Below, piece after piece: positions 1 to 64,000 of a DNA stretch of 64,000 nt (position 1 is its first letter; the number at the start of each line of letters is the position of its first letter). The stretch covers positions 124,001-188,000 of the forward strand of contig JAJEEO010000014.1 of NCBI GenBank assembly GCA_022820925.1. The letters run 5' to 3'. The stretch comes from Acidimicrobiia bacterium (GTDB lineage: Bacteria; Actinomycetota; Acidimicrobiia; Acidimicrobiales; Poriferisodalaceae). A model generated the notes under the pieces. The model saw only the letters and a program-made list of their open reading frames with translations. It was not told the origin of the DNA and made no database searches. Made by a program: the position numbers and the translations under genes.

Positions 1-1
1 C

Positions 2-601
2 CAGGACCCGACGCGTCGAGTCGCAGTCCTGGGCGACGGCCTGTCGGTGTCCGAACCCGTCCTGGCCCGCGGCCGAAACGACCTGGAGTGGCTGGTTGCG
101 ATCGAGCGACCGTCGCTGTGGTGGCCTGCCGGCATGGGCAACCAGGCGCAGTACTGCATCGACATCGACGTCGCAGTCGACGGGCGCTCCAGCCACGCAG
201 TCAGGCTCCCGACGGGCATCCGTACCGTGTCAATCGGCCGCGGCAAGCTGGCAGTCAACGGCGAACCCCACCGGGACGGGCTCGACGCCCTGCGCATCGT
301 CGAGCACGAACTGAGCCATCCCAGCTTCTACGAGTCAGCGAACACCGACGGCCGGCTGCTGTGCCAACAGGTCACGCTCGATCCCAGCGTGTTCGCTGGC
401 GCCCAACGCGGCCTGCGCGCGCTCGCTGCCCAAGCCGCCAGCGCGGCAGCCGATCACGCAGGCCACCACCCCAGCGTCGCCACCTGGCAACCGGTGCACC
501 CACCCGGCAACCGACGCCGAACACCGCGGCTCAGCTCATGGGCAGACCGCACCGCGCGCACAGCCATGCAAGTCGCCGACCCCACCCGCCCCCAAACGTG
601 A
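2..601 (+). pseudogene. glycoside hydrolase family 2-like protein, 3' remnant (left end outside window)
   Basis: The reading frame is open to the left edge, so the start lies outside the window; the GTG at 47 is internal. The visible part matches the beta-sandwich/barrel junction of GH2 enzymes: LWWPAGMGNQ, the TGIR strand, KLAVNGEP, then FYESANTDGRLL. After it come HHPSVATW and ADPTRP, which in GH2 enzymes lie in the catalytic barrel. Where the family normally has a GHNEP-type acid/base motif after HHPSV, this protein has QPVHPPGN. It stops at 601, before the nucleophile half of the barrel. Catalytic residues are therefore missing, and I infer a decayed or non-catalytic protein. The family assignment is by motif recognition only. 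No continuation of the barrel was noticed after the stop. Confidence 0.6.
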
Positions 602-732
602 ATCTTGTCGGGCGAGCGACGGCGTAGCGAAGCGAAGCCTCGGCGCTCGCAAGGAATCTGCAAGTACCGTACGGCCTTGGCGTGCTCAGCCCCCGATCGA
701 GCCGCGCCGACCGCCGCCCCCAGGAGGAACAC

Positions 733-1572
733 ATGGCGCCGACTGCCACGCAGGCCGCCGGGTCTGCACCAGTGTTCAAGTCCAAGCGTCCGCTGCCATT
801 CCCGCTGAACATCTACCAGTCAGCCATCGGCCGCAAGTGGGTCATGGCGTGGACCGGCATCGGGCTGCTGGGCTTCGTCATCGTCCACCTGATCGGCAAC
901 CTGCACCTCTACGAGGGCCCGTCGCGGATGTACGAGTACGCCGAGACGCTGCGCGACCTCGGCGGCGGGCTGCTGCCCCGCACGCTGCTGCTGTGGATCA
1001 TGCGGGTCGGGCTGCTGGCCATGTTCGTGGTGCACCTGCATTCCGCGTACACGCTGAAGGAACGCAGCCGGCTGGCCTCCGAGCGGGCGGGCTTCGTGGG
1101 CGGCGCCAAGAAGTACGCATCCAAGCGCGACTACATCGCCGCCAACTATGCCTCGCGCACCATGCGCTGGACGGGTCCCATCGTGGGCCTGTACGTGCTG
1201 TTCCACCTCGCCGACCTGACGTGGGGCTGGTGGCTGGGCGACGGCTATGTGCGGGGCGATCCGTATCACAACGTGGTGGAGTCGCTGTCGTCGATCCCGG
1301 TGGCGATCATCTATGTGGTGGCCAACGTGGCGCTGGCCGTCCACATCTTCCACGGCACCTGGAGCATGTTCCAGAGCCTCGGCGTGAACAACCCGCGCTA
1401 CAACGGCTTGCGCCGCAACCTGGCCACGGCGCTGGCCGGCGTGGTGCTGGTGGGCAACCTGTCATTCCCGGTGCTGGTGCAGGCCGGCCTGGTCGACGAG
1501 GACAACCGGGACTGCCCGATCAACGACACCACCGGCCTGGAGTGTCTCGAAGAGCAGGCGGAGGCGCACTGA
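733..1572 (+). CDS. sdhC: succinate dehydrogenase cytochrome b subunit
   Basis: This is the membrane anchor of succinate:quinone oxidoreductase, 279 residues with about five hydrophobic helices, the length and topology of the single-subunit diheme (type B, b558) anchors. Candidate haem-ligand histidines sit in [25 protein letters not shown] and VHIFHGTWS. The start is set by AGGAGG at 722-727, seven bases before ATG 733; an upstream in-frame start at 682 has no such site. The stop is one base from the sdhA start, so the three genes form a tight operon. It would take electrons from SdhB and pass them to menaquinone. The N-terminal 25 residues are proline- and alanine-rich and probably cytoplasmic. 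Confidence 0.93.
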
Positions 1573-1573
1573 C

Positions 1574-3525
<1,952 letters not shown>

Positions 3526-3529
<4 letters not shown>

Positions 3530-4335
3530 GCGCGGCCAACGGCCAAACCGGCCAGCAGGCGCACGGCGGCACGTTGAGCCTCACGCTGCGCATCTGGCGC
3601 CAGGACGGACCCGACGCGCCGGGACGGTTCCACACCTTCGACGCTCCGAACATCAGCGAGGACATGTCGTTCCTGGAGCTGCTCGACATCATCAACGAGC
3701 GGCTGATCGACGAGGGCGGCATCCCGATCGAGTTCGACCACGACTGCCGCGAAGGCATCTGCGGCATGTGCAGCCTCATGATCAACGGCCGGGCGCACGG
3801 GCACGAACTGGCCACCACCACCTGCCAACTGCACATGCGCAAGTTCACTGACGGCGATGTCATCACGGTGGAGCCGTTCCGGGCGAAGGCGTTCCCGGTG
3901 GTGCGCGACCTGGTGGTCGACCGCAGCTCGTTCGACCGCATCATCGAGGCAGGCGGCTACATCTCGGTCAACACAGGTGCGGTCGGCGACGCCAACCAGA
4001 CGCCGGTGCCGAAGGAAGCTGCGGACACCTCCATGGATGCAGCGGCGTGCATCGGGTGCGGGGCGTGCGTGGCGGCCTGCCCGAACTCGGCTGCGCAGCT
4101 GTTCACCTCGGCGAAGCTGGCACACCTCAACCTGATCCCTCAGGGCCAGCCGCAGCGCTGGGAGCGCACCGAGGCCATGGTGGAGACGATGGAGCAGTTC
4201 TTCGGCTCGTGCACCAATCACGGCGAGTGCACCGAGGCCTGCCCCAAGGAGATCAGCCTCGACTTCATCGCGTTCATGAACCGCGACTACGTCAAGGCGA
4301 AGATCAAGAACCGCAAGCTGGCCGGCCAGAGCTGA
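3526..4335 (+). CDS. sdhB: succinate dehydrogenase iron-sulfur subunit
   Basis: This electron-transfer subunit has 269 residues. The start is GTG 3526, overlapping the sdhA stop; the open frame extends further upstream, but only as a shadow of sdhA. All cluster ligands are present: Cys74, 79, 82 and 100 for the [2Fe-2S] plant-type ferredoxin domain (CREGICGMC), Cys175, 178, 181 and 185 ([11 protein letters not shown]), and Cys229, 235 and 239 ([13 protein letters not shown]). These bind the [4Fe-4S] and [3Fe-4S] centres. The separation of about 40 residues between the last two groups fits the SdhB type found with diheme anchors. It is the last gene of the sdhCAB operon. A small inverted repeat (CCGGT 4337-4341, ACCGG 4347-4351) follows but lacks a U-tract. 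Confidence 0.95.
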
Positions 4336-4396
4336 GCCGGTCAGGCACCGGTCATAGCCGTGACTAGCGTGCCGCGTTCGTAGGAAGGCTTCGCCC

Positions 4397-6733
4397 GTGA
4401 CGCGCCATAAACGACCCCGCTCGAGAACTGTCATGGCGGCGGTGGCGCTGTGCGCGGCGCTCGCGCTCGCTGTGCCTGCGGTGCCGGCTTCGGCACAGCA
4501 GCCGTCGAACTTCGTGCGCAGCGGACCGAATCTCACGCTGGTCGTGGCGAGCTGCCCCGGCCCCGCCGACAACGCGGTCGCGCAGGCGCTGGCCGCTCAT
4601 GCGCGCAACGCGGCGAAGGTGTGCGTCGATCCGAGCGGCCTGTCGCCGGAGACCGCCGTGCTCATTGCCGACTTTGCGCCGGACCGTGTGATCGTGGTGG
4701 GCGGCGAGGTTGCGGTGCCGCCAGCGGTGATGGACGAGCTGACGGCGGCTGTCCGAGCTGCCTACCGCTGGGCAGTCATCGAGCGCCTTGACGGCGCCAC
4801 CCGGATCGAGACCGCTGCCCTGGCCGCACGCGCCGCCTTCGAATCGCCTGACGTCACAGGCCCGGGCACCGTCACGCTGTTCGTCGCGGACGGCTGGAAC
4901 GGCAGCGACGTGCGCACGGCTGCGGATGCGGCGAGCGTCACGCGCGATGCTGCGGTCGCATACATCTCGCCGCGCACCATCGCCGATGGCCTGCCCGCGG
5001 CGACAGCGTCGCTCCTCGCCGACTACCGGCCTGCCCGCGTCGTTGTGGTGGGCCGCCCGGACGAGATGGGGCCGGTCACCGAAGCGGCACTCGAGGCAGC
5101 GCTCGACGCACACGAGCTGACCGTCGAGATCGAGCGCATCGCTCGCGTCGGCGAGCCGCTCTTCTTCACCCCCGAGGCATCGCCGTCGGTCCAGCGAGCC
5201 CGCGAGATCTTCGCGTCGATCGTCCAAGGCACGCACCGGCCCACAATGGTCACCGGCGAGCACGCACCGGTCCTGGCGGCGAGCTCGGCGCGCGGCCCGC
5301 TGGGCTCGGGGCGCGGACACCGGCTCTGGACGGTCAGCGCTGATGGCTCGGGGCGCCAGCTGCACTCGACAGAACACCGCGGCTGGGCGTGGAACCCGAG
5401 CAGCGGCCAGTTGAGCTGGACCGGCCTCGACGGGCAGCTGCGAGTCTCCGAGCTCGACGGCGATGAGCGCGTCCTGTTCGAACCGGGCCAGTACCCGGTC
5501 TGGTCACCCGACGGCAGCCACGTCGTCACCTTCAGCTTCGCCGGGCCCTCCGCGTTCGGTGCCAGCAATCGCATGACAGCGCGAATCGCCGCCGCGGACG
5601 GGCGCGGACTCCGCCAGATCGGCGTTGTCGACTACCGCACGTTCCTCTATGCGGACGTGCCGCTGTCGGCATGGTCACCGGACGGGAAACACTTCGCCTA
5701 CGTCGAGCTGGTTGCCGACGGCGAGACCGGCGACACCACACCGATCGCCCGCATCTGGTCCACCGATGCATCGGCGCCGACGCTCACGCTCGGCGAGGAC
5801 GTCACGTTCCTCGGCTGGTCTCCCGACGGCTCCCGCTTCGCGTATGCCACGCCCAACGACTGCGACGGCAACGGGCGGGATGACAGCCAGATTCTCTGGG
5901 TGGCGGGCACCGGCGGCGTCGAGCCCCGCGAGGTGGGTCCGATCGATCGCATCCAGTGGCGCTTCGTGCACCTGTGGTCTGCTGACGGCCGCTATCTCGC
6001 GTACGAGTCGCTCGATCCGTCGGACTGCTCGGTGCACCTCAAGGTGGAATCCGCCGCCGGGGAGGCCTCACCGCTGGGAGCGGTCGACGGCGGGCGGCTC
6101 ATGGGCTGGTCGCCCAACGGCACCCACTTGGCATTCGGCCTCACGGTCGGCACTGCAGGCAAGGGGGTCCCGCTGCGGGAGCACGCCTGGGTGGTGCGCC
6201 ACGACGGCAGCGACCGGCGCGAGCTCGGCGAGGCGCGTCCGACGGTGTTCGGCCACGTGCTGTGGTCGCACGACGGCGAGCACCTCGCCTACTCCGAGGT
6301 GCTGCGAGACGCCGAGGGCGAGCCCGCCGGCACCCGGCCCTTGGCGATGCGGACCAACGGGATCGGCGGTCCGACCCTGCTCGCCGAAGCGGGCAATGTG
6401 CTTGCGTGGTCGCCCATCGATGACCGTTTGGCCTATGTCGCGCACTACGACGAATACGGCGACATCGACCGTCGAGCGCTGCGGATCCACACCGCCGGAT
6501 CGCCCGACGTCGATGTCACGCTCGTCTACGAACTCACCGATGTCACGCTGGGAGCGAGATGGTCGCCCGGCGGCGAGTACCTCGGGTACGTCTCGGGCCC
6601 GACCGAGCTGCTGCTGGACTGGTTCATCAACCGCCGGCGCGGATCCGATGCCTGGGTGGTGGCCACCAGCGAGCCAGTCTGGACGCGCCGCCTGATCACC
6701 GACATCACCTGGGGTGAGTGGCAGCCCCGCTGA
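4397..6733 (+). CDS. secreted CWB2-like / TolB-type beta-propeller protein (paralogue 1)
   Basis: This is an exported protein of 778 residues. The GTG start is preceded by AGGAAGG at 4382-4388. An N-terminal signal peptide ends near ASAQ (about residue 33). Residues 45-260 carry degenerate cell-wall-binding repeat 2 signatures: VIVVGGEVAVPPAVMDEL (98-115), LDGATRIETAALAA (131-144) and RVVVVGRPDEM (214-224). From about 305 to the end there are at least seven PD40/WD40-like blades with the WSPDG core (WSPDGSHVV, WSPDGKHFAYV, WSPDGSRFAYA, WSADGRYLAYE, WSPNGTHLAFG, WSHDGEHLAYSE, WSPGGEYLGYV). Such propellers usually bind proteins or ligands; no catalytic domain is visible. It is followed after 45 bases by a full-length paralogue. 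The function is unknown and a surface-exposed location is inferred. Confidence 0.85.
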   Translation: MTRHKRPRSRTVMAAVALCAALALAVPAVPASAQQPSNFVRSGPNLTLVVASCPGPADNAVAQALAAHARNAAKVCVDPSGLSPETAVLIADFAPDRVIVVGGEVAVPPAVMDELTAAVRAAYRWAVIERLDGATRIETAALAARAAFESPDVTGPGTVTLFVADGWNGSDVRTAADAASVTRDAAVAYISPRTIADGLPAATASLLADYRPARVVVVGRPDEMGPVTEAALEAALDAHELTVEIERIARVGEPLFFTPEASPSVQRAREIFASIVQGTHRPTMVTGEHAPVLAASSARGPLGSGRGHRLWTVSADGSGRQLHSTEHRGWAWNPSSGQLSWTGLDGQLRVSELDGDERVLFEPGQYPVWSPDGSHVVTFSFAGPSAFGASNRMTARIAAADGRGLRQIGVVDYRTFLYADVPLSAWSPDGKHFAYVELVADGETGDTTPIARIWSTDASAPTLTLGEDVTFLGWSPDGSRFAYATPNDCDGNGRDDSQILWVAGTGGVEPREVGPIDRIQWRFVHLWSADGRYLAYESLDPSDCSVHLKVESAAGEASPLGAVDGGRLMGWSPNGTHLAFGLTVGTAGKGVPLREHAWVVRHDGSDRRELGEARPTVFGHVLWSHDGEHLAYSEVLRDAEGEPAGTRPLAMRTNGIGGPTLLAEAGNVLAWSPIDDRLAYVAHYDEYGDIDRRALRIHTAGSPDVDVTLVYELTDVTLGARWSPGGEYLGYVSGPTELLLDWFINRRRGSDAWVVATSEPVWTRRLITDITWGEWQPR

Positions 6734-6763
6734 GCGTCGCCGAGTGAGTCCGCAGCCGAGCGG

Positions 6764-6769
6764 TAGCGT
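6764..6769 (+). promoter_or_regulatory. possible -10 box (TAGCGT) for a near-leaderless transcript
   Basis: TAGCGT fits the actinobacterial TANNNT -10 pattern and ends nine bases before ATG 6779. Transcription would therefore start almost at the initiation codon. The same hexamer occurs at 4365-4370 before the paralogous gene. No convincing -35 element is seen, so this is a weak call. Confidence 0.3.
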
Positions 6770-6778
6770 GTCGCCTCG

Positions 6779-9178
6779 ATGAAACGCGCCCACGTATTCC
6801 TGAATCTTCGTGCAGTGCCGCTTCGACGGAACGGCCTGCGCATGCGAGCCGTCTCGGCGTCCGCGGCGCTCGCGGTCCTGCTGGGTTCACTGGTTCTGGC
6901 GGGACCTGCCGCAGCGCAGGAGCAGCCGTCGAACTTCGTGCGCAACGGGCCCAACCTGACCTTGGTCGTGGCGAACTGCGGCCGCTCGGCCGACACGACG
7001 GCGGCGGTGGAGCTGGCCCGGCATTCCCGCAACGCGGCCGCCGCGTGCTTGAACAGCGATCGTGTGCCCGCAGAGCTCGCAGAGCTCATCGGTGCGTTCG
7101 CGCCAGATCGCGTCATTGTCCTCGGCGGACCTTCCGCAGTGCCGCCCGCAGTGATGGACGAGCTGACCTCGACAGTGCGTTCGGCCTACCGGTGGGCCGC
7201 GATCGAGCAGCTGGACGGGGCCACCCGCGCCGAGACCGCCGCCGCGGCTGCTCGCATCGGCCTGGACTTGCCCGAGCGTGTCGGCGCCGACACGATGGTG
7301 CTGATCGTCGCCGACGGCTGGAACGACGCGGACATCGACACGGCGAGAGAGTTCGCTGCAGGCTTCGAAGACGTTGCCATTGCGTACTTCTCGCCTGCCA
7401 CGATCGCCGACGGCCTGTCCGAGGCGACCGTGTCGCTGATCGCCGACTACCGGCCGGCGCGGATCGTCTTCGCCGGGCTCGCCGACGAGCACGGCCTGGC
7501 CGCTGAGGCAGCGGTCGAGGCGGTGCTGGAGGCCATCGAGTCAGACATCTCGGTGGAGCGGGTCGCGCTTGCAACCGACACGCCGTCGCCTGCGGTGGAG
7601 GTGGCAACACTCACCGGCAACGCGCGCACGACCTTCGAGGCGATCAGCAGGGGCGAGCGGCTCCGACCCGTTGCCGGCGACGAGAGCGAACGGCCACCGT
7701 TCCTGGCGGTGACCGAGGCATCGGGCATCCGCGGCATCGGCTCTACGCTGTTCACGGTTCGGGCCGACGGCAGCGATCGCATGCTCCGCACTGTCGACCA
7801 CAACGGCTGGGAATGGCACGACAGCGACGGGCGGCTGACGTGGGCTGACGATTCCGAGCAGGTGCTGGTGGCAGCGCCCGATGGCGAAGCTGAGCTGGTG
7901 GTGCCCGAGGGCACCTGGCCGTGGCGGTCGCCCGACGGCGAGCACCTCCTCGTCTGGAACAACACCGACACCGACGACAACGACCGTCTCGATTCCTTCG
8001 AGGCGTTGCTGTTCGACGCCGACGGCACCCTGATCCGCAGCTTGGGCCAGATGGATGTGCGCACCTGGTTCTACGGCGACATCCGCGACTTCATCTGGTC
8101 GCGTGACAGCGCCTACCTGGCCTACGTCACCGGGCACACCGACTCCGAGACGGGCGAGGACGTCAATGAGCTGCGCATCGAACCGACCGACGGCAGCACA
8201 CCGCCGGTCACACTCGCCGAGGATGCCGCCATCCTGCGCTGGTCGCCCGACAGCAGGCACCTCCTCTACGCCACTCCGCACGAATGCGAGGCCGACCCAG
8301 CCCATGAGGGTTGGAGCTTGTGGATCGCGTCTGCCGACGGCAGCGAGACACGCGAGATCGGCCCGATCCACTTCCACGCATGGACGGTGATCATTACCCA
8401 TCCGTGGTCGCCCGACGGCAAGCACTTTGCCTATGAAGCCATCGATTCAGACGACTGCTCGGCGGAGTTGCGCATCGAGTCGGTGGACGGCGACGCCGAA
8501 CCGGTTCCCATCGCGGAGAAGGTGGAATTCCTGGGGTGGTCGCCCGACAGCACCTATCTCGAGTACGGCGAGGTAACCGACCGCCCCGTGACCGACTACA
8601 TCCTGCCGGAGCAGTCGTGGGTGGCCCATCGCGACGGGAGCTCGAAGCGGTTCATCGGCGAGGTCTCCCCGTCCCTCTACGGCTGGATCTTCTGGTCGCA
8701 CGACGGCACGCACATCTCCTACACCGAGATGCTGCGCGACGACGACGGCGAGGTGGTGGGCCTGGTCGCCCGCACCGAGCGAGCCGACGGCACGGGTGAA
8801 GCGACCACGCTGGCGGAGGCCGGCAGCTCGCTGTCGTGGTCCGACGACGGCCGTGTCGCCTACGTGGCACAGCATGACGACGACGGCGACGGCGTGCCGG
8901 AGCGGGAAGCGTTGTATGTGCACACGCCGGGCTCGCCGGACAGCGATGTGGAGCTCGTGCGCGAGCTGCCCGCACCGACGCGGGTTGCCATCTGGTCGCC
9001 GACCGACAGCCACCTGATCTACGCCTCAGGTTCGATCGAGTCGTTGATCGGCTGGTTCCGCGACCGTGGACGCGGGGTGAACGTGTGGGGCCTCGAGACC
9101 GACCAGCCCCGGTGGATGCATCGCCTGATCACCGACGTCACCTGGGGCGATTGGCAGCCCGACCCGGACGCGGAGTAG
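6779..9178 (+). CDS. secreted CWB2-like / TolB-type beta-propeller protein (paralogue 2)
   Basis: This tandem paralogue of the preceding gene has 799 residues and the same layout. The signal peptide (LLGSLVLAGPAAAQ) is followed by EQPSNFVRNGPNLTLVVANC, nearly identical to the start of mature paralogue 1. Degenerate CWB2 motifs come next (RVIVLGGPSAVPPAVMDEL, LDGATRAETAAAAARIG, RIVFAGLADEHG), then a C-terminal propeller with WSPD or WSHDG blades. ATG 6779 is chosen because a TAGCGT -10-like box ends nine bases upstream; ATG 6842 is an alternative that would leave a more ordinary signal peptide. The shared ends (WFI/FRDRGRG...W..HRLITD.TWG.WQP) show recent gene duplication with divergence in the blades. 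The ligand is unknown. Confidence 0.85.
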   Translation: MKRAHVFLNLRAVPLRRNGLRMRAVSASAALAVLLGSLVLAGPAAAQEQPSNFVRNGPNLTLVVANCGRSADTTAAVELARHSRNAAAACLNSDRVPAELAELIGAFAPDRVIVLGGPSAVPPAVMDELTSTVRSAYRWAAIEQLDGATRAETAAAAARIGLDLPERVGADTMVLIVADGWNDADIDTAREFAAGFEDVAIAYFSPATIADGLSEATVSLIADYRPARIVFAGLADEHGLAAEAAVEAVLEAIESDISVERVALATDTPSPAVEVATLTGNARTTFEAISRGERLRPVAGDESERPPFLAVTEASGIRGIGSTLFTVRADGSDRMLRTVDHNGWEWHDSDGRLTWADDSEQVLVAAPDGEAELVVPEGTWPWRSPDGEHLLVWNNTDTDDNDRLDSFEALLFDADGTLIRSLGQMDVRTWFYGDIRDFIWSRDSAYLAYVTGHTDSETGEDVNELRIEPTDGSTPPVTLAEDAAILRWSPDSRHLLYATPHECEADPAHEGWSLWIASADGSETREIGPIHFHAWTVIITHPWSPDGKHFAYEAIDSDDCSAELRIESVDGDAEPVPIAEKVEFLGWSPDSTYLEYGEVTDRPVTDYILPEQSWVAHRDGSSKRFIGEVSPSLYGWIFWSHDGTHISYTEMLRDDDGEVVGLVARTERADGTGEATTLAEAGSSLSWSDDGRVAYVAQHDDDGDGVPEREALYVHTPGSPDSDVELVRELPAPTRVAIWSPTDSHLIYASGSIESLIGWFRDRGRGVNVWGLETDQPRWMHRLITDVTWGDWQPDPDAE

Positions 9179-9224
9179 TCCTCGCCATCCGGGCCCGCCG
9201 CAACAGTGGAAGAGAATTCCGTGC

Positions 9225-10691
9225 TTACGGCGCGGCCACCAAGCGGTACACCGTGCCGGCTGTGCTGAGCGCGTAGAGCTCGCCGTCGGCGTCCTCGCCG
9301 AACGACACGAGCGAGTTGCGCGGCACCGACACGCCCAGATCGATGCGCTCGGCCTGGCCATCGGGGCCGCGGACGAGGCCCCACAGTTCGCCCGTGCAGT
9401 AGTCGCCGAATACGTAGGCGCCTTCCAGCGCTGCGATGGCGCTGCCCCGGTACACGTAACCGCCGGTCACCGAGCAGCCGTCGTCGTGGGTGTAGGTGTA
9501 GACGGGGAACACGAGATCGGCGGGCGTCCCGCTGCCGCTGAAGCGCTCGTTGCCCTCGAACAGCGGCCAGCCCAGGTTGGCACCCGGCAGCCAGCCCTCG
9601 GCAGCGGGCAGTACGTGGATCTCCTCGACGCGGTTCTGGCCGACATCGGCGATCCACAGGTCGCCGGTGCGCCGGTCGAACGAGAACCGCCACGGGTTGC
9701 GGGCGCCGTACGCCCACGCCTCGGGCGCGCTGCCGGAGGGGAACGGGTTGCCGGCGGGGATGCCGTAGCCGCGGCCGCTCGGCGGGTCGGGGTCGATGCG
9801 CAGCATGGCGCCCAGCAGCGTGTCGCGGTCTTGGCCCTGGCCATAGATGTCGTCGGCACCGCCGCCGTCGCCGAAGCCGATCCACAGGTTCCCGTCGGGG
9901 CCGAAGGCGAGGTCGCCGCCGTTGTGGTTACAGGCAGGCTGCTCGAGCGCCAGCAGGATCCGGCTGCTGCCGGTCTGGGGAATCTCGCCCGCCATGGGCA
10001 TCACGGCGATGCGGCTGTTGCGAGCGGTGTCGGTGTAGCTGAGGTACAGCTCCTCACCGTCGGGCGAGAACGTGAATCCGAGCAGCCCGTTTTCGCAACC
10101 CTGGCTGACCTTCGAGCCGATGTCGGCCACGAGCTGCGGACCGGCCCCTGCGGCAACGCCGCCATTGTCGTCGCGGCCGTCGGTGGGGTCCAGCAGCCAC
10201 ACCTGCCCGGTCAGCGTCGCCACGTACCGCTGGCCGGACCCGGGCCGAGCTATGAGCGCCACCGGCGCATCGACCTCGGCCACCGGCACCAGATCGAACC
10301 GTGTCTCGGCCAGCGACGCGATGTCGCCGTCGGTTGACGGCGCACTCGTCTGCGGTACCGGTGATCCGGTCGCCGTGCCCGCGGGCCCCGCGCCGTCGTT
10401 GCCGTCGGTGTCGCCTGCTGTGCCAGACGGACGCGGCTCGTCATCTGTTGTCGATCCAGCAGCCGTGCTGGCGGGAGCATTCTCCGTGCTCCCGGATGCG
10501 GGGACGGAGCTGGCTGGTGCGTCGGCGGTCCGCAGCGCCGGCGGCGCAGTCACCGCGGCCCTGGGCGCGTCGCTGGGAGCGCCGTCCTGCCCAGCGACGG
10601 CCGGACCGTCTTGATCGCCGAGGCCTACACCGCATCCCCCGACCAGCAGCACCCCCACCGCGACGAGCACTGCCGTGCGCACCGGTCTCAC
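9225..10691 (-). CDS. PQQ-dependent glucose/sorbosone dehydrogenase-type lipoprotein
   Basis: This exported sugar dehydrogenase-like beta propeller has 488 residues. The GTG start is followed by a lipoprotein signal ending in LLVGGC (Cys20), then a Pro/Ser/Thr/Ala-rich spacer to about residue 125 that would lift the enzyme off the membrane. The domain matches the YliI/soluble-aldose-dehydrogenase family: GLLGFTFSPDG, CNHNGGDLAFGPDGNLWIGFGDGG with the conserved catalytic His in HNGG, LLGAMLRIDPD, ARNPWRFSFDR and WIADVGQNRVEEI. The family oxidises aldoses with PQQ in the periplasm or cell wall; the substrate is not predictable here. It lies convergently with the propeller gene at 9178 and divergently from the gene at 10852. 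Confidence 0.9.
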   Translation of the reverse strand: MRPVRTAVLVAVGVLLVGGCGVGLGDQDGPAVAGQDGAPSDAPRAAVTAPPALRTADAPASSVPASGSTENAPASTAAGSTTDDEPRPSGTAGDTDGNDGAGPAGTATGSPVPQTSAPSTDGDIASLAETRFDLVPVAEVDAPVALIARPGSGQRYVATLTGQVWLLDPTDGRDDNGGVAAGAGPQLVADIGSKVSQGCENGLLGFTFSPDGEELYLSYTDTARNSRIAVMPMAGEIPQTGSSRILLALEQPACNHNGGDLAFGPDGNLWIGFGDGGGADDIYGQGQDRDTLLGAMLRIDPDPPSGRGYGIPAGNPFPSGSAPEAWAYGARNPWRFSFDRRTGDLWIADVGQNRVEEIHVLPAAEGWLPGANLGWPLFEGNERFSGSGTPADLVFPVYTYTHDDGCSVTGGYVYRGSAIAALEGAYVFGDYCTGELWGLVRGPDGQAERIDLGVSVPRNSLVSFGEDADGELYALSTAGTVYRLVAAP

Positions 10692-10851
10692 GCTGGCGAC
10701 GGTACCGACGGCACCAGCTCAATCTCGCGCGCGGACGCTGCCGGCGTATCGGGATCGCGCGGCTTCAGCACATGGGGGCCTCGCGGTGGCTGACGGTGCC
10801 CACAGCGCTGGTGCAGAATCACGCAGGGCAACCAGCGGAGGTGACCGACAG

Positions 10852-11343
10852 ATGAGCGGGGCTGACGACGAGACGAGCTGGGGAGCCTTTGCGGAGGCCA
10901 GCCCGGAACTGGCCGCACGCATCCAGAAGCGCTTCGAGAGCCACCTGCACGCGGTCATGGCAACGATCCGTGCCGACGGCGCCCCCCGGATGTCGGGCAT
11001 GGAGGCCCCGATCCGCGATGGCCATCTCTGGCTGGGGATGGACCGCAACTCGCGCAAGGCAGCCGATCTGCGGCGTGATTCGCGGTTCGGGCTGCACTCA
11101 GCGCCCGAGAGCGGCGAACTCAAGGCCGGCGATGCGCGCATCGAGGGCACGGCAGTGCCAGCCGACGCCGAACAGCTCGAGACGTTCATGCGCGGCCATC
11201 ATCACGAGATCGACGACGCGACCCCGATGGCCTTGTTCACCGTGGGAATCGCTCACGCCGTGCTTGTGCGGGTCGACGGTCAGCATCTCGTCGTCGAGAC
11301 CTGGACGCCGTCCGGCGGCTTGACCGAACGCCGCCTCAGCTAA
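10852..11343 (+). CDS. pyridoxamine 5'-phosphate oxidase-fold family protein
   Basis: This small flavin- or F420-binding split-barrel protein has 163 residues. ATG 10852 is chosen because GGAGG (10837-10841) precedes it; the longer frame from 10675 runs through the promoter region of the divergent lipoprotein gene. Family features are RFESHLHAVMATIRADGAPRMSG near the start, LWLGMDRNSRKAADLRRDSR (strand-turn-helix for cofactor phosphate), and a C-terminal HAVLVRVDGQHLVVETW strand. Many actinobacterial members bind F420 or FMN without known substrate. Its TAA shares bases with the stop of the convergent terC-family gene (CTAA at 11340-11343). Confidence 0.85.
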   Translation: MSGADDETSWGAFAEASPELAARIQKRFESHLHAVMATIRADGAPRMSGMEAPIRDGHLWLGMDRNSRKAADLRRDSRFGLHSAPESGELKAGDARIEGTAVPADAEQLETFMRGHHHEIDDATPMALFTVGIAHAVLVRVDGQHLVVETWTPSGGLTERRLS

Positions 11344-12158
11344 GGCGCCCCCGGCTCGTCGGCTGGTGCGTCGGCGCCGTCGCCGGCGTCATCAGCAGAG
11401 GCGAACGCGGGCAGGCGGCGCTCGTGGAACTCGACGGGCGGCGTGCGCGACTGACGATTGCGCTTCATCCGCAGGTTGAGCGCTTCCACCAGCACGGCGA
11501 AGCCCATGGCGAAGTAGATGTAGCCCTTGGGGATGTGGAACTCGGCGCCTTCGGCCACCAGCGACATGCCGATGAGCAGCAGGAACGCCAGCGCCAGCAT
11601 CTTCACCGTCGGGTGCTTGCCCACGAAGCGCATCACCGGGCCTGACGACCACAGCATCACGCCGACGGAAATGACCACCGCAGCGATCATCACGCCCACC
11701 CGGTCGGCCATGCCCACCGCGGTGATGACCGAGTCGAGGCTGAACACCAGGTCCAGCAGCAGGATCTGGATGATGACCCTGGCGAACGTGGCACCTGCCC
11801 GGTCGCCAGCGTCATCGTGGTCGTCGCCTTCCAGCTTGTGGTGGATCTCGAACGTGGCCTTGCCCAGCAGGAACAGCCCGCCGCCCAGCAGAATCAGATC
11901 TCGCCCCGATAGCTCGTGGCCGAACACCGAGAACAGCGGTGTCGTGAGCCGCACGATCCACGAAATGCCCAGCAGCAGGAGCACCCGCATGCCCATGGCC
12001 AGCGACAGGCCCACCACGCGGGCGCGCTCGGCTTCCTTGCCGCCCAGCCGTCCGGCCAGAATCGAGATGAAGATCACATTGTCGATGCCGAGCACGATCT
12101 CGAGCACCGTCAGCGTGACCAGCGAGATCCAGACCTCAGGATTCGCGACCCATTCCAC
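11340..12158 (-). CDS. TerC family integral membrane protein
   Basis: This is a 272-residue polytopic membrane protein with about seven hydrophobic helices. The TerC hallmark acidic motifs are present: GIDNVIFISIL in the first helix pair and DLVFSLDSVITAVGMADR in the middle. An acidic cytoplasmic loop (HHKLEGDDHDDAGD) separates the halves. Known relatives are linked to manganese or tellurite efflux and metal loading of exported proteins. That role is established for the family and only inferred here. The C-terminus after residue 230 is basic and then acidic, low-complexity, probably cytoplasmic. It overlaps the convergent flavin-fold gene by four bases. Confidence 0.92.
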   Translation of the reverse strand: MEWVANPEVWISLVTLTVLEIVLGIDNVIFISILAGRLGGKEAERARVVGLSLAMGMRVLLLLGISWIVRLTTPLFSVFGHELSGRDLILLGGGLFLLGKATFEIHHKLEGDDHDDAGDRAGATFARVIIQILLLDLVFSLDSVITAVGMADRVGVMIAAVVISVGVMLWSSGPVMRFVGKHPTVKMLALAFLLLIGMSLVAEGAEFHIPKGYIYFAMGFAVLVEALNLRMKRNRQSRTPPVEFHERRLPAFASADDAGDGADAPADEPGAP

Positions 12159-12247
12159 GAGCGCACACGCTAGAGCGAGCGCCCGACGCCGTCGCCGCTA
12201 CTCAGGGATCCCGACTCGATGCACCGGTCGACTCTTATCAAGCCCTG

Positions 12248-12290
12248 AACTACTAATTTGACATCAATTGTAAATCAATTGGTATATCAC
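12248..12290. repeat. 43-bp AT-rich direct repeat, copy 1 (downstream of fic)
   Basis: The sequence begins AACTACTAATTTGACATCAA and matches copy 2 at 13763-13805 at 41 of 43 positions; weaker similarity continues about 14 bases further. It contains two CAATTG palindromes (12265-12270 and 12276-12281) spaced 11 bp, one helical turn. It also has a TTGACA hexamer on the plus strand. Its base composition is far below that of the flanking genes. Confidence 0.9.
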
Positions 12291-12309
12291 ACATGTGATT
12301 CGCCTCGGT

Positions 12310-12331
12310 CAACTCAACCGGAACCGAGTTG
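12310..12331. terminator. possible hairpin after fic
   Basis: CAACTC (12310-12315) pairs with GAGTTG (12326-12331) across a 10-base loop, just past the fic stop. An alternative CTCGGT/ACCGAG pairing overlaps it. There is no strong U-tract, so it may be only a weak transcription stop. Confidence 0.3.
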
Positions 12332-12334
12332 CCG

Positions 12335-13708
12335 TCAGTCTTCAGACTTGCCAAGGCCACGAATGCGATCGACTAAGTCAGGCACGGGCAGGAATCGGTA
12401 CGACTTGCCGTCGCGCCGCATGGCCAGGAGGCCGAGCGCGGCAAGTCCGAGCAGATCGGTTCGAGCCGTCTGGTAAGTGACGGAATGTTTCCGTTGATGT
12501 CCTGCGATCAGAAAATCGGCGTTGGCATCGCGCAGCGCCGTCGCCAGCACGGAACGCTGTCGGTGGTTGACTTCGGCTCTCCCGGCGAGCATCTCTTCGA
12601 CCTCGCGGACTTCTTCTCGCTTGGCTTGCAGATACGCGCGGAGCTCGTCGATTGCACGTTCAATGATGTCGAGCTGGTACAGCACGAAGTGCGTGAGGTC
12701 GTTGCTGTCAGTCTCCGTGTAGAGGAATGACCGCGCGTACTTGGCTGGCGCCAGGCGCAGGATCGAGGAGACCGTGAGAAACTCGGCGAGCCAGTACTTC
12801 GAGCGCAACATCGACCAGTAGAAGAGCGAACGAGCTAGTCGACCGTTTCCATCGACGAAGGGATGGTCGTAGGCAAGCCAGAAGTGCAGAGCGATGGCGC
12901 GCACGACTGGATGCACAAATCCGTTATCCGACTCGCCGTTGGCGAATGCACACATTGCCTCCATTCGCCCAGGCAATTCGCTTGCGCGAGGCGGAGTATG
13001 CAGTCGCTGCTCATCGTGCGAGCCGTCGGGCCATGACACCCAGACGCGAGTCTCGTCCTCTCTCTGGATACGACCTGCGTCTGCCGGATCGTCTATGGCG
13101 TCCACGACAAGAACGCGGTGCAATTCACAGATCGTCTCGGTCGTCAGGGGCAGCTCGTCCCGGGCCAGATCACGCACTCGGGAAATCGCTCGATAGTTGT
13201 TGAGAATCATCTGCTCGCTGCGATCACGGGGCGGACGGTCGGTGAGCAGCATTCGCTTCGCCTCAGAGCGAGTCGAACTGGCTCCCTCGAGTTGACTCGA
13301 AGCGATCGCTTCCTCGATGAGCGAGCTGACGATGTACCGGTCTCGATTCCCAGCGGCTACAGAAGGCTCATCTGCCAGCACATCTCCTGCCGCGGCCTGA
13401 TCTATGCGGTGCAACGACTCCCAAACGGCGTCGACCATGCAGATGCCAAACCGAGTTCCATCGACACCCGTGAGAGGCATGAGTCGCCAGAGCGCACGCC
13501 GGCTCAGCCACGTACTCAGCCACCAGTCTTCGTGCGTGAGTCCGTCAGGCGGCTTACTGCGGCGCATTTCGTCCCAGTGGAGGTAACGGCCTTTGGCGTC
13601 TGTGGGCCTGCCTTGCTCCACGATCCGGTGAAATCCGTCCGCCCTGCCATCTGCCAGAACCTCTTCCAGCAGTGCGTCTGCAGCGGGAGGTGTCTGTGGG
13701 ATCTTCAC
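12335..13708 (-). CDS. Fic family protein (probable AMPylase)
   Basis: This is a 457-residue Fic/DOC-fold enzyme predicted to transfer AMP or another phosphate-containing group from a nucleotide to a protein hydroxyl. The complete catalytic loop HPFVDGNGRLAR is present, with His as base, acidic metal ligand and phosphate-binding Arg. SSQLEG in the N-terminal third matches the (S/T)xxxE(G/N) inhibitory helix of class II Fic proteins. The start GTG 13708 gives VKIPQTPP, the usual N-terminus of the family; a TTG 14 codons upstream is less likely. The C-terminal HQRKHSVTYQTARTDLLGLA looks like a winged helix, often present in Fic regulators. The gene stands alone between two 43-bp direct repeats, with no antitoxin partner. 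Confidence 0.92.
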   Translation of the reverse strand: MKIPQTPPAADALLEEVLADGRADGFHRIVEQGRPTDAKGRYLHWDEMRRSKPPDGLTHEDWWLSTWLSRRALWRLMPLTGVDGTRFGICMVDAVWESLHRIDQAAAGDVLADEPSVAAGNRDRYIVSSLIEEAIASSQLEGASSTRSEAKRMLLTDRPPRDRSEQMILNNYRAISRVRDLARDELPLTTETICELHRVLVVDAIDDPADAGRIQREDETRVWVSWPDGSHDEQRLHTPPRASELPGRMEAMCAFANGESDNGFVHPVVRAIALHFWLAYDHPFVDGNGRLARSLFYWSMLRSKYWLAEFLTVSSILRLAPAKYARSFLYTETDSNDLTHFVLYQLDIIERAIDELRAYLQAKREEVREVEEMLAGRAEVNHRQRSVLATALRDANADFLIAGHQRKHSVTYQTARTDLLGLAALGLLAMRRDGKSYRFLPVPDLVDRIRGLGKSED

Positions 13709-13762
13709 GGCGCGGCTTTCGTCGGGACAAGAATGGCAGCATCGACGCAATGCGGATGAGCC

Positions 13763-13805
13763 AACTACTAATTTGACATCAATTGTAACTCAATTGGTAT
13801 GTCAC
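13763..13805. repeat. 43-bp AT-rich direct repeat, copy 2 (upstream of fic)
   Basis: This is the second copy of the element at 12248-12290, 1515 bp away in the same orientation. The CAATTG pair is at 13780-13785 and 13791-13796. It lies 54 bases upstream of the fic start codon, where the fic promoter should be, so it may double as an operator. Read on the minus strand, TTGAGT and TAGTAG are separated by 17 bases, a weak promoter candidate. Confidence 0.9.
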
Positions 13806-13866
13806 GCGTGTAGTTCGGCGGGCTGGGCAACGCTTGAGCTGTGGCTGATCCGACGGCGCGTCGCGC

Positions 13867-14757
13867 TCAGCGAGTGTCGTCAGCGTGGTTGGAGTACGCG
13901 GCCCACCAGGCGTCGAGGCGGCGGCGCACCTCGGCGTCGCCGAGCTCGCCTTCGGCGCGGCGCAGCTCCAGCAGGAACTTCATGGCCCGGCCGACCTCGG
14001 GGCCGGGCGACAGCCCCAGGCGGGCCATCACTTCGTCGCCGTTCATCTCGGGGCGCAATTCCTTGTGAGCCTGCTCGCGGGCCAGCCGGGCGATGCGCAC
14101 CTCGAAGCGGTCGAGCGCGTCGTGCAAGGCCTCGATCCGCTGCACGTTGCGCGACGTGCAGTCGCTGCGCACCATGTCGTTCAGATCGCCCAGCAGGGGC
14201 CCGGCGTCGCGGGCATAGCGCCGCACCGCCGCATCGGTCCAGCCGGTGTCATAGCCCTTGAAGCGACCCGACAGGTGCACCAGCCGCGACACCTCCTCAG
14301 TCAGTTCGCGGCTATAGCCCATCTGGGGCATGCGGCGGCGGGTCATCTTGGCCCCGACGGCCTCGTGGTTGCGGAACGTCACCCCGCTGTGGGTGATCTC
14401 GCGGGTCAGCGGCTTGCCGATGTCGTGGAAGAGCGCCCCCAGCCGTACCCGTAGCCGGGGCGGGCTCTGGGCCACGACGGCGATCGTGTGCGCCAGCACG
14501 TCCTTGTGGCGATGGATCGGGTCCTGCTCCAGCGCCAGCGCCGGCAGCTCGGGCAGATGCTCGTCTGCCCAGCCGCTGTCGACCAGCTCCCACAGGCCTT
14601 GGCGCGGGTCGTCGACCACCAGCACGCTGTTCAGCTCGTCGCAGGGCAGCACGGCGCCGGCGTCGAGCTCCAGCTCGTCGACATCGGCGCCATCGTGCGC
14701 GCTGTGTGCGCTGTCGGGCGCGCGCTGCGGGGTGGTCATGCCCCCATGATGCAGCAC
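13867..14757 (-). CDS. HD domain protein related to the C-terminal half of CCA-adding enzymes
   Basis: This predicted metal-dependent phosphohydrolase has 296 residues. The start GTG 14757 has GGAGGG nine bases upstream. The HD signature is complete: HRHKDVLAHT, GALFHDIGKP and FRNHEAVGAK. The following helices (AVRRYARDAGPLLGDL, VRSDCTSRN, RIARLAREQ, LRPEMNGDEVM) closely resemble the post-HD part of actinobacterial PcnA-type tRNA nucleotidyltransferases. There is no nucleotidyltransferase (GGxVRD) domain, so it cannot add CCA by itself. Probable roles are 2',3'-cyclic phosphate or nucleotide hydrolysis; this is inference. It lies divergently from dnaE. Confidence 0.85.
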   Translation of the reverse strand: MLHHGGMTTPQRAPDSAHSAHDGADVDELELDAGAVLPCDELNSVLVVDDPRQGLWELVDSGWADEHLPELPALALEQDPIHRHKDVLAHTIAVVAQSPPRLRVRLGALFHDIGKPLTREITHSGVTFRNHEAVGAKMTRRRMPQMGYSRELTEEVSRLVHLSGRFKGYDTGWTDAAVRRYARDAGPLLGDLNDMVRSDCTSRNVQRIEALHDALDRFEVRIARLAREQAHKELRPEMNGDEVMARLGLSPGPEVGRAMKFLLELRRAEGELGDAEVRRRLDAWWAAYSNHADDTR

Positions 14758-14939
14758 TGCGGACGGCCCTCCAACCGAGATTTCTGGGATTTCCTGCGGC
14801 GCACGCCGCGTGTCGGCTGCGGGTTCGCGCCGCGTCGAGGCGGCGGGTCTATGTTCGACAGACGGGCCGAATCGGGCCGTGAGCGAGACAGCCCGTCAGC
14901 ACACCAACCCGCCGACACATCCCCAAGGAGCAGCGCAGC

Positions 14940-18500
<3,561 letters not shown>

Positions 18501-18667
18501 CCGGCGGTATCAAGCAATCTCGGCCGGCGGGCACACAAGCAGCAGGATTCCCGCCGCGATCCCTCAGCCATGAGCGAGCCAGACCACTAGTCTTTCCCGG
18601 TGGCTGCGAGCGCAGCCGGCCCCAACGCCGCGGCATCGGCCGCTGAACAGCTTCTGCAGGAGAACTC

Positions 18668-18847
18668 ATGAGCGACGCCGATACCCGCAAGGTCGACGGA
18701 CGGGCGATCGAGGACCCGCACAAGATGATGGTCCCGTTCGCGAAGTTCAAGAGCTTCCAGTTCGCCGACAAGCTGTGGGTGCTGGGCGGGCTGCTGTTCC
18801 TGATCATCCTGATCAACATCGTCTTCTCCGGCGGAACCGGGGGCTAG
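18668..18847 (+). CDS. small single-pass membrane protein, 59 residues
   Basis: ATG 18668 is preceded by AGGAG (18658-18662, five-base spacer) and the frame ends at TAG 18845. The product has a charged N-terminal 35 residues (MSDADTRKVDGRAIEDPHKM...) and one hydrophobic helix, LWVLGGLLFLIILINIVF, then a GGTGG tail. It sits between dnaE and thrS on the same strand. I do not recognise a family. The codon pattern, ribosome site and clean helix make it a credible gene, probably inserted N-in/C-out, function unknown. Confidence 0.65.
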   Translation: MSDADTRKVDGRAIEDPHKMMVPFAKFKSFQFADKLWVLGGLLFLIILINIVFSGGTGG

Positions 18848-18908
18848 TCGCCGCTGCATGCCGCAAATTCACTGGCACTCGGCGTGCAGAGGCTAGGAAA
18901 CTGTCCAG

Positions 18909-20945
18909 ATGAGCGGCAGCATCGGCGAAGACTCGAGTGACGCCCCCAGCGGGCGCGCAGCGGTCACGGTCGTGCTGCCCGACGGGCACCACCGTGAGTT
19001 CGCCGGCGGCGCAACCGGCGCCGATCTTGCCGCGTCGCTGGGACGGCGTGCGGCGAAGGACGCATTGATCGCCGTTGCCGACGGCGAGCAGCTCGACCTG
19101 AACCGACCCCTGCCAGACGGCGCTTCGGTGTCGCTGGTGTTCCCCTCCTCGGACGAGGGGCTCGAAGTGCTGCGCCACTCGACCGCCCACGTGCTGGCGC
19201 AGGCGGTGCTGCGGCTGTACCCGGGCGCCACGTTCTCGATCGGGCCGCCGATCACCGACGGCTTCTACTACGACTTCGACCTGGGCCTCGACGAAGCAGG
19301 GCGGCCGCGCACATTCTCCGACGACGATCTCGAGGCGATCGAAGCCGAGATGCGGGCCATCGTGGCCGCACGCCAGCCGTTCATCCGAGCCGAGGTGGAC
19401 CGGGCTGCTGCCGATGAGCTGTTCGCTGCCCATCCCTACAAGATCGAGATCCTCGACGGCGAGGCCGACGATCCTGCGTCGGGCCCCGAAGGCGGGGTGA
19501 TCACCACCTACCGCAACACCGACGAGTTCGTCGACCTGTGCCGCGGCCCCCACGTGCCCGACACCGGTCGGCTGGGTCACTTCAAGCTGATGCGGGTGGC
19601 GGGCGCGTACTGGCGGGGCGACGAGAACCGCCAGATGCTCCAGCGCATCTACGGCACCGCGTGGGGCTCCAAGGCCGAGCTGGCTGCGCACCTCGAACGG
19701 CTGGAAGAGGCGGCCAAGCGTGACCACCGACGGCTCGTGACCGATCTGGACTTGCTGAGCTTCCCCGCCGAGCTGGGCGGCGGGCTGGCCGTGTGGCACC
19801 CCAAGGGCGCGGTGGTCCGCAAGCTCATGGAGGACTACAGCCGCGATCGCCACGAGGCGGGCGGCTACGAGTTCGTGTACACCCCGCACCTGGCCAATGC
19901 CCAGCTGTTCGAGACCTCAGGCCACCTCGACTTCTACGCCGAGGGCATGTACCCGCCGATGGAGATGGACAACGGCCTCTACTACCCCAAGCCGATGAAC
20001 TGCCCGATGCACTGCCTGATCTTCAATCAGCGGCAGCGCTCGTACCGGGAGCTGCCGCTGCGGCTGTTCGAGCTCGGCACCGTGTACCGCTACGAGCGCT
20101 CAGGCACCTTGCACGGGCTCATGCGCATCCGGGGGTTCACCCAGGACGACAGCCACCTGTACGTGGCGCCCGAGCAGCTGCCCGATGAGATCGAGCGACT
20201 GCTCGACTTCGTGCTGTCGGTGCTGAACGCGTTCGGCTTCGAGGACTTCGAGTTCAAGCTGTCCACCCAGGATCCCGACAAGTACGTGGGCGAGGACGAG
20301 GGCTGGGAACGGGCGACGGCTGCGCTGCGGGCCGCCTTGGACCGGCGCGGCCACGACTACATGGAAGCCGAGGGCGAGGCAGCGTTCTACGGGCCGAAGA
20401 TCGACATTGACGTGACCGATGCGATCGGGCGCTCGTGGCAGCTGTCCACTATCCAGGTCGACTTCAACCTGCCCGAGCGATTCAACCTGCGCTACACCGG
20501 CGCCGACGGCGAGGTGCACCGGCCGATCATGATCCACCGGGCGCTGTTCGGATCGATCGAGCGGTTCTTCGGTGTGCTGGTGGAGCACTACGCGGGCGCG
20601 TTCCCGCCGTGGCTGGCGCCGACCCAGGCGGTGGTGCTGGGCGTGCGCGCCGATCACGACTCGTTCGCTTCCTCAGTCGTGGCCCAGCTCGCCGCGGCCG
20701 GCTTCCGGGCCGAGACCGTGCCGGCAGATGATCCTCTCGGGGCACGCATCCGGCGGGCCAAGCTGGGAAAGGTGCCCTATGTGCTGGTGGTGGGCGACGA
20801 CGACGTGGCGGCGGGCACCGTGGGCGTGAACCCCCGCGGCCAGAAGGTGCGCCGCGACGTGCCGCTATCGGAATTCATCGCGCAACTGACGGACGAAGCA
20901 GACAGCAAAGCCACCGATGTCGGCGGCGCAAGCGACGTGACGTGA
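18909..20945 (+). CDS. thrS: threonine--tRNA ligase
   Basis: This enzyme charges tRNA-Thr with threonine and has 678 residues. Domains run TGS (about 20-80, LPDGHHREFAGGATGADLA), second additional (editing) domain with HSTAHVLAQAV near 90 and its later partner motif, and the class II catalytic core. Core motifs include MNCPMHCLIF (zinc-ligand Cys near 362), motif 2 RYERSGTLHGLMRIRGFTQD, AFYGPKIDIDV, and motif 3 HRALFGSIERF. The C-terminal anticodon-binding domain is LAPTQAVVLGVRADHDSF to VGVNPRGQKVRRDVPLSEF. The GTG of the next gene overlaps its stop codon (GTGA at 20942-20945), so the two are likely cotranslated. No T-box leader is visible upstream. Confidence 0.96.
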   Translation: MSGSIGEDSSDAPSGRAAVTVVLPDGHHREFAGGATGADLAASLGRRAAKDALIAVADGEQLDLNRPLPDGASVSLVFPSSDEGLEVLRHSTAHVLAQAVLRLYPGATFSIGPPITDGFYYDFDLGLDEAGRPRTFSDDDLEAIEAEMRAIVAARQPFIRAEVDRAAADELFAAHPYKIEILDGEADDPASGPEGGVITTYRNTDEFVDLCRGPHVPDTGRLGHFKLMRVAGAYWRGDENRQMLQRIYGTAWGSKAELAAHLERLEEAAKRDHRRLVTDLDLLSFPAELGGGLAVWHPKGAVVRKLMEDYSRDRHEAGGYEFVYTPHLANAQLFETSGHLDFYAEGMYPPMEMDNGLYYPKPMNCPMHCLIFNQRQRSYRELPLRLFELGTVYRYERSGTLHGLMRIRGFTQDDSHLYVAPEQLPDEIERLLDFVLSVLNAFGFEDFEFKLSTQDPDKYVGEDEGWERATAALRAALDRRGHDYMEAEGEAAFYGPKIDIDVTDAIGRSWQLSTIQVDFNLPERFNLRYTGADGEVHRPIMIHRALFGSIERFFGVLVEHYAGAFPPWLAPTQAVVLGVRADHDSFASSVVAQLAAAGFRAETVPADDPLGARIRRAKLGKVPYVLVVGDDDVAAGTVGVNPRGQKVRRDVPLSEFIAQLTDEADSKATDVGGASDVT

Positions 20946-22117
20946 AGGCGCTGGTCTTCGAGCGCAAGGAGCTGCGGTTCGCTGCGGCGATGGCGGCGGG
21001 CAAGCTCAAGCCGGGCTCGGGAGCGGGCGTAGGCCCGTTGCGCTTGACCGAGATGGACCCGCCGGAACTGCCCGGCGACGGCTGGCAGTACGTGCGGCCG
21101 GCGCTGTCGGGCATCTGCGGCTCCGACCTGGCGACCGTGGACGGCAAGGTGTCGCGCTATTTCGAGCCGCTGGTGTCGTTCCCGTTCGTGCCGGGCCATG
21201 AGGTGGTGGGCTACACAGACGACGGCACCAGGGTGGTGCTCGAGGCAGTGCTGGGTCACGAGGCCCACGGCTATGCCCCGCCGTGGCCCGACGCTGCCCC
21301 CGCCGACGGCGACGACTACAGCCACCTGATCGGCGGCCAGATCGAGGCCGGTCTGCAGACCGGTTCGTGTGCGTCCACCGGGGGCGGCTGGTCGGAGCAG
21401 TTCGCTGCGCACGAGTCCCAACTGCATTCGCTGGGATCGCTGGGGCCCGAGGACCTCTCCGACGGTGCCGCTGTGATGATCGAGCCGACGGCGGCCGGCG
21501 TGCACGCGGCGCTGCGGTCGGGCGTGACAGACGGCGGCACGGCGGCGGTGATCGGCGCCGGCACGATGGGCTTGGTGGCGGTGGCGGCGCTGCGCCAGTG
21601 CACCGGTGTTGCGGCGATCGTGGTAGGCGCCCGCTACAGCCACCAGCGCCGCCTGGCCCGAGAGCTCGGCGCCGACCTGGCGGTGTCGCCCGACGAGCTG
21701 GGCCGAGCCGTACGGCGAGCTGCCGGCACCCGGGTGATCGGCGAGACGCTGGGCTCAGGCACCCACGTGACGATCGACGCCGTGGCCTCATCGCAGTCGT
21801 TGACCGACGCCATCGCTCTCACCCGCCCCCGCGGCCGCGTGGTGGTGCTGGGCATGCCCGCCAACGTCGAGCTGAACCTGTCTGCCCTGTGGCACCGCGA
21901 GACCGAGCTGGTCGGTGCGTATTGCTACGGCACCGAGCCGAGGCTCGACGGGGGCCACACCTTCGAAGCCGCGATCAAGCTGGTGCGCGACTGCAACCTC
22001 GAACGCCTGGTGTCCGAGCTGTACCCGCTCGAGGACTACCGCAACGCCATCGAACACGCCGCCAACGCCGGCGCCCGAGGCTCAGTCAAGATCGCCTTCG
22101 ACCTCCGCGACAACTGA
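20942..22117 (+). CDS. zinc-type alcohol dehydrogenase family (MDR) protein
   Basis: This is a 391-residue medium-chain dehydrogenase. The catalytic-zinc motif is SGICGSD near 57-63 and the next ligand region is PGHEVVGY. The nucleotide-binding fold has AVIGAGTMGLVAVAAL near 202. The four-cysteine structural zinc site of classical ADHs is absent: the corresponding region reads TGSCASTGGGW with one Cys. It resembles the threonine/sorbitol dehydrogenase branch; the substrate is unknown. Its start lies inside the thrS stop, so expression probably follows thrS. An inverted repeat GGAAAC/GTTTCC lies 20 bases downstream (22137-22163) and may end or regulate transcription. Confidence 0.85.
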   Translation: MKALVFERKELRFAAAMAAGKLKPGSGAGVGPLRLTEMDPPELPGDGWQYVRPALSGICGSDLATVDGKVSRYFEPLVSFPFVPGHEVVGYTDDGTRVVLEAVLGHEAHGYAPPWPDAAPADGDDYSHLIGGQIEAGLQTGSCASTGGGWSEQFAAHESQLHSLGSLGPEDLSDGAAVMIEPTAAGVHAALRSGVTDGGTAAVIGAGTMGLVAVAALRQCTGVAAIVVGARYSHQRRLARELGADLAVSPDELGRAVRRAAGTRVIGETLGSGTHVTIDAVASSQSLTDAIALTRPRGRVVVLGMPANVELNLSALWHRETELVGAYCYGTEPRLDGGHTFEAAIKLVRDCNLERLVSELYPLEDYRNAIEHAANAGARGSVKIAFDLRDN

Positions 22118-22317
22118 ATCTCTCAGGTAGTTCATAGGAAACCCTCAGCCGGATGACGTTTCCCTGACATAGGCGCGCCATTACGGTGCGGCGCTCAGCC
22201 TCCGATCACAGCCTGGGGTGAGTTTCGCTCCGCACTGTGACCGGGGGCTGTTGTGATTTCACATCCCCCATCAGAGACCGTGGCCCAGCCGCTGTGTCTC
22301 AAGGAGCGCGTCCCCCC

Positions 22318-24481
22318 GTGCGATACCTCCCCCCGTTGCGCCGATTCGTCGCGCCCGCAGTCACGTTGGCCCTCGTCTTGGCGGTGGCCGCGCCTCCGCC
22401 GCACGGCAGAGCCCTCAGCACCGACGGCACCGATCCCGACACCGACGACGGCCGGGCCGCCAGCTGGGTTCCTGACAGTGGCAGTGCGGTCTGGGAGGCA
22501 GATCTGGCGATCGGCAGCAGCGGGAGTCAACTGGGCTACATCCCGTCGCTGGGCGGAGATCTCTCCGACGGCAACTTCGGCTGGGATGGCACCGACTATC
22601 GCGTGACCGGCCTTTCCTTCACCCCGGCGTCGGCCGGCGCAAGCACCGGCACCGCGAGCCTCGGCACCGACCCAGCGTTGCCCGACGAGGCCAGTTGGCT
22701 GCGGCTGCAGCTCGGCTCGGTTGGGCTCAACCTCGTCGACGCTGCCATCGACGGCGGGACCTACACGTGGGATGACGTCGAGCTCGACTGGGCGAGCGGC
22801 GACTCGGTTGCGGTCAGCCTGCAGGAGTACCCGCAGCACTTCACGCCCCGGGCGTTCGACGGCCGCCGCAACAACGTGGACAACCCGACGTGGGGCGCGG
22901 CCGGCACCGCACTGCTCAAGCTGGCGGCCGACGCCTACGCCGATGGCGTGTCCACGCCGACCGAAGGACGGCCCAACGCGCGCTCCATCAGCAATGAGAT
23001 CCTTGCCCAGGACGAATCGGTGCCCCACTCGCCTGGGGGGCAGCGACCTCGTGTGGCAGTGGGGCCAGTTCATCGACCACGACATCACGCTCAGCCTCGA
23101 CAACACCGACGAGGCGTTCCCGGTCGCGGTCCCGAGCGGCGACTCGGCGTTCGACCCCATGGGCACCGGCGCGGTCACGATCGAGCTCCATCGCTCTGTC
23201 TCCGATGTGCTCACCGGGACCAGCAGCGACAATCCCCGGCGGCAGATGAACGCGCTCACGGCGTTCGTCGACGGCTCCCAGGTGTACGGCTCGGACCGCG
23301 CCCGCGCCAGTGCGCTGCGCACCAATGACGGCACGGGCAGGCTCACGACCTCGGGCGACGGCAAGTTCCTGCCATACAACACCGGGGGACTGGACAACGA
23401 GGGCGGGGCGCATCGCACCAACCTGTTCGTGGCCGGCGATCTGAGGGTCAACGAGCAGATCGGCCTCATCGCCATGCACACGCTGTTCGTGCGGGAGCAC
23501 AACCGGCTGGCCGACGTCATCGCTGCGGAGAATCCCGACCTGAGCGGCGATGAGATCTACGAGCTGGCCCGCAAGATCGTCGGGGCCCTGATCCAGAACG
23601 TCACCTACAGCGAGTTCCTGCCGCTGCTGCTGGGCGCCGACGCCCTGGGCGAGTACGGGGGCTACGACCCCGACGTCGATCCGACCATCGCGAGCGAGTT
23701 CTCCGCTGCGGCCTACCGGGTGGGCCACACCCTGCTGTCGTCGGACCTGCACTTGCTCGACGACGACGGCGGGTCCACCCACGTCGCACTGCGGGAGGCG
23801 TTCTTTCGCCCTGCGTTCTATGACGAGCACGACATCGCCGAGGTGCTGCGGGGCTTTGCGACGCAGCAGGCTCAGAACGTGGACTCGCTGGTGATCGACG
23901 ACGTCCGCAACTTCTTGATGCGCGGGCCCGGCGGGCCGGTGTTCGACCTGGCGGCGCTGAACATCCAGCGTGGGCGCGATCACGGCCTCAGCGACTTCAA
24001 CACCGTGCGCGAGGCGTACGGCTTGGATCCGGTGGCGAGCTTCGCCGACATCAGCTCCGATGGCGAAGTCCAGCGTGCTCTGACGAACGCCTACGGCAGC
24101 GTCGACGATCTCGACCTGTGGCCCGCCGCTCTGGCGGAAGACCATGCCGACGGCGCATCGGTCGGCGAGACGCTGCAGGCCGTCATCGGCGACCAATTCC
24201 GGCGCCTGCGCGACGGGGATCGATTCTGGTTCGAGAACGATCCGTTCTTCGTGGCCAATTCCGACCTGCTCGACGAGGTGCGCAGCACCACTCTGGCCGA
24301 CGTCATCCGCCGCAACACCACCGTCGGCGACGAGCTGGCCGACAACGTGTTCGTGGTCGCCGCCGTGAACGAGACCGTGGCAGTCGCTGCGCCCGGGGGC
24401 GGCACGGCAACCGACAACCCCGCAGCTCTGCGGCGTGCGCCCGAGGCCGCCGCCTACGTGCCCCCGCTGGTCTTCTACTGA
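22318..24481 (+). pseudogene. secreted animal-type haem peroxidase, frameshifted
   Basis: GTG 22318 follows AAGGAG and opens a signal peptide (VTLALVLAVAAPPPHGRA). Residues about 60-165 form a beta module ending YTWDDVELDWASGDSVAVSL, a type I know from various bacterial surface proteins. The peroxidase domain then starts with RSISNEIL. At a run of six G (23035-23040) the frame shifts: one G fewer would give PHSPGGSDLVWQWGQFIDHD, joining frame 1 to frame 2. Downstream, the distal His (FIDHDITL) and proximal His (AYRVGHTLL) are intact, as is NIQRGRDHGL. With the shift repaired the protein would have 720 residues. This is either a sequencing or assembly error or a very young pseudogene. Peroxinectin-like relatives make oxidants outside the cell. 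Confidence 0.85.
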
Positions 24482-24642
24482 TGGTCGTCTGCAGAGAGGC
24501 TGAGCCGAGCGGCGAAACGCAGGCGGGCAGGGGCTTGCGTCGCCGGGCGCTGGAACAGGCCGCCGCGAAGGCAGCGGGGCGTGCGGCCGGGTGTTCACCC
24601 GGGAGACAGGGTTCGTTCACTTGAGGGTGGCAGGCTGTCCCG

Positions 24643-25317
24643 GTGCCAGCCCTGCGGGATACGACTGCGAGCCGTCTGACCTCGGAGTTCGTGGGAACCG
24701 GGTTCCTGCTGCTCAGCGTGGTGGGCTCGGGGATCATGGCCGAGCGGCTGAGCCCCAACGACGTGGGGCTGCAGTTGCTTGAGAACTCGATCGCCACCGC
24801 CGGTGCGCTGGCGTGCCTGATCCTGCTGTTCGGGTCGACGTCGGGGGCGCACTTCAACCCGGCGGTGACGCTGTGGGCGCGCCTCGCCGGCGACCTCGAC
24901 AACCGCATGGCGGGGCTGTACGTGGTGGTGCAGGTTGCCGGCGGGATCCTGGGCGTCATGGCCGCCAACGTGATCTTCGAGCTCGACGCCGTGTTCTGGT
25001 CGACCAAGGACCGGATGAGCGGGGCCGCGTTCTTGTCGGAGATCATCGCCACATTCGGGCTGGTGATCGTGATCATCGGCGTGGTGCGTTCGGGCAAGAC
25101 CCAGTTCGTGGCCTTCGCCGTGGCGGCCTACATCGGCGGGGCCTACTTCTTCACCTCTTCAACGAGCTTCGCCAACCCGGCGGTGACCGTGGGTCGCATG
25201 TTCTCCGACACGTTCGCCGGCATCGCCCCCGCCAGCGCTCCGCTGTTCATCGTGGCGCAGTTCATCGGCGCGCTCTGCGCCATCGCCGTCGCCAGGGTCA
25301 CACACCCGTCCCGCTGA
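24643..25317 (+). CDS. MIP/aquaporin family channel
   Basis: This is a 224-residue, six-helix channel with both NPA boxes conserved, HFNPAVT in the first half and FANPAVT in the second. The start is GTG 24643; its ribosome site is weak (GAGGG). Members move water, glycerol or small neutral solutes. The shape resembles the short bacterial branch often linked to metalloid resistance, but no ars genes are nearby, so the substrate is open. It is convergent with hemB. Confidence 0.92.
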   Translation: MPALRDTTASRLTSEFVGTGFLLLSVVGSGIMAERLSPNDVGLQLLENSIATAGALACLILLFGSTSGAHFNPAVTLWARLAGDLDNRMAGLYVVVQVAGGILGVMAANVIFELDAVFWSTKDRMSGAAFLSEIIATFGLVIVIIGVVRSGKTQFVAFAVAAYIGGAYFFTSSTSFANPAVTVGRMFSDTFAGIAPASAPLFIVAQFIGALCAIAVARVTHPSR

Positions 25318-25327
25318 GGGGCGGCGG

Positions 25328-26308
25328 CTACTGAAGGGTCTCGGCGAACTCTCTTGCGAGGTAGGTGAGGGTCAGGTCGGCGCCGGCCCGCTTGATGGCC
25401 GTGAGGTGCTCGACCGCAGTGGCCGCCCCGTCGATCCAGCCGTTCGCAGCGGCTGCTTTCAGCATCGCGTACTCGCCCGACACGTGATACGCCGCCAGCG
25501 GCAGGTCGAACCGGGCCCGGGCCGCAGCGATCACATCGAGATACGCCAGCGCCGGCTTCACCATGATGATGTCGGCGCCCTCGGCGATGTCCAGCTCGAT
25601 CTCGGCCATGGCCTCACGGGCGTTGGCCGGGTCTTGCTGGTAGCCCTTGCGGTCGCCCCCGCCGGTGATGGTCACGTCGACGGCGTCGCGGAACGGCCCG
25701 TACTCGGCTGAGGCGTACTTCGCCGAGTAGGCCATGATCGGCAGGTGCTCGTGGCCGTTGCGGTCGAGCACCTGGCGGATCGCCCCGACCTGGCCGTCCA
25801 TCATCCCCGAAGGGCCCACCATGTCGGCCCCGGCTTCGGCCTGGGCCAACGCCACCCGCTGGTACAGCTCGAGCGTGGCGTCGTTGTCGACGTCGCCGTC
25901 GTCGGTCACCACGCCGCAGTGGCCGTGGTCGGTGTACTCGTCGAGGCACAGGTCGGCGATGATCGCCAGCTCCGAGCCGTGGTCGTCACGCAGGTTGCGG
26001 AGCGCCACCTGCACCACGCCGTCGGGATTCCAGGCTTCGGAGCCCACGGAGTCCTTGCGGGCCGGCAAGCCGAACAGGATCACCCCGCTGATGTCGAGGT
26101 TGGCCAGCTCGTTGACCTCCTTGCGCAGCGATTCCTGGCTGTGCTGCACGATGCCGGGCAGCGAGATGATCGGCTGCGGCTCGGCGACATCCTCACGCAC
26201 GAACAGCGGCGCAATGAGATCACTGGGAGTGACGGTCGTCTCCGCAACAAGCCGGCGCAGCGCCGGGGTACGACGCAGCCGGCGAAGGCGGCGAGCCGGA
26301 AAGGTCAC
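25328..26308 (-). CDS. hemB: delta-aminolevulinic acid dehydratase (porphobilinogen synthase)
   Basis: This enzyme condenses two 5-aminolevulinate molecules to porphobilinogen in tetrapyrrole synthesis. It has 326 residues, with a GTG start. Both Schiff-base lysines are present: Lys197 in YSAKYAS and Lys251 in MVKPALAYLD. The metal loop reads DLCLDEYTDHGHCG, so Cys121 and Cys131 of the zinc type remain but the middle Cys is Asp123. This is a mixed site between the zinc and magnesium classes. The distinct HVSGEYAMLKAAAANGWID segment completes the active-site lid. It stands alone, convergent with the aquaporin gene and divergent from the SCP2-like gene. Confidence 0.96.
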   Translation of the reverse strand: MTFPARRLRRLRRTPALRRLVAETTVTPSDLIAPLFVREDVAEPQPIISLPGIVQHSQESLRKEVNELANLDISGVILFGLPARKDSVGSEAWNPDGVVQVALRNLRDDHGSELAIIADLCLDEYTDHGHCGVVTDDGDVDNDATLELYQRVALAQAEAGADMVGPSGMMDGQVGAIRQVLDRNGHEHLPIMAYSAKYASAEYGPFRDAVDVTITGGGDRKGYQQDPANAREAMAEIELDIAEGADIIMVKPALAYLDVIAAARARFDLPLAAYHVSGEYAMLKAAAANGWIDGAATAVEHLTAIKRAGADLTLTYLAREFAETLQ

Positions 26309-26412
26309 CCCGTCATGCTATTGCGCCGCTGCGCCAGAAGAACCGCCCGACGGGGGTGCAAGCGCCGGCCGGTGGCGTGACATGCGGTGGCGAGCGGCAT
26401 AGGTTCGCTGGC

Positions 26413-26955
26413 GTGGAGATCGGGTCCGAGGGCTGGTGCGCTGCGATGTCCGAGGTGCTGGCGGATGTGGATCTGCCGGAGGTGCGGGCCACGGTGGAGC
26501 AGCGGATCGGCGACGGCAACGGGGGGCCGGTGGTGGCCTACCGGCTGGTGATCGACGGTGGTCGGGCGCACTTGGAGCCAGTGGCGCGCGATGCCGATTC
26601 GGCGGACGTCGACGGCGAGGCGGACGGCGGGGCCGGTGACGGGGGGCGCGTGGGCATCGGTGATGACAGCGGCGTCGTGGTGATGAGCCAGTCCCGGGAG
26701 ACGGCAGAGGCCGTGCGTCGGGGTGAGATGGGTGCGCTGGCCGCCCTGCAGGCCGGGCTCATCAAGGTGAGCGGCGATGTGCGGGTGCTGATCGCGGCTT
26801 CCGAGGCGTTGGCGCTGGTGAACACGGCGCTGGGGCGAGCGCTCGCCGAGGAGGAAGACAGTGCCTCCGGCGGCGGGACTGAGGAGAGCGGCGACGAGTC
26901 GGACCGTGGCAGGACGGGTGACGCCGACGGGTCGGCTGGCGACGGCGGGAGCTGA
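26413..26955 (+). CDS. SCP2 sterol-binding domain-like protein
   Basis: The product has about 180 residues. A possible start is GTG 26413 (VEIGSEGWCAAMSEVL); ATG 26446 is also plausible, and the frame is open back to 26356. The C-terminal half has the SCP2 signature: an acidic strand, then RRGEMGALAALQAGLIKVSGDVRVLIAASEALALVNTALGRAL, where the IKVSGD turn is characteristic. The last 35 residues are Gly/Asp/Glu-rich and probably disordered. SCP2-like proteins bind lipids or CoA-linked substrates in a hydrophobic tunnel. It sits six bases before the fpg-type gene, probably in one transcript. Confidence 0.7.
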   Translation: MEIGSEGWCAAMSEVLADVDLPEVRATVEQRIGDGNGGPVVAYRLVIDGGRAHLEPVARDADSADVDGEADGGAGDGGRVGIGDDSGVVVMSQSRETAEAVRRGEMGALAALQAGLIKVSGDVRVLIAASEALALVNTALGRALAEEEDSASGGGTEESGDESDRGRTGDADGSAGDGGS

Positions 26956-26961
26956 CGGCTC

Positions 26962-27891
26962 GTGCCGGAGATTCCGGAGATCCGGGCGCATGCTGAACGA
27001 CTGGAAAAGCTGGCTGCTGGCGAGGTGCTGAAGCGGTTCGAGCCGCTGTCGTTCACTGCGCTCAAGACCGCCAGCCCGCAGCCGAGCGACGCTGTCGGCT
27101 GGCCGCTGCGCAGTGTCGGCCAGCGGGCCAAGTTCCTGCTGCTGCGGTTTGCTCCCCCGTCGCAGGATGCCGACGACGGCGACGGCCAGACCGCTGCCAA
27201 CGATTCGAGGGCGAGCAATACCAAGGGCGGCGAGGACGGGCTGACGTTCGTGGTGCATCTCATGCAGGGCGGGCGGCTGCGGGTGCTCGAACCGGGTGCC
27301 AAGCGGCCCCGCCGGCCCCGTGACGGGCTGGCTCGCTTCGAGTTCGAGAGCGGGTTGGGGCTGCTGCTCACCGAGCCGGGTACCCAGAAGCGGGCCGGCG
27401 TGTGGGTGCTGGCGGGCGACCCGACCGCGGCCGAGCCGCTGGCCGGGCTGGGACCCGAAGCCACCGACATCGACGCGGCAGCCATGGCCGAGCTCATGTC
27501 AGCGCATTCGGCCCGCCTGCACAACTTCCTGCGCGACCAGCGCGTGATCTCGGGACTCGGGCGGCGGCTGGCCAACGAGATCTGCCACCGGGCCAAGCTG
27601 TCGCCGTTCGCGCCCACCGGCCGGATGGACACCGAGGGCGTCGAGGCGGTGGTGGCCGCCATCGGCAGCGTCGTCGAGGAATCGCTGGCCGCCGAGCGGG
27701 AACTCCCCCAGATGAGCCGTTCGGCCGAGCGGCCCTCAGCAGTCCACAGCCGCACCGGCGAGTCGTGCCCGGTCTGCGGCGACGTGGTGCGGGCCGTCGA
27801 ATACCGCGATTACTCGGTCAACTACTGCGCCGGCTGCCAGACCAGCGGGCGGGTGCTGGCCGACAACACCACCAGCAAGTTCCTCCGCTGA
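26962..27891 (+). CDS. Fpg/Nei family DNA glycosylase
   Basis: This is a 309-residue base-excision repair bifunctional glycosylase/AP lyase. The start is GTG, so after Met removal Pro2 and Glu3 (PEIPEI) are the catalytic pair. The helix-two-turn-helix is GLGRRLANEICHRAKLSPF, and the C-terminal zinc finger has Cys269, Cys272, Cys289 and Cys292 (CPVC...CAGC). The family removes oxidised purines (Fpg) or pyrimidines (Nei). Lesion specificity cannot be read from these motifs: PEIPE rather than PELPE, and a low-complexity insertion near 75-95. It is coupled to the SCP2-like gene by a six-base gap. Confidence 0.9.
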   Translation: MPEIPEIRAHAERLEKLAAGEVLKRFEPLSFTALKTASPQPSDAVGWPLRSVGQRAKFLLLRFAPPSQDADDGDGQTAANDSRASNTKGGEDGLTFVVHLMQGGRLRVLEPGAKRPRRPRDGLARFEFESGLGLLLTEPGTQKRAGVWVLAGDPTAAEPLAGLGPEATDIDAAAMAELMSAHSARLHNFLRDQRVISGLGRRLANEICHRAKLSPFAPTGRMDTEGVEAVVAAIGSVVEESLAAERELPQMSRSAERPSAVHSRTGESCPVCGDVVRAVEYRDYSVNYCAGCQTSGRVLADNTTSKFLR

Positions 27892-28083
27892 TGCCCTGAC
27901 AGCGCCCGCTCGGTTGGCCCGTCCGAACCGGGAACGCGGCACCGTGCGACCACACGTCGACGGGCATCAGCGACTGCTTCCACGCCGGTGCGGCAGGCCC
28001 GGTGCGTCTGACAGGCGCCGGTTACTCTGCTGCGGGACATCGGCGCTCACAACCCCGCCGAGCACGACCGAACGGAGCACACG

Positions 28084-28752
28084 ATGAGCGAAGACGGAAT
28101 CAAGCTGGGCCTGTCGGCCGACGAGGTGCTGCAGACCACCCGGGCGGTGCGCAAGCGGCTCGACTTCGACCGGCCGGTGCCCGAGTCGGTGCTGCGCGAG
28201 TGCGTCGAGATCGCCGTGCAGGCGCCGACGGGTTCCAACATGCAGGGCTGGCACTTCGTGTTCGTCACCGAGCGCGACAAGATCGAAGCCATCGCGGCGC
28301 TGTACAAGCAGGGCTTCGACGCCTACCGCAACAGCCCCATGTACGCGGGCCGGGTGGGCTCGGGCCTCGGCGCCCAGCGAGAGGCACAGCAGGCCCGCGT
28401 GACGTCCTCGGCGGAGTTCCTGTCCGAGAACATGCATCGCAGCCCGGTGCTGTTCCTGCCCTGCATCACCGGCCGCACCGACGATGCCCGCATGATGGTG
28501 GGCCAGGCCGGCTCGATCATCCCCGCGGCGTGGAGCTTCATGCTGGCTGCCCGCGAGCGGGGCCTGGGCACCTGCTGGACCACGCTGCACCTCGGCTACG
28601 AGCGCGAGGCCGCCGAGATCCTGGGCATCCCCTACGACAACGTGCGCCAGTACGCGCTCAGCCCGGTGGCCTACACGGTGGGCACCGACTTCAAGCTGGC
28701 CACTCGCACCGATCTCGACTCGGTGATGAGCTGGAACTCCTGGAGCCGCTGA
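28084..28752 (+). CDS. nitroreductase family protein
   Basis: This FMN-dependent NAD(P)H oxidoreductase has 222 residues. GGAG lies eight bases before ATG 28084. Family marks are the FMN-phosphate segment RAVRKRLDF near the start, APTGSNMQGWHFVFV, and a late GLGTCWTTLHLGYEREAAEILGIP, followed by a strand with PVAYTVG. The substrate is unknown. It is the first gene of a probable three-gene operon with two short-chain dehydrogenases; the next start is one base after its stop. The 192 bases before it hold no other gene that I can see. Confidence 0.9.
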   Translation: MSEDGIKLGLSADEVLQTTRAVRKRLDFDRPVPESVLRECVEIAVQAPTGSNMQGWHFVFVTERDKIEAIAALYKQGFDAYRNSPMYAGRVGSGLGAQREAQQARVTSSAEFLSENMHRSPVLFLPCITGRTDDARMMVGQAGSIIPAAWSFMLAARERGLGTCWTTLHLGYEREAAEILGIPYDNVRQYALSPVAYTVGTDFKLATRTDLDSVMSWNSWSR

Positions 28753-28753
28753 C

Positions 28754-29551
28754 ATGACCGGGCAGGCACAGTCGGGCACCTCGAACGCAGCGCTGTTCGA
28801 CCTGTCGGGCCGGGTGGCGGTGGTGACCGGCGGGTCGCGCGGGCTGGGCCGCGAGATGGTGCTGGCGTTCGCCCGCGCCGGTGCCGATGTGGTGATCGCC
28901 TCGCGCAAGCTCGACAACTGCGAGGCGCTGGCCGCCGAGGTGCGCGACGCCACCGGGCAGCAGGCGCTGGCGGTGGAGTGCCACGTGGGCTACTGGGACC
29001 AGAACGACGCCCTGTGCGAGCGGGTCTATGACGAGTTCGGCCACTGCGAGGTGCTGGTGAACAACGCCGGCCTGTCGCCGCTGTACCCGTCGCTGTACGA
29101 GGTGTCCGAGGCGCTGTTCGACAAGGTGATCGACGTGAACCTCAAGGGGCCGTTCCGGGCCTCGGCGGTGTTCGGCAAGCGCATGTACGAAGCGGGCGGC
29201 GGCTCGATCATCAACGTGAGCTCGGTGGCGGCCGTGGCGCCCTCGCCCAACGAGACCGCCTACGGGGCGGCCAAGGCCGGCATCCACGCCATCACGCAGT
29301 CGTTCGCCCGGGAATATGCGCCGCGCGTGCGGGTGAACTGCATCATGCCCGGCCCGTTCCTCACTGACATCTCCAAGGCCTGGGACATGGACGCCTTCAA
29401 CGAGCGGGCCGAGAACGAGATCGCGCTGGGCCGCGGCGGCGAGGCCGACGAGGTCGTCGGCGCAGCGCTCTACTTCGCCTCAGAGGCGTCGAGCTACACC
29501 ACCGGCTCGGTGCTCAAGATCGACGGCGGCACCGCCTGGCAGACCGGCTGA
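28754..29551 (+). CDS. short-chain dehydrogenase/reductase (SDR)
   Basis: This classical SDR has 265 residues. The cofactor site is TGGSRGLG near 27-34, the NNAG motif follows, and the catalytic set Ser (NVSSVAAV), Tyr and Lys (YGAAKAG) is intact. The C-terminal VLKIDGGTAW is normal. The residue after strand 2 (ASRKLDN) is basic, suggesting NADP. It probably acts in the same unassigned oxidation/reduction pathway as the adjacent nitroreductase and second SDR. Confidence 0.92.
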   Translation: MTGQAQSGTSNAALFDLSGRVAVVTGGSRGLGREMVLAFARAGADVVIASRKLDNCEALAAEVRDATGQQALAVECHVGYWDQNDALCERVYDEFGHCEVLVNNAGLSPLYPSLYEVSEALFDKVIDVNLKGPFRASAVFGKRMYEAGGGSIINVSSVAAVAPSPNETAYGAAKAGIHAITQSFAREYAPRVRVNCIMPGPFLTDISKAWDMDAFNERAENEIALGRGGEADEVVGAALYFASEASSYTTGSVLKIDGGTAWQTG

Positions 29552-29649
29552 TGGCTGCGCCGACAACGACCGTGCGGGCGGAGCGGCACGGACAGCGCTG
29601 CGGGACCTGAACGCCCCGCCGCATCGAAACATTGACAAGGAGGGATCCT

Positions 29650-30438
29650 GTGGGGACGACGAAGCGACTGTCGACATTGAGCCGCTCGATCGAGGGTCGG
29701 GTGGCGCTGATCACCGGTGCCGGCATGGGCCAGGGACGGGCGACGGCGCACCTGTTTGCCGACGAGGGGGCGCACGTTGCGGTGACCGACCTGGGCCAGG
29801 CCGAGGTGGACGCCGTGGTGGCCGAGATCAACGACGCCGGCGGCTCCGCGGCAGGCTGGACGATGGATGTGGCCAACCGCGACCGGGTCAACCAGGTCAC
29901 CGACGAGGTGGCCGAGCGGTTCGGCGGCATCGACCACCTCATCAACAACGCCGGCATCTCGCGCTTCTCGCCGATCGACGCCGAGAACTACGAGGACAAC
30001 TGGGCCATCTCCCTCGAGGTGCTGCTGACCGCGCACACCTACTCCGTGCGGGCGGCGCTGCCGCACCTGCGCCAGTCCGACGCGGCCCGCATCGTCAACA
30101 TCGCCTCCACCGAGGGCTGGGGCGCCACCAAGTTCGGCTCGCCCTACACGGCCGCCAAGCACGGCGTGATCGGGCTCACGAAGTCGCTGGCGGTGGAGCT
30201 GGGCCGCGAGGGCATCACGGTGAACTGCATCTGCCCCGGGCCGATCCGCACCGCCATGACCGCGGAGATCTCCGAGGAGCACAAGACGATCTTCGCCAAG
30301 CGCCGCACCGCCCTCGGCCGCTACGCCGAGCCAGAGGAAGTGGCCCACGGCACGCTCAACTTCTGCCTGCCCGCCAGCCAGTACATGACCGGCGCCGTGC
30401 TGCCCGTAGACGGCGGCCTCCTCATCAAGAACGCCTGA
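29650..30438 (+). CDS. short-chain dehydrogenase/reductase (SDR), second copy
   Basis: This is a 262-residue SDR. GTG 29650 is chosen because AAGGAGGG lies a few bases upstream; a TTG at 29632 sits before that site. The motifs are TGAGMGQG, NNAGISRF, and the catalytic Ser (IASTEGWG) with YTAAKHG. Asp (VTDLG) after strand 2 points to NAD rather than NADP, unlike the preceding SDR, so the pair may run a reduction and an oxidation. It ends 49 bases before the convergent stop of the large surface protein gene. Confidence 0.9.
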   Translation: MGTTKRLSTLSRSIEGRVALITGAGMGQGRATAHLFADEGAHVAVTDLGQAEVDAVVAEINDAGGSAAGWTMDVANRDRVNQVTDEVAERFGGIDHLINNAGISRFSPIDAENYEDNWAISLEVLLTAHTYSVRAALPHLRQSDAARIVNIASTEGWGATKFGSPYTAAKHGVIGLTKSLAVELGREGITVNCICPGPIRTAMTAEISEEHKTIFAKRRTALGRYAEPEEVAHGTLNFCLPASQYMTGAVLPVDGGLLIKNA

Positions 30439-30486
30439 GGGGGCGCCGAGCGCGGCCAGAGCGCCCTCACGGCGCCGGGGGCGAGG

Positions 30487-33201
30487 TCAGTTCGGCGTCA
30501 GCGACTTGTTGACGAAGGCCTCTGGGCGCCAGGAGAGCTTGTCGTCGGCGGTGCCTGCCGAGTTGACCGTCAGCGTCGCCGTGAAGCCTCCGGCGCCGTA
30601 GGCATCAGACGTGCCCGCTCGCAGCGGGTCGAACGGAACGCCCGCCTCACGCACCGGAGGGGGTCCCTCGTCACTGACGGCCGGGGACGGCGGTCCGTAC
30701 ACGAGCGAAGCCCACGTGCCAGACGTCAACACCGTCGCACCGCGGAGGTGCCACACGCCCGAACTCAGGATCGCCTCGCCTTGCGCGGACCCGATGAGGG
30801 TGCCGCGTTCGGTGCGGATGTGCCATGTGGCGGTGAACATGTCGGGCGCGCCGTTGGGCGCAGTCGACGCCGGCGGCGCAACGCCCCGATACAGGTGCAG
30901 CACGATTCGGGTGTCCACGATCGACTCGGACCGGGATCCGAGCATCGCCCGGTCGGTCACGGCGCCGGTCTGGAACAGCCAGCGGGTATGGCCACCCTCG
31001 GGCGGGTCGAGCTCGCTCGGCGTGCCGATAGTGGACGGTTCGTTGGCGTCGATCGGGCCGGTGAGCGCAAAGCGCCGTCCGGTGTCCGCAACGAGCATCA
31101 GCGAATCGGTCGCCGCACCGCTCGGGCCGACACCGCGTGCCACGAGCGGTGCGCCCAGCGTCTCGGCAGGGCCGATGCCCACGCAGGCCGGCGCTCCCCG
31201 ACCAGCGGACCGGACGATGCCATCGGCATCGCGGAGATACCAGCCCTGCTTCGGTACCTCGACAACAGCACGTGTGCCGTCGGTCTCAGCCACCAACCAG
31301 CGAGCATCGCCATAGGTGCCACGCGGCATGCACACCTGCGCGCCGATGTCGTCGTCGCTGTGGAAGATCGGCGACATCGCCATAGTGGTGGCGAATGCAC
31401 CGACGCCGAAGTCGACTCCGGGCGTTGCCTGCACGCCGTAGGGCGAGAACGGGTCGGGCGTCTGGGCGCCGACGAGCACCGGCGAGGTCCGCTGATCTGC
31501 GATCAGGTTGCCGGTCAGTGCTGCGGACACTTCGTCGAGCAAGCTCGGAGTGATCACCTGCTCCCCACCGAACGCCACAGCGAACCCGGGCATCGGGCAC
31601 ACCTCATTGGCCAGGGCTTTCGCATACGCGAGCGGCCCGGTCTGGCTCTCGCACAGCTCCGGTGCGGCGAAGGCATCCAGCAGGAATGCGGCGACGGAAT
31701 CGGGCAGGCGGTCAGCGCCCGCAGGAACCAGCAGCATCGGGACAGCAGTACGGGTGGGCCGCTGCGGCAGCTCTGCATCAGGGTTCGACACCACCGCTGG
31801 CTGGGACACATCCACCGGCGGGAGCATGCGCGCCGGCGCGCCTCGCGACGGTGTGGCTGTCGCTGCCCCGCACCAAGGGCCAGCGCTCAACGCGTCAGCC
31901 CAGCCGCGCTGCTGGCGGCCGCTGTCCGACGATGCCACCAAGCACAGCATTGAAGAAGCAAAGTCGTGACCTGAACCGGACGGCCACCAGCCTCCGAAGT
32001 GCTCGGCCATCGCGACGCTCGTGGCGTACCTGTCCGAGCCAGCCACCCGGATCGTGTTCGCCCGAGCGAGCCGCGCGGCAGACCGCACTGCTGGCTGTGA
32101 CAGTCGCTCCAAGCCCCCGAGCACCACGATGTTCTCGACATCGAGCAGGCTCAGCGCCGTTGCTGTCTCGGTCGGCAATTCGTCGAAGCCATTGTGCAGC
32201 AGCACTGGCACCTGCCAGAAACTGGTCCACCACCCCGCAGCGATGGCATCGATGCCGTCGACACCGTCGGTCAGCACCACCGTGCGGCCGAGCAATCGAC
32301 AGTCCTCAGGAGTTTCCCGCCACTCCACTACCGAATTGGCCCAGAACCCCATCGTCGCTGTGCCATCAGCGGCCGAGGGATCGGCACATCCGGTGGCGCC
32401 GGGGGGAACTGGCGCAGTCCCCAGCGCTGTGGCCACTGCTGCAGCCGTGCCGAAGCGGTTCGAACCCCACACCCGGAACACCTCGGTGTAGCCGATGGAC
32501 ACCAGCTCGGCCTCCACCTCGGGGGCAACAGCAGCAGTTCCGCCGACGATGATCGCCTGCCTCGCCGTCTTGCACCCGCCCGAGCGCAGATCCTGGGCTG
32601 CGAGCCGCGCCGGCACCGCGAGCGCCGTGGCACCGGTGCGGGCCGACGGCGTCAGCAGGATGGGTGCAGCAAAGGTGTCAACGCGAGCGAATCCGCCAGG
32701 CGGGTCGAAGAGCGGATCCGCTGCCGAGGACCGCTGCAAGTACGGCTCGGTGGATTGGCCGGTGGAATCCGACAGCGACGCCGCGGCCAGAGCATCTGCA
32801 GGCGAGTCCCCGGCCACGACGATGATCGCCTTCGGGCACACTCCGACACCCCACCAGCCCCGTGCCTGGCTCAGGCTGCGCACGCCGCCCGAGGAGGGAT
32901 CAGGAGTCTCGAAGGGGAACCCGCCCTGGCCGCGCAGTACCAACGACGTCGCCAGGGAGGTCTGGTAGCGGTCCCAGCCCGAGATGCGCAGTGCGTTGGA
33001 CAAACCCTCGATCTGAGGTGCAGCCAGAAACGAACTCGGCCACTGCGTGGGTGCGACGGGGCCTGCGGCTACCACTGTGGGTTCGGCAGCGGCCGCTGCA
33101 GCGCCTGCCAGCACACCGCCGAACAGCAGCAAAGCCGCGACCGCGGCGCGAAGCGTGCCTCGTCGGGGCTGCGCCGAGATGCCCCGGCGCCGGTGAATCA
33201 C
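30487..33201 (-). CDS. large exported CWB2-repeat protein, 904 residues
   Basis: The GTG start overlaps the TGA of the ECF sigma gene (GTGA), so the two are translationally coupled. An Arg-rich start and hydrophobic segment (VAALLLFGGVLAGAAAAAA) form the signal peptide. Three CWB2 units occupy about 70-560, each with the R-x-x-G-x-x-R-[FY]-x-T mark: RISGWDRYQTS (72), RVWGSNRFGTA (243) and RVAGSDRYATS (385). VIVGG-like strands occur at 217 and 358. CWB2 domains anchor proteins to anionic wall polymers in Firmicutes; that role is inferred here. The C-terminal 340 residues are beta-rich, contain several Cys, and match no family I know. It is the only member with long insertions inside the repeats. 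Confidence 0.85.
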   Translation of the reverse strand: MIHRRRGISAQPRRGTLRAAVAALLLFGGVLAGAAAAAAEPTVVAAGPVAPTQWPSSFLAAPQIEGLSNALRISGWDRYQTSLATSLVLRGQGGFPFETPDPSSGGVRSLSQARGWWGVGVCPKAIIVVAGDSPADALAAASLSDSTGQSTEPYLQRSSAADPLFDPPGGFARVDTFAAPILLTPSARTGATALAVPARLAAQDLRSGGCKTARQAIIVGGTAAVAPEVEAELVSIGYTEVFRVWGSNRFGTAAAVATALGTAPVPPGATGCADPSAADGTATMGFWANSVVEWRETPEDCRLLGRTVVLTDGVDGIDAIAAGWWTSFWQVPVLLHNGFDELPTETATALSLLDVENIVVLGGLERLSQPAVRSAARLARANTIRVAGSDRYATSVAMAEHFGGWWPSGSGHDFASSMLCLVASSDSGRQQRGWADALSAGPWCGAATATPSRGAPARMLPPVDVSQPAVVSNPDAELPQRPTRTAVPMLLVPAGADRLPDSVAAFLLDAFAAPELCESQTGPLAYAKALANEVCPMPGFAVAFGGEQVITPSLLDEVSAALTGNLIADQRTSPVLVGAQTPDPFSPYGVQATPGVDFGVGAFATTMAMSPIFHSDDDIGAQVCMPRGTYGDARWLVAETDGTRAVVEVPKQGWYLRDADGIVRSAGRGAPACVGIGPAETLGAPLVARGVGPSGAATDSLMLVADTGRRFALTGPIDANEPSTIGTPSELDPPEGGHTRWLFQTGAVTDRAMLGSRSESIVDTRIVLHLYRGVAPPASTAPNGAPDMFTATWHIRTERGTLIGSAQGEAILSSGVWHLRGATVLTSGTWASLVYGPPSPAVSDEGPPPVREAGVPFDPLRAGTSDAYGAGGFTATLTVNSAGTADDKLSWRPEAFVNKSLTPN

Positions 33202-34796
33202 GGACCGAGCGTAAGGGTGAGCGACTGCAAAGTGCCGTCATCGGCGAGCATCAGCGTGCCGGACATGGAGCCTCGCTCGGCCAGCGGCAACATGTCGCTC
33301 TGAGTTGCCGTGAAGAGGCCGTCAAGGGGCAGGGAACCGTCAGCCACGGTGCCGCGTGCCGCCAAGCGCATCTCGACGGTCTCGCCACCACCGGCATCGA
33401 GCACCAGCAGGGCACTGAACCGCTGCTGCGCCTCGGGATCGGACGGATCAGCCGCCGACAGCGACGCGCTGCTCGGGGCAATCACGCTCACCGACTCGGT
33501 GGTGGTGGTCACGTCCTCGGTCGTCACGTCGCCGTCCACCGTCGTGGTGGTGGTGGTGACGGTCATCGTGAGCACGCCGCTCACATCGAAGCGATCGGCG
33601 CCTGCAGCGGCGAATGTGAGCTCACCGCCGTCGATCGAACCTGATGTCGTCGTTGTCACCGTCGGTGCGGCCGCGACGACGGTCTGCTGGGCCTCGTCCG
33701 CCTTGGAGACGTCGACGATGGGGTCCGCGGTCGATCCGGCGGTCGCCGCAGCGGCGGCTGCTGCGGGAGCGTCCTCGCCGGGTGCAACGGCTGCGGCGGC
33801 CGGCTCGCTATCTGCGGCAGCCACCGGCTCAGCGATCGCAGGTGCCGTGTTGGACGTTGCTGCGATGCCTTCGGCGGTCGGCAAGGCCGGCACCACGACG
33901 GGTGCGTCGGGCGACGGCACCTCGACGGCCAACGGCGTCAGCACTTCCATGACCGAGTCGGGCAGCACTCGCTCGGCCGCACGGTGTACAGGCGAGTCGA
34001 CGGTGGGGGTGATGACTGCTGTGGCCAGTCCGAGACTCACGGCCGCCTTCGCTACGACCGGCACGCCGGTGGCGGCAGTGTTGGCCGCCGCCGCGGCGGC
34101 CCGCGAGGCCATGGGAGCCGTCTCGGCCAGCAGCGGCATCGCCGAGTTCACTGCGGCCTTGCCGCTGCCCGGCGTCTGTCCTGACAGGGCCGAGGCCGCC
34201 CGCTCTCCCCGGCGCAGCAGCCCGAAGAGTGCGACCGGCGCTGCCGCGGCGAGCTTCAGCGCGGCGCGCACGGCGTTGCGGGCACGGGACACCCGCGCCC
34301 GGGCGTTTTCTTCGGACACGCCAGAGACCCGCGCCACCTCTTCGTAGGAGAGCTCGTCCACGAAGCGCAGCATCAGCGCTTCGCGGTATTGCTCGGAGAG
34401 ATTGTCGATGGCGTCCAGCAGATCGGTGTCGTCGATGTCGAGACCCAGCTCGGCCTCGGTGCTCGGCGGCGGCTTCAGTGCGCGGTCGTTGTTCGCCCAG
34501 CGCTCGGTCTTCTCGTTCGCACGGCGCTGGCGGTTGCCCTCGTCGCTGCAGACGTTGGACAGGATCCGGTGCAGCCACGGGCCCACCCGGTAGTTCCCGT
34601 TGAAGCGCGGCATGGCCCGCAGGGCGCGCACCAGTGCTTCCTGAACGGCGTCCTCGGCCGCCTCTGGGCAACCCAAACGGCGGCGCGCGTGACCGAGCAG
34701 TTGCGGCCGGTACTCACGCACCAGTTCGGCGAACGCTTCGTCGTCGCCAGCCTGGTAGGCAATGACCAGATCTCGATCTTCAAGTCGCAGAGCCAT
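33198..34796 (-). CDS. ECF RNA polymerase sigma factor with long C-terminal extension
   Basis: The product has 532 residues, about three times a normal ECF sigma factor. Region 2 (AFAELVREYRPQLLGHARRR to LHRILSNVCSDEGNRQRR) covers about 20-92. Region 4 (LSEQYREALMLRFVDELSYEE, GVSEENARARVSRARNAV) covers 133-178. Residues 182-264 hold two hydrophobic stretches (LAAAAPVALFGLL, VVAKAAVSLGLATAVI), of which the second may cross the membrane. A long Ala/Pro/Glu-rich linker, Thr-rich runs and a beta-type domain (LTFAAAGADRFDVSGVLTM, LMLADDGTLQSLTL) follow. ATG 34796 gives a typical sigma start; GTG 34829 is possible. It is coupled to the CWB2 protein downstream, its likely target. No separate anti-sigma gene is seen. 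Confidence 0.88.
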   Translation of the reverse strand: MALRLEDRDLVIAYQAGDDEAFAELVREYRPQLLGHARRRLGCPEAAEDAVQEALVRALRAMPRFNGNYRVGPWLHRILSNVCSDEGNRQRRANEKTERWANNDRALKPPPSTEAELGLDIDDTDLLDAIDNLSEQYREALMLRFVDELSYEEVARVSGVSEENARARVSRARNAVRAALKLAAAAPVALFGLLRRGERAASALSGQTPGSGKAAVNSAMPLLAETAPMASRAAAAAANTAATGVPVVAKAAVSLGLATAVITPTVDSPVHRAAERVLPDSVMEVLTPLAVEVPSPDAPVVVPALPTAEGIAATSNTAPAIAEPVAAADSEPAAAAVAPGEDAPAAAAAAATAGSTADPIVDVSKADEAQQTVVAAAPTVTTTTSGSIDGGELTFAAAGADRFDVSGVLTMTVTTTTTTVDGDVTTEDVTTTTESVSVIAPSSASLSAADPSDPEAQQRFSALLVLDAGGGETVEMRLAARGTVADGSLPLDGLFTATQSDMLPLAERGSMSGTLMLADDGTLQSLTLTLGP

Positions 34797-34963
34797 GGCA
34801 AATGGGAAGGCGCGGGGCCTCCGATACACACGATGCTACCGCACCCCTGTCAAACCCTTACCGTCACATTTCCGCCCTGTCAGCAGTTAGCCAACGCCGC
34901 ATTGCGCTGTGGATTGTGCTGTGGATGACAGCCCTCGCTCGGGCCCGAGACGACGCCAGGCGC

Positions 34964-37285
34964 CTAGTGCGCCGCCGTGGGATTGCCTGCAAAATCGTGA
35001 GCGGCGCCGGCGAGCACGACAAGCGTGGAACTCGCCCCGGGCAGTGCTGCGAGCGTCGATGCCGCGATGCGCCCGACGAGGGTGCCGTCACGCTCCTGCC
35101 ACGACCGATCGCAGGCCGCGCTGCCCGCCACCGCCCACTCGCTGCCGTCTGGCGCGGCAACGAACGAGACCCCCGCCGCCGTGGTGCCGTGCCCGTCGAG
35201 GGAGAAGTCCGCGAACCCGTCGGCATCCACGTCGATTCCCATCTTGGACAGATCGATCTCGTGGCCTGAGGGTCCGATTCCGCAGCCGCGAACGGGTTCG
35301 CTCCAACGAACGACGACGTCGACGGCGAAGGTGCCGTCAGCGCCGGCCGCCGGCGCCGAGACAGCGATGCCGCTGGCCCGGGGCGGAGTGGTATCGGCCC
35401 GCACCGTGTGCGTTGCTGTCAAGTTCGTATTGCCGGCCCAGTCGCGCAGCCTCCCGCCGGCGACGCTGATCTTGTCGGCGGCATGCAGCCACGGGGGCTC
35501 GGTGAACGGCAGGTCGCCCACGGCGTAGCCGTCATGTTCCGGGTAGCTGTCATGTTCGGGGAAGCTGAACGTGACGCTGAAGCTCGTGTCGCCCCGCTCC
35601 GTCGTGGCGGTCTGGGTGTTGCGAGCACGGCCACGGGTGAGGGTGACCGTCACCTTGCCCGCGGTGAGCGGCTCGCTCGAACGCACCCACACGGTTTGGC
35701 CGCCAGGCGGGGCGAGCACCGACAGCCGGGGTCGAGCGGTGTCGGCTCGCACGATCAGCTCGCTGGCCTCGACCGTGCGGCGCCCGGCGGCCGCACGTAT
35801 GGCACCCCCGACCACGCCGAGCCGATCTCGCACGGCAATCGGCGTGACGCAGCCCGTCGGCACCTCCGCGCTCGTGTACGCGCCGGTGCCGACCAGCAAG
35901 ACAACCGCCTGGGTGGTGGCTCTTCCGTCACCTCCGTCGATTTCGGCCAGGCGCTCAGGCAGCGTCTGCTGGCCGAACGTGTAGTTGCCGACGTCTTCGG
36001 CGTCTGCGGTGCGGACGGGCTCGCTGAACGTCACCGTCCAGTGACAGGCGCCCTCGGTGGCGTCAATCATCGCCGAGACGGGCGGCTCGCCGGCCTCGTC
36101 GGAGCCAGTGACCACTGCAGTTGCCGCTCGCTCGACCGCCCGCCCGACTGCAGCAGCGCCCCCGAAGATGGTGAGCCGAAGAACGCCGTCTGGGTCGCCG
36201 CCGACCGTGTCAGCGGCCAGAGCGGCTGCCGTGGCGTCGGGCAGGTGTGACGGTGCGGTGAGCAGCAGCGGGTGGCACCGCTCGCCGAGCAGGGGAGCGC
36301 TGGCCACAGCGTCCGCCGGCAAAACGCCGGTCACCAGGCCCACCCCGTCTCCGTCGAAGCACGCGACCGGCGATCGATCGCCGAGCAGCTCTGCGGCGAC
36401 GCGAGCCGCTGTGCCGAAGCGATCACTGCCGTGCCACCGCTCGGTGGTCACGTCCCGCGCCTGGAGCTGGCGGGCTGCAGTCTCGCCGACCGCAGCGGGG
36501 CCACCGAGGATGATCACGTGGTCGACCTGATCGGCGAGATAGTCGATGACCGGTGCGTCGAGCTCCCCGCCGCGAGCGAGCAGCAGCGGGAGACGGCCCC
36601 GGTAGGCGAGTGGACCGGCGGCCAAGCCGTCTGCCGCGTACACGTCAGTGGCGAGCAGTGCGGTGCGCCCGCGGTCCGCGGCCACGCCGGGCGAACCGAC
36701 CGAGCCGACCAAGTCAGCCGAGCCGGAGCCGGCCGGGCCAACCGAACCGAGATGGCGAGCCACCTCCAGCGCTGTGTCCGCGCAGTCAGCACCGCCGAGG
36801 CGCAGCGGTGCTCGGCCGGTGAGCTGCGCCAGCCGGTCGGCGACCTCCGTGGACACTGCTGCAGTGCCGCCCACGACGACTGCATGACCGATGCCGTGAT
36901 CTTCGACGAATGCCTCGACCACCGACGGCAACTCGTCAGCAGCCGTGAGCAGGATCGGAGCCTGCTGCTGTGCCGCGACGGCTGCCGCCGGCAGCGCACA
37001 GGCCGCATAGTCGTCGTCGCCGGGCACGACGATGACCGTCGTCGGCCCGGTGCCCATCGCGCCCGCCCCGGTGCCCACCGCGTCCACCGTGCCGGCGTAA
37101 CGCTCAGCAATTGCAACTGCCGTCTCATATCGAGTGGTGCCGGCCAGCCGCTCGACATCGACGTCGATGTTCGTATCGGCAGCGGCGTCGTCTGCGGCCG
37201 CGTGCGCGACGCCCGGCGATACCGGCAGCAGCACCGCCACCAGTCCGACACAGAGCGAGGCTGCTGCACAAGCCCGCAGCCGCAT
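34964..37285 (-). CDS. exported CWB2-repeat protein with Ig-like and Asp-rich C-terminal domains, 773 residues
   Basis: ATG 37285 lies one base after the stop of the 901-residue gene and opens a signal peptide ending VAHA. CWB2 units run from about 47 (LAGTTRYETAVAIAERYAG) through WHGSDRFGTAARVAAELLG, with VVVGGTAAVSTEV and VIILGGPAAVGE strands. Then comes a SwmB/SbsA-type Ig-like domain (GACHWTVTFSEPVRTADAE), a Cys-containing turn (PTGCVTPIAVRD) and a second Ig-like unit ending DWAGNTNL. The C-terminus carries DVDADGFADFSLDG, a possible Ca2+ loop, and ends in DFAGN. It is the last of three coupled genes; a 167-base gap separates it from the sigma factor gene. Confidence 0.85.
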   Translation of the reverse strand: MRLRACAAASLCVGLVAVLLPVSPGVAHAAADDAAADTNIDVDVERLAGTTRYETAVAIAERYAGTVDAVGTGAGAMGTGPTTVIVVPGDDDYAACALPAAAVAAQQQAPILLTAADELPSVVEAFVEDHGIGHAVVVGGTAAVSTEVADRLAQLTGRAPLRLGGADCADTALEVARHLGSVGPAGSGSADLVGSVGSPGVAADRGRTALLATDVYAADGLAAGPLAYRGRLPLLLARGGELDAPVIDYLADQVDHVIILGGPAAVGETAARQLQARDVTTERWHGSDRFGTAARVAAELLGDRSPVACFDGDGVGLVTGVLPADAVASAPLLGERCHPLLLTAPSHLPDATAAALAADTVGGDPDGVLRLTIFGGAAAVGRAVERAATAVVTGSDEAGEPPVSAMIDATEGACHWTVTFSEPVRTADAEDVGNYTFGQQTLPERLAEIDGGDGRATTQAVVLLVGTGAYTSAEVPTGCVTPIAVRDRLGVVGGAIRAAAGRRTVEASELIVRADTARPRLSVLAPPGGQTVWVRSSEPLTAGKVTVTLTRGRARNTQTATTERGDTSFSVTFSFPEHDSYPEHDGYAVGDLPFTEPPWLHAADKISVAGGRLRDWAGNTNLTATHTVRADTTPPRASGIAVSAPAAGADGTFAVDVVVRWSEPVRGCGIGPSGHEIDLSKMGIDVDADGFADFSLDGHGTTAAGVSFVAAPDGSEWAVAGSAACDRSWQERDGTLVGRIAASTLAALPGASSTLVVLAGAAHDFAGNPTAAH

Positions 37286-37286
37286 G

Positions 37287-39992
37287 TCAGTCCACCACCA
37301 CGTCAGAGTCGTAGCGGATCGACAGCCAGCCCTGCACCACGCTCGGGCGGTCTGCATAGTCGCTCGCGGCGTTGCCGCCGATGAACACCGAATCACCCCG
37401 TTCGGGAAGGCGTGTCGCGCTGGTCGAGTTGAGCAACATGAACACGAGGTTGTCCGGAGCGTCGAAGCTCAGCGTGCACCCGTCACCCCGCCGGTTGAGA
37501 TTGGGCGCGATGTCGGCCAGGAGGGCAATCGGGTCGCTGAGGTCGGCGCTGGTCGCACCAGGGGGCCTGGGAAGGCAGTCGCTCGAGCCCGCGCTGACGC
37601 CGTCGAGCGTCTTGACCGGATCGCTGAAGCGCACCAGCACGCCCACGGCGGTGCCGCCGCCGTCGAACCCCACGCCCGCAGTGACCGTGCCACCGATCGT
37701 CGGGCTGTCTTCGGCCACGCCGACAGCTTCCACCGTGAAGTTGGCCGCAAAAGCGGCACTGGCCCTCAGCGCTTCGGCCAGATCGTCGAACGTCGGCTCG
37801 CCTGCGAGGATCCGGTAGCGAATCAGCCGGGACGTCCGGTTGACCTCCACGCCGATGTCGGGCTCGGGCTCGTCGGCCCCGGTGCCGTCGTCGCCGCCGT
37901 CGCTGTCATCACCCTCGTCGTCGCTCGGGGGCAGGCCGACGCCGTACACCCGCCACTCGTTGCCGCGGCTGCCGGCGGCGATGCCGTCGCGCCGGGCGGT
38001 GATGGTGAGCTGTCCGGACGGCTCTGCGTCCTGCTGTGTGGCTGCGCTGAGGGTCACGCTGGCCGGATTGGCGGTCTCGACATCGCCGATCGTGACCGAT
38101 TCGATCCGGAAGTCGGTGCTGCGGTCTCGCACCACGAAGCGATGGAGCGGATTCCTGCGGCCGTCTTCGTCCAGGAAGACACCCCGCGGCACGGTGATGG
38201 CGTCGCCGACCCCGAGGGTCATGCCGGCGGCAAGCGTCAGCACATAGCGGTCGTGGGGATCCCGGGTGCCCGAACGGCGGCCAGAGTGGCCGGCGGTGCC
38301 ATCGAGGGCCTTGGGGCTGCCATCGTCGGCTACGACGGTGACACGATCGGCCAGGCCAGCAGCGGCCGCAGGCGCGTCGAACGGATTGGCCTCGATGACC
38401 AGCAGCGCGATCTGGTTGTGGCCCGCCGGCGCAATGATCTCCACCTCGGGGGCGTCGTGGTCCTCAGGCTCTTCCGGCTCACCGATCAGGTAGGAGAAGC
38501 GAGCCACCGGGCGGGGGCTGTTGTTGAGGCCGATGCGCTGGCCGCCGGTCACCGTGATGAGGTCGTCCACTTCGAGATCTCTCGACAGCGTCACCGTGAT
38601 GGTGCGGCCCCGAACCCTGGCGCACCCGTACAGCAGGTCAGCGTCGAGGTCGGCACCGGTGAACGTGCACCTCCCGGTCGGGGTGGGGAAGACACGCTCG
38701 TAGTTGACACGGAACATGGCCAGTTCGATGGCCTTCGCGAGCAGCTTCGCATCGACATCGCCCTCGAAGCCCACCGTGAACTCATCGGTGGTCTCCGTGT
38801 CTGGGTCGAGCTCGACGCCGATGCGGCCGCCGATCGGCACCAACGTGGTGGCCCGGTCGACGAACTGCATGACGACCTCAGCAGGCACCACTGCCGTGCC
38901 GCCGAACACCGTCACGGCGAGGTGGTTGTCGGCGTCGCCGGTCACCCACTCGTCGGAACGCAGGAACGACGCCACCGAACGGGGCAGCGTGTCGGAACCG
39001 GTGAGCAACAGCGGGGCGCACAGCTCGCCCAGCAGCGGCCCGCTCGCGATCGCATCGGGCGACAGGCCCCCGAAGGCCAGGCCCAGCTCGGTGCCGTCGA
39101 AGCAGGGCCGCAGCCCGTCGTCGTCGAGCTGCGCCTCTGCCAGCTTGACCGCTGTGGCATAGCGGTCGCTCCCCGCGATGCGGGTGATCTTGAAGTCCAA
39201 GCCCGACAACGCCTGCTGCACTGCGGTGCCCACTGCCGCGGTGCCGCCCACGATGATGAGCCGCCCGATGTCGCTCGCCACGAGGTAGTCGAACACGGCG
39301 GGATGCAGCCGATCCTGGGGTGTGAGCAGGATCGGATAGTTGCCCTGGTAGGCCATCGGACCGGCAGCGAGAGCGTCGGCGAAGGCGTTGCTGGTGGCGA
39401 GCAGCGCAGTGTCGACGCTGACTGGGGCGTTGCCGACGGGATCGTTGAACGATTCGGCGACAGCCGCCGAGTGCAGATGGACATCGTCGCTGCCCAGACG
39501 CTCGATGTCCTCGACGCCCAAGTCGGCGAGCTCACGCTCGACGGCGGCGGAGATCACCCGTGTTCCGCCGAGCAGGATCACCCTGCGTATCGCCCGCCGC
39601 TGCAAGAACTGTGCAGCCGGCACCGGCACGTCGTCGGGACGGGTGAACACCAGCGGGGCGCGGTGCAGCCGCGAGAGCATCGGCACCGGCGTCACCCAGC
39701 CGGCGTGCTCGTCGAGGCCAGAGCCCATGATCACGGTGTCGACCCGGGGCGTGTCGGGCAGCTCGTCGACGGCGGCGATGTAGGCCTCGGCGATCTGCAC
39801 CGACGTGGAGTAGCGGGTGGGGCCGCTCAGACGGGTGAACTCGGCTTCAGCGACCGCTGCGTGCGCAGCATGATGCGGCACCACCAGCAGCGGCACCACC
39901 AGCAGCCCAGCAAGCCGCCGCGGCAACCGAGGCAGACGCGACAGGCGCTGCAGGCGCGAGCATCGTCGCTGGCTCATCAGGTGCCAGCTCAT
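37287..39992 (-). CDS. exported CWB2-repeat protein, 901 residues
   Basis: The start ATG at 39992 shares a base with the TGA of the preceding gene (TGATG), so it is translated by reinitiation. An Arg-rich head and hydrophobic stretch (LAGLLVVPLLVV) form the signal. CWB2 marks are LSGPTRYSTSVQIAEAYIA, RVILLGGTRVIS, RLIIVGGTAAVGTAV and IAGSDRYATAVKLAE; FADALAAGPMAY and PDAIASGPLLGEL are the linking helices. After about 390, non-CWB2 domains follow: a strand-rich segment without the Cys pair of some siblings, an 'AAGN'-type module (GSRGNEWRVYG, then an RIL/TFDDLAEALRAS helix) and a C-terminal beta region. The sibling set suggests a stalk-like surface protein; ligand unknown. Confidence 0.85.
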   Translation of the reverse strand: MSWHLMSQRRCSRLQRLSRLPRLPRRLAGLLVVPLLVVPHHAAHAAVAEAEFTRLSGPTRYSTSVQIAEAYIAAVDELPDTPRVDTVIMGSGLDEHAGWVTPVPMLSRLHRAPLVFTRPDDVPVPAAQFLQRRAIRRVILLGGTRVISAAVERELADLGVEDIERLGSDDVHLHSAAVAESFNDPVGNAPVSVDTALLATSNAFADALAAGPMAYQGNYPILLTPQDRLHPAVFDYLVASDIGRLIIVGGTAAVGTAVQQALSGLDFKITRIAGSDRYATAVKLAEAQLDDDGLRPCFDGTELGLAFGGLSPDAIASGPLLGELCAPLLLTGSDTLPRSVASFLRSDEWVTGDADNHLAVTVFGGTAVVPAEVVMQFVDRATTLVPIGGRIGVELDPDTETTDEFTVGFEGDVDAKLLAKAIELAMFRVNYERVFPTPTGRCTFTGADLDADLLYGCARVRGRTITVTLSRDLEVDDLITVTGGQRIGLNNSPRPVARFSYLIGEPEEPEDHDAPEVEIIAPAGHNQIALLVIEANPFDAPAAAAGLADRVTVVADDGSPKALDGTAGHSGRRSGTRDPHDRYVLTLAAGMTLGVGDAITVPRGVFLDEDGRRNPLHRFVVRDRSTDFRIESVTIGDVETANPASVTLSAATQQDAEPSGQLTITARRDGIAAGSRGNEWRVYGVGLPPSDDEGDDSDGGDDGTGADEPEPDIGVEVNRTSRLIRYRILAGEPTFDDLAEALRASAAFAANFTVEAVGVAEDSPTIGGTVTAGVGFDGGGTAVGVLVRFSDPVKTLDGVSAGSSDCLPRPPGATSADLSDPIALLADIAPNLNRRGDGCTLSFDAPDNLVFMLLNSTSATRLPERGDSVFIGGNAASDYADRPSVVQGWLSIRYDSDVVVD

Positions 39993-42835
39993 CAGGTGCC
40001 GCCCTCGCAGCTCTGACCGGGCGCGTCGGTGGTGGGCTGGCCGTCAACCACGCCAGCCAGCTGTGTTCGCTCGTAGCCGAAGTTGTCGGGGATCGCGGCA
40101 TCCAACCGCATGTTGAAACTCCGCTGCGCCAGGTTCGCTGTGCCGGCGTAGTTGGCAGCCACACCGGCAGGGACACGTACCGGCGTGCCCGCACGAGGCA
40201 ACAGCGCATCATCGATGGCGAAGTACTCCAGGTACACCACCGGGCCTCGACGCTGGCACTGAAGCGCCACATCGGCGTCGCTGGAGTCGCCGCCATCGAG
40301 GAACAGGTCCGCCAGCAACGCCGACGGCACAAAGCCGGTGGCATCAGTGACGGCGGCCACGTTGTCAGTGAACGTCACCCGCACGCCGACCGTGCTGTAG
40401 CCACCGCACATCTCGCCACCCGACGCATCCGCTATGCCCACCGGATCACGCGTCACCAAGGCAGTGCCGGCTGCGGCGCTGCAGCGGAGCGAACCCGATG
40501 ACACCACCCGGGCGCTGAAGTGACGGCGGAACGTCGTGTCGGCGTTCAGCGCCGCCGCCAGGTTGGCCAGCGTGATCTTGCCGTCGACGAACGTATAGCT
40601 GATGATCCGGTGGACCGGGTCGACGCCCACGTCGACGACACTGTCGGCTGGTTCGGTCCGGCCCGGGTCGACATAGGGATAGACGACCCAGCCGTTGCCC
40701 GCTGCGCCCGCCGCGATGCCGGTGGTGCGGGCATCGATCCGCACCCGCTTGCGACCCTCGCAGTCATCAGTACCCGCGGCACCGCAGGTGTTGTTGCCGA
40801 TGTACAGCGAAGCCTGCTTGGTGTGCCGGGGCGTGCCGACTGCTGCACGGCGCACGGCGAACTCGCCGTTGGGGCCGTTGTCGGCATGCTCGGTGACCGT
40901 GTAGCGAGTCAGCCGGCTGGGATTGCGACGCTGGTCGGCCAGCGCCCCCTTGCGCACCGTGATGACATCGCCGACCTCCAGCGGCACCGGGCTCACCCTC
41001 GCCGTGTAGCGAAGATTGGCGCCCAGCGTGGCGGGATCCTCGTAGCACTGCTCGCCGATCTTCGCCGCCTGCGGCGCCGGCAGACCGGCGCGAGGGTTCG
41101 GATCCTCGGGCTTGAGCGGGCAGCTGCCGCCCGTGCCGCCGCCCGCGACGAACGTGACCGCCTTCGGTTCGCCGTCAGCGTCGACCACTGTCAGCTCGTG
41201 GACTTCCTGGCCGCGATAGGTCACGTCGTTGCGCAGCCGGTCGCCGCTGCGCAGCGCCCGCTCGGTCACCACCACCACGAACTCGGCCTCGCCGGCGATC
41301 GCCACGATCTGGACCTGCGGGCCCGTCGAATCAGTCACCGCCGGAGGCCGGGGCACCCGGTGGAACACCGACTCCAGCGCCGGCAGCGTGTCGTCCACCG
41401 CGATCTCGGTGCGGCCCTCGGGGGTGCCCGTCTCGCCGACCACGGTGATGGTGTTGCCCACCACGAGCGGCTCGACCAGCTCGACAGTCACCCGCCGCCC
41501 AGACAGAGTGATCTCGCTGTAGCGCCGCGGGTTTGCAACCGTCGTCGCCTCGCCCTCCGCCACGAGCTCCGTGTTGTTCACCTTGTAGCGCTCAGGCTTG
41601 ATCGCTTCGTCCTCCTTCACGTCCTCGTTGAAGGTGACCGTGAAGGTCGTCGACCCCGCCGACGCCGAGACCTCTGCGGTGAAGGGCTCGCCCCGCTGTG
41701 CGTTGTTCCGCACTGTAGTCACGGTCGGCTCGGCAATCGCCTCCGGCCCACCGAACACCACGACGTCCAACCGGCCGTCCGATCCGCCCAGCAGGTCGCC
41801 GCCGGTCAGCAGATCGTCGGTGGCCGCCGGCACCGCCCGCGGCCGCACCAGCAGCAGCGGCGCGCAGCGCTCCCCCAGCAGCGGCCCGCTGCTGATCGCA
41901 TCGGGTGCTCGCTCGCCTGTCGCCAACCCGATCGTCGAACCGTCGAAGCACGGATCCGGCCGTCCCGTGCCGAGGAGTCGGCGAGCCAGCGCGGCTGCCG
42001 TCCCGTATCGATCTTCACCGGCAATCCGAGTGACCGTGATGCCTTTGGACTGCACAGCCGACACCACCGCAGCGCCGACCGCCACGGTGTCGCCCAGGAT
42101 CACCACATGTTCGATATCGCTGCGATCGAGGTAGTCCGAGACCTGCGGGTTCAACGACGCCCCGGGCGTCAGCAGCAGCGGGTGCTCGCCGTGATAGGCC
42201 AGCGGGCCCGCCACCAGCGCATCAGCGATGGTGGCGCCGTTCGCCAGCAGTGCCGTGCGGCCCCGAGACCCCCACTCGCCCGCCGAACCCGGGATCGGGC
42301 CCACTTCGGCGGCCACTGCCGCGGCAGTCGCAAAGGGGTCGGCGCCCGCGATGCGCCGCACGCTGCCCACCCGAGCTGCCAGGTCATCTGCCACGGCCGC
42401 CGACACCACCCCGGTGCCGCCCAACACCAGCGCCAGCTCGAATCTCTGCTCGTCGAGCAAGGCCGCCACGTCGCCGTGCAGCCTCCCCGGCGGGGTCATC
42501 AGGATCGGGGCGTCGAAGGCCGACGCCAGCCCGGCCGCGGGCATCGCATAGGCCGCGTGGCGGTCCTCGCCCGACACCACGATCACCGCGCTGACCGGCT
42601 CACGATCGAGGTTGTCGGCAATCTCGGCGAGGTAGGCCCTCGCGATCGACACCGAGGTCTCGTACCGGTCGCCGCCGCCGAATCGCTCGGATCCCGTCTC
42701 GGTGACGGTTGCCTGCGTGTGAGGTGCAATGACGAGCGAGCCAGTCGCCGCGACGATCGCGACAAGGGCAGCCGCCGTTGCACGAGAGACCCCCGCCGAG
42801 CGTGCTCGCTGAGGCCTTGATATCGCGGCGAGCAT
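39992..42835 (-). CDS. exported CWB2-repeat protein, 947 residues
   Basis: ATG 42835 follows a 60-base gap after the 888-residue gene. The signal peptide contains ATAAALVAIVAATGSLVI. CWB2 units have FGGGDRYETSVSIARAYLA, IAGADPFATAAAVAAEVG and IAGEDRYGTAAALARRLLG, with VILGDTVAVGAAV and VVFGGPEAIAEP strands and the PDAISSGPLLGERC turn. From about 375 come an Ig-like unit (TTFTVTFNEDVKEDEAIKPE), further beta segments, a Cys-rich stretch, the 'GAAGN' module (GAAGNGWVVYPYVD, then ITLANLAAALNADTTF) and a final beta domain. Its stop overlaps the next start. No catalytic motif is seen. Confidence 0.85.
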   Translation of the reverse strand: MLAAISRPQRARSAGVSRATAAALVAIVAATGSLVIAPHTQATVTETGSERFGGGDRYETSVSIARAYLAEIADNLDREPVSAVIVVSGEDRHAAYAMPAAGLASAFDAPILMTPPGRLHGDVAALLDEQRFELALVLGGTGVVSAAVADDLAARVGSVRRIAGADPFATAAAVAAEVGPIPGSAGEWGSRGRTALLANGATIADALVAGPLAYHGEHPLLLTPGASLNPQVSDYLDRSDIEHVVILGDTVAVGAAVVSAVQSKGITVTRIAGEDRYGTAAALARRLLGTGRPDPCFDGSTIGLATGERAPDAISSGPLLGERCAPLLLVRPRAVPAATDDLLTGGDLLGGSDGRLDVVVFGGPEAIAEPTVTTVRNNAQRGEPFTAEVSASAGSTTFTVTFNEDVKEDEAIKPERYKVNNTELVAEGEATTVANPRRYSEITLSGRRVTVELVEPLVVGNTITVVGETGTPEGRTEIAVDDTLPALESVFHRVPRPPAVTDSTGPQVQIVAIAGEAEFVVVVTERALRSGDRLRNDVTYRGQEVHELTVVDADGEPKAVTFVAGGGTGGSCPLKPEDPNPRAGLPAPQAAKIGEQCYEDPATLGANLRYTARVSPVPLEVGDVITVRKGALADQRRNPSRLTRYTVTEHADNGPNGEFAVRRAAVGTPRHTKQASLYIGNNTCGAAGTDDCEGRKRVRIDARTTGIAAGAAGNGWVVYPYVDPGRTEPADSVVDVGVDPVHRIISYTFVDGKITLANLAAALNADTTFRRHFSARVVSSGSLRCSAAAGTALVTRDPVGIADASGGEMCGGYSTVGVRVTFTDNVAAVTDATGFVPSALLADLFLDGGDSSDADVALQCQRRGPVVYLEYFAIDDALLPRAGTPVRVPAGVAANYAGTANLAQRSFNMRLDAAIPDNFGYERTQLAGVVDGQPTTDAPGQSCEGGT

Positions 42836-42895
42836 ATGTGTACGGGTAACTATTGTCGCGTCGGCATCTCGGGCAAGCTGGTCACACGGGCGGGT

Positions 42896-45562
42896 CTAGG
42901 GGCGCTGGAGGCGGACCCCGGTCTGGCGGGCGTTGGCGTTGCCCGCGAGGTCGGTCACGGCGCCCGACCGGACGACCGCGGTGGACCGGGTGCTGGGCAG
43001 GCTGTCGATGCTCGCCGATCGAATCCGTGCAACGAGCGTGCCCGGCCGCACTCCCGGCGTCGTGATGTCGCAGGTGGCCCGGTCGGCGATGATCGAGTCG
43101 CCGGCGTCGCCGTCGATGAACATGACGTCGCTGGTGCCGAAGGTGAAGCCGTCGAGATCGAAGTCGGTGGTGCCGTTGCCGTCGGCATCGATCTCGATGA
43201 GGCGCACCCGCACCGGGTCGTCGTTTTGGGGGTCGCAGTCCTGTACGGCCTCGGTCCAGTGCACGGTGAGATCGGCGGTGCTGGCGCCGCCCGCCAGTCG
43301 CACCCGCCCGCCGGTGTCGACAGGAGAATCTGCACCGCTGCCAGTCACCTCGGCGACGAACAGCTGGTTGAACGCCCTGCTGGCGTTCAGGGCGTCGACC
43401 ACGTCGTCGACCGTCGCCGTGTCGACGGCAGTGTCCAGCGCCATCACCTGGATGCGCCGGGTTGCATCAGACACCTGCACGGCGGTGACCTGGGTGGACG
43501 ACCAGCTGCTCGGGCGGCTGCCGCGCACGTCGAGGTCGATGGTCCAGTGGTTGCCGGCTGCGCCGTCGGCCGCGGTGGCTTCCTTGGCCCGGATCTCCAA
43601 CGCTGGCCGAGCGTCCTGGCCGTCGGTCCCATTCAGGATCACCGACGCCTGGGTGACCGGCGCCGGCTCGGTCACGGTGATCCGGCTGACGCGAGGCGCC
43701 GCGGTATCGCGCGCAACCACTCGCTTGATGGCCGCGTTGGCGTTGCCGGCAAGATCACGCACCTCATCGGCAGCGATCGACACGGTGTCGCCGATCTTGA
43801 GACTGGTGCCGAACGCGCTCGGAATCGCGATCTCGAACCTCGTCACCCCGGCCTCGAGCGCCACATCGACCGGCACATCGGCGATGCCCGAGCGCTCGAA
43901 CACCACCTCCACCTGGGCGTCGGAGTCGTTGATCGACTCCACCAGCGGCTCGCTAGACTCCACCCACACTGTGCTGCTGCCCTCGGTCGCGTTCATGGTG
44001 AGCGTGGGCGGCGTCTCGTCGTCGGCCACGAAGAACTCCACCCGACCCACGCGCCGGTTGTCTGCCGCAGCCCGGATCTCGCCGCTCACGATGCCGATGC
44101 GGTCGCGGGCCCGCAGGGGCGCCGTGCAGCCAGTCGGCACCGCCGCACCGGAGTTGGTGGTGCCGTCCGCCAGCGTCACCACCGCCTTCGTGGTGCTCGT
44201 GCCGCTTCCGGCGTCGGGAGTGCCCTCCACTTCATCGGCCTCGAAGGGCGAGTTGCCGTTGAGGTACACCGAGATGTCCTCGGCGTCGGCGGTCCGCACC
44301 GGCTCGGCGAACGTGACCGTGAAGTGGCAGCCGCCTTCGAACGCCTCGAAGGTGGCCCCCAGCGCCACGAGCGCTGCGGCATCGGTGGCCTCATCGAGGG
44401 CCCGGTTCGACACCGCAGCGGTGCCGCCGAACACGGTGAAGCGCAGCTTGCCGTTGGCATCGCCGGTCACGAAGTCGTCAGACTCCAAGAAGTCCTCCGC
44501 CACTGACGGCAGGAATTCGAGCTCGGTCAGCAGCAGCGCTGCGCACAGCTCGCCGAGCAGCGGCCCGCTCACGATGGCGTCGGGCGAGCGCCAGCCGTAG
44601 GCAAGGCCGATATCGCCGCTGTCGTCGAAGCACTCCTGCGGCGTGTCGAAGCCCAGCAGCGCCTCGGCGATGTCGACGGCGGTGCCGAAGCGATCCGAGC
44701 CCCGCCACCGCTCCACGGTGATGCCGAGCCGCGTGACCTCGTTCTCGACATCGGCGTTCACTGCTGCGTTGCCGCCCAGGATGATCACGTGCTCGGTGCG
44801 GCTGTCGCTCAGGAAGGTCGACACGGCCTCGGGCAGCTCCGAGCTGCGTGTCAGCAGGATCGGATGCTCGCCCCGGTACGCCAGCGGACCTGCAGCCAGC
44901 GCATCTGCGAAGGCCTCGCCCGTGGCCAGCAGCGCTGTGCGGCCCTCGCCGCGGATCTCGCCCGGGCTGCCCGGCGACCAGCCCACCAGTTCGGCCACTT
45001 CCACGGCGGTTGCGTATTCGTCGGGGCCGTCGATGCGGGTCACGTCGATGCCGCTGATCGCAGTGATGGAACGCTCGACCTCCTCCGACACCACGCTCGC
45101 ATCGCCCACGATGAGCGCGGAGGAGATGTCGTAGCGGGTGAGGAACGTCGTGACCGAGTCGTGCAGTTCGCCGGGAGGCGTCAGCAGCAGCGGGGCGTCG
45201 TGCAGCCGCGACAGCGCCGGCGTCGGGAGGGCGTAGGCGAAGTGGCGGTCTTCGCCCGACGTGATGATGACCGTGTCGATGGTGGCGCGGCTTCGGTCGC
45301 TCTCGACCTCGTCGACGTAGGTCTCGGCGATCTCGACAGCGGTCTCGTAGCGAGTGCTGCCGCTGAGCCGCGTGCTGTCGACCTCGGCGGCGGCACCCTG
45401 TGCCGGATCGTGCCCCACCACCAGCACTGTGGCTGCGAGGGCGAGCGCCATCAGCACCCGCCCAAGCCTCCAGCGGCGACGGGTTCGGGATGCACGTTCT
45501 GCGTACTCGGCCGAGGGGCCGGGGGCGCGACGAGCCGGATCAAGCAGCGGGGAGATGTTCAT
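42896..45562 (-). CDS. exported CWB2-repeat protein with Ig-like domains and Asp-rich loop, 888 residues
   Basis: ATG 45562 has AGGAG upstream and a recognisable promoter at 45602-45630. A long Arg-rich N-terminus precedes the signal helix VLMALALAATVLVV. Three CWB2 units: LSGSTRYETAVEIAETYVD, IDGPDEYATAVEVAELVG and WRGSDRFGTAVDIAEALLG, with VIILGGNAAVNADV and FTVFGGTAAVSN strands. Next is the Cys-pair Ig-like domain (GGCHFTVTFAEPVRTADAE ... PTGCTAPLRARDRIG), then WVESSEPLV and a unit closing in DLAGNANA. After it come the 'GAAGN' module (GAAGNHWTIDLDV) and a C-terminal domain with EIDADGNGTTDFDLDG, a likely Ca2+-binding loop. It is the clearest full-length representative of the family here. 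Confidence 0.87.
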   Translation of the reverse strand: MNISPLLDPARRAPGPSAEYAERASRTRRRWRLGRVLMALALAATVLVVGHDPAQGAAAEVDSTRLSGSTRYETAVEIAETYVDEVESDRSRATIDTVIITSGEDRHFAYALPTPALSRLHDAPLLLTPPGELHDSVTTFLTRYDISSALIVGDASVVSEEVERSITAISGIDVTRIDGPDEYATAVEVAELVGWSPGSPGEIRGEGRTALLATGEAFADALAAGPLAYRGEHPILLTRSSELPEAVSTFLSDSRTEHVIILGGNAAVNADVENEVTRLGITVERWRGSDRFGTAVDIAEALLGFDTPQECFDDSGDIGLAYGWRSPDAIVSGPLLGELCAALLLTELEFLPSVAEDFLESDDFVTGDANGKLRFTVFGGTAAVSNRALDEATDAAALVALGATFEAFEGGCHFTVTFAEPVRTADAEDISVYLNGNSPFEADEVEGTPDAGSGTSTTKAVVTLADGTTNSGAAVPTGCTAPLRARDRIGIVSGEIRAAADNRRVGRVEFFVADDETPPTLTMNATEGSSTVWVESSEPLVESINDSDAQVEVVFERSGIADVPVDVALEAGVTRFEIAIPSAFGTSLKIGDTVSIAADEVRDLAGNANAAIKRVVARDTAAPRVSRITVTEPAPVTQASVILNGTDGQDARPALEIRAKEATAADGAAGNHWTIDLDVRGSRPSSWSSTQVTAVQVSDATRRIQVMALDTAVDTATVDDVVDALNASRAFNQLFVAEVTGSGADSPVDTGGRVRLAGGASTADLTVHWTEAVQDCDPQNDDPVRVRLIEIDADGNGTTDFDLDGFTFGTSDVMFIDGDAGDSIIADRATCDITTPGVRPGTLVARIRSASIDSLPSTRSTAVVRSGAVTDLAGNANARQTGVRLQRP

Positions 45563-45601
45563 GTTCGACTCCTACGAACTCTAAATGCGAGCACGTTGGA
45601 C

Positions 45602-45630
45602 ACTACACATGCCACATGCATAGTTTTCAA
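45602..45630 (-). promoter_or_regulatory. promoter of the 888-residue CWB2 gene
   Basis: Read on the minus strand there is TTGAAA (45630-45625), a 17-base spacer and TGTAGT (45607-45602), in an AT-rich gap between two otherwise GC-rich genes. Transcription would start near 45595, about 33 bases before ATG 45562. Confidence 0.5.
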
Positions 45631-45636
45631 TGATTT

Positions 45637-48600
45637 TTATTGCTTCTGAATGGACACCGTGTGGGTGTCGGAATCGCCGGCGGTGACAGTGATCGTGTAG
45701 CCGCGCACGGTGATCGACTCGCCCACTCCGAGCACGGGGAAGTCGTCGACGATGCCGTCGCCGCTGTCGCCGGCGATCCGCATCGGCAGGTCGCCCGATG
45801 ACACCAGCACGTCGACGGTGTACACCAGCACGCCCTCTTCGATCAGGTGCGGGAAGGTGGTCCGGCCGCCGTTGGTCTGGGTGTAGTCGGTGTCGCGGTC
45901 ATAGCCGAGCTTGCGGCGGCTCTCGATCACCATTACTTCGCGGCCGTTGAGCTGCACAGCGGCCATTGCGACCCCGTCGCCTGGCTGCGCGATGGGCGAC
46001 AGCGTCACCTCGGCCGAGGCGTCGGCCTCAGTCCTGCTGAGGCAGCGAATCTGGGTCTCATCGAGCCAGCCCAGCTGCCATCTGCTCCACGAGAGCATCT
46101 CCTGGGGATTCGGATGCGTCTGGGTGGAGGTCGCCGTGCCGCCGCTCGGGAAGCGCCAGAGGAGTTGCCGCCGGGGATCGTTCTCGGGGGAGAGGAACCA
46201 CGACCACATGTTCATCCGGCCCCACTCGACGCCGACCCACTCATAGCCGCCTCGCGCCCTGGGTTGCTCGTGCGCGTCGTCGTCGTAGGGGTACAGGTCG
46301 AGCAGGCCGAGGTTGTGCACCAGCTCATGCGCGGCAACGCCGCCCCAGTCAGAAGCCTGCGCGAAGGTCCGCGGTTCTGAGCGCCGTACCGAGTTCGTGC
46401 GTGAATGAGGCACCGATTTCCCATCGGCGGACACGACGCCGCCCGCGTTGCCTCCAGAGAAGTGGGTGCTGGGGAAGATCGTCATCACGGCGTCCACGTC
46501 GGAGAAATCCACCTCGTCGTCGGCCAGAGCCACCGCGTGCTCTCCTGCTGCGCTGGCCAACGACTGGCCGAGTGCTGTTGGGCCTTCCAGCTCGATCGAG
46601 GGCCGCTCGGCTCGCAGCCAGCTGTGGTGCGCGATGACCTCGACGTCGAGGCGTCCATAGCTGACCGCTTCGAGGTATGCCTCCATGAACGGCAGGCCCC
46701 GCTCGGCCTCGTCTCGAGTGGTGTGCTGTGCCTGCGCGTCGGAGAAGTCCATGAAGAGCACCGCGACGCGCAGCGTGCCGATGGACGGCGCAAACCAGTC
46801 CGGCAGTGGAAAGCCTGCGGTGGTGTCATCGAGGCCGCGTGGCATGCACGTGGCGGCGGCTGTCTCGGTGCCGCCTGCGCCCGCCACATAGACGCTGCGG
46901 CCTTGGTCGGCCTCGTCGTTGGTGAAGACGATGAGCTGGCCGTCGGGCGACCAGCGGGGGCCGAAGTCGTGTCCCGGCAGGTCGGCCACGACGGCTTCGT
47001 TCGAAGCGTCGACTCCGGCGACGACGATTGCGGACTCGTTTTCATCGCCCCGCACGTATGCGATACGGCGACCGTCAGGAGACCATGAGACGCCGCCGTT
47101 CCAGTAGGCGCCCGCGAGCAGGCGCCGCTGGTTCGAGCCGTCGGCGTCCACGAGCCACACGAGGTTGTTCGAGACGTACGCGATGCGGGTGCCGTCGGGC
47201 GACCACGCCGGCGCATGATCCCACCAGCTGCGCGGTGTGAGCTCGAACGGCTTCGAGCCGACCGGGTCCATCACCGCGACGTAGCGATCGCCGTTGATGA
47301 AGTGGCCGTTCTCGTCGCGGCCGTCGCCCGCCAGGCGTTGGAATGCGATCTTGGTGCCGTCAGGCGACCAGGTGGGCAGGCTGTCGTGCACATCGCCCTT
47401 GGACACCTTGGTGCGTTCGGTGCCGTCGGCATTCACGACATAGATGTGGGAGAACCAGTTGCCGTCGTCGTTGCGGCGGCCGCGTGAGTAGGCGATTCTG
47501 GTGCCGTCAGGCGACCAGGCCGGCTCGTCGGAGTACGAGCCGTCGTGGCTCGTCAGCCGCGTCACGTCGGATCCGTCGTTGTTCATCGTCCACAGCGATC
47601 CGTCCCGGGAGAACACGATCCGACTGCAGTCGGGTGACCATGCGGGATCCTCCGCGTCGTCGTCGGTGGTGAGTTGCCGCGGATCGTCGTCGAGCGAGCC
47701 GCCGCATGTGCCGGCGGGCAGCACGCCTGGCGCGGTGCTGGCCTCACCGTCGTCGGCCTGGTCGTCTCCTTCGCTGTCGTCGGCCCCGTCGGCTTCGTCG
47801 GCTTCGTCGGTGTCGGGTTCCTCGCCGGTGAGGTAGGCGTCGATGGCTGCCTGGGACACGGCCGCGTCGCCGCCGAACACCCGCAAGCCCACAGCGTCGT
47901 GCGCTTCACGGGCAGCGTCGAGGTAGGCAGCAGTGTCGTCGGGAATGTCGGCGGGATCGGCGAGCACCAGCGGGGCGCACAGCCGGCCCAGCAGCGGCGC
48001 TGCGCTGAACGAGTCGAACGGCACCCGCGCCCGGGCGACGCCGACGGTGTCGTTCGCGAAACACGTCGTGCCCGCCGCGGCGCTGTAGCGGTCGGCGGCG
48101 AGCTCGGCGGCCTTCACGGCGGTGTCGTAGCGAGTGCGGCCCGCCACGCGAGAGACATCGATGCCGAGGTCCTTGACGGACTGCTCGACGGCGTCGCTGA
48201 GCGCTGCGGTGCCGCCCATGAGCACGACGTGCTCGACGCCGGCGTCGCCGAGGTAGCCGGCCACATCCGCGTGCAGCTCGTCGGGCGAGCTCAGCAGCAC
48301 CGGATGGATGCCGCGAGCCGCGAACGGGCCCGCCACCAGTGCATCCGCGAACACGTCGCCGCTGGCGATCACCGCCGTGCGACCCAGATCGCCCATCGCT
48401 CCCGGCGTCACCCGCTCCGCAGCCGCCACTCCGGTGCCGAACCGGTCATCGCCTGCGACACGCTCCGCGGAGATCCCGGCCTCACCCAGCGCTTCGAGCA
48501 CCTCGTCGGCCACGCCGCGACCGGGGCCGTGCTCGCCGCCGCTCGCGTCAGGCCCCACCACCAGCGCCTTGGAAACACCCACCCGCCCCAGGAACTCGAG

Positions 48601-48927
48601 CGCATCGGCCCGCAGCTCCCCGGGTGGCGTCATCAGCACCGGCGCGCCCAGTGCACCGGCCACCGGCGCGGCAACCACCGCATCGGTCCACCGCCGGCCC
48701 GACACCAGCACCACCCACTCCAGCGAGCCGCCAGCATCGGCAGCCACCGCTTCGGCGACCTGCAGCGACGTCACATACCGATCCGCGCCGCCATAGCGCA
48801 CCACCGACACATCCGAGACGTCGCCTGGGCCGTCGTGCTCAGCGGCTCCGACAGCAGTGGCCGGAAGCACCAGAACGCCACCGAACGCAACGAGCGCTGC
48901 AAGCAGGACGACCCCGAGGCGACGCAT
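45637..48927 (-). CDS. exported CWB2 / beta-propeller / M6-like metalloprotease protein, 1096 residues
   Basis: ATG 48927 is used because it starts a standard signal peptide (VVLLAALVAFGGVLVLPATAVGA); the frame is open a further 143 codons upstream without coding character. Residues 40-390: three CWB2 units (YGGADRYVTSLQVAEAV, VAGDDRFGTGVAAAERV, VAGRTRYDTAVKAAELA; VVLMGGTAALSDAV). A Glu/Asp linker (about 390-430) follows, then six or more WSPDG blades to about 690. The C-terminal part has IGTLRVAVLFMDFSDAQ and HELVHNLGLLDLY near 865, the HExxHxxGLxDLY zinc site of M6 (immune inhibitor A-type) peptidases, then WSRWQLGWL as in that family. It is probably a wall-attached protease; the substrate is unknown. 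Confidence 0.9.
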   Translation of the reverse strand: MRRLGVVLLAALVAFGGVLVLPATAVGAAEHDGPGDVSDVSVVRYGGADRYVTSLQVAEAVAADAGGSLEWVVLVSGRRWTDAVVAAPVAGALGAPVLMTPPGELRADALEFLGRVGVSKALVVGPDASGGEHGPGRGVADEVLEALGEAGISAERVAGDDRFGTGVAAAERVTPGAMGDLGRTAVIASGDVFADALVAGPFAARGIHPVLLSSPDELHADVAGYLGDAGVEHVVLMGGTAALSDAVEQSVKDLGIDVSRVAGRTRYDTAVKAAELAADRYSAAAGTTCFANDTVGVARARVPFDSFSAAPLLGRLCAPLVLADPADIPDDTAAYLDAAREAHDAVGLRVFGGDAAVSQAAIDAYLTGEEPDTDEADEADGADDSEGDDQADDGEASTAPGVLPAGTCGGSLDDDPRQLTTDDDAEDPAWSPDCSRIVFSRDGSLWTMNNDGSDVTRLTSHDGSYSDEPAWSPDGTRIAYSRGRRNDDGNWFSHIYVVNADGTERTKVSKGDVHDSLPTWSPDGTKIAFQRLAGDGRDENGHFINGDRYVAVMDPVGSKPFELTPRSWWDHAPAWSPDGTRIAYVSNNLVWLVDADGSNQRRLLAGAYWNGGVSWSPDGRRIAYVRGDENESAIVVAGVDASNEAVVADLPGHDFGPRWSPDGQLIVFTNDEADQGRSVYVAGAGGTETAAATCMPRGLDDTTAGFPLPDWFAPSIGTLRVAVLFMDFSDAQAQHTTRDEAERGLPFMEAYLEAVSYGRLDVEVIAHHSWLRAERPSIELEGPTALGQSLASAAGEHAVALADDEVDFSDVDAVMTIFPSTHFSGGNAGGVVSADGKSVPHSRTNSVRRSEPRTFAQASDWGGVAAHELVHNLGLLDLYPYDDDAHEQPRARGGYEWVGVEWGRMNMWSWFLSPENDPRRQLLWRFPSGGTATSTQTHPNPQEMLSWSRWQLGWLDETQIRCLSRTEADASAEVTLSPIAQPGDGVAMAAVQLNGREVMVIESRRKLGYDRDTDYTQTNGGRTTFPHLIEEGVLVYTVDVLVSSGDLPMRIAGDSGDGIVDDFPVLGVGESITVRGYTITVTAGDSDTHTVSIQKQ

Positions 48928-49098
48928 GCCGGGCAACCTACTTCGGCTCCCGGTCCAGGAGCAGCGCTGATGTCCATAACCGGCGGCAGCAGAGGCGGTC
49001 TCAACGCCGAGCGCGGCAGCGTCCGAGGCGCACGTGAGCTGGCCCACGGGCTGACCTACGGTGAGACTCTCGGTGAGGTGACCGGGACGGGGAGCTCC

Positions 49099-50052
49099 AT
49101 GAGTCGATGGTCGAGCGCGGCGCTGGTGCTGCTGGCAGTGGCGGCGGCAGGCGTGCTGGCAGCCGGCTGCGCGACCGCACCCGACAAGCTGAGCTACATC
49201 GTGGTGCCGCACCCCGACGACGAGATGCAGGCCTGGCCGCTCATCGAGAACACTCCCGACACCTACAAGGTCTTCATCATGCTGACCAGGGGCGAGCAGA
49301 CGGCGTATTGCAACGGGCGGGGGTACGACCAGGGCTCGGGCGAGGCAGAGCCCCATCCGTGGCCCGCCGGCAAGTGGACGTCGTCGTGCGAGAAAGCCCG
49401 CCAGAACTCGTTCTTCCGCTTCATTGCGGGAATGGCAGAGAGCGACAGCGGCCTGCCACGCGAATTCTCATTCGAAGGCGTCAAGGGCCCCTTCGATTCG
49501 CTCGGCCACTCGATCTGCCGCCTCGACGACGGCGATTGCGTCACCGATCTCACGGCCGAGGTGTGGACATCGCCGCTGGGGGCCGTCGTGTGGTTCAACC
49601 TGGGCGACGGCGACCTGTCCAAGGAAGAAGCCGAGTGGGCCATCACCACGGTCCGCGACAACCGAGTAGCCCTCGGCATCGACAGCTCGCTGCCCTCGCA
49701 CAGCCTGATCGGCGCGAGCTACTCGAACCCAGGTTTCGACGGCTGTTTCCTCTACGACCACCCGGACCACTGGGCGGTCCAGCTCGCCCTCTGGACCACC
49801 GACTACGGCGTCGGCCAGCAGACGGCGCCGAGCTGCCGCAACGACCCGGTGGTCTCCCGCCACGAGCAGGTGTCGATGAAGGCGTTCGACGCTGCGTTCG
49901 AGGTTGCAGAGACCACCCGGGTGGGCACGCACGTCGTCTTCTACGGCTGGCTGTTCAGCGACGAACCTGGCTACTGGCCCGGCGACTACGACGGCCAGGA
50001 CGAGCTGTTCCACCGGCACCAGTCGTTCTGGGTCCAATACGGCGATTCGTGA
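49099..50052 (+). CDS. PIG-L (LmbE) family deacetylase, lipoprotein
   Basis: This is a 317-residue protein. ATG 49099 follows GGGGAG; the open frame continues far upstream only as a shadow of the protease gene. The signal is a lipobox, VLAAGC, with Cys24. The zinc and catalytic motif PHPDDE is at 37-42 and the second motif, DHPDHWAVQLAL, lies in the C-terminal half, where the family has its third metal ligand. PIG-L enzymes remove acetyl groups from N-acetylglucosaminyl lipids, mycothiol precursors or surface glycans. A membrane-anchored extracellular member most likely acts on a wall or lipid-linked glycan. It has Cys residues (CNGRG, SSCEKA, ICRLDDGDC) that could form disulfides outside the cell. 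Confidence 0.85.
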   Translation: MSRWSSAALVLLAVAAAGVLAAGCATAPDKLSYIVVPHPDDEMQAWPLIENTPDTYKVFIMLTRGEQTAYCNGRGYDQGSGEAEPHPWPAGKWTSSCEKARQNSFFRFIAGMAESDSGLPREFSFEGVKGPFDSLGHSICRLDDGDCVTDLTAEVWTSPLGAVVWFNLGDGDLSKEEAEWAITTVRDNRVALGIDSSLPSHSLIGASYSNPGFDGCFLYDHPDHWAVQLALWTTDYGVGQQTAPSCRNDPVVSRHEQVSMKAFDAAFEVAETTRVGTHVVFYGWLFSDEPGYWPGDYDGQDELFHRHQSFWVQYGDS

Positions 50053-50122
50053 TCGCTGCTCACGTCGCGCAGCGCGTGCGGGCACAGCCGTCACACGATC
50101 CGGGCACAGTACGGTGCGCTGA

Positions 50123-51286
50123 GTGATGGACGAGGCTGCACCGCGGCGTGGCCGGTTTGCCTCGGTCGACACATTTCGGGGCGCGGTGCTGGCGCTCATG
50201 CTGTTCACACCGGCCACCGGCACCGCCGACTCGCTCGGATGGCTGCGCCACGCCGAATGGGACGGGCTCACAGCGTCGGACTGGCTGTTCCCCACCTTCC
50301 TGGTGACGAGCGGGCTGAGCCTGTCGTTCCTGCTGCGCGACCCGCCCACCGCAGCGACCTATCGCCGCCTGATCCGCCGGCTCCTGCTGCTCGTGGCGGC
50401 AGGGCTGGTGTACAACGCCTACGGCGATTCGTGGTTCGACGTGTCGGAGCTGCGGTTCACCGGCGTGCTGCAGATGATCGGCATCGCAGGGGCCTGTGCG
50501 GCGGTGATCGTGCTCGTGAGCCGTGCCGTGTCACGCAGCGACGGCGACGCCGTCTGGTGGATCGTGGGTGTGGCCACCGCCATCGCCGTGCTCTACGGCG
50601 TGGGCCTGGAACTGCTGTCGTGCGAGCCCGCCGGTCGTTGTAGCCCGTACCTCGCCGTCGACACGGGCCTGCTCGGCGACAGCCACGTGTACCGGGGCGG
50701 CCAGGCCGGCTGGGACCCCGAGGGCATCATGGCGTCGGTCGCGTCCGCATCGCTGGTGCTGTACGGGTACGCCGCCGGTGTGCTCGTGCGACGTTATGGA
50801 CGTTCAGACCCCGCAGCGACCCTGGCCAACGTCGGCGCGCTGGCAGCGCTGTGCTTCGTCGGCGGCCTGATCGCATCCCAATGGATGCCGTCCAACAAGC
50901 GCCTGCTGACGCCGGCGTTCGTGCTGCTCGCCGCAGGCACGGCGCTGGCGGTGTTCTGCGTGATCTACCTGCTGGCCGACGTGGGCAGGAACGGCGAGGG
51001 CGACGAACGCTGGCAGTGGCGTCAGCGTCGCGCCTGGCGCCACTGGAATTGGCCGTTCATAGCGTTCGGCCGCAACGCCCTGATCGTCTTCCTGGCAGAG
51101 CGATTCCTGCTGCAGACCGCCCGCCATGTGCGCATCGGCGACCGGTCGATCCAGGAACGACTGCTGGAGGACATCCTGCCGTTCGGCGAACCCGGCGTAC
51201 ACCTGGCCTACACCGCCCTGCTGCTGCTCGCCGTCTTCGCAGTAGTCGGCCACCTCCACCGCCACCGCCTGTACCTCGCGCTCTAG
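50123..51286 (+). CDS. DUF1624/HGSNAT-type membrane acyltransferase
   Basis: This is a 387-residue polytopic protein with about ten hydrophobic segments. The N-terminus (RFASVDTFRGAVLALMLF) has the conserved Asp-x-[FL]-Arg-Gly, and SDWLFPTFLVTSGLSLSF plus a GWDPEGIMAS loop match the heparan-alpha-glucosaminide N-acetyltransferase/YeiB fold. Known relatives move acetyl groups across the membrane onto glucosamine-type sugars. GTG 50123 or ATG 50126 may start it; TACGGT at 50110-50115 looks like a -10 box, so the message may be nearly leaderless. It directly follows the deacetylase and converges on the 592-residue surface protein. Confidence 0.8.
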   Translation: MMDEAAPRRGRFASVDTFRGAVLALMLFTPATGTADSLGWLRHAEWDGLTASDWLFPTFLVTSGLSLSFLLRDPPTAATYRRLIRRLLLLVAAGLVYNAYGDSWFDVSELRFTGVLQMIGIAGACAAVIVLVSRAVSRSDGDAVWWIVGVATAIAVLYGVGLELLSCEPAGRCSPYLAVDTGLLGDSHVYRGGQAGWDPEGIMASVASASLVLYGYAAGVLVRRYGRSDPAATLANVGALAALCFVGGLIASQWMPSNKRLLTPAFVLLAAGTALAVFCVIYLLADVGRNGEGDERWQWRQRRAWRHWNWPFIAFGRNALIVFLAERFLLQTARHVRIGDRSIQERLLEDILPFGEPGVHLAYTALLLLAVFAVVGHLHRHRLYLAL

Positions 51287-51308
51287 CGGCCCTCACACCG
51301 CACGGCCG

Positions 51309-53087
51309 CTAGGTGGTGCGGGCGGTGTGGCGGTTGGCGTTGCCGGCCAGGTCGGTGACTTGGTCGGCGGGCACGATGACCTGGTCGCCGGGGAGCAGGC
51401 CCACTGAGGTGGCCGTGTCGAACACAGTCGGCACAGACACGCTGATACTGGTGCCCCCAGGCGTCACATCGGCAAACACGGTCTGCGGCTCGAGGCCGGC
51501 ACGGCGGAACTGCACCTCGATCGTCGTCACGCCGTCAACGCCGACAATCGGCTCGTTCGTCCTGATCACCACGATCGTCGCCCGGCGCGGCGAATCGATG
51601 GTCAGCCGCGGCGACTGGTTGTCATCACGCACCCGGAACTCCGCCCGCCGCACGGTGCGACCGTCGTCGGCCGAACGGATCCGCTTGGCGGCCACCCCCA
51701 CGGTGTCCCGTGCCCGCAACGGCGCATGGCAACCGGTGGGCACCGCGTCCCGGCTGGCAGCCCCGGCGCCCTCGAACGTGATGATGGCCTCGATGGTCGA
51801 CTCCCCGAAGCCGGCCTCCACGCTCGCCCCCGACAGATCCAGCAGCACCCCGTCGATCCAGTAATTCCGCGGATCCTCGGCATCGAGCGTCAGCACCGGC
51901 TCGTCGAACGTCACTCGGAAATGGCAGGCGCCGTCGGTGGCGAACACCCGCGCATACAGCGGCTTCAGCTCAGCCACGTTGGCCGCAGCCTGCAGCACCT
52001 GCTGCGAGATGGCGGCCCTGCCGCCGAACGCCGTCATGCGCAGGTCGCCGCCACGGTCGCCGTCGAACAGTCCCTCTTCCTCCAAGATGTCCCGCACCGC
52101 GGCCGGCAGCACACGCAGATCCACAAGCAGCAGGGGTGCGCACTGCACACCCAGGTACGGGCCGCTCACGATCGCATCGGGCGATCTCCACGCATAGGCC
52201 AAGCCCACCGCATCGCCCGCGAAGCACTCCTGGGGCGAATTGTCCCCCAGCAGCGCCACGGCAATGTCGATCGCCGTATCGAAGCGGTCCTTGCCCGACC
52301 AGCGTGTGATGTCCATGCCGAGGTCCTCGAGCTCGAACTCGGCGTCGATGCTCACCGCCGCCAGGCCGCCGAGGATCACGACACGATCGACGTTGCTGTT
52401 CTTCAGGTACTCCACCAACTCGGTGGGCAGCGCATCGCGGCGCGTCAGCAGGATCGGGTGCTTGCCCGCGTACGCCAGCGGCCCAGCAGCGAGCGCATCG
52501 GCAAAAGCCTCGCCCGTCGCCAGCAGCACGGCCCGCCGGAACGGGCCGGGAACCCGAGCTGCCGGCCCCACCTGTTCAGCCACGCTCACCGCCGTGGCAT
52601 AGACGTCGCTGCCGGCAATCCGTTCCACCCCCACGCCGGGCAGCCCGTCGATCTCGGCCTCGACATCGGCCGACACCACCTCAGGCCCACCCAGGATGAT
52701 GACGTCGGTGATCTCGTGCCGCTCGATGAACCGACGGACGATGCGGGGCAGCGCATCGGGCTCGGTCAGCAGCACGGGCGCGTGGTGCTCCCGTGCCAGT
52801 GCGGGGGCCGGCAGCACGTAGCCGAAGTGCTCGTCGGCACCCGAGGTCACGATGATCGTGTCGACCTCCACGCCGGATGGGCCCGATTCCACCTCGCGCA
52901 CATAAGCATCGGCGATGGCCGCCGCCGTCTCGTACCGGGTGGCGCCCTGCAACCGCTCGGTTTCCACCTGCGAGGCCGCCGCCTGCGCCGGCCCGGAGCC
53001 CAACGACAGCGCCCCCGCAGCAGCAGCACACGCGAGCACAGCCGCCAGCAGTGCTCGTGCCGACCTCGAGAGCTTGGGCAGGCGCAT
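51309..53087 (-). CDS. exported CWB2-repeat protein, short form (592 residues)
   Basis: ATG 53087 has GGGAGG upstream. Signal peptide: ALLAAVLACAAAAGALSL. CWB2 units: LQGATRYETAAAIADAYV, IAGSDVYATAVSVAEQVG and WSGKDRFDTAIDIAVALLG, with VIILGGPEVVSADV, VVILGGLAAVSIDA and PDAIVSGPYLGVQC. The Cys-pair Ig-like domain is present (GACHFRVTFDEPVLTLDAE ... PTGCHAPLRARDTVG), then one further unit ending VTDLAGNANRHTARTT. It stops there, exactly at a domain boundary, without the 'GAAGN' module and Asp-rich C-terminus of its siblings. Either it is a true short form or it lost its end when the two plus-strand genes came in next door. Confidence 0.85.
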   Translation of the reverse strand: MRLPKLSRSARALLAAVLACAAAAGALSLGSGPAQAAASQVETERLQGATRYETAAAIADAYVREVESGPSGVEVDTIIVTSGADEHFGYVLPAPALAREHHAPVLLTEPDALPRIVRRFIERHEITDVIILGGPEVVSADVEAEIDGLPGVGVERIAGSDVYATAVSVAEQVGPAARVPGPFRRAVLLATGEAFADALAAGPLAYAGKHPILLTRRDALPTELVEYLKNSNVDRVVILGGLAAVSIDAEFELEDLGMDITRWSGKDRFDTAIDIAVALLGDNSPQECFAGDAVGLAYAWRSPDAIVSGPYLGVQCAPLLLVDLRVLPAAVRDILEEEGLFDGDRGGDLRMTAFGGRAAISQQVLQAAANVAELKPLYARVFATDGACHFRVTFDEPVLTLDAEDPRNYWIDGVLLDLSGASVEAGFGESTIEAIITFEGAGAASRDAVPTGCHAPLRARDTVGVAAKRIRSADDGRTVRRAEFRVRDDNQSPRLTIDSPRRATIVVIRTNEPIVGVDGVTTIEVQFRRAGLEPQTVFADVTPGGTSISVSVPTVFDTATSVGLLPGDQVIVPADQVTDLAGNANRHTARTT

Positions 53088-53187
53088 CAGAAGCCTCCCA
53101 GCACTCCAGGAGCGTCTCAGCCGAGCATCGAACGCCTGCCGGCGACCTTACCGAAGCAGCACGGCCATAGACCAGACCCGAACGCCG

Positions 53188-55797
53188 TTACGGCCGGCGC
53201 AATGCGTTGATCGTCTGGTTGGGCGCCGGATTCCCGCGCAGGTCGTACACAGCACCGGCCCGGATGAACGCCCTCGAACGCAGCGACGGCAGCTCAGCCA
53301 CAATCTCCGACGACAGCCGTGCAACCAGCGTTCCCGAAGTGACACCCGGCGTCAGGTCGCACGCAGCACGACCGGCCACCACATACTGGTTCCCGTCGGG
53401 CGCCGCCACGAATTCCACCCCGCTCTGCACAGCACCCACCCCGTCCAGGGCGAAGTCGGCCACGCCATTCGCATTCGTATCAATCTCAATGAGGTCGAGC
53501 CGCAGCGGCCGCTCAGCGGCATCACAACCACGCACCGGCTCGGTCCACTCCACCCCCAGATCAACCGTGCTCACACCACCCACGAACTGCACATAGCGCA
53601 GCGTCTCAGCAATCGTGGCGTCGTCGGCAAACTCGTGATCGGTCAGATCGGCCTCGAACAGCTCGCTGAACGCCAAGTCGTGGTTCAAGTCGTCGACCAG
53701 GCTGGGCACCTCAGTGTCAGCCGAAGTCGCCACATCAATCCGCTGCAGCGTCGTCGACACCGTGATCCGAGACGGGTCACCGGCACCCAAGTCCGCGTCG
53801 AACTCGATGCTGATCTCCCAGTCGTTGCCCGCCGCCCCGTAAGCAGCGCCGTCATCCAGCGCCTCGATGCGCAGCGCCCGGCTCACCCGCTGGCTGCCGA
53901 AGTGACCGCTGAGCTGTACGAACGACGCCGACCGCGCCACCGGCTCGGTCACCGTCACACGCTGTGCTCTGGGCAGCACGCTGTCGCGCCGCACGGTCAC
54001 GAACTCGCGCAGGCTCCTGTTCCCGGCGAAGTCCTCAACAGCTCCCGACGGGATCTCGATGCGGTCGCCCTGCTGCAGATCCTCGTAGGGCACGAAGATC
54101 GTGAACCGGGTCTCGCCATCGAGCACGAACGCCGTGACCTCGTCGTCTTCGCGGTCTCGGGTGAAGGTGACCTCGAAGCTGCTCTGCTTCACCGGCTCGC
54201 TGATGTCCACGATTACCTCGGTAGCGCCGTCGGGCGCTGTGACCGTCAGCGCAGGACGGGTGTTGTCGGTACGCACCCCCGCATCGGTGGCACGCACCGT
54301 GCGCCTGTCGGTGGCCCCCCGGATCGACTGCCCTTCCACGCCCACCCGGTCGCGGCTGTCCAGCGGCACCAGGCACCCGGTCGGCACCGCAGCGCTCGAC
54401 GACAGGGCTGCGCCGCCCAGGATCACGGTGGCCTGGCTGGTGCTCGCCCCAGTGCCCGCATCCACCCGGGCATTGCTGGCGCTGAGCGACTGGCCGTCGA
54501 GCGTGTAGTAGCGCGCCTGGCGAGCATCAGAGGTCCGCACCGGCTCGGAGAACCTCACCGTGAAGTGGCAAGCCCCTTCAATCGCGCTCACCGTCGCCCG
54601 GATCTCGCGCAGCCGAGCGGAGTTCACCGCGTCGTTCTCGGCGGTGCGCGACACCGCAGCGGTGCCGCCGAAGATGGTGATGCGCAGATCGCCGTCGGCG
54701 TCACCGGTCGCATAGGCGTCGGCCTCGAGGAAATCGCTCGTGGCCCGGGGCAGGTCGCGCAGCTCGGTCAGCAGCAGCGGGCCGCAGCGCTCGCCCAGCA
54801 GCGGGCCGCTGGTGATGGCGTCGGCGGCCTTGCGCCCGTACGCCAGCCCCACCTCGTCACCCCCGTAGCAGGAGTCCGGCGGGCTGTCGCCCAGCAATTC
54901 CTCGCCGATGCTCACCGCAGTGGCATGACGGTCGGCGCCGAACAGGCGGTCCACCGAGATGCCGAGCTGCTCGATGGCACGCTCCACGTTGGCCGACACG
55001 GCGGCCGTTCCACCTAGCAGGATCACGTGCTCGGTGCGGCTGCTGCGCAGGAATTGCGACACGCGCTGATCGAGCGACGACCGGGGCGTCAGCAGGATGG
55101 GATGCTCGCCGGTGTAGGCCAGCGGCCCGGCCGCCAGGGCGTCGGCGAACACCTCGCCTGTGGCCACCAGCGCCGTGCGGCCTTCTCGCCGGTACGTGCC
55201 CGGCTGGCCCGGCGACGAACCCACCAGCTCGGCCACCTCCACAGCGGTGCCGTAGCAGTCGCTGCCGGCCACCCGCCTCACCTCGACATTGTTGAGGTCC
55301 TCCAGCTCGTCCTTGACATCGTTCGACACCACGTCGGTGCCGCCCAGGATGAACGCCCGGTCGATGTCGAAGTCCTCCACGAACCGCTCGACGGCGTTGG
55401 GCACATTGGAACGCTGGGTCAGCAGCAGCGGCGCCTCGTACAGGCGTGACAGTGCAGGGGCCGGCAGGGCGCACCCGAAATGGTCATCGGCGCCGGAGGT
55501 GATCAGGATGGTGTCGATCGCAGGACGCCCCCGGGCCCGAACCTCGTCGGCATAGGCCTCGGCGATCTCGACCGCCGTGGCGTAGCGGTCGGCGCCCGAC
55601 AGCCGGTCCACGCTGATGACCGCAGCCGCACCCTGCGCCGGTGCCCCGGCCACGACCACCACGCCGGCAGCCATGACCATCGCCGTCAGCGCCTGCAGCA
55701 CCCGCCGCCCTCGCCGTTGACGCATGCGACGGCCAGAAGGGTTGGCTGCATGGCCGGGGCGCGAGCCGTCAGCCACCGGCGGAACGCGAGCGCTCAT
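53188..55797 (-). CDS. exported CWB2-repeat protein, 869 residues
   Basis: ATG 55797 is preceded by GGAGG at six bases; the longer frame to 55890 has none. Signal helix: ALTAMVMAAGVVVVAGAPA. CWB2 units: LSGADRYATAVEIAEAYAD, VAGSDCYGTAVEVAELVG and LFGADRHATAVSIGEELLG, with AFILGGTDVVSNDV, VILLGGTAAVSANV and ITIFGGTAAVSR. The Cys-pair domain follows (GACHFTVRFSEPVRTSDAR ... PTGCLVPLDSRDRVG), then a 'GAAGN' module (GAAGNDWEISIEFDAD) and a C-terminal domain with EIDTNANGVADFALDG, the possible Ca2+ loop in variant form. It ends in YDLRGNPAP. It has the same order of parts as the 888-residue protein. Confidence 0.86.
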   Translation of the reverse strand: MSARVPPVADGSRPGHAANPSGRRMRQRRGRRVLQALTAMVMAAGVVVVAGAPAQGAAAVISVDRLSGADRYATAVEIAEAYADEVRARGRPAIDTILITSGADDHFGCALPAPALSRLYEAPLLLTQRSNVPNAVERFVEDFDIDRAFILGGTDVVSNDVKDELEDLNNVEVRRVAGSDCYGTAVEVAELVGSSPGQPGTYRREGRTALVATGEVFADALAAGPLAYTGEHPILLTPRSSLDQRVSQFLRSSRTEHVILLGGTAAVSANVERAIEQLGISVDRLFGADRHATAVSIGEELLGDSPPDSCYGGDEVGLAYGRKAADAITSGPLLGERCGPLLLTELRDLPRATSDFLEADAYATGDADGDLRITIFGGTAAVSRTAENDAVNSARLREIRATVSAIEGACHFTVRFSEPVRTSDARQARYYTLDGQSLSASNARVDAGTGASTSQATVILGGAALSSSAAVPTGCLVPLDSRDRVGVEGQSIRGATDRRTVRATDAGVRTDNTRPALTVTAPDGATEVIVDISEPVKQSSFEVTFTRDREDDEVTAFVLDGETRFTIFVPYEDLQQGDRIEIPSGAVEDFAGNRSLREFVTVRRDSVLPRAQRVTVTEPVARSASFVQLSGHFGSQRVSRALRIEALDDGAAYGAAGNDWEISIEFDADLGAGDPSRITVSTTLQRIDVATSADTEVPSLVDDLNHDLAFSELFEADLTDHEFADDATIAETLRYVQFVGGVSTVDLGVEWTEPVRGCDAAERPLRLDLIEIDTNANGVADFALDGVGAVQSGVEFVAAPDGNQYVVAGRAACDLTPGVTSGTLVARLSSEIVAELPSLRSRAFIRAGAVYDLRGNPAPNQTINALRRP

Positions 55798-55959
55798 GTG
55801 GAGCCTCCAGAAGAGATCGGTTGTTGCCCACCTACCCGCTGACAGTAGTGCCGTCGATGCTGTAAACGGCGACACACACGCTGCGAACAAGTGCAGTTTT
55901 CGGCCCTTGATCAGACGAATCGGCCTGCTCGTGGGATCGTGCTCCTACGGCCTGATTCC

Positions 55960-58812
55960 CTACGGCTTGATGCTGGCGTCCAGGCGGAGACTGTTCAGGA
56001 TCTCGCGGACGTTGGTCACAGCGGTCGATACTTGCTGTGTCGCAGGCAGCGACGCGGTGGTGTCGGGGTAGCCGGTCGCGACGCCGGCCGCGATGACCCG
56101 GAAGCCTGCCCGTGCAGGCAGCCTCGCCACGTCGGTGGAGTTGTATGCAATGCGCACCTGGCTGTCTGGCGCCTCCCAGATCACCGACGCATCATCGGGA
56201 GGCGTGGCTGTGCGGTCGAGACGCGGGGCAATGTCCACCACGAGGTCCTCACCGTCGTTCGCCAGTGCGGCGATCGCATTGTTGAACTTCACGATGACAT
56301 CCACATAGCTGACGCCGCCGACGAATCCCGCACCCGCAGCACTGGTGGCACCCAGCGGATCCGACTTGGCATCGTTCTCGGGATCGAAGTAGCGCAGCCA
56401 GAAGTTGGCGGCGAAGTCGCTGTTGCTCGCGAGCGCAGCAGCCAGGTCACCGATCGTCGCTTGACGGTGCGGCCTGATCGGCAGCGCGTCGGAGATCGTG
56501 TAGCTGATCCGCTGGTTGGCGACATCGACCGCCGTGCGGATCGTGAACGCGTTCGTGCTCGTCGCACCGTCGGCACGGTCGTCGTAGCCGAAGATTCGCC
56601 ATTCGTTGCCTCGCGCACCCGATGCGACACCCGTGGCCTTGGCGGTCACGATCAACGCGTCAGTGAGGATGCTCGCCGACGCATGTCCCCCGCCGAGTTC
56701 GTCGCCGTGCGTGACGTCGCCGATGGACACGCTCAGGATTTCGAGACTGCCGGTACCAGCTGGCGGCGCGGTGTTGGTCTTGACCTTGGGCACGCGGTAG
56801 CGGATCAGGGGGTTGCCTCGTCCACCTCGGTCCATTACGGCATTGCGCTCGATGACGATCACGTCTCCGTGCTCGAGCGCTGCGCTGAGCGTGACGCGAT
56901 AGCGCGCATGGGCGGTCTTGCGGCGTGCAGGCGTATCCGCTGCCGACTGGACCACCGGATCAGTCCGGGCACCGCGGCCATCGACGCTCACGAACTCTGT
57001 GAGGTTGGTGCCCGGGACGCGGCTGCCCGATGGTCCTTGGACGATCTCGGAGTGGAGGATGTTCGGCTCGACCACGACGATGTCGAACGTCGTCCTGGTC
57101 GTGCCGGGAACCGCGAGCACTTCCACGACAGGAGCGTTGCGGTCGGCAGTGAGCACCACTGGCGCAAGGGTCAGCGATGCCGGCTCCAGCGTGCGCCGGT
57201 CGCCGTTTGCGCCGAGCCTGCTGCCCTTGGCCTCATTCGCCGAGTCGTCCACAGTGATCGTGTCGCCGGCTTCCAGGTGATGGCTCAGCGTGATGGTCAC
57301 GGTGCGGTCCGCGGTGTACACCAAGTCCAGAAGCCGCACGGGCTCGTCGGTGGCACCGCCGTCTGCCGTTGAGCCGGCGATGCGGCGGCCGTTGAGCCGG
57401 TACATCGTGGGATCCTCGACGGTGCCGACACGCTCAGCAGCGTCAACGGTGCTGTTGGCGTCATCACCGTCCTCGGCGAGCCTGACGTCGTCGCTGAAGG
57501 TCACCTGGAACCGGGGCTCGTAGTCGCCCACAGACTTGGCCGCAGCGCCGGGAACGGCCGCCGGGAACGCACCCACGCCCTCCTGCGCCCATATCAGGGT
57601 GCTCGCCGTGTACTTCAGCGGCGTGATCGTCGCGGTCAGCGCACTGGAGGTCTTCGCCGCAGCAACGGCGTCAGCCATCACCGGGTCGCTGACCACAGCA
57701 GTCCCGCCGATGGCCGCGATGCTCAGATGGGTCTTGGCGCCGCTGCGCACTTCAGCGGTGGAAGCCAGGTAGTCGCTCACTGCTGCAGACAGGTCGCTGC
57801 CGACCAGCAGGATCGGCACCGAGCCGCCGTCGCCGAGGCCACGGCCCAGCACCGGTGCGGCGGTGATGCCGTCGGCGGTGGCGTCGCGGTTCACCAATGC
57901 CACGAGGTCTGGGTTGGTGCTGAGCACATCGGCACAGTTGCCGAGCATCTCGGCGGCAACGGCAACCGACGTCGCCGCAGCCGAGTCACCGGCGATGCGC
58001 TGCACGTTCACCACGCCGACGTCTTCGATGAGCGTGTCCACCACCCCGGCAGACACGGCGCTCTCGCCGCCCACGACCACCACGCGTTTCACCTTGTTGC
58101 CAGCCAGGAACGCCCCCGTGGCCTCGGGCAGCTCATCGGCGGCGGTCAGCAGCACCGGCAATCCCAGGCGGAATGCCAGCGGGCCGGCGACGATGGCATC
58201 GGCGCGGCCTGCCTCGCCGCCGTTCACCAAGATCGCCGCCGTCTGGGTCGAACCGCACCACGTCGGGCTGGGGCCGCCCAAGCGGCTGCCGATCGCCGCC
58301 GCCGTGGCGTAGCGGTCGGCGCCCGACGCACGCTCGACGCTGGGCCGCGAGCCGAGGCTCTCGAGGGCCGTCACGATCGCGTCGGGCACCGCAGCGGCGC
58401 CGCCGACGACCACCACATCGGTGATGTTGTGCTCGTCGATGAAGCGGCTCACGTTGTGCGGCAGTCGGTTCGAACGCGTCAACAGCACCGGTGCAGTGAG
58501 GTTGCCTGCCAGGCCGGCTGCGGTCACCGCATCCACCTGGGTCTCGCCTGAGGCGATGATCACCGTCGAGATCGAGCCCTCATCGGCAGCGAAGCGCTCG
58601 GCGAGCGCCACGGCGGTGTTGTAACGGTGGGCGCCGGCGAACTCGCGGCTGCCGGGCTCTCTGTCGCCGTCGGTGTCGATCAGTTCCTCACCGGAGGTGT
58701 TGGCCGCTTGGATCGGTGCGCCCGTCACCACAGCAAGCACCGCTGCCATCAGCACCGCCGCCACTGCCGTCACCAGAAAGCGGCTCACCCGACTCTGTCG
58801 AGGGTCCGTCAC
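55960..58812 (-). CDS. exported CWB2-repeat protein, 950 residues
   Basis: GTG 58812 follows GGAGG at six bases. Signal helix: LVTAVAAVLMAAVLAVV. CWB2 units: FAGAHRYNTAVALAERFA, ASGADRYATAAAIGSRLG and IAGDSAAATSVAVAAEMLG, with VVVVGGAAAVPDAI, VVVVGGESAVSAGV and IAAIGGTAVVSDPV. The Ig-like part is FQVTFSDDVRLAEDGDDAN, without the Cys pair, as in the 901 and 947 members. The 'GAAGN'-type module is GARGNEWRIFGYDDRAD, with IGDLAAALASNSDFAANF. It is the most upstream gene of the array and the natural start of a transcript. Its stop region carries a tandem near-repeat of 15 bases. Confidence 0.85.
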   Translation of the reverse strand: MTDPRQSRVSRFLVTAVAAVLMAAVLAVVTGAPIQAANTSGEELIDTDGDREPGSREFAGAHRYNTAVALAERFAADEGSISTVIIASGETQVDAVTAAGLAGNLTAPVLLTRSNRLPHNVSRFIDEHNITDVVVVGGAAAVPDAIVTALESLGSRPSVERASGADRYATAAAIGSRLGGPSPTWCGSTQTAAILVNGGEAGRADAIVAGPLAFRLGLPVLLTAADELPEATGAFLAGNKVKRVVVVGGESAVSAGVVDTLIEDVGVVNVQRIAGDSAAATSVAVAAEMLGNCADVLSTNPDLVALVNRDATADGITAAPVLGRGLGDGGSVPILLVGSDLSAAVSDYLASTAEVRSGAKTHLSIAAIGGTAVVSDPVMADAVAAAKTSSALTATITPLKYTASTLIWAQEGVGAFPAAVPGAAAKSVGDYEPRFQVTFSDDVRLAEDGDDANSTVDAAERVGTVEDPTMYRLNGRRIAGSTADGGATDEPVRLLDLVYTADRTVTITLSHHLEAGDTITVDDSANEAKGSRLGANGDRRTLEPASLTLAPVVLTADRNAPVVEVLAVPGTTRTTFDIVVVEPNILHSEIVQGPSGSRVPGTNLTEFVSVDGRGARTDPVVQSAADTPARRKTAHARYRVTLSAALEHGDVIVIERNAVMDRGGRGNPLIRYRVPKVKTNTAPPAGTGSLEILSVSIGDVTHGDELGGGHASASILTDALIVTAKATGVASGARGNEWRIFGYDDRADGATSTNAFTIRTAVDVANQRISYTISDALPIRPHRQATIGDLAAALASNSDFAANFWLRYFDPENDAKSDPLGATSAAGAGFVGGVSYVDVIVKFNNAIAALANDGEDLVVDIAPRLDRTATPPDDASVIWEAPDSQVRIAYNSTDVARLPARAGFRVIAAGVATGYPDTTASLPATQQVSTAVTNVREILNSLRLDASIKP

Positions 58813-59012
58813 GTCGAGCCTCCAGCCAAACAGGAGACACGCGCTTCAGCGGCCCCGTACGGCTCACATAGTACGTCTAACTATCAGACTTCACCGCGAC
58901 CCAGCGCCAAGAGCCCCCAGCCAGACGTGATCGAGATCGGGCCGCTCGAGACCGGCGACGCGCTTGCTCTCCTAGGCTGGAATCGAGCCTGATGAACCAC
59001 TGGAGTTGCGCG

Positions 59013-59234
59013 ATGAGCAGACAATTGACTGCAATCGTCGAGCGGGAAGGCGACGGCTACGTGGCCCTGTGCCCGCAAGTCGATGTCGCGAGCCAGGGGC
59101 TTACCGTGGCCGAAGCCCGAGACAATCTGGCCGAGGCCCTGACCTTGTTCTTTGAGACCGCATCCGCGAGCGAGATCGACCAGCGGTTGCGCGGCGAGAT
59201 CTACGTGACCCAGATCGAGGTCGCCATTGGCTAG
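59013..59234 (+). CDS. hicB: HicB-like antitoxin
   Basis: This is a 73-residue UPF0150/HicB-fold protein. ATG 59013 has GGAG upstream; ATG 58992 is upstream of that site. Motif: AIVEREGDGYVALCPQVDVASQGLTV, then AEARDNLAEALTLFF, the degenerate RNase H-like fold of HicB. It lacks the extra C-terminal ribbon-helix-helix or HTH segment of longer HicBs, so it probably neutralises HicA without its own DNA-binding part. It overlaps hicA by eight bases. TAGGCT at 58973-58978 could be a -10 box. Confidence 0.85.
   Translation: MSRQLTAIVEREGDGYVALCPQVDVASQGLTVAEARDNLAEALTLFFETASASEIDQRLRGEIYVTQIEVAIG

Positions 59235-64000: not shown

Follow-up and report, generated by a model that had tools for sequence, protein, structure and literature searches.

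Why should a single fic gene in GC-rich Acidimicrobiia DNA lie between two AT-rich direct repeats? A preliminary description of the window (the whole 64,000-nucleotide stretch analysed here) had left two options, attachment-like ends of a small cassette or paired operators forming a loop around the gene. Our comparisons favour paired operators, with a loop as one possible use of them, since the site always stands beside fic and tracks the recognition helix of the Fic protein; attachment-like ends are weakened because many relatives have the upstream site alone. The repeats are most likely operators rather than attachment sites, and we put at roughly 75% the probability that they serve the enclosed Fic, an oligomer of which would repress its own gene through the upstream copy and have a further predicted binding site in the second. 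The bracketed fic is probably a self-controlled, exchangeable one-gene cassette.

The repeat pair itself was borne out as described: the copies agree at 41 of 43 bases over the core, lie 1515 bp apart from start to start, and each hold two CAATTG and one TTGACA. Their similarity runs about 12 bases beyond this core and amounts to 89% identity over 55 bp (Table 1). The AT contrast also held: G+C content is 0.291 and 0.364 in the two copies, whereas fic has 0.607 and the window 0.685. A 34-base pattern of the repeat, allowing up to three mismatches, matched twice in the window and never in 100 shuffles, and a 21-base pattern at the same tolerance found only the two window copies in the own genome (3.28 Mb in 19 contigs; reversed control, 0). 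Inside each repeat lies an AT-rich dyad, TACTAAT-N9-ATTAGTA, which takes the form TTACAAT-TGATGTCAA-ATTAGTA in the window; read in gene direction, the copy upstream of fic is an imperfect palindrome of ~54 bp, GAACTAC...TACCAAT...TTACAAT-N9-ATTAGTAGTT(C). As had been claimed, of the frames enclosed by the copies only fic is recognised as a gene (by its Pfam Fic match), and no recombinase gene lies there. A sigma-70 consensus scan returned no promoter at the upstream copy or near either repeat, no intrinsic terminator was predicted after fic (the single terminator-like match is on the plus strand, inside fic), and no RNA family matched positions 11000-15000 at the Rfam gathering score.

Table 1 Features of the fic locus (positions in the window)
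Feature	Position	Strand	Remarks
TerC-family gene	11340..12158	-	One flank of the slot that holds fic; codirectional with fic
Downstream repeat copy	12248..12302	-	Between fic and terC, past the stop codon of fic; minus-strand dyad core, TTACAAT-N9-ATTAGTA, at 12251-12273
fic	12335..13708	-	GTG start at 13708; in-frame TTG at 13750 as alternative start; Fic domain PF02661, SoFic-like by PADLOC
C-terminal winged-helix domain	12356..12565	-	Residues 382-451, AlphaFold2 model; recognition helix (residues 412-424) at 12437-12475
Catalytic Fic motif HPFVDGNGR	12839..12865	-	Fits HPFx[D/E]GNGR
Inhibitory-helix-type motif SSQLEG	13283..13300	-	Residues 137-142, on the N-terminal side of the Fic motif; class II layout
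Upstream repeat copy	13763..13817	-	Precedes the start codon of fic; minus-strand dyad core at 13766-13788; predicted fic operator
HD-domain gene	13867..14739	-	Other flank of the slot; codirectional with fic

The enclosed protein scores 64 bits against the Pfam Fic family (curated cut-off 24) and resembles SoFic, a PADLOC defence family, both in the PADLOC match (E 7e-40) and in fold. Its AlphaFold2 model (mean pLDDT 86.9, 33 sequences) has a predicted winged helix at the C-terminal end, and the best fold match is SoFic, PDB 3eqx (18% identity; TM-score 0.57/0.69), which was deposited under the molecule name "Fic domain containing transcriptional regulator". The structure of Coxiella CbFic2 (8cil) is also among the fold matches. 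In class II Fic proteins an inhibitory motif [S/T]xxxE[G/N] stands N-terminal to the Fic motif, the layout listed in Table 1. No adjacent antitoxin gene, of the kind by which a type II toxin-antitoxin system is recognised, occurs within the repeat-bounded unit, where fic is the sole recognised gene.

Relatives of this fic at ~45-55% identity are present in 26 of 395 genomes of the class (E<=1e-40). Across Acidimicrobiia and some other actinobacterial families, the dyad stands directly upstream of fic at 36 of 49 loci (L070, L079, L082 and L083 left out), compared to 1.04 expected from dinucleotide shuffles. At 29 loci, mostly of ~4 kb, all dyad matches of at least 11/14 are close to the gene, no farther than 140 bp on its upstream side or 80 bp on its downstream side. 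A search of the 395 class genomes with a 23-base dyad pattern (up to three mismatches; reversed control, 0) gave six sites in four genomes, every one of which adjoins fic: two each in the window's genome and G301, flanking the gene, one upstream in G369, and one in G403, ahead of a fic gene whose start is truncated by the end of the contig. The upstream dyad was found again at 10 of 12 held-out loci from a later order search by strict scan, the exceptions being L105, whose dyad has a longer spacer, and L103, without a dyad at the threshold. The dyad also provides a sequence signature for this ~50%-identical fic subfamily. Several loci carry the upstream site with no downstream counterpart (e.g., L045-L047, L050, L053, L054, L059, and L063).

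Two peculiarities of these upstream regions may be recorded. At L050, L052, L059, and L070, the upstream dyad is followed by another shared stretch near TGTAGTTCGCGA; in the first three loci it lies close to the start codon. This stretch is similar to the outer arm of the repeat in the window (GAACTACA reversed). The L060 contig (G184:C123) terminates in an exact 234-bp repeat of the region immediately upstream of fic, running from inside the fic frame; this is either a real duplication or an assembly overlap.

Site sequence goes together with the predicted recognition helix. Loci bearing the dyad encode the helix YQTAR or close forms, and loci with YPTAH or YPTSH (L051, L055-L058) have CTATAG-AAT-CTATAG, or a sequence near it, as the upstream site. 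In a scripted count, for which L079 and L070 had no readable motif, the dyad was present at 19 of 21 loci with a Q..R helix compared to 2 of 12 with other helices (p = 4e-5, a value that overstates independence because helix and site types cluster as clades). Six further Q..R loci whose helices the regular expression missed (L022, L045-L048, L066) were read separately, and all six have the dyad. The two Q..R loci without a dyad at the threshold are L049 and L083, the latter a truncated gene; the dyad loci with another helix are L041 (YLSAR, with TTATAAT-N9-ATTATAA as its site) and L081, whose AT-rich match stands at the threshold. Genome G341 holds two fic genes, one per helix type, each with its matching site (L058, L066). 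A locus from outside the class, L080, combines the helix YGTAR with a different motif, CTATCA...TGATAG, on both sides of fic. Such matched pairs of Fic and predicted operator, spanning several helix types and in one case sharing a genome, lend themselves to direct tests of DNA recognition by Fic winged helices.

The dyad recurs downstream of fic at 17 of 47 loci, compared to 0.32 expected and 0 of 47 in a control window 300 bp further on (L060 and L077 lacked enough downstream sequence). These comprise all three fic loci of the window's genus, all nine of genus g58, and L042, L061, L062, L064, and L066; for L109 the gene end was set by hand because the frame runs on. It is absent, for instance, from the g46 loci L045-L047 and L104. 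The downstream copies of L042, L048, L061, L100, L101, and L106 match the dyad at 14 of 14 positions. In L061, L064 (which has two downstream copies), L100, L102, and L105, the site starts no more than five bases from the stop codon, and in L101 and L106 it overlaps the stop codon. On the fic tree, computed without L060, L070, L078, L079, L082, and L083, the both-sides label needs at least five changes on well-supported branches (L080 counted as both). Upstream and downstream copies fit direct repeats better than inverted ones in 10 of 12 pairs compared and also in L100, L102, and L105; L042 and L062 gave no clear orientation, L101 and L106 hardly any or none. Plain binding to a palindrome leaves this shared orientation unaccounted for. 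In L042, L043, L044, L048, L061, and L064, fic and the best-scoring next frame converge, so that the downstream site is not an operator of the neighbour's promoter there; terC in the window, unlike these neighbours, is codirectional with fic. A second, downstream operator would appear to be a recurring feature of solo fic genes.

In the window's genus (11 genomes), fic occurs with both copies in three, and its slot is the space between the HD-domain gene and terC. G003 looks as a cassette model would lead one to expect: it lacks fic and has a single, decayed copy with an HD-side left flank and a terC-side right flank, which is what deletion between the repeats would leave. Other slots without fic show no copy: G001 has vapBC in the slot with neither repeat copy nor fic, G002, G004, G005, G009, and G010 have none of the three, and in G431 the slot occupied by fic in its g58 relatives is empty with no site remaining (in G008, the HD/terC slot was not seen). 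No fic-less relative had both copies, the finding named beforehand as one that would refute the interpretation.

Exchange of the gene is indicated by identities that differ from those of its surroundings. Between G000 and G007, identity is 97.2% in fic (third positions, 94.8%), 91.9% in TerC (84.2%), and 86.0% in HD (74.9%), and a tree of the HD gene, weakly resolved as it is built on one gene, does not group the two genomes. Between G000 and G006:C98, fic is only 71.8% identical (third positions, 43.9%), compared to 89% and 96% for the repeats and 92.2% for TerC. Taken together, these identities indicate that fic moved between lineages and was replaced between conserved sites. Ordinary homologous recombination would explain exchange across the repeats without a dedicated recombinase.

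Three other explanations of the pair deserve weighing. If the repeats were attachment-like ends at which a recombinase supplied in trans cuts and joins the DNA, one would understand their direct orientation in the pairs that allow a call (10 of 12 pairs; L100, L102, L105), their long imperfect palindromes, the single copy without fic in G003, and the movement and swapping of fic between copies. Such ends should stand on both sides of the gene, but many relatives have the upstream site alone, the site sequence follows the recognition helix of Fic, G431 and most congeners have an empty slot without any copy, the copy in G003 is decayed, and no recombinase gene lies between the copies; we give this explanation very little credence. 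Integron attC cassettes invite comparison, as they consist of a single gene with imperfect palindromes in direct orientation and have toxin-type cargo. The fic unit likewise has a single gene beside direct-oriented imperfect palindromes; unlike integron sites, however, this type of site is tied to one gene family and is often present only upstream. Moreover, the attC core box is GTTRRRY, to which the terC-side copy (GTTCAGG, GTTCATG; judged by eye) does not conform, and we rejected this candidate. A composite transposon or IS was discarded given that the repeats are direct and enclose fic alone. Plasmid and phage origins were likewise set aside, as the 18 plasmid and 2 phage records all fall below 60% identity, and so was a virus origin, no viral contig having been confirmed. 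Among plasmids, Vibrio NZ_CP071844.1 (L084) has a 36%-identical fic behind a HigBA-type pair, with a GC-rich hairpin and T run after fic, where the Acidimicrobiia genes carry the downstream dyad.

The two remaining explanations accept operators and differ in how many function or in what binds them. The upstream copy could be the sole working operator and the downstream copy a leftover, such as one from a tandem duplication whose second gene has disappeared. The shared orientation of the copies, the several lineages without a downstream copy, and the two downstream copies of L064 would suit such a history. We nevertheless consider it unlikely: the six perfect downstream matches named above (14/14), the presence of the copy at every one of the nine fic loci in genus g58, and its overlap with the stop codon in L101 and L106 all speak against a remnant, and the downstream copies of the window and L042 share AATCACA...GTGA[AT]ATACCAAT despite a protein identity of only ~51%. 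That a host regulator other than Fic binds the operators seems distinctly improbable. Room for it exists insofar as Fic is a predicted binder, but the sites are found beside fic only (two in the own genome; 6 of 6 matches in the class sample) and change with the Fic recognition helix, even within genome G341.

Returning to the preferred reading, autoregulation by Fic, we infer how the protein binds and represses and what the downstream copy does. At the upstream copy, close to the presumed fic promoter, a Fic oligomer would bind and repress its own gene. The downstream copy, in the same orientation shortly past the stop codon, would offer a second Fic binding site, most likely serving either as a roadblock where the unit ends or as a partner of the upstream site in a loop. 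The repeat pair also marks a unit that has undergone loss, swapping, and transfer between lineages. More tentatively, one may picture composite operators at both ends that let bound Fic silence and insulate (or loop) its own gene, with the operator pair travelling with the gene as an exchange boundary. The result would be a self-regulated, swappable one-gene toxin or defence cassette, in an arrangement gained or lost several times. The matched pairs and the recurrent downstream site have a bearing on two questions, how an AMPylating enzyme that lacks a separate antitoxin gene is restrained and how it spreads.

The closest precedent comes from Yersinia pseudotuberculosis, whose Fic protein CccR carries a C-terminal HTH and represses its own gene via AGATAATCAT-N26-ATGATAATCT, as established by footprint and mutation; its inhibitory motif is S59ARIEG, and it is a secreted T6SS effector (PMC9755527). 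The window Fic is similar in having an inhibitory motif, a predicted C-terminal HTH, and a long palindrome upstream of its own gene. The half-sites differ from those of CccR, and a second full copy follows fic, whereas the portion of the CccR paper considered here names no second site after the gene. By analogy, the window case would fit the mode of action described there for CccR, with the bracket of two sites as what differs. Coxiella CbFic2, a Fic enzyme with an HTH, also binds DNA; the part of that report used here describes assays on random DNA only and no own-gene operator (PMC10628234). A class II Fic system is active against phage T5, according to the section drawn on here (PMC11514479). 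The titles and abstract beginnings examined yielded nothing on operators on both sides of a fic gene, which is weak evidence of absence.

The slots themselves showed some further variation. The HD/terC slot also takes a vapBC-like pair, a SpoVT/AbrB-type and a PIN-type frame named by eye (L011 in G003, L015 in G001, and L023 in G006:C98). In G006:C98, vapC has an internal deletion and adjoins the fic unit, vapBC being a separate pair. This G006 MAG holds two versions of the slot (C98 and C107); vapBC and fic occupy one and the other is empty, which may reflect a strain mixture. At L043 (G371), a 19-bp piece of the 3' end of the convergent gene is repeated (18/19) outside both operators, at 1360-1400 and ~2960-2990; its interpretation as a target duplication was rejected, as G369 and G301 have the same slot without the far copy.

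What the first reader, a model, noticed from the sequence alone, without database searches (positions are those of the whole stretch)
33198..34796. ECF sigma factor with a probable membrane-crossing extension, coupled to a surface protein
The sigma domains occupy only the first 180 of 532 residues. Hydrophobic segments and a long Ala/Pro, Thr-rich and beta-type tail follow, and the GTG of the 904-residue CWB2 gene overlaps its stop. No anti-sigma gene is adjacent. A sensor fused to its own sigma factor, linked to surface protein genes, could report on the envelope. ECF factors with C-terminal extensions exist in Actinobacteria; this pairing seems new to me.
Basis: partly seen in the sequence, partly recalled or inferred. 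Interest (0 to 1): 0.75.

Follow-up and report, generated by a model that had tools for sequence, protein, structure and literature searches.

The report
Sigma factor paired with surface protein
This is a gene-switching protein (an ECF sigma factor) that carries its own probable membrane anchor and a barrel-shaped outer domain, and in one order of Actinobacteria it is inherited together with one particular cell-surface protein, which suggests the pair reports the state of the cell's outer coat directly to the transcription machinery.

Summary
Residues 1-180 are an ordinary ECF sigma factor (regions 2 and 4). Residues 181-532 are a conserved extension: a short hydrophobic segment, an Ala-rich stretch, a conserved Lys followed by 15-24 nonpolar residues (probable but marginal membrane helix), a long acidic linker, and a confidently predicted all-beta barrel (pLDDT 91) without any Pfam match. 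There is no zinc-finger anti-sigma domain. The next gene, a divergent CWB2 protein, overlaps by GTGA. The pairing is not chance: in the window's family exactly the same 12 of 39 genomes hold both genes, and two relatives with other CWB2 genes lack both. Across 397 genomes of the order, tailed sigmas were found in 16, all with CWB2 genes, 15 with the partner. Tailed sigmas form one clade; the one untailed member lies in a genome without CWB2. Best reading: a self-tethered ECF sigma whose outer barrel reads a cognate surface protein. It works like ECF52/53 or IutY but fails their zinc-finger or FecR criterion. Topology, release and targets are inferred; no shared ECF promoter was found before CWB2 genes. 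New variant of a known kind.

The parts
33198..34796 (-). ECF sigma factor gene with C-terminal extension (532 aa; 484-586 aa in relatives)
   Evidence: orthologues
34521..34724 (-). sigma region 2 (residues 25-92)
   Evidence: Pfam PF04542
34266..34424 (-). sigma region 4 (residues 125-177)
   Evidence: Pfam PF08281/PF04545
34215..34253 (-). S1: short hydrophobic segment (residues 182-194) flanked by Lys and Arg-Arg; conserved, too short to span on its own
33999..34064 (-). S2: probable membrane helix (residues 245-266), invariant Lys250 then 16 residues without D, E, K, R, N or Q
33672..33998 (-). variable acidic Ala/Pro/Thr linker (residues 267-375), predicted disordered
33201..33671 (-). 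C-terminal 8-strand beta barrel domain (residues 376-532)
   Evidence: AlphaFold pLDDT 90.6, pTM 0.80; structural matches; no Pfam match
30487..33201 (-). partner gene: divergent CWB2 surface protein (904 aa, signal-peptide-like N-terminus), co-inherited with the sigma gene
33198..33201 (-). GTGA stop/start overlap (likely translational coupling)
34861..34871 (-). AAATGTGACGG: element upstream of the sigma gene kept (AATGTGAC core) in all 10 genus orthologues
34831..34842 (-). GCGGTAGCATCG: probable -10 region (TAGCAT) kept in all 10 genus orthologues
34964..42835 (-). three close-packed CWB2 genes upstream (34964-37285, 37287-39992, 39992-42835)

Best explanation
A self-tethered ECF sigma factor working with a cognate surface protein. 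The sigma domains (residues 1-180) sit in the cytoplasm; one membrane helix (S2, about residues 245-266) anchors the protein with its C-terminus outside; a long flexible acidic linker threads into the cell wall; and the beta barrel at the end reads the partner CWB2 protein encoded by the next, translationally coupled gene, or a ligand or wall polymer that it presents. A change in this outer complex frees or activates the sigma domain, most likely by proteolysis at or near the membrane, and it then directs transcription, probably of its own operon and envelope genes. SHOWN: domain architecture, conservation, barrel prediction, near-obligate co-inheritance and usual adjacency with the partner. 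INFERRED: topology, contact between barrel and partner, release mechanism, target genes.
For: Architecture conserved in 12 genomes of the family and in further families of the order. In the 22 tailed proteins tabulated, a Lys precedes 15-24 residues without D, E, K, R, N or Q; the S1-S2 stretch is net basic (7 K+R against 2 D+E in the window protein) and the tail net acidic (8 against 37) and Cys-free in most, which the positive-inside rule reads as N-in/C-out. Barrel modelled at pLDDT 90.6, with ligand-binding barrels among its structural matches. Sigma and partner occur in exactly the same 12 of 39 family genomes (p 2.6e-10); order-wide 15 of 16 tailed-sigma genomes have the partner. Four-base overlaps between the two genes recur in several lineages. 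One sigma clade, 99/92 support; the only untailed member, L054, lies in a genome without CWB2. A site-2-type protease gene is present in the genome, only a permissive fact.
Against: S2 is weak as a membrane helix (scan value about 1.1-2.5 against 3-5 for cytosolic controls and -2.3 to 1.8 for a polytopic control, parameters from memory); S1 mostly scores better than S2 but is short and flanked by basic residues. If both insert, the barrel is cytoplasmic. AlphaFold gives no confidence for residues 182-374. No ECF-type -35 (GGAAC) enrichment before CWB2 genes, so regulation of CWB2 genes by this sigma is unsupported. Six genus members do not have the partner directly downstream (same cluster 1-13 kb away, or on another contig). 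G188 has a tailed sigma and no detected partner.
Confidence: 0.5

Rival explanations
1. Cytoplasmic ligand-sensing ECF: S1 and S2 form a membrane hairpin or pack in the cytosol, the barrel is cytoplasmic and regulates the sigma domain directly, as C-terminal domains do in ECF41/ECF56; the CWB2 partner is only a target gene.
For: Membrane segments are weak; two hydrophobic segments allow a hairpin; many barrel neighbours are soluble ligand-binding or enzyme barrels (PloI4, AbyU, dirigent, DUF3237).
Against: The S1-S2 loop is net basic and the tail net acidic, Ser/Thr/Pro-rich and nearly Cys-free, the reverse of what the positive-inside rule expects for a hairpin; about 110 residues of low-complexity linker separate S2 from the barrel; no SnoaL_2 match.
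Confidence: 0.22
2. Member of the known zinc-finger-fused groups (ECF52/53/48): sigma, anti-sigma zinc finger, membrane helix, proline-rich region, outer carbohydrate-binding domain.
For: Same order of parts except the zinc finger: sigma, membrane segment, Pro/Ala/Thr-rich linker, outer beta domain; same phylum (PMC5826349, PMC8999054).
Against: No zinc-finger match at E 0.1 in P0001 or at E 0.05 in eight distant relatives; no HxxxCxxC motif; no carbohydrate-binding Pfam match.
Confidence: 0.1
3. Surface-layer assembly or localisation factor: tethering places the sigma (and RNA polymerase) near the membrane so that surface-protein genes are transcribed and exported at the envelope, without signal sensing.
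For: Location inside large CWB2 clusters (71 CWB2 domains in the genome) and probable translational coupling to a secreted protein.
Against: A conserved folded barrel domain and one specific partner are more than a tether needs; no shared ECF promoter before CWB2 genes.
Confidence: 0.1
4. Neighbourhood accident: a CWB2 cluster that happens to hold a sigma gene with a low-complexity C-terminus.
For: CWB2 genes are numerous in this genome, so adjacency alone would be cheap.
Against: Perfect co-occurrence with one specific gene over 39 genomes and near-perfect over 397; a CWB2 gene next to the sigma in several families; tail and CWB2 both missing in G282.
Confidence: 0.02

Closest known systems
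ECF52 (SCO4117 of Streptomyces coelicolor) and ECF53/ECF48
   Same: Actinobacterial ECF sigma with a long C-terminal extension: membrane segment, Pro-rich linker, outer domain (PMC5826349; PMC8999054)
   Different: They carry a zinc-finger anti-sigma domain, and ECF52 a carbohydrate-binding domain; neither is found here. This protein has an unclassified beta barrel and a linked, co-inherited surface protein.
IutY of Pseudomonas putida (ECF243)
   Same: ECF sigma fused to a membrane-crossing regulator; release by regulated intramembrane proteolysis was shown there (PMC8999054)
   Different: IutY's extension is a fused membrane-bound anti-sigma factor of an iron cell-surface signalling system; here no such domain matches
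ECF41/ECF42/ECF56 (soluble C-terminal regulatory domains)
   Same: Regulation in cis by a C-terminal domain
   Different: ECF56 has a SnoaL_2 domain (PMC7730460); here an all-beta barrel sits behind a hydrophobic segment and a long linker
VtrA/VtrC and ToxR/ToxS (Vibrio)
   Same: As an idea: a membrane-tethered transcription factor with a lipocalin-like outer sensor. PDB 5kew and 8u2f appear among the structural matches at Z about 5; what they do is from general knowledge
   Different: Not sigma factors; Z 5 is no evidence of relatedness; sensor and anchor are separate subunits there
CWB2 cell wall proteins (PF04122, as in Clostridioides difficile SlpA/Cwp)
   Same: The partner has three CWB2 stretches, the module found in C. 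difficile S-layer proteins (PMC8881574, listed)
   Different: The partner is a divergent, conserved family of its own (profile A4), coupled to a sigma gene

Membership tests
ECF (group 4) sigma factor | regions 2 and 4 only | tested here: met
   Pfam r2 and r4, TIGR02937 over cut-off
ECF52/ECF53/ECF48 | zinc-finger anti-sigma domain in the extension | tested here: not met
   no Pfam zinc finger, no HxxxCxxC motif
ECF52/ECF53/ECF48 | membrane helix after the sigma domain | tested here: inconclusive
   marginal but conserved S2
ECF52 | C-terminal carbohydrate-binding domain | tested here: inconclusive
   no Pfam match; barrel fold predicted, ligand unknown
ECF52/ECF53/ECF48 | sigma domain falls in the group's published model | not testable with these tools
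   ECF group models not available; the classification paper is not held
ECF243 (IutY-like) | FecR-type anti-sigma domain fused | tested here: not met
   no FecR match
ECF56/ECF41 | C-terminal SnoaL_2 domain | tested here: not met
   no SnoaL match
CWB2 surface protein (partner) | PF04122 repeats over cut-off, secreted | tested here: met
   89 bits against a cut-off of 24.9, three stretches; signal-peptide-like N-terminus by eye

The most novel reading that the evidence does not exclude
A so far undescribed ECF group of the order in which the sigma factor is its own transmembrane receptor without any anti-sigma domain: a surface barrel recognises a dedicated CWB2 protein, so that assembly or damage of the surface layer is reported straight to RNA polymerase by a two-gene module.
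Probability: 0.35. Interest if true: 0.8.

Novelty: new variant of a known kind. Interest (0 to 1): 0.62.

Why it matters
How Gram-positive bacteria sense the state of their surface layer is little known. A sigma factor that is its own membrane receptor, co-inherited with one surface protein, would be a minimal surface-to-promoter circuit and a compact system for testing how a membrane-bound sigma is held inactive without an anti-sigma domain. It also gives a function lead for one of the many CWB2 proteins of Acidimicrobiia, most of them known only from metagenomes.

Tried and rejected
Shared ECF promoter before CWB2 genes: GGAAC, TGTGAC and AAATGTGAC are not enriched in 61 CWB2 upstream regions; only a TAGNNT -10 about 13 bases before the start is, which looks like an ordinary leaderless-type promoter. 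No background set of non-CWB2 genes was run, so its specificity is unknown. AAATGTGACGG occurs once in the window. Full-length AlphaFold gave no confident fold for residues 182-374. Foldseek gave no significant match for the barrel (best E 0.016); VIA-align's best is 3g7g, Z 10.7 at 10% identity, so a barrel fold is likely but no family is assigned; absence of a family from that list excludes nothing. Two tail-profile hits (G174, G247) turned out to be unrelated proteins. No Rfam element before the gene. ECF group assignment could not be done. Two literature searches aimed at this pairing found nothing relevant, within an open-licence library only.

Full report
WHAT IS THERE. The ORF lies on the minus strand, 33198-34796. 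Residues 25-177 match sigma-70 regions 2 and 4, with nothing else in Pfam; the protein is over the cut-off of the general ECF model TIGR02937 but of no specific subfamily among those listed. It is one of five ECF-type hits in its genome. The stop overlaps the GTG of the 904-aa CWB2 gene as GTGA. No anti-sigma gene is adjacent.

THE EXTENSION. The window protein and 11 orthologues of the same GTDB family align over the full length (39-83% identity). Behind region 4 come S1 (about 13 hydrophobic residues between Lys and Arg-Arg), an Ala-rich stretch, then S2, (V/I)P(V)(V)AKAAVGxGLATAV, with an invariant Lys, a variable acidic linker, and a conserved C-terminal domain. In 22 tailed proteins the Lys is followed by 15-24 residues without D, E, K, R, N or Q. 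A hydrophobicity scan with parameters recalled from memory, calibrated on controls in the same run, puts S1 at 0.4-1.9 (one at -0.4) and S2 at 1.1-2.5, between cytosolic controls (3-5) and a polytopic control (-2.3 to 1.8). Membrane insertion is therefore likely but marginal. The basic S1-S2 stretch and the acidic, nearly Cys-free tail favour N-in/C-out with S2 as the only span. No HxxxCxxC motif or zinc-finger match exists.

THE BARREL. Folded alone with 13 relatives, residues 376-532 give an all-beta barrel of eight strands, pLDDT 90.6, pTM 0.80. Pfam and PDB sequence searches find no relative. Structural neighbours are closed barrels of several families (3g7g Z 10.7; DUF3237; PloI4/AbyU; dirigent proteins; streptavidin), none significant by Foldseek. 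The fold is credible; its ligand is unknown.

THE PARTNER. In the family the tailed sigma is in 12 of 39 genomes and the window's partner CWB2 gene in the same 12. G018 and G003 have other CWB2 genes but neither of the pair. Two genera show the correlation inside the genus: g6 (G011 only) and g10 (G038 yes, G037 no). Fisher p is 2.6e-10, not corrected for relatedness. The two genes are adjacent in the window, G016, G024, G020, G011 and G038; in G015, G017, G019 and G023 the partner lies 1-13 kb away in the same CWB2 cluster; in G021 and G022 it is on another contig.

BEYOND THE FAMILY. Over 397 genomes of the order the barrel profile finds 14 true tailed sigmas (two false hits removed); G323 and G206 (which shares contig numbers and coordinates with G283, the genome of L055) were added by inspection, making 16. 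All 16 are among the 52 genomes with CWB2; 15 have the partner or, in G206, a divergent partner-like gene. Only G188 lacks it. A CWB2 gene follows the sigma gene in G051, G096, G167, G221, G287 and G323 and in the loci L050, L052, L053 and L055 (L053 is G051); in G051 a canonical CWB2 gene comes first and the partner later. Collapsed to genera with CWB2, 7 have both, 1 the sigma only, 28 neither: p 9.6e-7, without G206. A sample of 396 genomes of the phylum finds the partner only in G000 and G287.

ORIGIN. In a tree of 105 ECF sigma domains all tailed sigmas fall in one clade (99/92), together with one untailed sequence, L054 (bootstrap not fully settled). No barrel is found in any of the three forward frames behind L054 and its genome has no CWB2 match. 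Tail, partner and CWB2 thus seem to be lost together, on one metagenome-assembled case.

PROMOTERS. Upstream of the sigma gene two boxes, AATGTGAC and GCGGTAGCATC, are kept in all ten genus orthologues while the rest aligns poorly. Before CWB2 genes no ECF-type -35 is enriched; a TAGNNT -10 some 13 bases before the start is. There is no evidence that this sigma transcribes the CWB2 genes.

MECHANISM. Best reading: a self-tethered ECF sigma whose outer barrel reads its coupled surface protein, with release most likely by proteolysis as shown for IutY and proposed for ECF52/53 (PMC8999054, PMC5826349). About 110 linker residues could cross much of a wall (inference). Architecture, conservation and co-inheritance are shown; topology, contact, release and regulon are inferred. 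The main rival, a cytoplasmic barrel, is not excluded.

NOVELTY. Fused membrane-tethered ECF factors are known, so this is a new variant: no recognisable anti-sigma domain, an unclassified barrel, and a co-inherited surface protein. No paper on the pairing was found in the held library.

Noticed in passing
window 30487-58812, minus strand; G000:C10 and C8: Large expansion of CWB2 surface-protein genes: nine in the window, 71 CWB2 domain matches in the genome (95 in G024), in long same-strand clusters.
   Followed up: partly
upstream of CWB2 genes in the window and L127-L137: TAGNNT exactly 13 bases before the chosen start codon in about ten CWB2 genes, suggesting leaderless transcripts.
   Followed up: partly
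window 45637-49356, minus strand: CWB2 gene whose C-terminal part has TolB/WD40-like repeats and an HELVH motif, by eye a surface-anchored metalloprotease.
   Followed up: no
L040 (G020), upstream of the sigma gene: An 11-base insertion, about one helical turn, between the two otherwise conserved upstream boxes.
   Followed up: no
L054: Untailed member of the sigma clade, followed by a glycosyltransferase-like frame, in a genome without CWB2.
   Followed up: yes
L155 (G188): Only tailed sigma without a detected partner gene; the genome still has CWB2 genes elsewhere.
   Followed up: partly
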